Below, one piece after another: positions 1-41,624 of a stretch of 41,624 nt of DNA. This DNA is from Lachnospiraceae bacterium (GTDB lineage: Bacteria; Bacillota; Clostridia; Lachnospirales; Lachnospiraceae), in contig BLLT01000008.1 in assembly GCA_011958945.1 (NCBI GenBank), positions 1 to 41,624 of the forward strand, in the 5' to 3' direction. The position numbers and the translations under genes are program-made. Every line of letters starts with the position of its first letter. Position 1 is the stretch's first letter. The notes beneath the pieces are model-generated. The model was not told where the DNA came from. It was given only the letters and a program-made list of their open reading frames with translations, and did no database searches.

Positions 1-82
1 ACCTTTTGACCCCAACATCATGACATTGCCTATCAACAATAACAGTTTAATCACTGCAAACGGATTTTGCAATATGAATTTA

Positions 83-116
83 TTGTAATAGCCGGCTATT
101 TGTAGTATGATAAAAT
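83..116 (+). promoter_or_regulatory. Promoter and palindromic operator candidate for the AraC-type regulator
   Basis: An extended -10 element is visible: TG at 108-109, then TAAAAT at 111-116. A TTGTAA at 83-88 is too far upstream for normal spacing, so this is best read as an extended -10 promoter. Immediately upstream lies a perfect 14-bp palindrome, AATAGCCGGCTATT (87-100), in the -35 zone where a regulator would block or assist polymerase. Bases 1-82 show nothing recognisable. That the site serves the regulator's own gene is inferred from position. Confidence 0.5.
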
Positions 117-131
117 ACAGAAAATCCTAGT

Positions 132-151
132 AAGGAGATAGGGTTCTCCTT
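132..151 (+). other. Leader hairpin upstream of the AraC-type gene
   Basis: A perfect 7-bp inverted repeat, AAGGAGA (132-138) and TCTCCTT (145-151), encloses a 6-nt loop. It lies in the expected 5' untranslated leader, about 50 nt before the start codon. The stem contains an anti-Shine-Dalgarno-like TCTCCTT, so it could hide a spurious ribosome-binding site. The function is unknown. Confidence 0.3.
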
Positions 152-202
152 TGGGAAACTGTTACAAAATGGCAGGCTCACGTACAGAAAGGTATTGGGA
201 GA

Positions 203-1105
203 ATGGAGAAAGCTTATGAATTAGAATTCGGAGGGGAGAAGTCGGGAAGCCTGTATGTGAATTGCTGCGGTTGTTCGAAAACGGAGCCGAAACATAGTTT
301 TGGGCCGGCATGGAAACCTCATTTTTTGATTCATTATATATTGAACGGCAAAGGGAAGTTCATGATGGACGGAAAGACCTATCCGCTGGAAGCGGGCTAC
401 GGGTTTGTGATTATGCCGGAAGAACTGGCCTTTTACCAGGCGGATGAAGATGACCCCTGGACGTATGTATGGGTGGGGTTTAGCGGAACGAAGGCGGAAG
501 AGTATATGGCAGCGATGGGGCTTTCCGTGGAGTATCCTATTTTTGCCTCGGAACGTTCGGAGGAATTATATCAGGCGGTCAGGGATATGATGGAGCATAA
601 TACTTATGGGATTGCCAATGAACTGCGCAGGACAGGGCAGCTCTCACTATTTCTTTCCATCATTGCGGAAGGCGGGCCGATCAGGGAAAAAAACCATGGC
701 GACTGGGCCAATACATATGTGAGCAAGGCGGTGGAATTTATTCAAGGGAATTACTGCAACCCTATTAAAGTGACGGATGTGGCTGATTACGTATGTATTA
801 ACCGCAGTTATCTGTATACCCTGTTCCAGAATTCCCTGGGGATGTCCCCGCAGCAGTTCCTTATGACCTTTCGGATTACCAAGGCGGCGGAACTGCTGCA
901 GCATACATCATTATCGGTGGAAAGCATCGCGATTTCCTGCGGCTATCAGGACCCTTTGGTTTTTGCGAAGGCATTCCGGCAGATGAAAGAAATGTCCCCT
1001 TCGGCATACCGTAAAGAGATGAAGAAAGGGGAAACGCGGAAGAATAAAAAGCATTTGGAGCAGGTGGAGGAATTTATCAGTCAGATAAAGAAGTTAAACG
1101 CCTGA
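203..1105 (+). CDS. AraC/XylS family transcriptional regulator, probably of galactose genes
   Basis: This 300-residue protein has the classic layout. An N-terminal cupin-like ligand-binding domain (about residues 10-140) is followed by a C-terminal double helix-turn-helix (about 175-275). The second HTH carries the family pattern IAISCGYQDPLVFAKAFRQM and is followed by SPSAYRK, the end of the AraC signature. The ATG at 203 is preceded by AAAGG at 188-192 with about 10-nt spacing; a GGGAG lies too close to serve it. The gene sits directly upstream of galK and galT on the same strand, so it is most likely their sugar-responsive activator. The galK promoter region begins about 25 bp after its stop. 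The ligand is not readable from sequence; galactose or an alpha-galactoside is inferred from context. Confidence 0.88.
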   Translation: MEKAYELEFGGEKSGSLYVNCCGCSKTEPKHSFGPAWKPHFLIHYILNGKGKFMMDGKTYPLEAGYGFVIMPEELAFYQADEDDPWTYVWVGFSGTKAEEYMAAMGLSVEYPIFASERSEELYQAVRDMMEHNTYGIANELRRTGQLSLFLSIIAEGGPIREKNHGDWANTYVSKAVEFIQGNYCNPIKVTDVADYVCINRSYLYTLFQNSLGMSPQQFLMTFRITKAAELLQHTSLSVESIAISCGYQDPLVFAKAFRQMKEMSPSAYRKEMKKGETRKNKKHLEQVEEFISQIKKLNA

Positions 1106-1129
1106 AAGGACAGCGGGGCAGTTAACATT

Positions 1130-1184
1130 TTGACAGATTGTTATAACAACGGGGTATGGCATTCCCGTGGGAGTTTACTATAAT
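1130..1184 (+). promoter_or_regulatory. galK promoter region with operator-like palindrome
   Basis: A TATAAT at 1179-1184 has no good -35 at 17 bp, as expected for an activator-dependent promoter. Upstream lie TTGACA (1130-1135) and a perfect 12-bp palindrome, TTGTTATAACAA (1138-1149), centred near -47 if transcription starts near 1191. A second short palindrome, TCCCGTGGGA, is at 1163-1172. The palindromes are seen directly; AraC-type activation through them is an inference. Confidence 0.5.
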
Positions 1185-1233
1185 AGTTTTAAAATAAGTG
1201 TGTCCGGAAGAAGGCGGGCAGAAAGGGTGGGTT

Positions 1234-2421
1234 ATGGCAGAAAAGACAGCAGCAGAAATGAAAGAGAAGATTCTCGCAAAATTTGCGGAGGTATTTGGGG
1301 AAGGAGAAGGAACGAAGGCTTATTTTGCACCCGGACGGGTGAATATGATCGGAGAGCACACGGATTATAACGGCGGCCATGTGTTTCCATGTGCGCTTAC
1401 CATCGGAACCTATGGTGCGGCACGGAAAAGGGAGGATCGGAAACTCCGCTTTTATTCCATGAATTTCGGGCATCTGGGTATTATTGAATCCAGCCTGGAT
1501 GAATTAGAGCCTGCGAAGAAATCAGGGTGGACGAATTATCCGAAGGGAGTGATGTGGGCGTTTGAAAAAAGAGGATTTGAGATTCCATGCGGTATGGATT
1601 TGATGCTGAATGGAAATATCCCCAATGGTTCAGGGCTTTCCTCTTCGGCATCGGTAGAGGTGCTCACCGGGTTTATTCTCAGGGATTTCTTCGGTTTTGA
1701 TGTGACAAACCAGGATTTGGCGCTGATTGGACAGTACTCGGAGAACAATTTCAATGGGGTAAACTGCGGTATTATGGATCAGTTTGCGATTGCGATGGGA
1801 AAGGAAGGCCAGGCGATTTTCCTGGATACGGCGGATTTATCTTTTGAATATGCGCCGATTAAGCTGGAAAATGCGAAAATTGTGATTTCCTGCAGCAATA
1901 AGAAAAGAGGATTGGGAGATTCTAAATATAACGAAAGAAGAAGCGAGTGTGAGACGGCCCTTGCGGAAATCCAGAAAGTAGTGGGGATTAACAGCTTAGG
2001 GGATTTGAACGAAGAACAATTCGAAATGTATAAATCGGCGATTAAAGACGAGGTTCGCGTAAAGAGGGCCAAACATGCGGTTTACGAGAACCAGAGAACG
2101 GTGAAGGCAGTGGAGGCTTTGAAGAACAATGATGTGGAACTGTTTGGAAAGCTTATGAATGAATCCCATATCTCCCTCCAGTATGATTATGAAGTGACGG
2201 GCATAGAACTGGATACCCTTGTAGAAGAAGCGTGGAAAGTGGACGGCGTGATAGGTTCCCGGATGACCGGGGCCGGCTTCGGGGGATGTACGGTCAGCAT
2301 TGTAAAAACAGATGCCATTGATTCGTTTATCGATAAGGTTGGAAAGGCTTATAAAGATAAAATCGGTTATGCGGCTGATTTTTATGTAGTGGAAATCGGA
2401 GACGGGCCGACTGTCCTGTAA
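1234..2421 (+). CDS. galK: Galactokinase
   Basis: Galactokinase phosphorylates alpha-D-galactose at C1 with ATP, the first committed step of the Leloir pathway, in the cytoplasm. The protein is a GHMP kinase. The galactokinase signature GRVNMIGEHTDYNGG is near the N-terminus, the glycine/serine-rich ATP loop is PNGSGLSSSAS, and the catalytic-Asp region is GIMDQFAIAMG. The C-terminal GHMP motif is MTGAGFGGCTVS. Length (395 residues) fits the family. The start chosen is ATG 1234, preceded by AAAGGG with 6-nt spacing; an in-frame ATG at 1198 would add 12 residues that do not resemble the family and lacks a ribosome-binding site. It forms a module with galT downstream (gap about 190 bp). Confidence 0.96.
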   Translation: MAEKTAAEMKEKILAKFAEVFGEGEGTKAYFAPGRVNMIGEHTDYNGGHVFPCALTIGTYGAARKREDRKLRFYSMNFGHLGIIESSLDELEPAKKSGWTNYPKGVMWAFEKRGFEIPCGMDLMLNGNIPNGSGLSSSASVEVLTGFILRDFFGFDVTNQDLALIGQYSENNFNGVNCGIMDQFAIAMGKEGQAIFLDTADLSFEYAPIKLENAKIVISCSNKKRGLGDSKYNERRSECETALAEIQKVVGINSLGDLNEEQFEMYKSAIKDEVRVKRAKHAVYENQRTVKAVEALKNNDVELFGKLMNESHISLQYDYEVTGIELDTLVEEAWKVDGVIGSRMTGAGFGGCTVSIVKTDAIDSFIDKVGKAYKDKIGYAADFYVVEIGDGPTVL

Positions 2422-2614
2422 GGACATCCCGGATGGGGCGGAAAATAGGCCTTAAAGGCAGGCGCAGTAATAGTTCGGCATACGAATGTGCAGATGTGAC
2501 AAAGAATCCGAAAGGCTGAACTGTTGCCGGGCGCAAGGGGGATTCCGGAAGGCCTCTGGCAACGGGAGGAGGGCTCCGAAAACCTATTAAGATAAGGAAG
2601 GAGAAGTGAGGAAA

Positions 2615-4123
2615 ATGATTCAGCAGGATATAAGGAAGCTGGTTGAATATGGGCTGAAAACAGGGCTTGTGGAAAAAGAAGATGAAATTTATACGGTAAA
2701 CAGGCTGCTGGAACTTTTTGAACTGGATGAAATAGAGGATAAAGGCGCTGATATTTCCATGGAAGAGGAAGAACTGGAGGAAGTGCTGGGGCGTCTGATG
2801 GATTATGCCGTGGAAAAGGGAATCATGAAAGAGGATGGCATAGTCTACAGGGATTTGTTCGATACTAAAATCATGAGCGTGCTGATGCCCAGGCCCAGCG
2901 AAGTTATCAGGGAATTTTGGAAGCTGTATAAGGAATCGGCCGAGAAGGCTACGGAATGGTATTATAAGTTCAGCCAGGATACGGATTATATCAGGAGGTA
3001 TCGGATTAAGAAGGACCAGAGATGGAAAGCGGATACCCAGTATGGGGATTTGGATATTACGATTAACTTATCAAAACCGGAAAAAGACCCCAAAGCTATT
3101 GCGGCCGCTAAGAATGCCAAACAAAGCGGATATCCGAAATGCCTGCTTTGCATAGAAAACGAAGGCTATGCCGGCAGGGTCAACCACCCGGCCAGGCAGA
3201 ATCACAGGGTGATTCCCATAGAGATCAATAGTTCAAAGTGGGGATTCCAATATTCTCCGTATGTATACTATAATGAGCATTGCATTGTATTTAATTCCGA
3301 ACATATTCCTATGAAGATAGACCATGCGGCTTTCTGCAAGCTGTTTGATTTTGTAAAGCAGTTCCCCCACTATTTCCTGGGCTCCAATGCGGATTTGCCA
3401 ATTGTGGGCGGCTCTATCTTAAGCCATGACCATTTCCAGGGCGGCCATTATGAATTTGCCATGGCAAAAGCAGGGGTGGAGAAATCCTTTGTGGTAAAAG
3501 GGTTTGAGGATGTGGATGCCGGGATCGTTAAATGGCCCATGTCGGTCATCCGTCTGGCATGCAGCGACAGCACCAGGGTAATCGCATTGGCGGACGTGAT
3601 ATTGGAGAAGTGGAGGGGGTATACCGATGAGGCGGCGTTTGTTTATGCTTATACGGACGGGGAGCCTCATAATACGATAACACCTATTGCCAGGAAGAGG
3701 AACGGCAAATATGAACTGGATTTGGTGCTGCGCAATAATATTACAACCGAAGAGCATCCTTTGGGCGTATACCATCCCCATGCAAAGCTGCATCATATTA
3801 AAAAGGAAAATATCGGCCTGATTGAAGTGATGGGATTAGCGGTGCTTCCGGCAAGGCTGAAAGATGAGATGGATAAGCTGGCGGATGCCATTCTGGCCGG
3901 GGAAGATATCCGCAAAGACGAGACGCTGGAGAAGCATGCGGACTGGGTGGATGAATTCCTGCCCAAATATGCGCCTGACACCAGGGGAACGAAAGAAGAA
4001 CTGATGGAAATCCTGCATAAAGAAATTGGAGATGTTTTCATGCAGGTATTGGAGGACGCAGGAGTTTATAAGAGAACGGAAGAAGGTATGGAAGCGTTTG
4101 GGAGGTTTATAGAGACGCTGTAA
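2615..4123 (+). CDS. galT: UTP--hexose-1-phosphate uridylyltransferase (class II GalT)
   Basis: This enzyme moves UMP from UDP-glucose to galactose-1-phosphate, giving UDP-galactose and glucose-1-phosphate. It is the class II, Firmicutes-type GalT of about 500 residues, recognisable from the N-terminal opening (a short helix, then YTVNRLLELFEL), the cysteine pair in PKCLLCIENEGYAGR, and the histidine-rich active-site region LSHDHFQGGHYEF. I chose ATG 2615, which gives the usual MIQQDIRKLVEYG start and is served by GGAAGGAG at 2596-2603. A GTG at 2606 is also in frame. The roughly 190 bp after galK holds no gene and no clear promoter, so co-transcription is likely. A strong terminator follows at 4181-4208. 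Confidence 0.95.
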   Translation: MIQQDIRKLVEYGLKTGLVEKEDEIYTVNRLLELFELDEIEDKGADISMEEEELEEVLGRLMDYAVEKGIMKEDGIVYRDLFDTKIMSVLMPRPSEVIREFWKLYKESAEKATEWYYKFSQDTDYIRRYRIKKDQRWKADTQYGDLDITINLSKPEKDPKAIAAAKNAKQSGYPKCLLCIENEGYAGRVNHPARQNHRVIPIEINSSKWGFQYSPYVYYNEHCIVFNSEHIPMKIDHAAFCKLFDFVKQFPHYFLGSNADLPIVGGSILSHDHFQGGHYEFAMAKAGVEKSFVVKGFEDVDAGIVKWPMSVIRLACSDSTRVIALADVILEKWRGYTDEAAFVYAYTDGEPHNTITPIARKRNGKYELDLVLRNNITTEEHPLGVYHPHAKLHHIKKENIGLIEVMGLAVLPARLKDEMDKLADAILAGEDIRKDETLEKHADWVDEFLPKYAPDTRGTKEELMEILHKEIGDVFMQVLEDAGVYKRTEEGMEAFGRFIETL

Positions 4124-4180
4124 AGAGGTGTTTGCCCTTATGGATGGGGGTAATTACGCCGCAGCGTTGTAAGCCACTAG

Positions 4181-4208
4181 GAGTTGGCCGTTAGGCCAAC
4201 TCTTTTTT
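4181..4208 (+). terminator. Rho-independent terminator of the gal module
   Basis: A perfect 9-bp stem, GAGTTGGCC (4181-4189) and GGCCAACTC (4194-4202), has a 4-nt loop and is followed by six T residues. It ends the galK-galT transcript before the convergent XRE gene. Confidence 0.92.
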
Positions 4209-4261
4209 GAACTTATAGGAAACTGCGTTGCAAGACGCATGAATTCACAGTGGCCGATGCA

Positions 4262-4594
4262 TCAATAATAGCCCATCATACTTTCCAGAAAATGCAGCAG
4301 ATGCGCCTGCTGACAAGGGTTCAGCCTTTCAAGCGGGGATAGTTGGGTGCGGGATTTCGGCGGCTGGTTAACCTTGGAGGAGTGGTCGGAAAGGAGACGG
4401 TGGTCGGATTTGCAGAGGATATAGTCAGTAGACACTTGGAAAGTATCGGATAGCTTGATGATGATGTCCGCATCAGGAACGGTGAGGCCGCATTCAATCC
4501 GGCTTAGCGTAGTTTGATTGGCGCCTATTTTGATGGCCAAAATTTCCTGGGTATAATTGTTTTCTTGCCGTAGTTCTTTAATTCTTGTTTTCAT
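4262..4594 (-). CDS. XRE-family (Cro/CI-type HTH) transcriptional regulator
   Basis: This 110-residue DNA-binding protein has an HTH_3 domain over residues 1-60 (MKTRIKELRQENNYTQEILA, then NQTTLSRIECG). The C-terminal half is a polar linker ending in a short helical stretch (CQQAHLLHFLESMMGYY). The start is served by AAAGGGG about 10 nt upstream on the minus strand. It is transcribed divergently from the radical SAM gene at 4756, with 161 bp between them. A TTGACA-like -35 lies on the minus strand near 4633-4638. Its target is unknown; the shared intergenic region makes the radical SAM gene a candidate. It has no toxin partner beside it. Confidence 0.85.
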   Translation of the reverse strand: MKTRIKELRQENNYTQEILAIKIGANQTTLSRIECGLTVPDADIIIKLSDTFQVSTDYILCKSDHRLLSDHSSKVNQPPKSRTQLSPLERLNPCQQAHLLHFLESMMGYY

Positions 4595-4677
4595 TTGTAA
4601 ATTTCCCCTTTAATTAAAAATGGCTTAATAGTTGTCAATTAACTATTTCATAAATTGTTTTGAAATGCAAGTGAATT

Positions 4678-4708
4678 TTTACAATAAAACAATTATATGT
4701 GATATACT
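4678..4708 (+). promoter_or_regulatory. Promoter for the radical SAM gene
   Basis: A TATACT -10 (4703-4708) sits behind TTTACA/TTACAA (4678-4684), 18-19 bp upstream. The transcript would start near 4715, about 40 nt before the ATG. The same intergenic stretch must also hold the divergent XRE promoter. Confidence 0.55.
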
Positions 4709-4755
4709 TATAAGCAAAGAGGAAAATTATTGATACAGATGGAGAAATAGGGCAT

Positions 4756-6525
4756 ATGAAATTTTTATTAGTGGGGATAAATGCAAAATATATACATTCC
4801 AATCCGGCAGTATATAGCCTGAAAGCATATGCGGGGGAAGGATATGAGAAAGAAATTGAAATAGCGGAGTATACCATTAATAATCGTTTGGAAGAGGTGC
4901 TTTCCGGTATTTATGAACGGTGTCCGGATGTGGCGGCCTTTTCTTGTTATATATGGAATTGGAATTTTGTGCGGGAATTGACGGAAGAACTGCATAAGAT
5001 AAAACCTCAGCTGCCCATATGGCTGGGCGGGCCGGAGGTATCTTTTGATGCGGAGGAAATTTTGAGGGCATGCCCCTGGATTACGGGAATTATGATAGGG
5101 GAGGGGGAGGAGACGTTTCGGGAACTGTTGGATTATTATAAAGGCGGAGATTCAAAAGAAGGAAGTATCGGTTTAGAAGATATTCAGGGAATTGTCTGCC
5201 GGATAGGGAATAGGATACTCAGGACGGAAGAGAGGGCGCCGATGGATATGAACCGGCTGCCATTCCTGTATCGGGATAGGGAAAATTTTGAAAACCGGAT
5301 TATATATTACGAATCCAGCAGGGGATGCCCCTTCCGGTGCAGCTATTGTTTATCGGCGATTGATAAAAGTGTCAGGTTTCGGGATATGGATACGGTGAAA
5401 CGGGAACTGCAGTTTTTCCTGGACGAAGCTGTCGCACAGGTAAAATTTGTGGACAGGACATTTAACTGCAGCCATTCCCACGCCATGGAAATATGGGAAT
5501 ACATACATCGCCATGACAATGGAATCACCAATTTCCATTTCGAAATAGCGGCGGAGAAGTTGGATGAGGAAGAAATCAATTTGCTGGGAAAGATGCGCCC
5601 GGGGCTGGTACAGCTGGAAATCGGCGTACAGTCCGCCAACCCCGAAACTTTATCGGAAATCAACCGGCAGGCGGACATGGGCCGGCTGGAAAAAATCGTG
5701 AATAGCATCCGCAAGGGAGGGAACGTACACCTTCATCTGGATTTGATTGCCGGTCTGCCCTTTGAGGGATATGAAAGCTTCGGGAAATCTTTTGATGTGG
5801 TATATTCCATGAAGCCGGAGCAATTACAGCTGGGCTTCCTGAAAGTTCTCAAGGGTTCTCCGATGCACGAAAGGGCACAGGGGTACGGCATAAAATATAC
5901 TTCCCGGCCGCCCTATGAGGTGTTATGTACCAGCTGGCTTTCCTTTGAGGAAATATGCCGTTTGAAACGGATAGAGGAAGTGGTGGAACTGTATTATAAC
6001 AGCAGCCAGTTCACCCATACACTGTCCGTATTGGAGAAGTCCTTTGACGGAGCTTTTGCGATGTTTGAGAAACTGGCGGAATATTATAAGGAGAAAGGAT
6101 ATTTTACCAATAATCCTTCCCGCGTTTACCGGTATGAGGTTTTGCTGGAATTTGCGTTAATTTATGGGAATGGGGAGGAAGGGCTTTATAAAGAACTATT
6201 AACATACGATATATACCTTAGGGAAAACATGAAGAGCCGGCCGGGGTTTGCCCGGAACCTGGAGGGGTATAAAGAGCATTTTCGGGAGTTTTACAACGAT
6301 GCTTTTCGGTTGAGGGAGATACTTCCTGGCTATGAAGAATTTCAGCCGAGACAGATTGCGAGGATGACCCATGTGGAGATGTTCTCCTATCCTGTTTGGG
6401 AAAGCGGAGGGGGAGCCGAATGGAAAATGGAGAAACTTCCAAAGCAGCGTATGGTGCTGTTCGATTATAGGAAACGCAGCCCGCTGACTAATGAAGCGGA
6501 AGTGAGGGTGGTGGAGGAGGCATAA
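4756..6525 (+). CDS. B12-binding-domain radical SAM protein (DUF4080 type)
   Basis: This 589-residue class B-like radical SAM enzyme is expected to be cytosolic and to use cobalamin plus a 4Fe-4S cluster. The N-terminal Rossmann-type B12-binding region spans about residues 1-145, with LWLGGPEVSFD-like and IGEGEETF patterns. The radical SAM cluster motif CPFRCSYC (CxxxCxxC) is near residue 195. The core continues with EIGVQSANPETL and HLDLIAGLPFEG, and a DUF4080-type C-terminal region follows. The B12-binding part lacks a clear DxHxxG lower-ligand motif, so cobalamin may bind base-off without histidine. The substrate is unknown and the neighbours do not reveal one. GGAG at 4741-4744 supports the ATG at 4756. 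Confidence 0.85.
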   Translation: MKFLLVGINAKYIHSNPAVYSLKAYAGEGYEKEIEIAEYTINNRLEEVLSGIYERCPDVAAFSCYIWNWNFVRELTEELHKIKPQLPIWLGGPEVSFDAEEILRACPWITGIMIGEGEETFRELLDYYKGGDSKEGSIGLEDIQGIVCRIGNRILRTEERAPMDMNRLPFLYRDRENFENRIIYYESSRGCPFRCSYCLSAIDKSVRFRDMDTVKRELQFFLDEAVAQVKFVDRTFNCSHSHAMEIWEYIHRHDNGITNFHFEIAAEKLDEEEINLLGKMRPGLVQLEIGVQSANPETLSEINRQADMGRLEKIVNSIRKGGNVHLHLDLIAGLPFEGYESFGKSFDVVYSMKPEQLQLGFLKVLKGSPMHERAQGYGIKYTSRPPYEVLCTSWLSFEEICRLKRIEEVVELYYNSSQFTHTLSVLEKSFDGAFAMFEKLAEYYKEKGYFTNNPSRVYRYEVLLEFALIYGNGEEGLYKELLTYDIYLRENMKSRPGFARNLEGYKEHFREFYNDAFRLREILPGYEEFQPRQIARMTHVEMFSYPVWESGGGAEWKMEKLPKQRMVLFDYRKRSPLTNEAEVRVVEEA

Positions 6526-6548
6526 AAGCTGCCCAGAAATGGGGCTGC

Positions 6549-6620
6549 CAAGCCTGTGTTTGCGCTGCATCCATAAAATTTGCAGGTGCAAAAAGCTGCA
6601 CGGAGATGGGGAAAAATATG
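6549..6620 (+). repeat. Structured start-codon-proximal repeat, copy A
   Basis: This is one of four full copies of an approximately 70-nt element; the others are at 17311, 33479 and 37269. The 5' half (6549-6582) aligns closely with copy C, sharing CAAG, TGTGT, the GCATCC box at 6567-6572 and TTG. The 3' half ends in GGAGATGGGGAAAAATATG, whose last ATG (6618) is the nth start. The pseudoknot-like pairing of 6560-6568 with 6595-6603 keeps 7 of 9 pairs here, making it the weakest of the four. An extra GCCCAGAAATGGGG at 6531-6544 resembles a second 3' half. Confidence 0.7.
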
Positions 6621-7262
6621 AAGAAGAATACAAAAGCAATTTTAGATTTATTGGACGAAAAATATGGTACGGATTTCAGGTGTTCCCTGGATCATGAAAA
6701 TGCGTGGCAGCTGTTGATTGCTACGATTTTAAGTGCCCAGTGCACGGATGCCAGGGTGAATATTGTAACGGCGGATTTATTCCGGAAGTACCCATCGGTG
6801 GAGGCTTTCGCTCAAGCGGATTTAAAGGAATTGGAGAAGGATATACACTCTACAGGTTTTTATCATAATAAGGCCAAAAATATTATCGCCTGCTGTAAGG
6901 ATTTGGTGGAAAAATTCGGAGGGGAAGTGCCCAGAAGCCTGGAGGATTTGACATCTTTGGCAGGAGTGGGGAGGAAAACGGCCAATGTCATACGCGGGAA
7001 TATTTACCATGATCCCAGCATCGTAGTGGATACCCATGTGAAGCGGATATCCAAAAAGCTGGGGCTGACAAAAGAAGAGGAACCTGGCAAAGTGGAGCAG
7101 GATTTGATGAAGGCTTTGCCAAAAGAGCATTGGATATTATGGAACATCCAGCTAATTACTCTTGGAAGGGAAATATGTAAGGCCCCTACCCCAAAATGCG
7201 GGGAGTGTTTCCTGACAGGATATTGCCAGGATTATAAGAAGAGAAAGGGAAAATCGGGATAA
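6618..7262 (+). CDS. nth: Endonuclease III (DNA glycosylase/AP lyase)
   Basis: Nth removes oxidised pyrimidines and nicks the abasic site during base-excision repair. From ATG 6618 the residue numbering falls on the E. coli positions: catalytic Lys120 in GVGRKTAN, Asp138 in VVDTHVKR, and the 4Fe-4S cysteines at 187, 194, 197 and 203 (C-x6-C-x2-C-x5-C). This favours 6618 over the in-frame ATG at 6606, which has no usable ribosome-binding site because GGAG abuts it. The helix-hairpin-helix lies around residues 108-132. The gene overlaps the next by one base (TAATG), so the two repair-type nucleases are translationally coupled. Copy A of the repeat forms the whole upstream leader. Confidence 0.95.
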   Translation: MKKNTKAILDLLDEKYGTDFRCSLDHENAWQLLIATILSAQCTDARVNIVTADLFRKYPSVEAFAQADLKELEKDIHSTGFYHNKAKNIIACCKDLVEKFGGEVPRSLEDLTSLAGVGRKTANVIRGNIYHDPSIVVDTHVKRISKKLGLTKEEEPGKVEQDLMKALPKEHWILWNIQLITLGREICKAPTPKCGECFLTGYCQDYKKRKGKSG

Positions 7263-7960
7263 TGATGGATTATATATCGCTGGATTTGGAGACTACGGGC
7301 CTAAACCCTAAAAGAGACAGGATTATAGAGGTTGGTGCAGTGAAGGTGCACAAGGGAGAGGTGGCAGGAGAATTTCAAAGTCTTGTAAATCCAGGAAGGG
7401 AATTGGGGGAAATGGTATGCGGACTTACGGGCATAAACGATGAGATGTTGTTGGATGCACCGGAAATAGGGGATATTATCGGCCCGCTTTTAAAGTTTAT
7501 TGGAGACGATATTTTAGTAGGGCATAGGGTTCTGTTCGATTATTCGTTTGTAAAAAAGGCGGCGGTGAATCATTCCCTTTCTTTTGAAAAAATGGGGATT
7601 GATACGTTAAAGCTGTCGAGGAAACTGCTTCCGGAACTGGAAAGCAAAAGCCTGGAATCGGTATGCAAATATTATGGGATTGAACATAAAGCCCACCGGG
7701 CGATAGGGGATGCCCGGGCAGCCTCAGATTTATATCAGAAGCTGGCCGGACAGTTTTACCAAGATAACGAAGAAGAATTCCGGCCGAAGCAGCTGGTTTA
7801 TCTGGCCAAAAAAGAAGGGCCTGTCAGCAAACGGCAAAAAGAGCGGTTATATAAATTACTGGACAAGCATAAACTAACTATAGCATATAACGTGGATAAG
7901 CTGACCAGGAATGAAGCGGATCGGATTATGGATGAAATTCTTGCAAAGTACGGACGATAA
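7262..7960 (+). CDS. DEDDh 3'-5' exonuclease (DnaQ/PolC-epsilon type)
   Basis: The exonuclease domain spans about residues 1-165. Exo I is D8-x-E10 in SLDLETTG, Exo II is D93 in LFDYSF, and Exo III is H145-x4-D150 in HRAIGDAR, so all five catalytic residues are present. The C-terminal extension (about 180-232) is a small, charged helical module resembling SAP/LEM-like add-ons. The domain is stand-alone and not attached to a polymerase, so it could act in repair, nick processing or RNA trimming. It is coupled to nth by the TAATG overlap. Its 3' end overlaps the convergent gene at 7926 by 35 bp. Confidence 0.88.
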   Translation: MMDYISLDLETTGLNPKRDRIIEVGAVKVHKGEVAGEFQSLVNPGRELGEMVCGLTGINDEMLLDAPEIGDIIGPLLKFIGDDILVGHRVLFDYSFVKKAAVNHSLSFEKMGIDTLKLSRKLLPELESKSLESVCKYYGIEHKAHRAIGDARAASDLYQKLAGQFYQDNEEEFRPKQLVYLAKKEGPVSKRQKERLYKLLDKHKLTIAYNVDKLTRNEADRIMDEILAKYGR

Positions 7961-8534
7961 TATTCCGGCTGGCAGATTGGAGGTTTTCGGCCTTTTCCAA
8001 CAAATGCCGAATCCCATCTTCGTTTCCTTCCCTGGAATATATGTCGGCGAGGATACGATAAGTGCCGCTCACATCCGTATTGGTGGATACGGAGAATTCC
8101 AGGATTTGCCTGGTCTGTGTGGTGTAGCCCGATTCATATAATTTTTCCGCCCATTTTTGCAGGGTATGGACAAGGGTGGTATAATTTTGGTCATAACGGG
8201 TCAGCAGGCCGATGTTTGGGGTGCCGTATTTCAGCTTCAAGTCGGTGTTGCTATAACCTGTGAAATTGACAATGGGGGATTCGGCAAGATAGTACAGTGC
8301 CTGATGGCATTCTGCAACTGTCTCATCCTCTTTCAAAATATCCATGGGGAGGGAATCGAAGGGGATATGGATGTAATCCAGGTCATCCAAAGGTTTTCGC
8401 CGTGTATTGTTGGCGGCGGCTTCCCGTTCCCAATAATTATCCCGCTCTCTGGCACTGCGCCGCCTTGCTTTGGACAGTTCGTAAGAGAGCCATATGATGA
8501 AGACGATAAAACTTGCAAAAAAGGGCATTTTCAT
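7926..8534 (-). CDS. Membrane-anchored protein of unknown function with helical repeats
   Basis: I do not recognise a named family. The 202-residue protein starts with one hydrophobic segment (about residues 4-18, FFASFIVFIIWLSY). A strongly basic/acidic charged stretch (RRRSARERD) follows, which suggests a cytoplasmic bulk under the positive-inside rule. The C-terminal half is helical and TPR-like (repeated YRILADIYSREGNEDG- and QKWAEKLYESG-type pairs). AAAGGA with 7-nt spacing supports the start. It converges on the exonuclease gene, sharing 35 bp at the tails, and is divergent from the small gene at 8647. The TPR assignment is an inference from pattern only. Confidence 0.72.
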   Translation of the reverse strand: MKMPFFASFIVFIIWLSYELSKARRRSARERDNYWEREAAANNTRRKPLDDLDYIHIPFDSLPMDILKEDETVAECHQALYYLAESPIVNFTGYSNTDLKLKYGTPNIGLLTRYDQNYTTLVHTLQKWAEKLYESGYTTQTRQILEFSVSTNTDVSGTYRILADIYSREGNEDGIRHLLEKAENLQSASRNIIVRTLQEFHP

Positions 8535-8646
8535 ATATAATTCCTTTCATAGATGGAGCTTGTGTTTTTGGTTAAAGACACATCCTTATGGGCTTTGTGC
8601 AAAGTCTCATTACAAGACAGGAAACAGAAAGGATATGAGGTTTATT

Positions 8647-8754
8647 ATGTTTAACATGCATAATCGTAAGACGAAAAAAATTATTTCATCTGTCATTATT
8701 TTAATCATTGTTATAGCAATGTTAATTCCAACTTTATCATATTTTATTTTTTAG
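8647..8754 (+). CDS. Small single-span membrane protein (35 residues)
   Basis: The short ORF encodes a basic N-terminus (HNRKTKK) followed by one strongly hydrophobic helix (IISSVIILIIVIAMLIPTL), and stops just after it. GAGG at 8637-8640 with 6-nt spacing supports the ATG at 8647; another in-frame ATG at 8635 would add four residues. It lies 26 bp before the VanW-domain gene on the same strand. Similar tiny basic-plus-helix proteins are common in Lachnospiraceae, but I cannot name the family or a function. Confidence 0.6.
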   Translation: MFNMHNRKTKKIISSVIILIIVIAMLIPTLSYFIF

Positions 8755-8780
8755 TACAATATGTACTTTGAGGAGAGGCT

Positions 8781-10493
8781 ATGAAAATTAGAAAAAGGAA
8801 AATACCGGCAGTAATTTTAGCCATTTGGCTTATGCTGGGAATGGGGCAGATGGCAAATGCCCAGACCATCGGAGCATTGGAGACAGAATCCAACAGTGTG
8901 GAAGTACAGGAACCGGAAAATGCTGAGACATCCCAGGATAAAAAGGAATCGGCGGCAGGCCCATTGACCGGCCTGGGGAACGGTAATACCATATCGGAAG
9001 GGATATATATCGGAAATGTGAATGTATCCGGCAAGACGGCAGGGGAAGCGCAGCAGGACATAGAGGCATATATTGAGGAACTGAAAGGAACTGCGGTCAA
9101 TTTCCGTGTGATGGACGGGAATCAGGTGGAAGTTACGGCGGGCGAACTGGGCCTTACATGGGCAAACCCGGAAGTGGTGCAGGAAGCGGTGGCTCTTGGA
9201 AAGAAAGGCAATATTATTCAAAGATATAAAGCGCTGCAGGATTTGCGCCATGAGAATAAAGTGTTTGAACTGACATATGATTTTGATAAGGAGTCAATCC
9301 GCCGGATTCTTGTGGAACGCTGCGGGGAATATAATACGGAGGCAAAGGATGCGGTGCTGACAAGGGAAAATGGTGCATTTTCCATTATTCCCGGGCAGAG
9401 CGGATACGTAATCGACGAGGAGGCATCCATTAACCAAATATACGATTATCTGATAAATCAATGGGATTTTAACGATACAGTGGTGGATGTGGCGGCGAAA
9501 GTACAGGAACCCAGGGGAACGGAAGAGGAATTGTCTCAGGTGAAAGACGTGCTTGGAACGTTCACTACCAGCTATAGTTCATCCGGTTCTTCCAGAAGCG
9601 CAAATGTGGCCAACGGGTGCGATTTGATTGCGGGTACTACGCTTTATCCGGGGGATGAATTTTCTACTTATGAGGCGGTATCCCCGTTTTCGGTGGATAA
9701 TGGTTATTTCATGGCCGGCTCTTATATGAACGGGCAGGTGGTGGACAGTCTGGGCGGAGGCATCTGTCAGGTTTCAACCACATTGTATAATGCGGTACTC
9801 TTGTCCGAATTGGAAGTGACGGAACGCCACAACCATTCCATGATTGTAACATATGTAGACCCTTCAGCGGATGCGGCCATTGCGGAATCTGCGGGGAAAG
9901 ACTTTAAATTCGTCAATAATACGGATCATCCCATTTATATTGACGGACATTGTGAAAATAAAAATATTACCTTTACCATATATGGTGTGGAAACAAGATC
10001 GGCAGAACGGGAAGTCATTTATGAAAGCAAAGTGCTTTCGGTGATAAATCCGGACCATGAAATTATTAATACCAACGTGGCCATGCCTATCGGGCAGGTG
10101 GTAGTCCAATCGGCGCATATCGGATATAAAGCGGAACTTTGGAAAGTGGTGAAGGAAAACGGCGCGGAAGTGAGCCGGGAACAGATTAACAGCAGCAGCT
10201 ATAAAATGGTTCCGAGGACAGCAACGGTAGGGCTTTCCACCAATGATGTGAATGCTTATAACGAAATGCTGGCAGCGGTAGCAACCAATAGTATTGACCA
10301 TTGTAAAAATGTGGCGGCAGCCCTGGCTCAATTTGCAATTACGCCGGAACAGGCGGCTCAGGCACAAGCAGAGCAGGCGGCACAAGCGGCCCAGGCTCAG
10401 GCGCAGCAGCCTCCCGCAGAACAGGCTCCGCCAGCCGAGCAGGCACCTCCGGAACAGCAGCCGCCGGCAGAACAGGCGCCCCCGGCGGAGTAG
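8781..10493 (+). CDS. VanW-domain cell-wall-associated protein with Ala/Gln/Pro-rich tail
   Basis: The 570-residue exported protein starts with a signal peptide (KIRKRKIPAVILAIWLMLGM, cleavage near ANAQ). A peptidoglycan-binding-4-like region spans about residues 70-250 (paired segments around GTAVNF and DAVLTRENGAFSIIPG). A VanW domain lies at about 260-390 (TLYPGDEFS, SLGGGICQVSTTLYNA, ERHNHS), followed by a G5-like segment (EREVIYESKVL). The last 55 residues are low-complexity AQAEQAAQA and PPAEQAPP repeats. VanW proteins are often fused to peptidoglycan-binding or G5 domains and are thought to act at the cell wall; the biochemical role is unknown. The ribosome-binding site is GAGGAG. The tail repeat continues past the stop codon in another frame (see the repeat entry). 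Confidence 0.88.
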   Translation: MKIRKRKIPAVILAIWLMLGMGQMANAQTIGALETESNSVEVQEPENAETSQDKKESAAGPLTGLGNGNTISEGIYIGNVNVSGKTAGEAQQDIEAYIEELKGTAVNFRVMDGNQVEVTAGELGLTWANPEVVQEAVALGKKGNIIQRYKALQDLRHENKVFELTYDFDKESIRRILVERCGEYNTEAKDAVLTRENGAFSIIPGQSGYVIDEEASINQIYDYLINQWDFNDTVVDVAAKVQEPRGTEEELSQVKDVLGTFTTSYSSSGSSRSANVANGCDLIAGTTLYPGDEFSTYEAVSPFSVDNGYFMAGSYMNGQVVDSLGGGICQVSTTLYNAVLLSELEVTERHNHSMIVTYVDPSADAAIAESAGKDFKFVNNTDHPIYIDGHCENKNITFTIYGVETRSAEREVIYESKVLSVINPDHEIINTNVAMPIGQVVVQSAHIGYKAELWKVVKENGAEVSREQINSSSYKMVPRTATVGLSTNDVNAYNEMLAAVATNSIDHCKNVAAALAQFAITPEQAAQAQAEQAAQAAQAQAQQPPAEQAPPAEQAPPEQQPPAEQAPPAE

Positions 10494-10542
10494 CCGGCAA
10501 TGAACCGGGCAGCTTGGAACGGCAGCCGCCGGCAGAATAGGC
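10451..10542 (+). repeat. Direct repeat spanning the VanW gene stop codon, out of frame
   Basis: A 27-bp unit at 10451-10477 recurs at 10516-10542 with 25 of 27 identities. The offset is 65 bp, not a multiple of three, so the second copy lies beyond the stop (10491-10493) and in a shifted frame. There it would read ERQPPAE and then stop. This suggests slippage or a frameshift that shortened an originally longer tail. Confidence 0.65.
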
Positions 10543-10683
10543 ATTTTCGTCAGAGGATTTGCCGACAGGATGCGTGTTTTTGGCAGAGCAGCCTTGGAGG
10601 AGGAAACATTTGCAGTGGATGGATGGCGAAAAGCAGAATGCAGCGGACGGCAAGACGGGAAGATGCGGATATGAGGAGAATGG

Positions 10684-11688
10684 ATGAGAACAGGGAAATT
10701 GCCTGAGAATGTATGGAAGCGTTCCGTACAAAAGCAAATGAAGACAAAACGGAAAGAGATATTTGCCGGCGCAGGGATAGGGGAAGACTGCGCCGTTCTC
10801 TCGTTCGGCAATGAATGCCAGACCGTTATCGGTGTACATACCGGACATTGGCCGGGAAAAAATATGGCGAAGCTGGCAGTGCACCGCAGTGCCAATTCTT
10901 TGGCGGCGGAGGGTGCAGAGCCGGTTGCAATGGATATTTCGATACTTTTGCCGGAAGGCACGGAAGAGGAAACCGTAAAGTCTATAGCAGGACAAATAGA
11001 AGCGGAAGGTGCGCTTTTAGGGATTGGTACCGCAGGCTGCGGGGTAGAGATATCCGGGGCAGTGAACTGCCCCGTCATTACGGTAACAGGAATAGGGAGC
11101 AGGACAAAGGGGCGTATAATTTCCGTAAAGAATATTAAGCCAGGGATGGATGTGGCGGCCAGCAAATGGATTGGACTGGAAGGAACGGTGTTTTTGGCAC
11201 AGAACCGGGAGGAAGAACTTTTGACCAGATATCCGGCCCGTTTTCTGGGAGAAGCCAAAAGGCTGGAACGGTTTTTGTCGGTGATTCCGGAGGCTGCAGT
11301 CGCGGGTAAGTCCGGCGTTTGCGCTATGCACAACGTTGGGGAGGGCGGTATTTTCGGCGCCCTTTGGGAGCTGGCAGAAGGAGCAGGTGTCGGACTGGAC
11401 ATAGATTTAAAGAAAATTCCTGTCAAGCAGGAAACGATAGAAATATGTGAATTTTATGGCATAAACCCTTATGAACTGGCTTCCGGGGGCTGCCTGCTGA
11501 TGGCGGCGGAGAACGGGTATGACCTGGTAAGGGAATTGGAAAATCAGGGAATAGCGGCATCGGTTATCGGTAAGATTACAGAGAGCAATGACAGAGTTGT
11601 CATAAATGGGGAAGAGCGGCGCTTTCTGGAGAACCCGAAAGCGGATGAAATTTATAAGGCATTGCATACGTCATACCATGCGGTGTAA
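10684..11688 (+). CDS. AIR synthase-related (PurM/HypE/ThiL-fold) protein
   Basis: The 334-residue protein has the PurM-like two-domain layout. The N-terminal half carries GIGEDCAVLSF and an AVHRSANSLAAEGAEPVAMD patch, typical of the metal/ATP-binding loop that follows the D-(D/C) motif. The C-terminal half has the NVGEGGIFGALWELAEGAGV glycine-rich segment and ASGGCLL. It resembles HypE and ThiL but lacks the C-terminal PRIC-type cysteine of HypE, and no hyp or thi genes lie nearby. It is therefore an uncharacterised ATP-dependent PurM-family enzyme. AGGAG at 10674-10678 supports the start. The Lrp and aminotransferase genes follow 87 bp later and may share its transcript. Confidence 0.75.
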   Translation: MRTGKLPENVWKRSVQKQMKTKRKEIFAGAGIGEDCAVLSFGNECQTVIGVHTGHWPGKNMAKLAVHRSANSLAAEGAEPVAMDISILLPEGTEEETVKSIAGQIEAEGALLGIGTAGCGVEISGAVNCPVITVTGIGSRTKGRIISVKNIKPGMDVAASKWIGLEGTVFLAQNREEELLTRYPARFLGEAKRLERFLSVIPEAAVAGKSGVCAMHNVGEGGIFGALWELAEGAGVGLDIDLKKIPVKQETIEICEFYGINPYELASGGCLLMAAENGYDLVRELENQGIAASVIGKITESNDRVVINGEERRFLENPKADEIYKALHTSYHAV

Positions 11689-11774
11689 GGCGGGGGAAAG
11701 CAGGGCTGAAAAAATTAGGATTTGTGCTGCAGCGATGTAAATAAATGCCGGAAGGCGGCAGAATGGAGGAAAGT

Positions 11775-12257
11775 ATGAGAGAGAAAATATTATCCATTAT
11801 AGAGAGGAACAGCCGTATAGACTTAAAGGAACTGGCGGTTATCCTGGGAGTGGAGGAAGCGGATGTAGTAAGCGAGATGGAAGCGATGGAGAGGGAAGGT
11901 GTCATCTGCGGCTATCATACGATGATTGACTGGGAAAAAACTTCCATAGAGAAAGTGACGGCCCTGATTGAGGTGCGGGTGACGCCTCAAAGAGGGCAGG
12001 GGTTCGATAATATTGCGGAGCGGATATATAAATATCCGGAGGTCAACAGCGTGTATTTGATTTCGGGGGGATATGATCTTCTGGTGACGCTGGAAGGAAA
12101 AAGCCTGAAGGAGGTATCTTCTTTCGTGTCGGATAAATTGTCCACGCTGGATACAGTGCTTAGTACGGCAACCCACTTTATTTTGAAAAAATATAAAGAC
12201 CACGGAACCATACTTGCAAAAAAATACGAAGATGAAAGAGAGAAGATTACGCCATGA
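11775..12257 (+). CDS. Lrp/AsnC family transcriptional regulator
   Basis: The 160-residue protein has an N-terminal winged HTH (about residues 1-50, KILSIIERNSRIDLKELAVI) and a C-terminal RAM/ligand-sensing domain (about 65-145, TALIEVRVTPQ and SGGYDLLVTLEG). ATG 11775 is preceded by GGAGGA at 4-nt spacing; in-frame ATGs at 11745 and 11763 lack a ribosome-binding site. The stop overlaps the start of the aminotransferase gene (ATGA), so the two are translationally coupled. The regulator probably responds to an amino acid made or used by that enzyme. Confidence 0.92.
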   Translation: MREKILSIIERNSRIDLKELAVILGVEEADVVSEMEAMEREGVICGYHTMIDWEKTSIEKVTALIEVRVTPQRGQGFDNIAERIYKYPEVNSVYLISGGYDLLVTLEGKSLKEVSSFVSDKLSTLDTVLSTATHFILKKYKDHGTILAKKYEDEREKITP

Positions 12258-13426
12258 GAAATCCATTAGCTGATAAGGTGGTAGACATCAAGCCTTCGGG
12301 CATCCGCAAGTTTTTTGATATCGTGAGCGAGATGGAGGATGCGATTTCCCTTGGTGTCGGCGAGCCTGATTTTGATACGCCCTGGCATATCAGGGATGAG
12401 GGGATTTACTCCCTGGAGAAAGGACGTACCTTCTATACCTCCAATGCGGGGCTGAAGGAATTAAAGGTCGAGATTTGCAATTATTTAAAACGAAGACAAG
12501 GTATTGAGTATAATTACAACAACGAAGTCATAGTAACGGTGGGCGGTTCCGAGGCCATTGATATTGCCTTGCGCGCCATGATTAATGATGGGGAGGAAGT
12601 GCTGATTCCCCAGCCCAGCTATGTGTCCTATGAGCCTTGTGCTATTCTGGCTAATGCGGTGCCTGTGATTATCGAATTGAAGGCGGAAAATGAATTCCGG
12701 TTGACGGCACAGGAATTGAGGGATGCTATTACGGATAAGACCAAGGTTCTGATTCTGCCTTTCCCTAATAACCCTACGGGGGCGATTATGGAAAGGAAAG
12801 ATTTGGAGGAAATCGCCGAGGTGCTTATTGAGAAAGATATTTTCGTGATTTCGGATGAAATCTATGCGGAACTGACTTATAAAGAGGAGCATGTATCCAT
12901 CGCGTCTTTGCCGGGCATGCGGGAGCGGACTATTTTGATAAACGGATTCTCCAAAGCCTATGCCATGACCGGATGGCGTCTGGGCTATGCCTGCGGGCCG
13001 AAAGAAATCTTGGAGCAAATGATTAAGATTCACCAGTTTGCGATTATGTGTGCCCCTACCACCAGCCAGTATGCGGCGGTGGAAGCGTTAAAAAACGGCG
13101 ATGATGACGTAAAGGAAATGAGGGAAGCCTATAATCAAAGGAGAAGGTATCTGATGTATGCCTTTAAAGAGATGGGGCTGGAATGCTTTGAGCCGTTCGG
13201 GGCATTTTATGTATTCCCGTGTATCAAGGAATTCGGCATGACCAGCGAGGAATTCGCCGACCGCTTTTTACGGGAAGAGAAAGTGGCGGTGGTGCCTGGA
13301 ACGGCTTTCGGAGACTGTGGGGAAGGGTTTTTGCGGATTTCCTATGCCTATTCGCTGGAGAATTTGAAGGTGGCCATTGGGAAGCTTAGGGTTTTTGTGG
13401 AGAGGCTTAGGGCTGAGAAGGCGTAA
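12254..13426 (+). CDS. Class I/II pyridoxal-phosphate aminotransferase (PatA-like)
   Basis: The 390-residue fold-type I aminotransferase has VGEPDFDTP and YTSNAGLKELK near the N-terminus, the PLP-phosphate region GGSEAIDIALRA, PNNPTGAIM, SDEIYAEL, and the Schiff-base lysine in GFSKAYAMTGWRLGYA. It resembles the PatA/aromatic aminotransferase branch, whose B. subtilis member acts in lysine/diaminopimelate synthesis; the substrate here is not certain. It is coupled to the Lrp-type gene by a 4-bp ATGA overlap. The 237 bp after its stop hold no gene and no clear terminator. Confidence 0.9.
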   Translation: MRNPLADKVVDIKPSGIRKFFDIVSEMEDAISLGVGEPDFDTPWHIRDEGIYSLEKGRTFYTSNAGLKELKVEICNYLKRRQGIEYNYNNEVIVTVGGSEAIDIALRAMINDGEEVLIPQPSYVSYEPCAILANAVPVIIELKAENEFRLTAQELRDAITDKTKVLILPFPNNPTGAIMERKDLEEIAEVLIEKDIFVISDEIYAELTYKEEHVSIASLPGMRERTILINGFSKAYAMTGWRLGYACGPKEILEQMIKIHQFAIMCAPTTSQYAAVEALKNGDDDVKEMREAYNQRRRYLMYAFKEMGLECFEPFGAFYVFPCIKEFGMTSEEFADRFLREEKVAVVPGTAFGDCGEGFLRISYAYSLENLKVAIGKLRVFVERLRAEKA

Positions 13427-13663
13427 AGGTGTTGAGGAATTGCCCGGATTATATCTTCAAAGGAATTTTTTTGATTTTTACTCTTTTTTAGCTAAATTGA
13501 CGTGCTCGTACGGACCTTTGCAGCAAGTGCAAAATCCTTTATATGGAACATATTTGGAAATCCACTGCGGCAGACTTTGGCATGCATATTGGGAATGGCA
13601 ATTTTCAAGTACATTCCGGGCATGTGGGTAAAGAGGATGCGTCTGGTTAGTTAGGAGGAATGT

Positions 13664-14809
13664 ATGAAGGCAATCGGCGAAGGCATAGAAATCAAAAGGC
13701 TTAACAGGATTCGGACGATAAAGTATATTCTTGATGCAAAAAAGGTATCGAGGCAGGATATTGCCGCAGCGCTGGGGTTCAGCATGCCGACTGTCCTACA
13801 GAATGTTGCGGATTTGATAGACTGCGGCCTGGTATGCGAGGCCGGTGAATATGGTTCTACAGGGGGGAGGAAGGCTAAGGCGCTTTCCATCTGCGAAGGC
13901 GCGCGTTGTGCAATCGGCGTGGAGGTTACCGCCCATCATTTGCATATGGCTCTGCTGGATTTGAGCCAGAGGGTATTAGATATTGTTTCCCATAGATTCC
14001 CTTTTCGGAATACCCATGAGTATTATGTGAAACTCGGGGAATTGGTACAGGAATTCGCCCAAAAGGACAGGCCGGGAATGAAGAATAACGATACGCTTAC
14101 AGGGGTGGGGTTTTCCATTCCGGGTATTTTGGATCAGAATCAGGGAATGCTGCTGCAGTCCTATGCGCTGGGTGTATCCAATATCAATTTGGGGCGGTTT
14201 TCCTATAATGTTCCTTACAATACATGCTTTGACAATGATGCCAACAATGCGGCCTATGCGGAAATAACGGATAAGCAGCGGAATACGATTTATCTTTCCT
14301 TAAACGATACCGTGGGCGGGGCGACCTATATCAACGGGCGCATTTATCAGGGGGACCATTATAAGAGCGCGGAGTTTGGCCATATGATAATTGTTCCTAA
14401 CGGGAAAAAGTGTTACTGCGGGAAAAGGGGCTGTCTGGACTCCTACTGTTCCGCCCGGACGCTGAAAAGGAACGGGGAAGAAACGTTGGAACAGTTTTTT
14501 GATGACTTAAAGAAAGGCGTTCCCGAAAACAAACGGATATGGGATACTTACCTGGAATATCTGGCGCTGGCAGTGGCTAACCTGCGTATGGCCTATGACT
14601 GCGATATTATCCTGGGCGGAAATATTGGAGGAAATATGGAGGGGCATATGCATATGTTTCAAGAAAAACTGAGCAAATATAATAATTTTGATTATGATGC
14701 CTCCTACATACATTTGGGCAGGCATAAGAGGGAATGTTCCGCTATCGGGGCCGCAAGGCTTATGCAGGACAGATATATTGAAAAGATAGAGACCTTTTCT
14801 GCAAGTTAA
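13664..14809 (+). CDS. ROK family transcriptional regulator/sugar kinase-like protein
   Basis: The N-terminal winged helix (about residues 8-75, RTIKYILDAKKVSRQDIAAA and GFSMPTVLQNVADL) marks this as a repressor-type ROK protein rather than a free kinase. The ROK core follows, with GVEVTAHHLHMALLD, GVGFSIPGILD and the zinc motif CYCGKRGCLDSYCS. The sugar-kinase HxxxxH-like metal site is at FGHMI. AGGAGGAA at good spacing supports the ATG. It stands alone, with the 237-bp region upstream and a terminator cluster downstream, so its regulon cannot be read from context. Confidence 0.9.
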   Translation: MKAIGEGIEIKRLNRIRTIKYILDAKKVSRQDIAAALGFSMPTVLQNVADLIDCGLVCEAGEYGSTGGRKAKALSICEGARCAIGVEVTAHHLHMALLDLSQRVLDIVSHRFPFRNTHEYYVKLGELVQEFAQKDRPGMKNNDTLTGVGFSIPGILDQNQGMLLQSYALGVSNINLGRFSYNVPYNTCFDNDANNAAYAEITDKQRNTIYLSLNDTVGGATYINGRIYQGDHYKSAEFGHMIIVPNGKKCYCGKRGCLDSYCSARTLKRNGEETLEQFFDDLKKGVPENKRIWDTYLEYLALAVANLRMAYDCDIILGGNIGGNMEGHMHMFQEKLSKYNNFDYDASYIHLGRHKRECSAIGAARLMQDRYIEKIETFSAS

Positions 14810-14876
14810 GATATTGCCTGGATATGGAAAACGTTTTGAAAAGCTGCTCCAAGGAGGCAGCAATTGCCGTTTTGAT

Positions 14877-14962
14877 AAAGGGCGCGGTAAACGCCCTTTA
14901 TGTTTTTCCATATAGGAATGCGAAGCATTCTTTGGAATTGGCCGCCGGGCCAATTCTTTTTT
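14877..14962 (+). terminator. Two tandem terminator hairpins after the ROK gene
   Basis: The first hairpin pairs AAAGGGCG (14877-14884) with CGCCCTTT (14892-14899) and is followed by a weak T tract. The second pairs GAATTGGCC (14935-14943) with GGCCAATTC (14948-14956) and is followed by six T residues, a classic terminator. A small hairpin (GAATGC/GCATTC, 14916-14930) lies between them. The second stem resembles the gal terminator at 4181. A convergent gene ends at 14967. Confidence 0.85.
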
Positions 14963-14966
14963 GCAT

Positions 14967-15860
14967 CTATTGAATGATATATTCTACCGTAATGTTCACT
15001 TCCACCTGGACTTCGCCGGGCATGACATTGGAAAAATAGTCATCTGTGCCAGTCGACATTTCTGCTTTGGCGGACATGCTGCGTAATTTGGAGTTGAGGG
15101 CATTATCTGTATAGCGGGCTTCGCTGTAATTGCTGTTTTCCGTAATACCTGCTACAGCACCAAGGGAACAGCCGCCGGCTTCTGCCAGGACCATAGCTTT
15201 TTCCCTGGCTGATTCCATAGCCAGCTTCAGCGCATCGGAATAGGCCTGGTCATATTGGCTGGACTGGTAGGTGATGGACTGTATATTGTTGATTCCGGCG
15301 CTTACCGATTCCGTCAGAATTTTCCCCAGATTTTCCAGGGGCAGTTTGGATACGCTCAGCGAAGTGGAAGCTTCATATCCGGTAATCCGTTGTGTATTTC
15401 CGCTGTAATTATAAACGGGGTACATGTAATAGTCGGAGGTCTGGATGGAAGATTCCTCAATTCCCAAACCGGTCAACAATTCCACTACCTTAGCCACTTC
15501 TTGCGCGTTCTTCTGCTGACAGCTGGCGGCATCGCCCGCTTCCGTGCGCACGGCGTATACGATTTCGGCGATGTCGGGAATCACGGCAACTTTTTCGCTG
15601 CTGTTTACGGAGATGGTATTCCTGGCATCTATGTTGCCTGCCATATTCGCTGCCGCGGCGTCTGTAGCCTCGTTTCCGGTTTCCGTTGAAGTTCCGTTTG
15701 AATTGGTGCTGCCCGCTGTATTGCCGGCATTGCCTCCGGCGGCATCATTGCCTGCAGCGCTGTTTCCGCAGGCGGCCAGCAGAAGGCTGGCGGCTAACAG
15801 GAGTGACAGAGGCAAGATGAATTTATGGCGGGATGTAAGTTTTTTTGGCATATTGTACAT
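14967..15860 (-). CDS. SIMPL-domain (DUF541) lipoprotein
   Basis: The 297-residue protein begins with a lipoprotein signal peptide whose lipobox is LLAAC, with the modified cysteine at residue 31. A Gly/Asn/Ala-rich linker follows. The SIMPL domain (about 85-297) carries VNSSEKVAVIPDIAEIVYAV at its start, and ARYTDN, PGEVQVEVNITVEYI at its end. SIMPL (DUF541) proteins of other bacteria form oligomeric surface or periplasmic assemblies of unclear role. The start is ATG 15860, with AGGAGGATTCC directly upstream; a longer frame up to 15959 has no ribosome-binding site. Two extended -10 promoters and a dyad lie upstream (15928-16006). Confidence 0.88.
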   Translation of the reverse strand: MYNMPKKLTSRHKFILPLSLLLAASLLLAACGNSAAGNDAAGGNAGNTAGSTNSNGTSTETGNEATDAAAANMAGNIDARNTISVNSSEKVAVIPDIAEIVYAVRTEAGDAASCQQKNAQEVAKVVELLTGLGIEESSIQTSDYYMYPVYNYSGNTQRITGYEASTSLSVSKLPLENLGKILTESVSAGINNIQSITYQSSQYDQAYSDALKLAMESAREKAMVLAEAGGCSLGAVAGITENSNYSEARYTDNALNSKLRSMSAKAEMSTGTDDYFSNVMPGEVQVEVNITVEYIIQ

Positions 15861-15927
15861 TTGGAATCCTCCTACTTCAGTTTTGCATGTATTTTTAGAA
15901 TTATGTGTCATTTCTATTTTCGTATTT

Positions 15928-16006
15928 ATTATACCATAGTCTCGTGCACCTTTGCGCACATGGAATCAATAGTTGAAACATTTTCTTCTGTTTCAACATT
16001 ATACCA
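15928..16006 (-). promoter_or_regulatory. Two extended -10 promoters flanking a dyad, upstream of the SIMPL gene
   Basis: On the minus strand TGGTATAAT occurs twice, with -10 boxes at 15928-15933 and 15998-16003, each preceded by TGG and neither with a good -35. Between them, just downstream of the distal -10, lies a perfect 9-bp dyad, GTTGAAACA (15972-15980) and TGTTTCAAC (15989-15997), with an 8-nt spacer. The dyad would cover the start site of the distal promoter, as an operator or a leader hairpin. The geometry is seen; regulation is inferred. Confidence 0.6.
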
Positions 16007-16072
16007 TGGAGAAGAGTAAAAAGAAGGAGTAATAATCTTAATTTTGTATAACCAATGGGAATTAAATTTTAT

Positions 16073-16100
16073 TTGTAAACAATTAAATGTGTGGTATGAT
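16073..16100 (+). promoter_or_regulatory. Promoter for trmL
   Basis: TTGTAA (16073-16078), a 16-bp spacer and TATGAT (16095-16100) with a TGG extension form a plausible sigma-A promoter. Transcription would start near 16107, leaving a leader of about 43 nt that consists largely of the half-repeat at 16119. Confidence 0.6.
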
Positions 16101-16118
16101 AAAGTCAAATGAAACAGA

Positions 16119-16152
16119 GCGCAAAAGCCGCGCGGAAATGGGGGCAAATATG
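16119..16152 (+). repeat. Half copy (3' part) of the structured repeat, copy E
   Basis: The stretch matches the 3' half of copy C (33516-33552) at most positions: GCGCAAAA, then GC-GCGC-GAAA, then TGGG and a final AAATATG. As in copies A, B and D it ends on the start codon of a gene, here trmL. The 5' hairpin half, with its GCATCC box, is absent. Confidence 0.5.
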
Positions 16153-16641
16153 CATATTGTACTGCATCAGCCGGAAATACCGGCGAACACTGGAAATATA
16201 GGAAGGACATGCGTTGCTACGAGAAGCGCTCTGCATTTGATAGAGCCCCTTGGGTTTCGGCTGAACGAAAAGGAAATTAAAAGGGCGGGGATGGATTACT
16301 GGGAGCATTTGGATGTGCGGCGGTATATCAACTTCGGTGAATTTTTGGAGAAGAATCCAGGGGCGAAAATATGGATGGCCACTACGAAGGCAAAACAAGT
16401 GTATACGGATGTGAAGTTCGGGGAAGATGATTATATTATGTTCGGCAAGGAAAGCGCAGGGATTCCGGAGGAGATATTGGTGGATTATGAGGAAACATGC
16501 ATCCGCATTCCTATGTTAGATAAAATAAGGTCTTTGAATTTATCCAATTCCGTGGCCATTGTACTGTATGAAGCGCTGCGGCAGAACGGTTTTGGCAGCC
16601 TGCAGCGGGAAGGGGAGCTGCACAGGCTGCATTGGAAGTGA
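16150..16641 (+). CDS. trmL: tRNA (cytidine/uridine-34 2'-O)-methyltransferase
   Basis: TrmL methylates the ribose of the wobble base in certain tRNA-Leu species, using S-adenosylmethionine. This 163-residue SPOUT-class protein shows PANTGNIGRTC at the N-terminus, FGKESAGIPE (the AdoMet-binding knot loop), and MLDKIRSLNLSNSVAIVLYE (the knot closure). Length matches the family when started at ATG 16150, served by GGGGG at 5-nt spacing; in-frame starts further upstream have no ribosome-binding site. It is monocistronic, with its own promoter and a terminator at 16664-16699. Confidence 0.93.
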   Translation: MHIVLHQPEIPANTGNIGRTCVATRSALHLIEPLGFRLNEKEIKRAGMDYWEHLDVRRYINFGEFLEKNPGAKIWMATTKAKQVYTDVKFGEDDYIMFGKESAGIPEEILVDYEETCIRIPMLDKIRSLNLSNSVAIVLYEALRQNGFGSLQREGELHRLHWK

Positions 16642-16663
16642 GTGGAGAAATAATTTTTTGGGG

Positions 16664-16699
16664 AAAGGACAATTTGCGTATAAACATTTTGTCCTTTTT
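16664..16699 (+). terminator. Rho-independent terminator of trmL
   Basis: AAAGGACAA (16664-16672) pairs with TTGTCCTTT (16689-16697), leaving a 16-nt loop. The T tract continues to 16699. Confidence 0.8.
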
Positions 16700-16817
16700 G
16701 GCATATTTGTTTGTAACGAAAAGAACTTTTGCGGCACTTATATTATGAAAGGGGAAAAAATCCGGAATCTATTGAAGGATGAATAGTTCCATAGGGAGAG
16801 AGGTGAGATGGGAAACG

Positions 16818-17351
16818 GTGGATAAGCAGAAGGGAAAGCAATTGTATGAAGAGAACGTGAAGGCGGTTTATAAATACCTGTTCTGCTTAACCCATAATGC
16901 CGATTTGGCGGAGGAGTTAACCCAGGAGACCTTTTATCAGGCGATGAAAGGGATGGACAAATTCAGGGGCGAATGCAAAATTTCCGTCTGGCTCTGCCAG
17001 ATAGGGAAAAGGCTCTGGTATAAGGAACTGGAGAAAAAACGCAGGGAAATACCAATGGCGGAAGCCATAGAAGAGGATACGGAAGACACAGGGGCTTTTA
17101 GCAGCATTGAGAATAATTATCTGCTCAATGTGGAAAAGGTAGAACTGTTCCGGATGCTGCATCACCTGGATATCACAACCAGAGAAGTGATGTACCTTAG
17201 GCTGACCGGCGAACTTAGCTTTGCGGAAATCGGGAGCATTATGGGAAAAACGGAGAATTGGGCAAGAGTTACTTTTTACAGGGGTAAACAGAAGCTGATG
17301 AAAGGGAGAACAAGTTTGTGTCAGCACGGCATCCACAAACTTGGGCAATAA
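16818..17351 (+). CDS. ECF-type RNA polymerase sigma factor
   Basis: This sigma-70 family protein of about 177 residues has region 2 at about 10-75 (ADLAEELTQETFYQAMKGMD, FRGECKISVWLCQIGKRLW). Region 4 lies at about 115-165 (DITTREVMYLRLTGELSFAE and GKTENWARVTFYRGKQKL). The start is uncertain: GTG 16818, behind AGGTGAG and GGGA, fits the family's usual DKQ-type opening, while ATG 16779 has AAGG abutting it. The last 13 residues, up to HKLGQ, are encoded by copy B of the structured repeat. The repeat has therefore replaced or extended the original C-terminus. An anti-sigma gene follows 24 bp later. The signal and target promoters are unknown. Confidence 0.85.
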   Translation: MDKQKGKQLYEENVKAVYKYLFCLTHNADLAEELTQETFYQAMKGMDKFRGECKISVWLCQIGKRLWYKELEKKRREIPMAEAIEEDTEDTGAFSSIENNYLLNVEKVELFRMLHHLDITTREVMYLRLTGELSFAEIGSIMGKTENWARVTFYRGKQKLMKGRTSLCQHGIHKLGQ

Positions 17352-17378
17352 AGCCGTGCAGAAATGGATGGAAAAATG
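17311..17378 (+). repeat. Structured start-codon-proximal repeat, copy B
   Basis: This is the best-paired copy. CAAGTTTGTG (17311-17320) and CACAAACTTG (17334-17343) form a perfect 10-bp stem. The loop segment GCACGGC (17324-17330) is perfectly complementary to GCCGTGC (17353-17359), giving an H-type pseudoknot geometry. The 3' end, CAGAAATGG then GGAAAAATG, leads into the anti-sigma start at 17376. The 5' half lies inside the sigma-factor reading frame and includes its stop codon (17349-17351). Confidence 0.75.
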
Positions 17379-18161
17379 GAACAACGGTTAGTATGCGATA
17401 CGGTAAGGGATTTGCTCCCCATGTATATCGACCAGATGACCAGCGATATCACTAACAGGTCTATGGAGGAACATATAGAAAGCTGTGGGGAATGCAGGGC
17501 GGTGATGGAGAAGATGAAGCTGCCTGTTCAGGCGGAGACAGCGCCGGAGGTAAAGGAGTTCAAAAAATTCCTAAGAGAATCCAAAAAGAGGATGAGGTTA
17601 TTTTATTGGGTTATGGGGGCGGCGGCATTGATTGCAGTGCTGACATGCTTTATTGTAAACTTGGCTACAGAAAAAGGGCTTTCTTGGTTTTATATAGTGT
17701 GTATGGGGATTGCAACAGCATATTTGCCCGCATATGTATTTATTGTTTCCGGGAAATATAAATTCGAGAAGGCATTGGCGGCTTTAAGCGTCTGTATCAT
17801 CGGACTGGTGGGAACGGTACAGATTGTGTTGTATGAATTCATGGGAATAGGGGAAGTATGGTTCTGGGAAATCGGTTTGCCGATAACCGCCTTTTGGCTG
17901 GTGGTGGTGTGGATGGGGGTATTTTTCCGGATTCTTTTCCATTGCAACTGGTTTGTCGTATGGGCTGTAATCGCATTTTTGGCCATCCCGGGCAATTATT
18001 TTACCAACCGGCTGGCGGGTGCTTATGAAGGGATTGAGGATTTTTTCAGTAATTTTCTTTCCAATGGCCTGGGGAATTTATTATCGGCGGTTTTTCTTTT
18101 GATATGTGCCTATTGGTGGGATCGTAAAAGGAAAAATGGCGGGAAAAACGAGAGTCTGTAA
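17376..18161 (+). CDS. Anti-sigma factor with zinc-finger (zf-HC2-like) N-terminus and membrane helices
   Basis: The protein has 261 residues from ATG 17376, which is preceded by GGATGG; ATG 17364 is also in frame. Residues 1-50 form a ZAS-type zinc-binding anti-sigma domain, with an early Cys and the H-x3-C-x2-C motif HIESCGEC. After a charged linker there are about five hydrophobic segments (for example WVMGAAALIAVLTCFIV and LPITAFWLVVVWMGVFF-like stretches), so it is an integral membrane protein. It should hold the upstream ECF sigma factor inactive until a membrane signal arrives. The start codon lies at the end of repeat copy B, so repeat structure could tune its translation. Confidence 0.85.
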   Translation: MEQRLVCDTVRDLLPMYIDQMTSDITNRSMEEHIESCGECRAVMEKMKLPVQAETAPEVKEFKKFLRESKKRMRLFYWVMGAAALIAVLTCFIVNLATEKGLSWFYIVCMGIATAYLPAYVFIVSGKYKFEKALAALSVCIIGLVGTVQIVLYEFMGIGEVWFWEIGLPITAFWLVVVWMGVFFRILFHCNWFVVWAVIAFLAIPGNYFTNRLAGAYEGIEDFFSNFLSNGLGNLLSAVFLLICAYWWDRKRKNGGKNESL

Positions 18162-18180
18162 ACGAAGAGGGGGGACAGAG

Positions 18181-18366
18181 ATGGAGAACGGTTATTTTAA
18201 TGAAGCATTGTCGAACTTTACGAAAGATTTTGCCTATGGAGGGGCTATCCGCCACCTGGTGGATAAGGGGTATACGGTGGATAGGATTGTGAAGGAATTC
18301 AATTATCCCCTTTCCAGGGAAAGCATTGAGAAGATGGTGGAGGGGTATCGGAAGAGTAAGGGGTGA
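18181..18366 (+). CDS. Small soluble protein of unknown function (61 residues)
   Basis: A strong GAGGGGGGA precedes ATG 18181, 19 bp after the anti-sigma stop, so it probably belongs to the sigma/anti-sigma operon. The protein is helical and charged, with the segments GGAIRHLVDKGYTVDRIVKE and SRESIEKMVEGYRK; the middle part could be a small HTH-like unit. Proteins with this AIRHL...GYT pattern occur widely in Lachnospiraceae, but I know of no assigned function. It is complete, with no sign of degradation. Confidence 0.7.
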   Translation: MENGYFNEALSNFTKDFAYGGAIRHLVDKGYTVDRIVKEFNYPLSRESIEKMVEGYRKSKG

Positions 18367-18406
18367 ATTGCTAGGAATTGTTACCGATTTTCGTGGTAAT
18401 TGATTG

Positions 18407-18790
18407 ATGATAAGATTTCTTTCCTTTGTGGAATGTGTACTGGCTTTCGATACTGCGGCGGATTTTTTGGGTTTGACCAATGGTGGATATAGGGCGCTGG
18501 CTCAGATATTTGTTAGCAAAAAGCAAAATATTGAAGGAACAGAACAAATTTTAGTTCCCTCGTTGAAAGAACTTGTGTGCGAAGAACGGAATGGATTGAT
18601 ATGTACCACAGTAAATCAGACCATTATTGACCTTTTAGAGCGAAATGGGGATGGGCAGATTATTACGGAGAGCCTGGCAAATTATTATGATGAGCATCAT
18701 GAAAGCTTTGATGGACTCAAGGTGCCGAAACATTTGCAGCCAAGTTTTGAAAAATATAAGACGTGGGCAGTGGAATATTATGAAGAGTAG
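18407..18790 (+). pseudogene. AbiEi-like antitoxin fragment lacking the N-terminal HTH
   Basis: The 127-codon remnant keeps the middle of a type IV AbiEi-like antitoxin (LAFDTAADFLGLTNG, matching the family's FSHxTAxxLhGL-type motif). It also keeps the C-terminal part (CTTVNQTIIDLLER, corresponding to the VERTICDxxR segment). Antitoxins of this family start with a winged HTH of about 60 residues, which is absent. An in-frame stop (TGA, 18401-18403) lies immediately before the first possible start, and no ribosome-binding site is visible. It is followed directly by the toxin-like gene with a 3-bp gap, the normal AbiE order. The family assignment rests on motifs only. Confidence 0.6.
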
Positions 18791-18793
18791 GTG

Positions 18794-19270
18794 ATGCAGT
18801 TGGAGTTGATGGAATTTTTATACAGAGTGATGGAAGAACTATCAAATGCGGGTGTGCCGATTGTGTTTAAAGGAGCGATGGTTCTTAATCTAGTAATCAG
18901 GGAAAATAATCCATCAAGAGTTGAAAGAGTAACCGGAGATATAGATGGAGATTGGATTGGTGTATTTCCAACTATGGAAGAAATGGAAATAGCGCTGAGA
19001 AACGCAGTTAAGAAAGTAGATTTTTCATTAGATGTCCAAGCCAACAGAATATTTGGCGAAAGAAAATCTGCAGGATTCAGAATTGTCAATGAAATGGGAG
19101 AGAAGATTGCAAGTATTGACTTAAGTGTCAGGCAAAACCGATTTTGCAAACCTTACATCTCCTATGTGAATGGAATATCCATTACAGGAGCCAGTTTATC
19201 CAAAATGTTGTCAGACAAAATATATGCAATTTCAGGCGAAAGAGTATGTAGAAGAATGAAGGGGCTGTAG
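18794..19270 (+). pseudogene. AbiEii-like nucleotidyltransferase toxin, C-terminally truncated
   Basis: The 158-residue protein begins like AbiEii/AbiGii nucleotidyltransferases: PIVFKGAMVLNL in place of the usual FKGGTxL, then TGDIDGDW carrying the D-x-D metal site. It continues to the KMLSDKIYAISGERVCRRMK segment that normally leads into a long C-terminal helical domain. Here it stops three residues later, about 100 residues short of family length. With the truncated antitoxin upstream, the pair is probably a decayed type IV toxin-antitoxin locus. It may still be translated, since AGTAGGTG precedes the ATG. Whether the shortened toxin acts is unknown. Confidence 0.65.
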
Positions 19271-19365
19271 AGGGCATTCTTGATAAACAAGGAGCGGTAT
19301 GATAAGATTAAGCTATAATATTTGCTTTAAGAAATGAATGATATGATAAGAAAGGGGGGATTGGC

Positions 19366-20967
19366 TTGGGAATGCTTTTAAACCCAGGGAATACAGGATT
19401 TGCTTCTTCTTTATCTTCCAGTATATATGTGGATAAAACGGAATTGATTGAATGTACTAATCATGTGCTTGGAACCGAGCAGCGTTTTATGTGTGTCAGC
19501 CGTCCGCGGCGGTTTGGCAAATCAATGGCGGCGAAAATGTTAGCAGCTTATTATAGCCAGGGCTGTGATTCTTTTGAACTGTTTAAAAATCTCAAAATTG
19601 CCAACTCTCCTGCTTTTGAGAAGGAATTAAATAAGCATCCGCTAATTTATCTTGATGTGCAATGGTTTTTGAGTGTTTCCAGAGATAAAGGAAATGTAGA
19701 ACAAACAGTGTCTTATATACAAAACGAAGTAATCAAAGAACTGGCCCGGCAATATCTGGATATAGTGAAACCGGATGATATTTCGCTTTCGGAAGTTTTG
19801 TTCAGAATTCATTCCCGAATTGGGGAGCAGTTTGTAATAATCATTGATGAATGGGATTGTCTGTTTCGGGAAGAAAAGAATGATACAAGGCTTCAGGAAA
19901 ATTATATTAATTTTTTGCGGGGTATATTTAAAGGAATTCTGGCGGAGTCATCCATTTGCCTTGCATATATAACAGGAATCCTTCCTATAAAAAAATATGG
20001 CACACAGTCGGCTCTAAATAATTTTGATGAATTTACGATGATAAATCCCATGCCGCTGGAGTCATATGTTGGTTTTACACAAGAGGAAGTTTATCAGATA
20101 TATAATAAATATAATTTGGATTTTGAAGAAGCCAGGCAGTGGTATGATGGTTATGTGTTCAGGAATAATCTCCATATATATAATCCAAAATCTGTCCTTG
20201 ATGCGGCACTTAGAGGACAGTTTGGGAGTTATTGGACACAAACGGAAACTTATGAGTCATTAAGGCGTTATATTGAAATGGACTTCGATGGCTTAAAAGA
20301 AGCGATTATCACCATGCTGGGAGGCGGACGGTGTAAAATTAATACTAACAAATTCCAAAATGATATGACAAGCTTAAAAAGTAAAGATGATGTTATGACT
20401 TTGCTGGTCCATCTGGGTTACTTGGCCTATGATGCAAGGGAAGGGGAAGTGTTTATCCCTAATCAGGAAGTAGCAGGAGAATTTGAGAATGCGGTGGAAG
20501 ACGGTGGCTGGGAAGAAATTATGTTGGCGATTAAGGAGTCGGAGGAAATGCTAAATGCTACTCTCCGGGGAGATGCTGAAACTGTTGCACAAGGAATGGG
20601 CAGAGTTCACATGGAAAATACCTCTATATTGGCATACCATAATGAATTATCATTGAGCTGTGCCATAACAATTGCATATTATAGTGCTAAAAAGGACTAC
20701 ACATTAATCAGGGAATTACCGACAGGAAAAGGATTTGCAGATATCGTGTTTGTACCGCACAGGCATTGTGATAAACCAGCGCTGATTGTAGAACTGAAAT
20801 GGAACAGTGCATCGGAGGGAGCTATTGCTCAGATTAAAAAGAATAATTATATTAATTCATTGAAAAATTATGAGGGAAATATTCTTTTAGTTGGTATCAA
20901 TTATGATAAAAAGAGCAAGGAACATCAGTGCGTAATTGAAGAATACGCCAATTATTATTGCTTGTAG
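19366..20967 (+). CDS. AAA-ATPase-like/PD-(D/E)XK nuclease family protein (DUF1703 type)
   Basis: The 533-residue protein has an N-terminal AAA-ATPase-like domain (about 1-230) with YVDKTELI, the atypical P-loop SRPRRFGKSM and the Walker B-like VIIIDEWD. A C-terminal PDDEXK_9 domain (about 440-530) shows GFADIVFVP then ALIVELKWN, with D and E-x-K in the nuclease positions. The start is TTG 19366 behind GGGGGG at 6-nt spacing; it restores the family's MGxxLNPGN opening, although ATG 19372 is possible. The family is numerous and patchy in gut bacteria, with no settled role; defence or mobile-element functions have been suggested. Base composition is visibly more A+T-rich than the flanks. A TATAAT at 19314-19319 may drive it. 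Confidence 0.88.
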   Translation: MGMLLNPGNTGFASSLSSSIYVDKTELIECTNHVLGTEQRFMCVSRPRRFGKSMAAKMLAAYYSQGCDSFELFKNLKIANSPAFEKELNKHPLIYLDVQWFLSVSRDKGNVEQTVSYIQNEVIKELARQYLDIVKPDDISLSEVLFRIHSRIGEQFVIIIDEWDCLFREEKNDTRLQENYINFLRGIFKGILAESSICLAYITGILPIKKYGTQSALNNFDEFTMINPMPLESYVGFTQEEVYQIYNKYNLDFEEARQWYDGYVFRNNLHIYNPKSVLDAALRGQFGSYWTQTETYESLRRYIEMDFDGLKEAIITMLGGGRCKINTNKFQNDMTSLKSKDDVMTLLVHLGYLAYDAREGEVFIPNQEVAGEFENAVEDGGWEEIMLAIKESEEMLNATLRGDAETVAQGMGRVHMENTSILAYHNELSLSCAITIAYYSAKKDYTLIRELPTGKGFADIVFVPHRHCDKPALIVELKWNSASEGAIAQIKKNNYINSLKNYEGNILLVGINYDKKSKEHQCVIEEYANYYCL

Positions 20968-20988
20968 AAAACGCAACGAAAAACTGGG

Positions 20989-21017
20989 TTGACAAAATTT
21001 TTGTCAGCCCTTATAAT
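20989..21017 (+). promoter_or_regulatory. Consensus sigma-A promoter with overlapping palindrome (PARG gene)
   Basis: TTGACA (20989-20994), exactly 17 bp, then TATAAT (21012-21017) is a perfect consensus promoter. A perfect 17-bp palindrome, TGACAAAATTTTTGTCA (20990-21006), overlaps the -35, and GGG/CCC flanks extend it. It could be an operator for a repressor, and as RNA also a terminator-like hairpin for the gene ending at 20967. A perfect-consensus promoter normally needs a repressor. Confidence 0.8.
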
Positions 21018-21112
21018 TTAAATCAAATAGATATTATTATATTGATAATAACAAAAAGAGAATAATAGACAAGCCTGTATCAGTTAAGATTGGAAAGGAT
21101 GTGAGAACTTCG

Positions 21113-22009
21113 ATGGATAGGAAAGCGATTGCAAGGGAAACATTGAAGATTATGGAACAGGGGTATTATGAATATGAAGGGAAACGGATTGCTATTGAAG
21201 AAGATATGGAAGAGAGCATCCGCGGCAGTATATTGATAACACCGAAAGAGGGGGAAAAGATTTTAAATGCATATGGGGTAAGCGAAGCGGACGGAGTCGG
21301 CGGATGTCCGAAAGGCTGTGGAATTAGTCCAGTGGATGCGGCGAATGAAAGCGGTTCAATTGGTAAGGCTGGTTTCAAGGCAAAAAGTACTTCTGTAGTA
21401 GAAAATATTTCTACGGTAGAAGCGATTCGCAAACTGGTGGAAAGGGGAAAAACAGAAATTGGGGTACTGAATTTTGCCAGTGCCAAAAATCCGGGAGGAG
21501 GATTTATCAATGGGGCTATGGCACAGGAAGAAAGCCTTGCGGCATCCAGTACATTATATCGAACCTTGCTGGCCAATGAAGAATATTACAAAAGAAACAG
21601 GGAGCAAAGTTCCATGATGTATACTGATTATGGTATTTACTCCCCGGATGTGACTTTTTTTAGGGATGGGAGGTTTAAACTGGTAGACAAACCGGTGAGA
21701 GCCTCGGTGCTGACTTTGCCTGCGGTAAATATGGGACAGGTGCGGATCAAGGGCGAAGATATAGGTATGGCACAGAAGGTTATGCGCCGAAGGATGGAAC
21801 TTGCACTGGCTATCTTTGCAAGGCAGGGGGCGAAAAATCTAGTGCTTGGGGCATATGGCTGCGGCGTGTTCCGCAATGACCCCAGAATGGTGGCGATTTG
21901 GTGGAAGGAATTGCTGGAAGCAGGGATGCAAAAATATTTTGATTCTATATTTTATGCTGTTCTGGACAGGGGCGGAGACTGCATTAGGGCTTTTGAAGAA
22001 TGTGTGTGA
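21113..22009 (+). CDS. Bacterial-type poly(ADP-ribose) glycohydrolase / macrodomain protein (DUF2263, TIGR02452)
   Basis: The 298-residue protein has the PARG signature GGG-x7-QEE (Gly128-130, Gln138-Glu140) in NPGGGFINGAMAQEESLA, the loop that holds the catalytic glutamate. It also has the upstream macrodomain strand VLNFASAKNPG and the later LGAYGCGVFRNDP segment, so it should hydrolyse ADP-ribose chains or ADP-ribosylated targets. The start is ATG 21113; a GTG at 21101 is in frame, but AAGGA abuts it. The gene has its own strong, probably repressed promoter and sits beside toxin-antitoxin remnants. That fits a role in countering ADP-ribosylating toxins or phage defence, but context alone does not prove it. 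Confidence 0.88.
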   Translation: MDRKAIARETLKIMEQGYYEYEGKRIAIEEDMEESIRGSILITPKEGEKILNAYGVSEADGVGGCPKGCGISPVDAANESGSIGKAGFKAKSTSVVENISTVEAIRKLVERGKTEIGVLNFASAKNPGGGFINGAMAQEESLAASSTLYRTLLANEEYYKRNREQSSMMYTDYGIYSPDVTFFRDGRFKLVDKPVRASVLTLPAVNMGQVRIKGEDIGMAQKVMRRRMELALAIFARQGAKNLVLGAYGCGVFRNDPRMVAIWWKELLEAGMQKYFDSIFYAVLDRGGDCIRAFEECV

Positions 22010-22015
22010 TAACGG

Positions 22016-22044
22016 TTGGAAACAAGCCCATGATTTGATATAAT
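22016..22044 (+). promoter_or_regulatory. Promoter of the LacI-type gene
   Basis: TTGGAA (22016-22021), a 17-bp spacer and TATAAT (22039-22044) form a good sigma-A promoter, about 40 nt before the start codon. The 13-bp operator found at the binding-protein gene is not present here, so strong autorepression by that site is not evident. Confidence 0.65.
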
Positions 22045-22083
22045 GTAAAAATTATAAGGTCTTTGTACAGGAGGGTAAATGGT

Positions 22084-23061
22084 ATGGCGAGTATCAGGGA
22101 GGTCGCGAAGCTGGCTCAGGTCGCACCCAGTACAGTATCAAGAGCATTGAACGGGAGTGGGTATGTGGCGGAAGAAACGAAAGAAAAAATACGGCAGGCA
22201 GTGTCTGAACTGGATTATGTGCCTAATCAGTGGATCAGGAATCTTTACAGGAAGAAGACAGGGATTGTAGGCGTATTGGCGCCGGAACTAATACATCCGT
22301 ATTTCTCGGTATTATGGAGCTGCCTGGAAAAGGAACTCCATAGGCATGGATATAATATGATGCTGTGCAATACGGGAGGGAATCCTTTAATTGAACGGGA
22401 GTATCTGGATACGCTGGAAAGGAATCTCTTTGACGGTATGATCATTGGGGCTGCCTTTCTTCCGGATGAATATTACACAGGAATGGAAAAGCCGATGATA
22501 TCCTTGGATCGCATCATCCCGGGGATACCGCTGGTCACATCTGACCATGAACAGGGCGGGAGGATTGCAGCGGAGAAAATGCTGGAATCCGGATGCCGAA
22601 AGGTCCTCCAACTGTCGAACCTGGAAGAAAAAACTATTTCTTCTGCAAAAGCAGGCAAAGAGTTTAGCCATCGGATGAAAAGAAGCGGTACGGAAATAAT
22701 CACGGAAAGCATTGCCTGGGATGAAGTAGTCCATTATGAGAAAGCTATGGAGTGGTCGAGAAGAATCCTTAGAATACACAAGGATCTGGACGGGATTATG
22801 GTAAATGACCTGTGTGCGGCGGCATTCCTCAAGGCTTCCCGGGAACAGGGGATACATGTGCCGAAAGACTTGAAGATCCTTTCCTATGACGGAACCTATG
22901 TGACGGATTATAATTACCGTACGCTGTCGGCCATCGTACAGGATATGGAGGAGATTGCGAAAAGTGCGGTAGAAGTACTTTTGAAATTGATAAACCATCA
23001 GCCGCTGATAAAAAGGGAGATATATGTGCCGGTACATTTTAAACCTGGTGAAACGCTGTAA
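22084..23061 (+). CDS. LacI/GalR family transcriptional regulator of the alpha-glucoside locus
   Basis: The 325-residue repressor starts with the LacI HTH and hinge (MASIREVAKLAQVAPSTVSR, ALNGSGYVAEETKEKI). A periplasmic-binding-protein-like effector domain follows (about 60-325), with GIVGVLAPEL and MVNDLCAAAFLKASREQGI. Start ATG 22084 follows GGAGGG with 8-nt spacing; a TTG at 22063 is the longest frame but has no ribosome-binding site. It precedes the ABC transporter and glucosidase genes, separated by its own terminator and a promoter with twin 13-bp operators. The effector is probably the transported glucoside. Confidence 0.92.
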   Translation: MASIREVAKLAQVAPSTVSRALNGSGYVAEETKEKIRQAVSELDYVPNQWIRNLYRKKTGIVGVLAPELIHPYFSVLWSCLEKELHRHGYNMMLCNTGGNPLIEREYLDTLERNLFDGMIIGAAFLPDEYYTGMEKPMISLDRIIPGIPLVTSDHEQGGRIAAEKMLESGCRKVLQLSNLEEKTISSAKAGKEFSHRMKRSGTEIITESIAWDEVVHYEKAMEWSRRILRIHKDLDGIMVNDLCAAAFLKASREQGIHVPKDLKILSYDGTYVTDYNYRTLSAIVQDMEEIAKSAVEVLLKLINHQPLIKREIYVPVHFKPGETL

Positions 23062-23133
23062 AATAGGTGAAAAGAAAGCAGAAAACAATATATATAGAAG
23101 ATTGGAATTGGGAATGAAGAAATGGATGTGTAG

Positions 23134-23169
23134 AAAGGGAAACTGACGGATTGGGCAGTTTCCCTTTTT
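23134..23169 (+). terminator. Rho-independent terminator of the LacI-type gene
   Basis: AAAGGGAAACTG (23134-23145) and CAGTTTCCCTTT (23156-23167) form a perfect 12-bp stem with a 10-nt loop and a T run to 23169. The 328-bp gap between the regulator and the binding-protein gene contains only this terminator and the regulated promoter described next. Confidence 0.9.
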
Positions 23170-23255
23170 ACAGGAAATCATCTAAGCAAATTGTACAAAA
23201 TATAGAAATTAAATTTGTTGAAAATAATGATTTTAAGTAAAATACATAAAAAGTA

Positions 23256-23284
23256 TTGACTGATGCACAAGAAGAATATATATT
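23256..23284 (+). promoter_or_regulatory. Promoter of the alpha-glucoside transporter operon
   Basis: TTGACT (23256-23261), a 17-bp spacer and TATATT (23279-23284) form a good sigma-A promoter. Its predicted start, near 23291, lies at operator O1, giving a standard repressible arrangement. Confidence 0.8.
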
Positions 23285-23291
23285 AATGACA

Positions 23292-23304
23292 TGAAACAGT
23301 TCCA
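23292..23304 (+). promoter_or_regulatory. Operator O1 (LacI-type) at the transcription start
   Basis: TGAAACAGTTCCA is a 13-bp near-palindrome differing at one position from the perfect copy O2 at 23353. It directly follows the -10 box. Both copies share an A before and an A two bases after the core. Confidence 0.7.
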
Positions 23305-23352
23305 TACATTGAAAAAACAATAAGCCGATAGGTAAATTTTTTTAGCCGCATA

Positions 23353-23365
23353 TGGAACAGTTCCA
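23353..23365 (+). promoter_or_regulatory. Operator O2 (LacI-type), perfect palindrome near the ribosome-binding site
   Basis: TGGAACAGTTCCA is a perfect 6-1-6 palindrome centred 61 bp from O1. It lies between the promoter and the AAGGAGG that precedes the binding-protein start. Two sites about six helical turns apart would allow looping or a roadblock by the LacI-type protein encoded upstream. Binding by that protein is inferred. Confidence 0.7.
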
Positions 23366-23389
23366 CACACGAGAAGGAGGAAGAGGGAA

Positions 23390-24811
23390 ATGAAAAGAGC
23401 AGTAGCATTTGGGATGGCAATGATAACAGCATTAACCCTGCTGGCAGGCTGTGGAGCACAAGGAAACAGCGATGCCGCAAAAAGCAATGCGGACGGTACA
23501 GAGAGCAGCACGGCTGCTGAAAGCGCTGAAGAGGACAGCAGTGCGGATGCCAGGGGCACAGAAGAAAGCGTCCCGGCAGGAGAAAAAGTGACGATTACAA
23601 TCTATCAAAGTAAGATTGAAGCGAATGAAGGGTACAAAAAAGCAATTGAGGCATATCAAACGCTTCACCCGGAAGTGACAATCAATCTGGAAGCAGTGAC
23701 AGGCAATGATTTTGGTGCTTCCCTGAAAGCGAAGATGCAGTCGGATCCGCCAACCATTTTTTCCGTAGGCGGGTTTCAGGATTTAAAGGATTATGGGGAT
23801 ATCTTGGAAGACTTGTCGGATCAGCCGATTTTGGAGCACGCACTGGAAGGGACAACGGATATTTTTACGACAGAGGATGGCAAGGTGCTTGCAGTACCCC
23901 TTTATATGGAAGGGTATGGTTTTGTTGTAAACCGTCAAATGTTTGAGGACGCTGGCGTGGATTTCGATTCCATGATGACCTATGAAGGAATGAAGGCTGG
24001 CTTCGATACATTAAAATCGAAGATTGAAGCCGGTGAGATGCAGGAAAAATATCCGTTCCTGGAAGCGGTTATGGAATATCCGACGAAGGAACTCTGGATT
24101 GCGGGCGACCATGATGCGAATGTAGCATTGACCCATGACTTTTCTTCTGCATTGGAAGCATACAATGCGGATACGCTTCCCGGTACAGGTTTTGAAGATT
24201 ATAAAACCATGGTAGATTTCCAGGCAAGCTATACGACCAATGCGGACAATACAGCAAACCTGAATTCAGTGGATTACACCACATCCCTGGAAGGCGGCCT
24301 GGCAATTGAACGTGTAGCGGCTATTAAACAGGGCAACTGGGTAGCTCCTGCAGTGGCAACGACTGATCCGGAAGTGCTGGAGAAACTGGATATGCTTCCG
24401 TATTCGGTACCCGGGTATTCGGATGGTAAATACTTTGTTGGTGTTTCCGGATACTGGGCGATCTGCAATAAAGCAAGCGATGCACAGAAAGCAGCGGCAA
24501 AGGATTTCATTAACTGGTTCTACAGCGATCCTGAGGGGCAAAAAATTGTAGTAGAGGATTGCAAGTTCGTTCCGCCATATGATAACTTTGGGGATTTAAA
24601 AGCAACGGATCCGTTGGCTCAGAGGATTATGGATGCTAACAGCGAGGGAAATACCATGGATGGATGGGTATATAGCGGTGCACCGAATACCTGGGGGCAG
24701 CAGGCAGTAGGTGTAATGGTGCAGAAATATCTGGCAGGACAGGCAACTTGGGAAGAGGTAACACAGAGCAGCATTGAGCAATGGGAAAGCATGCGCGCAT
24801 CACAGAAATAA
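23390..24811 (+). CDS. Carbohydrate ABC transporter substrate-binding lipoprotein
   Basis: This 473-residue family 1-type solute-binding protein has a lipoprotein signal ending in LLAGC (Cys21) and an Ala/Ser/Glu-rich tether to about residue 60. The binding domain opens with VTITIYQSKIEANEGYKKAI and contains WIAGDHDANVALTHD. AKDFINWFYSDPEGQKIV is near the C-terminus. GGAGGAAGAGGGAA supports the start. It leads an operon with two permeases and a GH13 glucosidase, so the ligand is probably an alpha-glucoside oligosaccharide such as a maltose or isomaltose type. No ATPase is encoded here; transporters of this class commonly share an MsmX-type ATPase encoded elsewhere. Confidence 0.93.
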   Translation: MKRAVAFGMAMITALTLLAGCGAQGNSDAAKSNADGTESSTAAESAEEDSSADARGTEESVPAGEKVTITIYQSKIEANEGYKKAIEAYQTLHPEVTINLEAVTGNDFGASLKAKMQSDPPTIFSVGGFQDLKDYGDILEDLSDQPILEHALEGTTDIFTTEDGKVLAVPLYMEGYGFVVNRQMFEDAGVDFDSMMTYEGMKAGFDTLKSKIEAGEMQEKYPFLEAVMEYPTKELWIAGDHDANVALTHDFSSALEAYNADTLPGTGFEDYKTMVDFQASYTTNADNTANLNSVDYTTSLEGGLAIERVAAIKQGNWVAPAVATTDPEVLEKLDMLPYSVPGYSDGKYFVGVSGYWAICNKASDAQKAAAKDFINWFYSDPEGQKIVVEDCKFVPPYDNFGDLKATDPLAQRIMDANSEGNTMDGWVYSGAPNTWGQQAVGVMVQKYLAGQATWEEVTQSSIEQWESMRASQK

Positions 24812-24830
24812 GGGCAGGATGGTGAATGGC

Positions 24831-25700
24831 ATGAAAAAAAGTAAGTGGAGATTTTGGATATTTTTAATGCCGGCATTGGTGTCTTTTACCGTTGTCGTTT
24901 TGATTCCCATGCTGATTGGTTTTTTCTATGCATTTACTAATTGGAACGGAATTGTCGGGAGTGAGATACGGTTTGTAGGCATCCGGAATTTTATAGATAT
25001 TTTTGCAAGGGACGGTTCATTCCTGCATGCATTCGGATTTACAGCTGCATTCTCGATATGTGCAGTAGTGCTGGTAAACCTGGTTGGGTTCTTGCTGGCA
25101 CTGCTGGTAACCCAGCCGTTCAAAGGGGCAACGTTGCTGCGGGGTGTTTTTTTCATGCCGAATTTGATTGGCGGGCTGTTATTAGGGTTTACTTGGCAGT
25201 TTATCCTCATATCTATTTTTGAGGCTGTGTCAAAAGCTACCGGCTGGACTTTTTTAAGCGGCTGGCTTTCCAATCCGGAAACAGGGTTTGCCGGTCTGCT
25301 GATCCTTACGGTATGGCAGTTGTCAGGATATATGATGATAGTTTATATTGCGCAGATACAGCAGATACCGGAGTCGGTGAAAGAAGCGGCACGGATTGAC
25401 GGGGCAAGCGGATGGTCTATGATGAAAGGCGTTATCCTGCCGTTGATGATGCCGGCGTTTACAATAGGGTTGTTTTTGTCCATATCCAGTTCCTTCAAAA
25501 TGTTTGACCAGAACCTGGCACTGACCCAAGGCGGACCCTACAAATCCACAGAAATGCTGGCGCTAAACATATATAACTCAGCATTTGGCGCGAACGAATT
25601 CGGTTTTGCCCAGGCAAAGGCTATCGTCTTCATGATTCTGGTGGCGGCGATTGGGGTAACCCAGTTGGTGATCACGAAAAAGAAGGAGGTTGAGATGTAA
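24831..25700 (+). CDS. Sugar ABC transporter permease (MalF/UgpA-like)
   Basis: The inner-membrane permease of about 289 residues has six predicted helices, starting with WIFLMPALVSFTVVVLIPML. It carries the EAA loop that contacts the ATPase (SVKEAARIDGASGWSMMKGV, then ILPLMMPAF). ATG 24831 gives the usual short charged N-terminus; ATG 24819 is in frame and equally possible. It begins 19 bp after the binding-protein stop and its stop overlaps the next start (TAATG), so it is co-translated with the second permease. Confidence 0.93.
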   Translation: MKKSKWRFWIFLMPALVSFTVVVLIPMLIGFFYAFTNWNGIVGSEIRFVGIRNFIDIFARDGSFLHAFGFTAAFSICAVVLVNLVGFLLALLVTQPFKGATLLRGVFFMPNLIGGLLLGFTWQFILISIFEAVSKATGWTFLSGWLSNPETGFAGLLILTVWQLSGYMMIVYIAQIQQIPESVKEAARIDGASGWSMMKGVILPLMMPAFTIGLFLSISSSFKMFDQNLALTQGGPYKSTEMLALNIYNSAFGANEFGFAQAKAIVFMILVAAIGVTQLVITKKKEVEM

Positions 25701-26557
25701 TGAAGGCTGTGGCTGTAAAACAGAGAAAAAGCATGAAAAAAAGGGTTCAAGGCATAGTATATGGGGTGACAGGGCTGTTCTTGGGGTGTTTGTTCCTGTT
25801 CCCGATTTACATTCTTGTATTAAATTCTTTTAAGAATACGAAGGGGATCTTCACAGATGTTATTGGATTCCCGAATGCAGCAACTTTTACAAATGAAAAT
25901 TATCCCAACGCTTTTGAAGCGCTGGACTATGTCCGTTCCTTTGTCAATTCTTTTTTGATTACGGTGGTCAGTACATTTTTAATCCTTCTGATTTCCGCAA
26001 TGGCAGCATGGGTATTGGTGCGTTATAAAACGAAAGCGAGCAAGTTTATTTTTATTTTGTTTGCCGCAGCAATGTTGATACCGTTCCAATGTGTAATGCT
26101 CCCGTTGGTTGGGTTTGCCAGCCGGATTCACATAATGAATCCGGCAGGGCTGGTCTTTATGTATATGGGCTTTGGAACGAGTATGGCGATTGTCATGTTC
26201 CATGGATTTATAAAAAATATTCCGGAAGAACTGGAAGAAGCGGCAACTATTGACGGATGTAACGGGGGGCAGCTTTTCTTCATTATCGTAGTTCCTTTGA
26301 TGCGGACGATACTGGTTACGGAGGCGGTGCTGAATGTCATGTGGATATGGAATGACTATCTGCTTCCATCCTTAATCATTAACAAGGCAGGATGGCAGAC
26401 TTTGCCTCTAAAGACATACTTGTTTTTCGGGCAGTTTGCAAAGAGGTGGGATCTGGCTTCATCCGGGCTGATTATGTGTATGGTTCCGATTATTGTATTT
26501 TATCTGTTCTGTCAGAAATATATTGTAAAAGGAATAACGGACGGGGCAATTAAGTAA
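25700..26557 (+). CDS. Sugar ABC transporter permease (MalG/UgpE-like)
   Basis: This 285-residue partner permease has the MalG-type first helix and periplasmic loop (FPIYILVLNSFKNTKGIF). Its EAA loop is ELEEAATIDGCNGGQLFFII, followed by VVPLMRTIL. The start overlaps the stop of the preceding permease, and AAGGAGG inside that gene serves it. With the upstream permease it forms the heterodimeric channel for the sugar bound by the lipoprotein at 23390. Confidence 0.93.
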   Translation: MKAVAVKQRKSMKKRVQGIVYGVTGLFLGCLFLFPIYILVLNSFKNTKGIFTDVIGFPNAATFTNENYPNAFEALDYVRSFVNSFLITVVSTFLILLISAMAAWVLVRYKTKASKFIFILFAAAMLIPFQCVMLPLVGFASRIHIMNPAGLVFMYMGFGTSMAIVMFHGFIKNIPEELEEAATIDGCNGGQLFFIIVVPLMRTILVTEAVLNVMWIWNDYLLPSLIINKAGWQTLPLKTYLFFGQFAKRWDLASSGLIMCMVPIIVFYLFCQKYIVKGITDGAIK

Positions 26558-26573
26558 AAGAGGGAGAGTGAAA

Positions 26574-28274
26574 ATGGCAGGGAAAGGTCATTGGTGGAGA
26601 AATGCAGTGGTTTACCAGATTTATCTTCGAAGTTTCCAGGACAGCAACGGGGATGGGATTGGCGATTTGAAGGGGGTTATAGAAAGGCTTCCTTATTTGC
26701 AGGAACTGGGGATTGATGTGATATGGCTTAGCCCGATGTTTCAATCCCCCATGGATGATAACGGATATGACATTTCGGATTATTATCGGGTGGATTCCGT
26801 ATTCGGCCAGGACGAGGATATGGATAGGCTGATTAAAGAGGCAAAGGAATATGGAATCCGGATTATCCTGGATTTGGTAATTAATCACTGTTCGGATGAA
26901 CACGAATGGTTTCGGCGCGCTGTCAGGGATGAGGGCTGTGAAGAAGCAGGGTATTTTTATTTCAAAAGAACAGAAGACGGTAAGGAACCGAACAACTGGC
27001 GCTCAAACTTTGGGGGGAGTGTGTGGAGCCAGCTTCCCGATGGCAGATGGTATTATCACACTTTTTCACCAAAGCAGCCGGACTTAAATTGGGAGAACCC
27101 CCGGCTGCGCAGGGAAGTATATAAAATAATCAATTGGTGGCTTGGAAAAGGGATTGCCGGTTTTCGCGTAGACGCGATTACTTTTATTAAGAAAGATCTG
27201 TCCTTTGCATCGGTGGAAACGTTGGACGGGGAGCGTTATCCCGTGGAAAATTTTGAAAATTATCCAGGGATTGATGATTTTTTGGCAGAACTGAAAAGAG
27301 AAACTTTTGATAAACATGATTGTTTCACGGTAGCGGAGGCGCCAGGGGTTGGAAATGAGGACTTTAAGAAATATACAGGGGAAGATGGATTTTTTTCAAT
27401 GATTTTTGATTTTTCCTGGGAAAGTATGGAGGGGGAGGCGGACAAATCCTCTGTGGATGCAATAGAACGGCTGAAAAAAAGGATTTTGGATAACCAGCAA
27501 TTTATGAGCCGGAACGGGTGGTGCGGCATATTTCTTGAAAACCATGATCAGGCGCGCTGCCTGAACAGATATCTGGAAAAGGCCGACAGGGGTTATCATA
27601 GCGCTTCGGCACTGGCAACGCTTTATTTTTTCCTCTATGGAACCCCATATATTTATGAGGGGCAGGAAATTGGTATGGTGAATGCTGTCTGGAACAGTGT
27701 GGACGAACTGGCGGACACTAGGGCAAAGATTACATGGAAGGAACGTCTGGAACAGGGGGAAGATGAAAAGGGTCTCCTGGAGTATTTCAACCATTGGGGG
27801 CGTGATAATGCCCGGACGCCTATGCAATGGAATGATGGGAAAAATGCAGGGTTTACGGATGGAAAACCATGGTTGAAGGTACAGGATGGCTATCGGGAGG
27901 TAAATGTGGAAAGGCAGAGGGAGGATCCGGGCTCTCTTCTTTCCTATTATAAAAAATTGATTGCACTGCGTAGGGATGAAGCGCTGGCCGACATTATGGG
28001 GAATGGAGGGTTTTATCCAATGCCTGAAGCAGGGCAGGGGATTATTGCTTACCGGCGGGCCAGTGACGGAAAGGAAATTTTGGTAATTGTCAACCTGCTG
28101 AACCGGGAAAATGCTTTGAACCAGGAGAACCTGGCGGAAGCACATCCTGATGGCAAAACGATTGACGAGTTATTTAGCGAAGGGATTTTGCTGAACAATT
28201 ATATGGGGATAGAAATAAATAGTAAGAAATTGGTTTTACGGCCTTATCAGGCTTTGGTGATTATGGAGCATTGA
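26574..28274 (+). CDS. GH13 alpha-glucosidase (oligo-1,6-glucosidase family, cytoplasmic)
   Basis: The 566-residue GH13 enzyme opens with WWRNAVVYQIYLRSFQDSNG and has all conserved regions. These are DLVINHCS, the nucleophile Asp200 in GFRVDAIT, the acid/base Glu255 in AEAPG, and Asp325 in ENHDQAR. It has no signal peptide, so it cleaves imported sugars inside the cell. The residue after the nucleophile is Ala201. In related glucosidases Ala at this position goes with alpha-1,4 preference and Val with alpha-1,6, so maltose-type substrates are somewhat favoured. ATG 26574 follows GGGAG; GTG 26568 is the longest frame. It is the last gene of the LacI-regulated operon. Confidence 0.9.
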   Translation: MAGKGHWWRNAVVYQIYLRSFQDSNGDGIGDLKGVIERLPYLQELGIDVIWLSPMFQSPMDDNGYDISDYYRVDSVFGQDEDMDRLIKEAKEYGIRIILDLVINHCSDEHEWFRRAVRDEGCEEAGYFYFKRTEDGKEPNNWRSNFGGSVWSQLPDGRWYYHTFSPKQPDLNWENPRLRREVYKIINWWLGKGIAGFRVDAITFIKKDLSFASVETLDGERYPVENFENYPGIDDFLAELKRETFDKHDCFTVAEAPGVGNEDFKKYTGEDGFFSMIFDFSWESMEGEADKSSVDAIERLKKRILDNQQFMSRNGWCGIFLENHDQARCLNRYLEKADRGYHSASALATLYFFLYGTPYIYEGQEIGMVNAVWNSVDELADTRAKITWKERLEQGEDEKGLLEYFNHWGRDNARTPMQWNDGKNAGFTDGKPWLKVQDGYREVNVERQREDPGSLLSYYKKLIALRRDEALADIMGNGGFYPMPEAGQGIIAYRRASDGKEILVIVNLLNRENALNQENLAEAHPDGKTIDELFSEGILLNNYMGIEINSKKLVLRPYQALVIMEH

Positions 28275-28304
28275 CTTGCTGCCATATAGCCATTATGAGA
28301 GATG

Positions 28305-28409
28305 GGGGCTGTTGCAAGAGCCGGTAATTCCACAATATATGGTCAAAGTATCTCAATTATCCATACCATATACTGTGTGTATGCGTCCTTTTGCAACAGT
28401 TCCTTTTTT
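28305..28409 (+). repeat. Long inverted repeat, IS6-like ends or composite terminator
   Basis: The ends GGGGCTGTTGCAAGAG (28305-28320) and CTTTTGCAACAGTTCC (28388-28403) are inverted repeats, with wobbles. A nested stem inside (around CACAATATATGGT and ACCATATACTGTG) is followed by six T residues at 28404-28409. Read as RNA it terminates the GH13 operon. Read as DNA the ends resemble the terminal repeats of IS6/IS26-family elements (CTGTTGCAAA core). No transposase and no 8-bp target duplication are present, so it is at most an internally deleted remnant. Confidence 0.55.
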
Positions 28410-28415
28410 AATACG

Positions 28416-28829
28416 TTAATTTTCATGTCCATACTGGTGCAAAAAGCGATTCCGTTCTGCCATGACATCCTCCTGAGAGATTGTCTTTACGGGCAAATGG
28501 CCTTTAATGGCAAGATAACATGCGGCAGCCTTTTCGGTGACAAGGCAGCAGGTACGGGCTTCATCCAAAGTGCGGCCGCAGCAGACAGGGGCGTGATTGA
28601 CGATTAAAACTGCATTCTTGTTCCCGAGGGCGCGGACGGTTTCTTCTGCCAGGGCGAGATGATGTCCAGCACGGATATACCGGGAGGTGATAGGTATTTC
28701 GCCGCCAAGCAGCTGTGTCATTTCCTCCAGAATGGGCGGAATGCCCTGCCCGGCAGCGCATATGGCGGAAGCATAAAGGGGATGGCAATGGATAATTGCT
28801 GAAATATCAGGGCGTTTAAGATAAATCAA
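28416..28829 (-). pseudogene. Class II aldolase/adducin-family fragment, N-terminally truncated
   Basis: About 137 codons keep the C-terminal two thirds of an L-fuculose-phosphate-aldolase-type enzyme, with the zinc ligands HCH in AIIHCHPLYASA and a third His in NHAPVCCGRT. Family members are about 215 residues long. The first 75-80 residues, including the catalytic Glu region, are missing. The frame has no ATG; the earliest start is a TTG at the breakpoint, and the frame opens only from a TAA within the SatD gene's tail. An upstream deletion probably fused it to this site. It is likely non-functional. Confidence 0.75.
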
Positions 28830-28846
28830 GTAATAAAAATAATTTC

Positions 28847-29533
28847 TTAAACATGTAACTCTCCAATTTCTTTCAGTATATTATTAAGGTTGTTCATCGC
28901 GCTTTTGTACGAGTAATAATTGCCGTTCATAAGGGCTCTTTGTACGGATGACTGGGAAATGTGCAGCCTGTTTGCACAGTCTTCTTGGCTGCCGCCAAAT
29001 TTATCATATTCCCATATGATTTCTCGCTGCCTTTTGGTCCAATTATCACGTATTACGGTAAGTAATGATAAAGTTGTATTAAACATACTTGTCAAGGGAT
29101 GTTCAGGATTAGCTGTTGAAATACGAATGTCTGCAGAAGGCATTTTATTTTTTTTCTCATTATTCCTTAATTCGTGGATTGCTTTTCGGGCATAATAATA
29201 ACTGGGACCATCTGCACCTATTGCCAGTTCTGGATTGATATCGGTAGTTATTTCACCAACTCCTATTCCAAACCGCAATTTAACAGGATACATTTCCCTT
29301 TGTATCGTTTCGATGATATGGAGTAAATTAGTACAGTTATGCAGCAATCCCTGAAATTCGTCACCTAACGTTATTGTAAATTTTGCGGAGATATCGAAAG
29401 AGTATTCTGTATTTAGCTGATTGAGGATATGATTCAAATTTTTCTGGATTTGCTTCCTGGTGTCTAACTTTCTGGAATCTTTGATGTCTCCTATTATAGC
29501 AGCATATGTATGGTTTGAAAAGGAAAAAAGCAT
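28847..29533 (-). CDS. SatD family protein with C-terminal HTH
   Basis: The 228-residue protein matches the SatD family, named from the acid-tolerance sat locus of Streptococcus mutans. Its N-terminal domain has YAAIIGDIKDSRKLD, then FTITLGDEFQGLL and LRFGIGVGEITTD. A C-terminal HTH follows (EDCANRLHISQSSVQRALMN). The GDI, GDE and GIGVGE series resembles the metal-binding motifs of class III nucleotidyl cyclases (see findings). GGAGGTAATTAT directly precedes the ATG. SatD genes usually neighbour a DUF3307 gene, which is absent here. The function is not established. Confidence 0.82.
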   Translation of the reverse strand: MLFSFSNHTYAAIIGDIKDSRKLDTRKQIQKNLNHILNQLNTEYSFDISAKFTITLGDEFQGLLHNCTNLLHIIETIQREMYPVKLRFGIGVGEITTDINPELAIGADGPSYYYARKAIHELRNNEKKNKMPSADIRISTANPEHPLTSMFNTTLSLLTVIRDNWTKRQREIIWEYDKFGGSQEDCANRLHISQSSVQRALMNGNYYSYKSAMNNLNNILKEIGELHV

Positions 29534-29555
29534 ATAATTACCTCCGAATATTTAG

Positions 29556-29584
29556 AGTATAATATATTTTTTCTATGACGGCAA
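29556..29584 (-). promoter_or_regulatory. Promoter of the SatD-family gene
   Basis: On the minus strand TTGCCG (29579-29584), a 17-bp spacer and TATACT (29556-29561) form a good sigma-A promoter just upstream of the ribosome-binding site. Confidence 0.7.
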
Positions 29585-29589
29585 TAAAT

Positions 29590-29609
29590 AATGCATATAT
29601 ACATGCATT
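29590..29609. promoter_or_regulatory. 20-bp dyad between satD-like and glnA promoters
   Basis: AATGCATATATACATGCATT has perfect 7-bp arms. It lies 5 bp upstream of the -35 of the minus-strand promoter and about 80 bp upstream of the glnA promoter. It is operator-like, but the binding protein is unknown. It does not match the GlnR/TnrA consensus as I remember it. Confidence 0.45.
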
Positions 29610-29688
29610 AATTTAAATTATGCAAATAAACAGCATATTTGGAAGCGCATCCAAAACGAAAAGAACAGTACATAAGTCCGTTAATATA

Positions 29689-29697
29689 TGTTATAAT
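29689..29697 (+). promoter_or_regulatory. Extended -10 promoter of the glutamine synthetase gene
   Basis: TGTTATAAT is an extended -10 element with no convincing -35. The predicted leader is about 65 nt. No glnA-type riboswitch motif was recognised in it. Confidence 0.6.
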
Positions 29698-29769
29698 AGT
29701 AGCGCTATATAATAAAAACGTATAAAACGTGGGGATATCAAAAAAGAACAGGAAAGGAATGGGGTTATT

Positions 29770-31200
29770 ATGGACAAAATTCAGGAAATTAAAAAATTAT
29801 GTGAAGAAAAGCAGATTCGCATGATTGACTTCAAAATGACAGATATTGATGGGCGTTGGAGGCACATTACGATTCCGGTGGAGCGGTTTGATGAGAACAC
29901 ATTTATTTACGGAATCGGGTTTGACGGCTCCAATTATGGATATGCGCCTATTGAAAAGAGCGACATGGTATTTTTGCCGGATGCGGATACGGCCTATGTG
30001 GACCCGTTTGCGGCTGTGCCAACGCTGACAATGTGCGGAAATGTATGTATCATAGGGAAAGGGGAGAACAAACCCTTTGACCAATACCCCAAAAATGTAA
30101 GCCTGCGTGCGGTAGAATATATGAAAGAGAGCGGTATTGCGGATAAGATGATTATCGGGCCGGAATTCGAATTTTATTTGTTCGACAGTGCACGGTATGA
30201 GGTGGCTCCCTGGCAATGCGGGTATCGGATTGACACAAAGCAGGCCGATTGGAATTGCAGCCTGGACAGGGAAGGGAATAATGGTTATGAAGTTCCTTAC
30301 AAGGGGGGCTATCATGTAGCGTCGCCCCAGGATGTGGGATATGATTTGCGCAGCCGCATGTGCATGATGATGGAAGACTGGGGGATTAAAGTAAAATATC
30401 ATCACCATGAAGTGGGAGGCCCGGGCCAGATGGAAATAGAAGTGGAACTGGCGGATATGCCGGCGATGGCCGATAATACGATGATTATTAAATATATAAT
30501 TAAAAATATGGCGGCCAGGGAGGGCAAGACGGCAACTTTCCTGCCTAAGCCGATTTATCAGGAGGCGGGCAGCGGGCTTCATGTGCATATGCTGCTTACG
30601 AAAGATGGAAAGCCTTTGTTCTACGATGAGAACGGCTATTCCGGTTTGAGCCGGACGGCCCATTATTTTATCGGAGGGCTGTTAAAGCATATTGCATCTC
30701 TATGTGCATTCACCAACCCTTCCACCAATTCTTTTAAGCGGTTGGTTCCGGGATATGAGGCGCCGGTGACCATCGGTTATGCCACATCCAACCGGAGCGC
30801 GGTAATCAGGATTCCGGCCTATGCCAAATCACCGGAGGCGAAGCGGTTTGAACTACGCAACCCCGATGCCACTGCGAATCCCTACTATGCCTATGCAGCC
30901 ATATTAATGGCAGGGCTGGACGGTATTAAAAACCGGATTGACCCCGAAGAAAATGGATGGGGGCCGTATGATTTCAACCTTTATACTTTATCGGATGAGG
31001 AAAAGAAAAAAATTAAAGGGCTGCCTAAGTCATTGGGAGAAGCCTTGGATGCCCTGGAGAAAGACCATGATTATCTGACGGCAGGCGGAGTATTCCCGCA
31101 GCGCCTTATTGATATATGGGTAGAACGTAAACGGGAAGAACTGAAGAAAATGGAACAGATACCTAACCCGGCGGAATTTAAGATGTATTATGATTTATAA
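29770..31200 (+). CDS. glnA: Glutamine synthetase type I (GSI-beta-like)
   Basis: GlnA makes glutamine from glutamate and ammonia with ATP, as a cytosolic dodecamer. The 476-residue protein has the beta-grasp opening (MIDFKMTDIDGRW), IIGPEFEFYLFD (metal-binding Glu), and HHHEVGGPGQMEIE. Also present are GSGLHVHMLL, NRSAVIRIP and FELRNPDATANPYYA. It carries the extra segment after the first Glu motif (about residues 140-185, up to GGYHVASPQD) that marks the GSI-beta subtype. The position of the enterobacterial adenylylation tyrosine is kept (Tyr405 in NLYTLSDEE). No glnE-type gene lies nearby, so whether it is modified is unknown. GGAATGGGG precedes the start. The histidine kinase gene follows 47 bp later. 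Confidence 0.93.
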   Translation: MDKIQEIKKLCEEKQIRMIDFKMTDIDGRWRHITIPVERFDENTFIYGIGFDGSNYGYAPIEKSDMVFLPDADTAYVDPFAAVPTLTMCGNVCIIGKGENKPFDQYPKNVSLRAVEYMKESGIADKMIIGPEFEFYLFDSARYEVAPWQCGYRIDTKQADWNCSLDREGNNGYEVPYKGGYHVASPQDVGYDLRSRMCMMMEDWGIKVKYHHHEVGGPGQMEIEVELADMPAMADNTMIIKYIIKNMAAREGKTATFLPKPIYQEAGSGLHVHMLLTKDGKPLFYDENGYSGLSRTAHYFIGGLLKHIASLCAFTNPSTNSFKRLVPGYEAPVTIGYATSNRSAVIRIPAYAKSPEAKRFELRNPDATANPYYAYAAILMAGLDGIKNRIDPEENGWGPYDFNLYTLSDEEKKKIKGLPKSLGEALDALEKDHDYLTAGGVFPQRLIDIWVERKREELKKMEQIPNPAEFKMYYDL

Positions 31201-31247
31201 TAAAAAGTGAGAGAACTGGCTTTTTCCTGGGAGGGGTGAAGGAACTC

Positions 31248-33443
31248 ATGGAAGATGGAATGGAAGGGAAAACGAGAGAACGCGTTAAGGGGAAGCTGCC
31301 CTTAAGGCTTATGGCAGCGGCGTTGTTTATAATTATAGCTGTAGTAGTTTCCACATGGTGGCTGATTGAAACGTCTCAGACCGCTTCGGGGGAATCTGTT
31401 TATAATGTAAGCGAGTTTTATCTGAAGGAACTTTCGGAGCAGACAAGCCGCCTGATGCAGGCCAACCTCAATGAATGGGAGCGGGAACTTCATGCGGCTA
31501 TGAAGGGGATGGGGGAGGAAGAATTAAAGGATTTCAATTCACTGCAGGATTATATTGCCAAAGTGGAGGGGGATAATCAGTTCGATTTTTTTGCAGTAGT
31601 GGATGAGGACAGTACGGCTTATGTCACGGATGGCGCAGCTTCTGCCGCAATACAATGGCTGTTGGACAAAAACGGAAATTCTTTGAAGGAATACTTTCAA
31701 GATTCCTCTATCTCCGTTGGCGGTAATGAGGAAACCGGAAAAATGATATTTATTTCGCTCCCGTCCACCGGGCTCATGTTTGGCGGGAAAGAATTGATTG
31801 GCAGTATTGCTGGGCTTAATACGGATGCATTGGTTGAAAAATTGTTTTTGCAGGATGAAGAGGTCCTTACTTTTTCGAGCGTAATAACAGTGGAGGGGGA
31901 CTATGTTACAAGGGTGCCCCACACTCATTTAAAAGAAGACAGCAACGTATTCTCTGCTTTATCTACCCAGGCCGAATTTGAAGAAGAGTCGGCGTTAGAT
32001 TGGATGGAAGAGGACATTCAAAAGGGAAAGAGCGGCATGATTAAATATAATTTAGAGGACTTGCTGCACTATACCTATTATGCGCCGATTGAGAATACGC
32101 AGTGGTATAGCGTTACGGTCATGCATTATAGTACGATTAGCGAGGATGTGGAGATTGTCCGCAGCACGATTGTCCGCAACAGCAGGATTCAAATGGTGTT
32201 GATTCTGGTAATGCTGGGAGGGCTGTTTTGCATTTATCTTGCGGAAAGACGTAAAACCGAAGCTATGCGGCTGGAAAAAGTGCATGCAGAGGAACGCAGC
32301 AAGTCCAAAAGCTTATTCCTCTTTAATATGTCTCATGATATACGCACCCCGATGAATGCGATTATTGGATTTGCAGAACTGGCTTTGCAGAATGAGGGCG
32401 ATAAGGAGCGGGTGCACGATTATTTGGGCAAAATAAAAACATCCAGCGGGCATCTGCTTAGCCTGCTGAATGATATCCTCTACATGAGCAGCATAGAAAG
32501 CGGAAAAATACATCTGGAACCGGAAAACTGCAGTCTTTCCGATATTTTTCATGATTTGGAGATTACGGTGCAAAGCCAGGTGCAGGAAAAGCGGCAAAAG
32601 TTATCTATGAACATATCCCGTGTGACGGATATGGACATTTTTTGTGATAAATCCCGTTTAAGCCTGGTTTTGCTGAATCTTTTAAGCAATGCGATTAAAT
32701 TTACGCCGGAAGAGGGCGAAATTTCAATAACTGCTGTTCAGGAAGAAGGCGGACAGGAAGGATATGGCTCTTATGAATTTAAGGTAAAGGATACCGGAAT
32801 CGGTATGTCGCCTGAGTTTGTAAAACATGTCTTTGAGCCTTTTGAGAGGGAGAGGACTTCTACGGTCAGCAAGACGCAGGGAACAGGGCTGGGCATGCCA
32901 ATCGCCAAAAGGATTATTGACATTATGGGCGGAACCATAGAGGTGGATACAGCGCCTGAGAAGGGAACGGAGTATACGGTCAGGGTAAGGCTGAAAGTCC
33001 AGGAGAAAGAATCGCTGCATGAGGAACTGACACAAGAGAGCGGAGAAGAAGGACAGGGATTTCATGGGAAAAGAATCCTTCTGGTAGAGGATAATGAACT
33101 GAACCGTGAGATTGCGATGGAAATCCTTAAGGAGTATGGGCTGGAAGTAGAGGAGGCGGAAGATGGCACAGTGGCCGTACAGATGATGGCGGACAGCCAG
33201 CCGGGATATTATGACTTAATTCTAATGGACATCCAGATGCCGCTGATGAACGGCTATGAGGCAGCAAGGGCAATCAGAGGAATGGAAAACGAGGAATTGG
33301 CCAATATTCCGATTATTGCGCTCACAGCCAATGTATCCGACAAAGATAAGCAGGAGGCATTGGAAAGCGGAATGAATGGGCATGCTGCAAAACCGATTGA
33401 TGTATGCAAACTAATGATGACATTGGAAAAATTTTTGGGCTGA
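31248..33443 (+). CDS. Membrane-bound hybrid sensor histidine kinase with receiver domain
   Basis: The 731-residue protein is bounded by two helices (about 16-41 and 312-333), with an extracellular Cache-like sensor between them. The HisKA box NMSHDIRTPMNAIIGF carries the phospho-acceptor near His363. The ATPase domain has NLLSNAIKFTPEEG, KDTGIGMSPEF and GTGLGMPIAKR. A receiver domain follows (ILLVEDNELNREIA, acceptor near Asp661 in LMDIQMPLMNG, KPID). Start ATG 31248 is preceded by GGGAGGGG and AAGGA; GTG 31236 overlaps the ribosome-binding site. No separate response regulator with an output domain is adjacent, so the partner is encoded elsewhere. It is close enough to glnA for co-transcription. 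Confidence 0.92.
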   Translation: MEDGMEGKTRERVKGKLPLRLMAAALFIIIAVVVSTWWLIETSQTASGESVYNVSEFYLKELSEQTSRLMQANLNEWERELHAAMKGMGEEELKDFNSLQDYIAKVEGDNQFDFFAVVDEDSTAYVTDGAASAAIQWLLDKNGNSLKEYFQDSSISVGGNEETGKMIFISLPSTGLMFGGKELIGSIAGLNTDALVEKLFLQDEEVLTFSSVITVEGDYVTRVPHTHLKEDSNVFSALSTQAEFEEESALDWMEEDIQKGKSGMIKYNLEDLLHYTYYAPIENTQWYSVTVMHYSTISEDVEIVRSTIVRNSRIQMVLILVMLGGLFCIYLAERRKTEAMRLEKVHAEERSKSKSLFLFNMSHDIRTPMNAIIGFAELALQNEGDKERVHDYLGKIKTSSGHLLSLLNDILYMSSIESGKIHLEPENCSLSDIFHDLEITVQSQVQEKRQKLSMNISRVTDMDIFCDKSRLSLVLLNLLSNAIKFTPEEGEISITAVQEEGGQEGYGSYEFKVKDTGIGMSPEFVKHVFEPFERERTSTVSKTQGTGLGMPIAKRIIDIMGGTIEVDTAPEKGTEYTVRVRLKVQEKESLHEELTQESGEEGQGFHGKRILLVEDNELNREIAMEILKEYGLEVEEAEDGTVAVQMMADSQPGYYDLILMDIQMPLMNGYEAARAIRGMENEELANIPIIALTANVSDKDKQEALESGMNGHAAKPIDVCKLMMTLEKFLG

Positions 33444-33451
33444 TGAGGTGA

Positions 33452-33478
33452 AGATTGAAAATTGAAAATTTTCAATCT
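33452..33478 (+). terminator. A+T-rich hairpin after the histidine kinase gene
   Basis: AGATTGAAAATT (33452-33463) and AATTTTCAATCT (33467-33478) form a perfect 12-bp stem with a 3-nt loop, 8 bp after the stop. No T run follows, because copy C of the repeat begins at once, so termination here is uncertain. The whole gene-free stretch 33444-33827 holds this hairpin, repeat copy C, a long inverted repeat and one promoter. Confidence 0.4.
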
Positions 33479-33552
33479 CAAGTTTGTGTCTGTGCGGCAT
33501 CCATAAACTTGACATGCGCAAAATGCAGCGCAGAAATTGGGTGAAAAATATG
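33479..33552 (+). repeat. Structured start-codon-proximal repeat, copy C
   Basis: CAAGTTTGTG (33479-33488) pairs with CATAAACTTG (33502-33511), with one wobble. The loop segment CTGTGCGGC (33490-33498) pairs with GCAGCGCAG (33525-33533), with one wobble and one G-A mismatch. Relative to copy B the pairing keeps its form while bases change (A-T becomes G-C). The element ends in GTGAAAAATATG. That ATG (33550) opens only a 7-codon frame (MRTWRAS, stop at 33571-33573), not a recognisable gene. Confidence 0.75.
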
Positions 33553-33564
33553 CGGACGTGGCGG

Positions 33565-33682
33565 GCATCCTAATGGTATGGGCGGATCAATCCACGGAAA
33601 TCAATTTTCAGGTGCAGTTGGGTGATGTGTTTCCCGGCTGCACCTGAAAATTACTTTTTGTGGACGCCCGATCTCGGGATGC
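33565..33682 (+). ncRNA. Long imperfect hairpin, candidate structured RNA or composite terminator
   Basis: The core AATTTTCAGGTGCAG (33603-33617) and CTGCACCTGAAAATT (33638-33652) is a perfect 15-bp stem with a 20-nt loop. Outward, CCACGGAAA (33590-33598) pairs with TTTTTGTGG (33655-33663), with two wobbles. Then GGGCG pairs with CGCCC, and GCATCC (33565-33570) with GGATGC (33677-33682). The arms span 118 nt with small bulges. A ribosome would read the outer left arm through the 7-codon frame that starts in repeat copy C. It could be a terminator (ACTTTTTG after the core), an attenuator or a non-autonomous element. Confidence 0.5.
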
Positions 33683-33711
33683 TTGACTTTTAAATTGTTT
33701 GGTTATAGAAT
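33683..33711 (+). promoter_or_regulatory. Promoter of the phosphonate/surface-polymer operon
   Basis: TTGACT (33683-33688), a 17-bp spacer and TAGAAT (33706-33711) form a good sigma-A promoter. It begins one base after the long hairpin and leaves a leader of about 105 nt before the small gene at 33828. Confidence 0.7.
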
Positions 33712-33827
33712 AAACTGTATCCTTTGTCAAGGACAATTTTTTGCCTCATGCGAAGATGCCGTTGCTATGGGCGGCGGAAACCGTGAACAGTAACAAGAGA
33801 TTATTTTCCACGAAAAGGAGGAAGACT

Positions 33828-34085
33828 ATGAAAAGAAAAAAGGGACTTGCAGTCCTTAAATTTATGTATTTTTTTACCTGCTTCTTTTTCCTGTTTAGCA
33901 ATTATGCGCATGCATATATTGACCCGTCAGCAGTTACCTATGTAATACAGGCTGTAGCAGGCGTATGTATAGCGGTAGGTGCGGCATGCACCGTTTACAG
34001 GCATAAGATAGCGAAGTTTTTCCGCAAAATGAAGAAAAAGCACAGCAAGAAGCAGAGCAATAAGGAAAAGGAATCCAATGAATAG
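33828..34085 (+). CDS. Small secreted/membrane protein with AYIDPS motif
   Basis: The 85-residue protein starts with a basic signal-like segment (KRKKGLAVLKFMYFFTCFFF, cleavage or anchoring near YAHA). It continues with AYIDPSAVTYVIQAVAG, a second hydrophobic helix, and ends in a lysine-rich cytoplasmic-type tail. Small proteins with the AYIDPxxxxY pattern are often found beside polysaccharide and teichoic-acid genes, though I know of no assigned role. AAGGAGGAAGACT supports ATG 33828. It overlaps the YidC-fusion gene by 8 bp, so the two are coupled and the products probably act together. The longer frame from 33741 adds non-family sequence. Confidence 0.78.
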   Translation: MKRKKGLAVLKFMYFFTCFFFLFSNYAHAYIDPSAVTYVIQAVAGVCIAVGAACTVYRHKIAKFFRKMKKKHSKKQSNKEKESNE

Positions 34086-36021
34086 TATAATTAATTTGAT
34101 TGGCGATGCCTTGGGATGGCTGATGTATTTCAGCTATAATTTTTTGCAGGATTATTTTTGGGCGATTTTATTTTTCACCTTTTTAACGAAGATTGTATTG
34201 TTTCCGGTTTCTCTTATGGTGCAGAAAAATTCGATTAAGATGGTGAAATTACAGCCGGAAATTAATTTTATTAAAGCAAAGTATTTTGGAAACAGCGAAA
34301 AGATATCGGAAGAGCAATATGAATTATACAAAAGGGAGCACTATCAGCCGTTAGCTGACCTGATTCCCTTAATCCTCCAGCTGGTTTTGCTGATGGGGGT
34401 TATCAATGTGATAAATGACCCGGCCAGGCATATTTTCCGGTCAGGAGCAGGAACTTTGGATACCATGGCGTTGGGGATGGATTTATCTTCCATACCGGCA
34501 GAAACCGGGGGGATTACATTTTTAATTCCTCTTATAGCCGCCCTTTCGGCCTGGTTTATGTGCTTTATACAGAATCATATCAATGTGCTTCAATCGGAGC
34601 AGAGCAAGATAAATCAATATGGCACTATGATATTGTCCATCGGTTTATCTTTATACTTAGGCTTTTTTGTAAAAACGGGGGTTGGCATCTATTGGACATG
34701 CAGCAACCTTCTTTCTGTTGCCCAGCTGTATTTGCTGAATATCCTTATGAATCCCAGGAAATATATTGACTATGATGCATTGGAAAAGAGCAGGAAGGAA
34801 CTGGAGGAAAGTTCTGCTTTTTATAAATCTTCTGCCAAGAAATTATTTGAAAAAGATCCTTACCGGAAGCGGGAGAAGGCTGATTATAAACGTTTTTTTA
34901 AGGACTATGAGATGCAGATAATGTTTTATTCCGAAAAAAATGGGTTTTACAAATATTTTCAGAATATTATCGAATATCTGCTGGAAAATACAGATGTGGT
35001 TATTAACTATGTGACCAGCGACCCGGAGGATAGGGTTTTTCAGATGGCAAGCGACAGGTTTCGTCCATTTTACATCGGAGAGCACAAGTTAATCGTCCTT
35101 ATGATGAAGGTGGAAGCGGATATTGTAGTGATGACAACGCCCGATTTGGAAAACTTCCATATTAAAAGGTCTCTGGTGCGTAAGGACAACGAATATATTT
35201 ATGTTCCCCATGATGTGAACAGCCCTAACCTTACGTTCCACAAAGATGCGCTGGACCATTTCGATACGATTTTTTCTTCCGGATATTTGTGTACGGAGGA
35301 ACTTCGTAAAAGGGAAGAGATGTACCATCTGCCCAAAAAGAATATTATACCATGGGGTTCAGGCGTCATCGACAATATGATTCAGTCATATGAAAAGATG
35401 GAAAAGCGTAACAAAACGGCAAAGGAAATACTGATTGCACCTTCATGGCAGAAGGATAATATTCTTTCCTCCTGCATCGAAGAAATCCTGGATTCCCTGG
35501 ATGGGCTGGGATATAATATTATTGTCAGGCCCCATCCCCAGTTCGTTCGCCACGAAGCCGGCAGGCTGGAGCAACTGCGCCAGAAATACCAAATGGATTC
35601 CCGCAGCGATATGGAACTGCAGACGGATTTTTCCTCCAACAATACCGTATACGAAGCGGATTTGGTAATTACGGACTGGTCGAGTATTGCGTTTGAATAT
35701 TCTTTTGCCACCTTGAAGCCGGCTTTGTTTATCAATACGCCTATGAAGGTGATGAATGAAGATTATAAGGAATTAGGCATTACACCGATTGATGTGGAAC
35801 TTCGCAGCGAAATTGGCAAAAGTATTGATTTGGACAATCTGAAGGCATTGCCGGAGGTGGTTCATGAACTGTTAAGCAGCAGCCAATTTTCCAGTGACAG
35901 CCTGAAGGCGATTCGGGAAAAATATATCTACAACATCGGTGCCAGCAGCCAGGCCGGCGGTGATTATATTATAGAAAGGCTGCATTACTTTGAGGAAAAG
36001 CATAAAGAAGAGGACGACTGA
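34078..36021 (+). CDS. Fusion of YidC/Oxa1-like membrane domain with CDP-glycerol glycerophosphotransferase-like domain
   Basis: Residues 1-235 resemble YidC/Oxa1: AILFFTFLTKIVLFPVSLMV, then the charged hairpin KNSIKMVKLQPEINFIKAKY and PLILQLVLLMGVINVI, with five or so membrane helices. The groove arginine of YidC is replaced by Lys (FLTKIVLFP). After a charged linker, residues 280-640 resemble TagF/TarF-type transferases (EHKLIVLMMKVEADIVVMTT, VPHDVNSPNL, IIVRPHPQF, ADLVITDWSSIAFEYS). These normally transfer polyol phosphates from CDP-alcohols to surface polymers. The fusion puts a membrane-lipid-handling scaffold on a transferase. It overlaps the small gene upstream and is followed by phosphonate genes, which suggests transfer of a CDP-activated phosphonate or glycerol unit. 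Confidence 0.85.
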   Translation: MNSIINLIGDALGWLMYFSYNFLQDYFWAILFFTFLTKIVLFPVSLMVQKNSIKMVKLQPEINFIKAKYFGNSEKISEEQYELYKREHYQPLADLIPLILQLVLLMGVINVINDPARHIFRSGAGTLDTMALGMDLSSIPAETGGITFLIPLIAALSAWFMCFIQNHINVLQSEQSKINQYGTMILSIGLSLYLGFFVKTGVGIYWTCSNLLSVAQLYLLNILMNPRKYIDYDALEKSRKELEESSAFYKSSAKKLFEKDPYRKREKADYKRFFKDYEMQIMFYSEKNGFYKYFQNIIEYLLENTDVVINYVTSDPEDRVFQMASDRFRPFYIGEHKLIVLMMKVEADIVVMTTPDLENFHIKRSLVRKDNEYIYVPHDVNSPNLTFHKDALDHFDTIFSSGYLCTEELRKREEMYHLPKKNIIPWGSGVIDNMIQSYEKMEKRNKTAKEILIAPSWQKDNILSSCIEEILDSLDGLGYNIIVRPHPQFVRHEAGRLEQLRQKYQMDSRSDMELQTDFSSNNTVYEADLVITDWSSIAFEYSFATLKPALFINTPMKVMNEDYKELGITPIDVELRSEIGKSIDLDNLKALPEVVHELLSSSQFSSDSLKAIREKYIYNIGASSQAGGDYIIERLHYFEEKHKEEDD

Positions 36022-36077
36022 TGGCAGTTTTTTCCTTATAGGATTCTGGTATCAAAAGCCTTGGCTGCGGAAAGGAT

Positions 36078-37259
36078 ATGGATATTTGTATGCAGACAGA
36101 ACACATAAATGGGGGCAAAGGACAACAGGGGTATATCAAAAGAAATGTCCTGTTAAATCCTGGCCCTGCAACAACCACCGATACAGTAAAGATGGCTCAG
36201 GTAGTGCCCGATATCTGCCCAAGGGAAAAGGAATTTGCCTCCATGATGAAGCAGATGAGGGAGGATTTGGTCCGTATCGTCCATGGGGATTTGGAGAAGT
36301 ATACATCGGTTCTTTTCTGCGGCTCCGGAACTATCAATATTGATATATGCCTGAATTCCCTCCTGCCGGAAGGAAAGAAGATATTAGTGATAAATAATGG
36401 TGCATACAGTGCCCGGGCTGTGGAGATATGTGAATATTATCAGCTGCCTTTTATGAATCTGCAGTTTCCCATGGATGAACTGCCGGATTTGGATTTGGTG
36501 GAAAGGGTATTGAAAGAAAACCCCGATATTGGGTTGGTTCATACGACACACAATGAGACGGGAACGGGTATTTTGAACCCCATCCGGGAAATCGGAGCGC
36601 TGGTTCATAAATATGATGCGGTATTTACCGTGGATACTACATCTACCTACGCTATGAGGCCCATTCATATAGAAGAAGATAATATTGATTTTTGCATGGC
36701 TTCCGCGCAAAAAGGGCTTATGGCAATGACCGGCCTGTCATTTATTGTCGGGAACAGGGAAATGATTGAGAAGTCGGCGGGATATCCGAAGCGCTCTTAT
36801 TACTGCAATCTGTATTTGCAGTATCATTTCTTCGAAACCACCGGAGAAATGCATTTTACTCCTCCCGTTCAGACTATATATGCCGCAAGGCAGGCAATTG
36901 ACGAATATTTTGAAGAAGGGGAAGAGGCGAAATGGCAGCGGCATTTAAGCGTCTTTCATGCCATTCATGAAGGGCTTGAAAAGCTGGGTTTTCATGATAT
37001 TATAAAGAGGGAATGGCAGGCAGGCCTTGTGGTGGCCGTCAGATACCCGGACGATGCTAACTGGGATTTTGAAAAAGTTCATGATTATTGTTATGAGAGA
37101 GGATTTACTATATATCCGGGAAAGATAGCTTCTCAGAGCACCTTCCGCTTATGTGCCCTGGGCGCTATTACGGCGAAGGATATTGAAGACTTTTTCCGGG
37201 TATTTGAAGAGGCATTAAGGAACTTGAATGTAGAAATTCCGATTTGCTATGAAGATTAA
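36078..37259 (+). CDS. phnW: 2-Aminoethylphosphonate aminotransferase (class V, PhnW/AepZ-like)
   Basis: This PLP enzyme interconverts phosphonoacetaldehyde and 2-aminoethylphosphonate (AEP). The family opening is LLNPGPATTTDTVKMAQVVP and DICPREKEF. The substrate and PLP region includes FCGSGTINIDICL and VHTTHNETGTGILNP, and the cofactor lysine is in ASAQKGLMAMTGLSF. In a setting with PEP mutase it should run in the biosynthetic direction. ATG 36078 has AAAGG two bases upstream; ATG 36090 is an alternative. The gene starts 56 bp after the YidC-fusion gene. A phosphonopyruvate aminotransferase role (to phosphonoalanine) cannot be ruled out, since no decarboxylase gene is seen. Confidence 0.85.
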   Translation: MDICMQTEHINGGKGQQGYIKRNVLLNPGPATTTDTVKMAQVVPDICPREKEFASMMKQMREDLVRIVHGDLEKYTSVLFCGSGTINIDICLNSLLPEGKKILVINNGAYSARAVEICEYYQLPFMNLQFPMDELPDLDLVERVLKENPDIGLVHTTHNETGTGILNPIREIGALVHKYDAVFTVDTTSTYAMRPIHIEEDNIDFCMASAQKGLMAMTGLSFIVGNREMIEKSAGYPKRSYYCNLYLQYHFFETTGEMHFTPPVQTIYAARQAIDEYFEEGEEAKWQRHLSVFHAIHEGLEKLGFHDIIKREWQAGLVVAVRYPDDANWDFEKVHDYCYERGFTIYPGKIASQSTFRLCALGAITAKDIEDFFRVFEEALRNLNVEIPICYED

Positions 37260-37268
37260 CCTGTGAAG

Positions 37269-37362
37269 CAGGTTTGCGCCTGCGTTGTATCCAAAAACTT
37301 GCCATGGGCAAACTTCGGCAATGCTGGGCTATACTTGCGGCGCAGAAATGGAGTGAAAAATG
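37269..37362 (+). repeat. Structured start-codon-proximal repeat, copy D
   Basis: CAGGTTTGCG (37269-37278) pairs imperfectly with CAAAAACTTG (37292-37301). The loop segment CTGCGTTGT (37280-37288) pairs over nine positions with GCGGCGCAG (37337-37345), including three G-T wobbles. About 20 nt are inserted between the halves compared with copy C. The 3' end, CGCAGAAATGG then GTGAAAAATG, places the last ATG (37360) as the start of the PEP mutase gene. It fills the whole gap after phnW. Confidence 0.72.
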
Positions 37363-38655
37363 AGTAAAGTATATGCATGCTTTTGCACGGACATTATACA
37401 TGAGGGGCATCTTAATATTTTGAAGGAGGCCAATAAATATGGAGATGTGATCGTTGGAATCCTCAGCGATAGGGCAATGATAAAGTATAACCGTTTTCCC
37501 ACCATTTCCATGGAGGAACGGAAGAAAATAGTGGAAGAGACAGGCTTGGTGTCGGAGGTGACCGTGCAGGATGAAATTATGTACGATACCATCATTGGGA
37601 GATTAAAGCCCGACTATGTCATTCATGGCGACAACTGGTGCAAAGGCCCGGAAAGCGCCATTAGAATCAATGTGATAAAGAACCTGAACCGGTATGGCGG
37701 AAAGCTGATTGAGGTGGGCTATACTTATAATGAAAACGTGAAAAAAATCGATGATAATATGAAGGAAAAGTTGGCTATGCCGGAATTTAGGAGGAAAAGG
37801 CTTCGCCAGCTTTTGAAGTTGTGCCCTATTGTGAAAGCCATAGAAACCCACAGCGGCCTGACAGGCCTGATTGCGGAGAAGACAATCGTGGAGCACAACG
37901 GGGAATTCGACCAGTTTGATGCCATGTGGCTGTCCAGCCTTTGTGATTCTACGGCGAAGGGAAAGCCGGATATTGAACTGGTGGATATGTCGTCCAGGAT
38001 ACGTACGATAGACGATGTTATGGAGGTGACTACTAAGCCTATTATTCTGGACGGGGATACCGGTGGGCTGGTAGAACATTTTATTTATAATATCCGTACA
38101 CTGGAACGCATGGGAGTGTCGGCGGTTATTATAGAGGACAAAACAGGGCTTAAAAAGAATTCGCTGTTCGGCACAGAGGTGGCTCAGACACAGGATTCTA
38201 TCGAAAATTTTTGTGAAAAAATCAGTGCGGGGAAAAATGCCCAGAGAACTGAGGAATTTATGATCATTGCCCGGATTGAAAGCTTGATTTTGGAAAAAGG
38301 GCAGGAAGACGCCTTAGAGAGGGCTTTGGCTTATGTAAAGGCGGGGGCGGATGGTATTATGATTCATTCCAGGAAGAAGTCGCCGGATGAGATTTTTGCA
38401 TTCTGCGATGCTTTCCGGAAGGAAGACCCGGATACTCCGATTGTTGTAGTTCCCACATCTTTTAACAGTGTAACGGAGACGGAATTAAAACAACATGGGG
38501 TGAATATTGTGATTTACGCAAATCAACTGACACGCAGCGCTTTTCCGGCAATGCAGAATACGGCTATGGAAATATTGAAGAACCATAGGGCGCTGGAGGT
38601 GGATGACAGGTTGATGCCCTTTAAAGAAATTATTACGTTGATTGATGATATTTGA
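37360..38655 (+). CDS. Phosphoenolpyruvate mutase with N-terminal cytidylyltransferase domain
   Basis: PEP mutase forms the carbon-phosphorus bond by rearranging phosphoenolpyruvate to phosphonopyruvate. Residues 1-140 are a nucleotidyltransferase of the glycerol-3-phosphate cytidylyltransferase type, with H14-E-G-H17 in CTDIIHEGHL and ISMEERKKIV. Residues 150-431 are PepM, with the diagnostic EDK-x5-NS at 259-268 (EDKTGLKKNS), ILDGDTGG and ARIESLI. The same domain order is known from Fom1 of fosfomycin biosynthesis, where the cytidylyltransferase acts on a later phosphonate intermediate. The gene starts directly at the end of repeat copy D. No phosphonopyruvate decarboxylase, normally needed to pull this unfavourable reaction, is in the window. 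Confidence 0.9.
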   Translation: MSKVYACFCTDIIHEGHLNILKEANKYGDVIVGILSDRAMIKYNRFPTISMEERKKIVEETGLVSEVTVQDEIMYDTIIGRLKPDYVIHGDNWCKGPESAIRINVIKNLNRYGGKLIEVGYTYNENVKKIDDNMKEKLAMPEFRRKRLRQLLKLCPIVKAIETHSGLTGLIAEKTIVEHNGEFDQFDAMWLSSLCDSTAKGKPDIELVDMSSRIRTIDDVMEVTTKPIILDGDTGGLVEHFIYNIRTLERMGVSAVIIEDKTGLKKNSLFGTEVAQTQDSIENFCEKISAGKNAQRTEEFMIIARIESLILEKGQEDALERALAYVKAGADGIMIHSRKKSPDEIFAFCDAFRKEDPDTPIVVVPTSFNSVTETELKQHGVNIVIYANQLTRSAFPAMQNTAMEILKNHRALEVDDRLMPFKEIITLIDDI

Positions 38656-38791
38656 CGGACGATGTATTATGTACGGGAGTGTTCGGGTGGAAAAGTGTGA
38701 AACATTTGGTTGGGAGAATATTCAGCCGGGGTTCTTGGTTTCGCAATTACCTAATGACATTCTCTGTAGGGAAGGAGAATGGCGGTAACGT

Positions 38792-39511
38792 ATGGATAGG
38801 AAAATCGGCATAATTATGGCGGCAGGAATCGGAAGCAGGATGCGCCCTATTACGGAAACGATTCCCAAACCTTTGGTAAAGGTATTTGGGAAACCTTTGA
38901 TTGAAACGGTGATTGACGGCCTTTTGGCGGCCGGCGTGGGGGATATCTATGTGGTGGTCGGTTATTTGAAGGAGAGTTTCGCCGTTCTGCCCAAGAAGTA
39001 CCCGCAGATAAAGCTGGTGGACAATAACGATTACTTGGAAAAGAATAATATTTCTTCTATATATGCGGCAAAAGATGTGCTGGGCACGGCAGATTGTTTC
39101 ATCTGCGAGGCGGATCTGCTGATTTCGGATTCGTCGATTTTTATGAAAAACCTGGATGAGTCCTGTTATTTCGGGAAAATGGTGATGGGCAATTCCGATG
39201 ATTGGGTATTCGAATTGGAGGATGATTATATTTCCAGGGTGAAAAAGGGCGGGCAGGACACCTACAATATGGTGGGCATCTCTTATTTTACGAAGTCGGA
39301 CAGCCTGGTCCTTCGGGATAAAATCGTGGAAGCCTATGGGCAGGAGGAAAGTTCCGATCTGTTCTGGGATGAAGTGGTGGATGCGAATTTGCAGGAACTG
39401 CGGCTGAGGGTGGAGCCCGTGGAAGAAGGGCAGATTGTGGAAATCGATACGGTGGAGGAACTGCTGGCGATAGACCCTGGTGCAGCTTTGCAGGGAAAGC
39501 TTGCAGATTGA
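38792..39511 (+). CDS. CTP-dependent nucleotidyltransferase, LicC/PntC-like (phosphocholine or AEP cytidylyltransferase)
   Basis: The 239-residue protein opens with GIIMAAGIGSRMRPITETIPKPLV, the sugar-nucleotidyltransferase signature (here written across GxGxRxxPxTxxxPKP). It has NNISSIYAAKDVL and CEADLLISD, typical of LicC-type phosphocholine cytidylyltransferases and the related AEP cytidylyltransferase PntC. Next to PepM and AEP aminotransferase the best guess is CTP plus AEP giving CDP/CMP-AEP, an activated headgroup. GGCGGT at 5-nt spacing precedes the ATG. It is 136 bp after the PepM gene with no terminator between, and 9 bp before the membrane transferase gene. Choline as substrate remains possible. 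Confidence 0.8.
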   Translation: MDRKIGIIMAAGIGSRMRPITETIPKPLVKVFGKPLIETVIDGLLAAGVGDIYVVVGYLKESFAVLPKKYPQIKLVDNNDYLEKNNISSIYAAKDVLGTADCFICEADLLISDSSIFMKNLDESCYFGKMVMGNSDDWVFELEDDYISRVKKGGQDTYNMVGISYFTKSDSLVLRDKIVEAYGQEESSDLFWDEVVDANLQELRLRVEPVEEGQIVEIDTVEELLAIDPGAALQGKLAD

Positions 39512-39520
39512 GGAAAGGGC

Positions 39521-41260
39521 ATGGTTATTGATATGAAAGAGAAAATATTTACAAAAGAAAGAATAAAGAATATTGGAATAGGTTTTCTGATATGCTTTTT
39601 GTTTACATTTATGCTGATGATTTTTGGGCCTGCAGAAATTTATTTCGTAAATGTGGCGGAGTTTAAGTTTGTGTATGGCGAATTCGTGTGGATTTTATCC
39701 GGGATTGCGCTTGTTGGCGCGGTTTTGGCGGGTCTTATTTCGGCTTTTCTTCCGGCAGCAGCCAGGAAAATTCTGTGGTCTGTCCTGTTTGGATTATCGA
39801 TAGCCGGCTATGCGCAGGTTATGTTTATCAATGAAGGCTTGGATTTGCTGGGAATGAACCCGGAAGGTTATCAGGTAGAGAGCGGGCAGGCGGCAGTCAA
39901 TGGCATTATATGGCTGGTGATAGTGGCGCTGGTGACTGCTTTTTCCTTTTGGAAGGAAAAAATCTGGCAGAGCCTGGTTTGCTTTGGGGCGGTTTTTCTA
40001 ATCGGTATCCAGTCGGTGGCGTGGGTTTCCCTAATGCTGTCAGCGGAGGATGCGGCATATAAATATGAGGAAGGCGAGTGGTATCTTTCCGGGGAAAGCC
40101 AGTTTATGGTATCGGCCAATAAAAATATTATTGTAATTGTGCTGGATTATTTCAGCAATCAATACGTAGAGCCGGCTATGGAAAAATATCCCGATTTGCT
40201 GGATTGTATGAATGATTTTACTTACTATAACAATACGGACTGCACATATTTCGGCACTTATCCGTCCATTGCCCATATTTTATCCGGCTCGGAGGTGGAC
40301 CCTTCTATCCCGGTCAATGAGTGGACATCAAAGATATGGCAGGATGAAAAGGCACAGGGGTTTTATCAGGCATTGCGGGATCAGGATTATGTGTGCAATA
40401 TTTATACCCCGGACAGCAATATGATTTGCGGGATGAATAGCCCGGAGATTTTAAAACAATTGTTCTCTAATGTTACCAATGAAGGCCAGGATTTTAATGT
40501 GGATTATGGCCTGCTTACTAAGACTATGATTAAAATGTCTGGCTACCGTATGTTTCCATACGCGGTAAAGCCATACCTTTATACGAATGTGGATGAATAT
40601 TCGGAAATCATGGTGTCCAAAAGCCGGGGCGTAAGCCATGAGAACCACCGCTATTACGGTCATTTGACGGAGGAGCGCCTAAAGGCGGACGATGAGTCGA
40701 ATTATTATATTTTCCAGCATCTGTCGGGAGCCCATAATTATAATATTGACGAAAACTGTCAATTGAAAGAGGAATCTACCTTGGAAGAAACCGCAAAGGG
40801 GTGTATGGTGCTTGTGGAGGAATATTTTAATCAGTTAAAGGAACTGGGGGTTTATGATGACGCCACGATTATCGTGACATCGGATCATGGCGGCCCGAGG
40901 GATTCCCAGGTAGTATTTTTCATGAAAAATGCCAATGAAACCCATGATGAGATGTTGGTGAGCAGCGCGCCCATTAGTTTGAGCGAACTGCAGGCTACCA
41001 TTGCCCAGGCTGCCGGGATTGATTATACGCCATATGGGCCGGCGGTGAGCGACATTTCGCCAGAACAGCCCCGTGAGAGGACGGTGTGGGTCCGCCTATA
41101 CGTGGATACCCTCCCCTCAGTGCCGAAATATTCCGGGGAAGGGGAAAGCGTATCCAATGCTTACTGCGGATTTACTTATACGGGGGATATTGATGATTTA
41201 TTGGAAAAATATGATGCTGGGCCGGATATTGTAATTCCGGAGACGGATGGGTTTTTCTAA
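39521..41260 (+). CDS. Membrane-anchored alkaline-phosphatase-superfamily (sulfatase/LtaS/EptA-like) protein
   Basis: The 579-residue protein has four to five N-terminal helices (about 15-180), followed by an extracytoplasmic AlkP-superfamily domain. NIIVIVLDYFSNQ holds the first metal Asp, and YFGTYPSIAHILSG carries the likely nucleophile Thr. FQHLSGAHNYN and VTSDHGGPRD hold the later metal ligands. This layout is shared by LtaS, EptA and OpgE-type phospho-headgroup transferases. It ends the operon and could move a phosphoglycerol, phosphoethanolamine or phosphonate headgroup on the surface polymer, or hydrolyse one. AGGA with 6-nt spacing serves ATG 39521; ATG 39533 is also possible. The terminator is at 41392-41443. 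Confidence 0.85.
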   Translation: MVIDMKEKIFTKERIKNIGIGFLICFLFTFMLMIFGPAEIYFVNVAEFKFVYGEFVWILSGIALVGAVLAGLISAFLPAAARKILWSVLFGLSIAGYAQVMFINEGLDLLGMNPEGYQVESGQAAVNGIIWLVIVALVTAFSFWKEKIWQSLVCFGAVFLIGIQSVAWVSLMLSAEDAAYKYEEGEWYLSGESQFMVSANKNIIVIVLDYFSNQYVEPAMEKYPDLLDCMNDFTYYNNTDCTYFGTYPSIAHILSGSEVDPSIPVNEWTSKIWQDEKAQGFYQALRDQDYVCNIYTPDSNMICGMNSPEILKQLFSNVTNEGQDFNVDYGLLTKTMIKMSGYRMFPYAVKPYLYTNVDEYSEIMVSKSRGVSHENHRYYGHLTEERLKADDESNYYIFQHLSGAHNYNIDENCQLKEESTLEETAKGCMVLVEEYFNQLKELGVYDDATIIVTSDHGGPRDSQVVFFMKNANETHDEMLVSSAPISLSELQATIAQAAGIDYTPYGPAVSDISPEQPRERTVWVRLYVDTLPSVPKYSGEGESVSNAYCGFTYTGDIDDLLEKYDAGPDIVIPETDGFF

Positions 41261-41391
41261 ATTATTCCGATATTTTATTCCTGCGGGCAACGAGCCAAGT
41301 GCCGTGCTTAGCATCTTGGCGAATGCCGCGTGGCTTATCTGCTCTTATCTTTATATGGATAAAATTAGAATAAAGAAATTGTCTGGGAGAG

Positions 41392-41443
41392 AATCCCGCT
41401 TCACTGAATGGATTTATGAAAAGCAGTGGAAGCGGGATTTTTT
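41392..41443 (+). terminator. Rho-independent terminator of the phosphonate/surface-polymer operon
   Basis: AATCCCGCTTCACTG (41392-41406) pairs with CAGTGGAAGCGGGATT (41424-41439) with one bulged base, and six T residues end at 41443. The final 364 bp of the window (41261-41624) otherwise hold no supported gene. Only this terminator and a promoter at the very end are visible. Confidence 0.88.
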
Positions 41444-41582
41444 GCAATGGATTTGGAGAAATTTTGGGGAAAATATAAAATGGTTGAAATTGCACCAAAA
41501 TGAGCAAAATAGAATTAGAAAGCCGAAAGCTGAGGGGTTGTGCAGATAAAAATTCGAATAAAATTTGAAGCTTTGTTTGAGG

Positions 41583-41612
41583 TTGTAAAAATTTAGGGGT
41601 ATGTGTTATAAT
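41583..41612 (+). promoter_or_regulatory. Promoter of a gene beyond the window end
   Basis: TTGTAA (41583-41588), an 18-bp spacer and an extended -10, TGTTATAAT (41604-41612), point rightward out of the window. Confidence 0.6.
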
Positions 41613-41624
41613 TTTAATATACAA

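Follow-up and report, generated by a model that had tools for sequence, protein, structure and literature searches.

The 41,624-nucleotide stretch of DNA analyzed here (the window), from a Lachnospiraceae bacterium, carries a cassette of six genes, A to F, on a single strand. ORF calling and family matches bore out the original prediction as regards all six genes and their positions. A and B share 8 bases, and the gaps that follow measure 56 bases between B and C, 100 between C and D, 136 between D and E, and 9 between E and F. The promoter placed by the original prediction at 33683 corresponds to a site on the same strand (33683–33711, +; TTGACT-17-TAGAAT) that agrees with the consensus at 10 of 12 bases. 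The region holds no clear surplus of promoter-like sites over chance (23 found, 19.0 ± 4.1 expected), so this promoter is only plausible. The proposed terminator stands: the stretch 41385–41450 (+) contains a hairpin and a T run (-27.7 kcal/mol, z -5.9), which the consensus scan, taking loops of 3–8, did not list. The gene set recurs in relatives, so the grouping is not a product of chance, and the question raised with the original prediction, whether these genes are conserved together in related genomes, has a positive answer.

The C, D, and E half of the cassette is known chemistry. C (36078–37259, +) is a 2-aminoethylphosphonate (AEP) aminotransferase that matches TIGR03301 (PhnW-AepZ) with 456.9 bits (cut-off 360.8). 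D (37360–38655, +) consists of a Fom1-like cytidylyltransferase (CT) domain (CTP_transf_like, 47.7 bits, cut-off 21) fused to a PEP mutase (PepM; TIGR02320, 416 bits, cut-off 319.55), and it carries HEGH and EDKTGLKKNS, the latter agreeing with the PepM signature EDKxxxxxNS. The best solved match of its CT domain is 5x3d (95.4 bits), which we take to be Fom1. E (38792–39511, +) is a LicC/PntC-like cytidylyltransferase (PF00483/PF12804; NTP_transferase, 51.1 bits, cut-off 21.2), whose best solved relatives are LicC (1jyk, 123.2 bits) and then PntC (6pd1, 51.7 bits). Phosphonoalanine was considered as the end product because the cassette lacks a phosphonopyruvate decarboxylase (Ppd), and was set aside because a Ppd over cut-off is encoded elsewhere in the same genome (contig C26, 460 bits, cut-off 312.5). 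Within the genus, Ppd was found over cut-off in all 5 PepM genomes versus 1 of the 11 others. CMP-activated AEP is thus the likely output of C, D, and E, and the family matches of these proteins together with the distant Ppd indicate that CTP-activated AEP was probably rightly predicted as the product. A PepM with a Fom1-type CT domain is also part of fosfomycin biosynthesis in the accessible part of PMC6697681, which would suit a cassette making a soluble phosphonate natural product. We consider this extremely improbable and set it aside, since no tailoring oxidase, ligase, or exporter was named among the six genes, three of the six are membrane proteins, and A, B, and F are co-distributed (see below).

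The other half of the cassette consists of those three membrane proteins. A (33828–34085, +) is an AYIDPS microprotein of 85 amino acids, preceded by a Shine-Dalgarno sequence (GGAGG before the ATG), for which no Pfam family scored over cut-off. Hydropathy gives it two hydrophobic stretches (residues 6–24 and 36–54) and a basic tail; read by eye, the first stretch is signal-like and ends in AHA before YIDPS. Over 24 homologues, Y30, D32, P33, Y38, Q41, G51, and A52 are invariant, and S34 is Ala in some. B (34078–36021, +) combines a YidC-like membrane domain (residues 26–221; 60KD_IMP, 108.9 bits, cut-off 35) with a TagF-like transferase domain (PF04464, about residues 277–641; Glyphos_transf, 35.2 bits, cut-off 22.1), and fold comparison likewise returned TagF/TarL and YidC. 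By position and motif, H378 of B is the putative equivalent of TagF H444 and TarL H300, as numbered in the structure entry titles. One could take the YidC-like domain for a true insertase serving A or F, to which the TagF-like domain is merely anchored; this would agree with its TIGR03592 match (95.7 bits, cut-off 84.3), with a positive residue at the position of the groove Arg in E. coli YidC (Lys in 90 and Arg in 3 of 93 loci), and with the absence of A from two genomes (G019 and G276) in which the PepM loci carry a lone TagF-like gene. This is nevertheless highly improbable, because an ordinary YidC of about 440 amino acids is present in 13 of the 16 genus genomes, including that of the window, and a dedicated insertase-transferase fusion for one 85-amino-acid client would be unusual.

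F (39521–41260, +) has five N-terminal hydrophobic helices followed by a sulfatase-fold domain (assigned from the Sulfatase match, alignment, a model with pLDDT 88.4, hydropathy, and VIA). The Sulfatase score is 26.6 bits (cut-off 25). Alignment places T246 at the nucleophile position, with D209, D455, and H456 alongside; among 71 F-like ORFs, duplicates included, T246 is found in 70 (one gap) and D455 and H456 in all. The helices and the Thr nucleophile give F the architecture of LtaS/EptA, and its sulfatase domain would face outside. Against the LTA synthase model NF053595, F scored 14.6 bits (cut-off 970), and LtaS was absent among the 50 matches listed in the fold search, which excludes nothing. 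A role as housekeeping LTA synthase was discarded because F is restricted to genomes with B, as the following counts document.

B occurs in 16 of the 299 genomes of the family. A was found in all 16 and, apart from one marginal match (E 8.6e-4), in none of the other 283; F (E<=1e-30) was found in 13 of the 16 versus 2 of the 283, and in one of these two (G067) it lies beside a lone TagF-like gene. In the same panel, PepM is present in 10 of the 16 B genomes, adjoining B in 8 of the 16, and in 22 of the 283 without B. In a wider panel of 391 genomes of the class, B was detected at E<=1e-60 in 5, and 3 of these belong to the window's own family. A candidate plasmid spread of B was rejected, the matches (2 records, 35% coverage) being to the YidC part only. 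Of 556 confirmed relatives, 80 were kept. For locus comparisons, 103 stretches were examined for B (the window, L043–L064, and L096–L175); leaving out 3 duplicates (L096, L144, and L158) and 7 stretches in which B was interrupted, truncated at a contig end, scored below threshold, or escaped the ORF caller (L044, L060, L062, L063, L064, L109, and L159) gave 93 distinct loci. Because the greedy ORF caller hid some genes (PepM, for instance, in L182, L183, and L120/L196), A was recounted in six frames and was present in 87 of the 93. In addition, YidC-TagF-sulfatase (B-F) fusions exist in L149, L154, and L169, and an A-F fusion in L053.

The module beside B varies. Of the 93 loci, 40 have an AEP module, 15 have a LicC-CobD-like fusion, and 12 have another module; none was seen in 26. 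Lachnospiraceae bacterium A4 (L104), for example, carries the AEP module, and COE1 (L168) the LicC-CobD-like one, with no PepM found in the latter. The conserved unit is A, B, and F, and AEP is one of several head-group modules beside it, which the original prediction had missed. Residue 379 of B, directly after the invariant H378, differs with the module. It is not Gly in any of the 40 AEP loci and is Gly in 23 of the 24 aminotransferase or choline-kinase loci (LicC-Aminotran_1_2, 15/15; class-V, 5/5; choline kinase, 3/4). For AEP versus LicC-Aminotran_1_2, all 6 independent pairs out of 6 showed the difference (p 0.031). A held-out test, which did not extend to the bare-LicC loci L162 and L164 and in which L169 lacked residue 379, pointed in the same direction without reaching significance (12/14 versus 3/7, or 7/12 with five more loci). 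This covariation suggests that B is the enzyme recognizing the activated donor, for which the genomic context suggests CMP-AEP.

The original prediction named a polyol-phosphate or glycan polymer as the acceptor. On a polyol-phosphate reading, B would build the chain, using CDP-glycerol or CDP-ribitol, while F or a distant LicD would add AEP. The PF04464 match and TagF/TarL fold of B fit this, as do two LicD genes on another contig of the window's genome. We judge it improbable, because residue 379 tracks the module, LicD is seldom near B, and no glycerol-3-phosphate cytidylyltransferase (CDP-glycerol synthase) scored over cut-off among the six genes (with TIGR01518, D reached 29.1 bits against 165.4). 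LicD (PF04991), usually the transferase in such tailoring, is absent from the cassette and from the window's contig, and a local LicD profile found it in 1 of the 93 B stretches; where PepM adjoins B, LicD lies within 10 kb of PepM in 0 of 10 genomes, against 10 of 24 among the remaining PepM genomes (p 0.017). We surveyed the flanks of 36 AEP loci (98 genes in 71 groups, 60 of them scanned). No common glycan theme appeared among the matches listed (25 of 95 families), with Glycos_transf_2 in 6 of the 60 representatives. Without such a theme and without a glycerol-3-phosphate cytidylyltransferase over cut-off, the polyol-phosphate acceptor is unsupported.

Altogether, we propose, with a probability of about 0.6, that the locus is a phosphonyl-tailoring cassette that stands on its own and uses a transfer machine of a new type. 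The PepM domain of D would convert PEP to phosphonopyruvate, Ppd would yield phosphonoacetaldehyde, C would form AEP, and E would activate it to CMP-AEP, with the N-terminal domain of D possibly acting as a second cytidylyltransferase. In LicD's stead, the TagF-like domain of B, assumed to be cytoplasmic, would move AEP from CMP-AEP to a membrane-bound acceptor; the YidC-like domain and A might hold the product or pass it across the membrane; and F, with its active site outside, would transfer AEP or an AEP-bearing unit to the final surface acceptor via a phosphono-threonine intermediate. The order of B before F, like the membrane passage and any assignment of the acceptor, is our guess. In favor of this proposal, YidC is described as scrambling lipids in vitro in the part of PMC10491306 available. 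A tentative extension, somewhat less likely than not, is that A, B, and F form a donor-swappable trans-membrane head-group relay, the phospho(no) counterpart of DltB-DltX-DltD, in which the TagF-like domain would charge a lipid or A with AEP, phosphoethanolamine, phosphocholine, or hydroxyethylphosphonate from a CMP/CDP donor, the reused insertase groove of the YidC-like domain would be the passage, and F would take over outside. It is rather unlikely that the product is instead an AEP phosphonolipid involving no glycan or teichoic acid, with B loading AEP onto diacylglycerol or a glycolipid, its YidC-like domain equilibrating the lipid between the leaflets, and F recycling or trimming it. Characterized TagF relatives act on polymers, and F has a Thr nucleophile as LtaS/EptA do. 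In addition, 10 of 22 panel stretches have sugar-nucleotide dehydratase/epimerase-like genes (one sequence cluster, named after its representative) close to B, and in one group of AEP loci the cassette has an O-antigen-ligase-like (Wzy_C) gene on its flank.

The steps of surface phosphonate tailoring after C-P bond formation were called "enigmatic" by Rice et al. 2019 (PMC6697681, as far as its available text goes), and the proposed cassette makes A, B, and F a specific candidate machinery for how Clostridia carry out the transfer step. It offers handles in residue 379 of B, which can be mutated, in the microprotein partner A, and in the outside partner F. The trio and its module may also allow the surface zwitterion (AEP, phosphoethanolamine, or phosphocholine) to be predicted from sequence in many uncultured Lachnospiraceae. 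C. difficile flagellin carries AEP, and a survey cited in the accessible part of PMC8861647 found no pepM in C. difficile; cassette carriers are anaerobes that could be AEP sources, a link that is speculation.

In the open-licence literature searched, we found no description of an A/B/F transfer machine and no report of a YidC fold in polymer decoration; within that literature, this half of the cassette is undescribed. For synthesis, the closest known counterpart of the cassette is the Pnt (phosphonyl tailoring) pathway, with PntC of Treponema denticola and Atopobium rimae, which shares the PEP mutase with fused cytidylyltransferase, the AEP aminotransferase, the separate LicC-like enzyme, and the CMP-AEP head group. 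Pnt clusters are described as having LicD-like phosphotransferases or glycosyltransferases, whereas our cassette has B, A, and F in their place (comparison limited to the available text of PMC6697681). The C-terminal domain of B resembles TagF/TarL (PF04464) in family, fold, and the conserved His, RPHP, and D-W-S motifs, but it is fused to a YidC-like domain and accompanied by LicC/Fom1-type cytidylyltransferases rather than a CDP-glycerol synthase. Compared with the YidC/Oxa1 insertases, the YidC-like domain of B is an additional copy joined to a transferase, and any insertase role of this domain is hypothetical. F differs from LtaS/EptA/YejM in its co-distribution with B and its score far below the LTA synthase cut-off. 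The Dlt system (DltB, DltX, and DltD) uses acyl chemistry and other protein families, and A as a group carrier is only hypothetical, but the logic is alike: a membrane protein, a second, small one bearing a short invariant motif, and an extracellular transferase (PMC12148441, in the part available).

The window is contig C8 of a 5.07-Mb draft genome whose closest named relatives are Lachnospiraceae. Its plus strand carries six genes at 33828-41260, identified by ORF and family-profile matches, and these agree with the gene list of the original prediction. By family matches, gene C encodes an aminotransferase, gene D a PEP mutase (PepM) with an N-terminal cytidylyltransferase (CT) domain, for which 5x3d (Fom1) is the best solved match, and gene E a LicC/PntC-like cytidylyltransferase. 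Judged from sequence, this aminoethylphosphonate (AEP) half of the cassette is known chemistry. Rice et al. (PMC6697681) described a fused CT-type domain in approximately 60% of PepM proteins and noted that a second, separate enzyme may be present in PepM clusters; because both are reported there, the C/D/E combination is not new. Directly upstream of the cassette (31236-33443) is a hybrid histidine kinase/response regulator gene, preceded by a glutamine synthetase gene, and a B12-binding radical SAM protein with DUF4080 is encoded at 4756-6525.

Phosphonopyruvate decarboxylase (Ppd) is encoded near gene B in 36 of the 40 loci that combine B with an AEP module, the four exceptions being L106 and L122, in which the available stretch stops early, plus L043 and the window. 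Contig C26 of the window's genome encodes a Ppd (460 bits, cut-off 312.5), and across the genus Ppd scored above the cut-off in 5/5 PepM genomes, including G007, whose PepM has an internal stop, versus 1/11 others (Fisher p 0.0014). Therefore, the AEP pathway is complete on paper. We judge CMP-AEP production very probable, and the originally proposed product, activated AEP, is probably right.

The prediction missed the conserved core of the operon, which is a donor-swappable trio: A (the AYIDPS microprotein), B (a YidC-like and TagF-like fusion) and F (a sulfatase-fold membrane protein). We labelled 93 distinct B loci by the head-group genes found within 8 kb of B. The AEP module was present in 40 (PepM in 39, AEP aminotransferase in 38, Ppd in 36, PntC in 35), LicC with a CobD-like Aminotran_1_2 part in 15, a class-V aminotransferase module in 5, a choline kinase module in 4 and LicC only in 3; no module was seen within 8 kb in 26. 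Mapping the AEP label onto the tree of B required 13 changes versus 30.2 in shuffles (none of 500 was as low; none-seen loci were treated as other), indicating that modules are inherited, yet repeatedly exchanged. Against the threonine-phosphate decarboxylase model, the CobD-like part of L047 scored 172.8 bits, below the cut-off of 290.55, and hence phosphoethanolamine or aminopropanol phosphate is a putative head group of the LicC-CobD-like module. Locus L188 (5756-13800, in the genome of L160) has the order A, B, LicC-like, CT-PepM, Fe-ADH, Ppd, F without an AEP aminotransferase, and looks like a hydroxyethylphosphonate version of the cassette; its B reads HYPLS from position 378, as in L056, also with Fe-ADH. 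In L133 (7181-8539), a cytidylyltransferase-GFO_IDH_MocA oxidoreductase fusion adjoins B and a class-V aminotransferase, a head group of unfamiliar kind.

The predicted conservation of the neighbouring genes was borne out: A lies near B in 87 of the 93 loci and F in 53, contig-end loci counted in. Full-length B occurs in 16 genomes of a 299-genome family panel; the A profile matched all 16 and one other genome (E 8.6e-4), and F (E<=1e-30) was found in 13/16 versus 2/283 others, as assessed by Fisher tests on genomes related by descent, with A and F profiles built from genes beside B, which favours matches there. In G067, one of the 2 exceptions, F adjoins a lone TagF-like gene. Fusions join B to F (L149, L154, L169) and A to F (L053). 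The C-terminus of YidC is inside; if that of B is too, the five helices that follow in the B-F fusions would place the F domain outside the membrane. In G005 (strain 526-35), B is split into two frames of 140 and 518 aa (L044 6374-8316, L109 10001-11943), either genuinely or by sequencing error. An S26 signal-peptidase-like gene (e.g., L063 4053-4544), whose product may process A, is found no more than 10 kb from B in 16/93 loci (8/15 in the LicC-CobD-like class). L164, a record titled Candidatus Saccharibacteria, holds the B fusion with LicC-like and LicD-like genes, reflecting either gene transfer or wrong binning.

Across the 40 AEP loci, residue 379 of B, which follows the invariant H378, is D in 30, A in 7, Y in 2 and E in 1. 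It is Gly in 15/15 LicC-CobD-like, 5/5 class-V and 3/4 choline-kinase loci, and D, G and C, once each, in the three loci with LicC only. On a tree built without the columns surrounding this residue, 6/6 independent pairs of AEP and LicC-CobD-like loci were concordant (p 0.031, nominal and uncorrected since the column was selected by a scan of all B columns), and AEP against all other module classes gave 5.9 concordant, 0 opposite and 2.1 pairs without difference. As a held-out test, PepM was searched in 22 genomes whose B has, by our labelling, no decisive nearby module, L169 being dropped (no residue 379). PepM was present in 12/14 non-Gly versus 3/7 Gly genomes (p 0.12), and in 7/12 Gly after adding the five panel loci of this type, all Gly (p 0.19). 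Dropping L120, in which PepM is 3 kb from B, gave 11/13 (p 0.12). Control searches found PepM in 0/10 genomes with other modules and 4/4 AEP controls. Three loci with Gly have their AEP module elsewhere (L127, L174, L175), which counts against a residue-module relationship; no TagF-like or LicD gene was seen in the stretch of that distant module. Given these exceptions and the held-out p values, the covariation is, in the sequences compared, clean where the module adjoins B and tentative elsewhere.

LicD was located within 10 kb of PepM in 0/10 genomes with PepM beside B versus 10/24 other PepM genomes (p 0.017; 40 genomes searched, contig ends limiting distances), and a local LicD profile was positive in 1/93 B stretches (L164). 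The rarity of LicD near B and the tracking of the module by residue 379 both argue that B is the transferase reading CMP-AEP, to which we assign a probability of roughly two in three. Away from the cassette, contig C50 of the window's genome carries two LicD genes (12323-14022), so the genome may have another locus for head-group tailoring. At PepM loci L082 (6354-7646), L083 (4664-5980) and L185 (8726-10105), the TagF-like gene is diverged and stands alone, without a YidC part; A is absent from the genomes of the first two (G276 and G019).

Genes flanking AEP cassettes (prolyl-tRNA synthetase, aspartokinase-like protein, HlyD, rhamnosidase, peptidase) revealed no common theme. An O-antigen-ligase-like gene flanks the cassette in one group of AEP loci, Glycos_transf_2 matches occur in 6 of 60 scanned flank representatives, and sugar-nucleotide enzymes are encoded near B in other branches. 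Because the flanks share no theme, the acceptor, a glycan, teichoic acid or lipid, is probably made away from the cassette. In one branch, B adjoins large YfhO-like membrane proteins (L174 5089-7731, called YfhO/PgfM-like by profile naming; L175 14267-16864, by similarity), which hints at a connection with teichoic acid or a glycoprotein there. A preprint (PMC10491306) describes lipid scrambling by YidC in liposomes, and our guess is that a lipid would pass through the YidC-like domain of B. A relay from B to F across the membrane is a tentative proposal that we hold to be somewhat improbable. Among known systems, A/B/F is analogous to DltB-DltX-DltD, a comparison based on PMC12148441.
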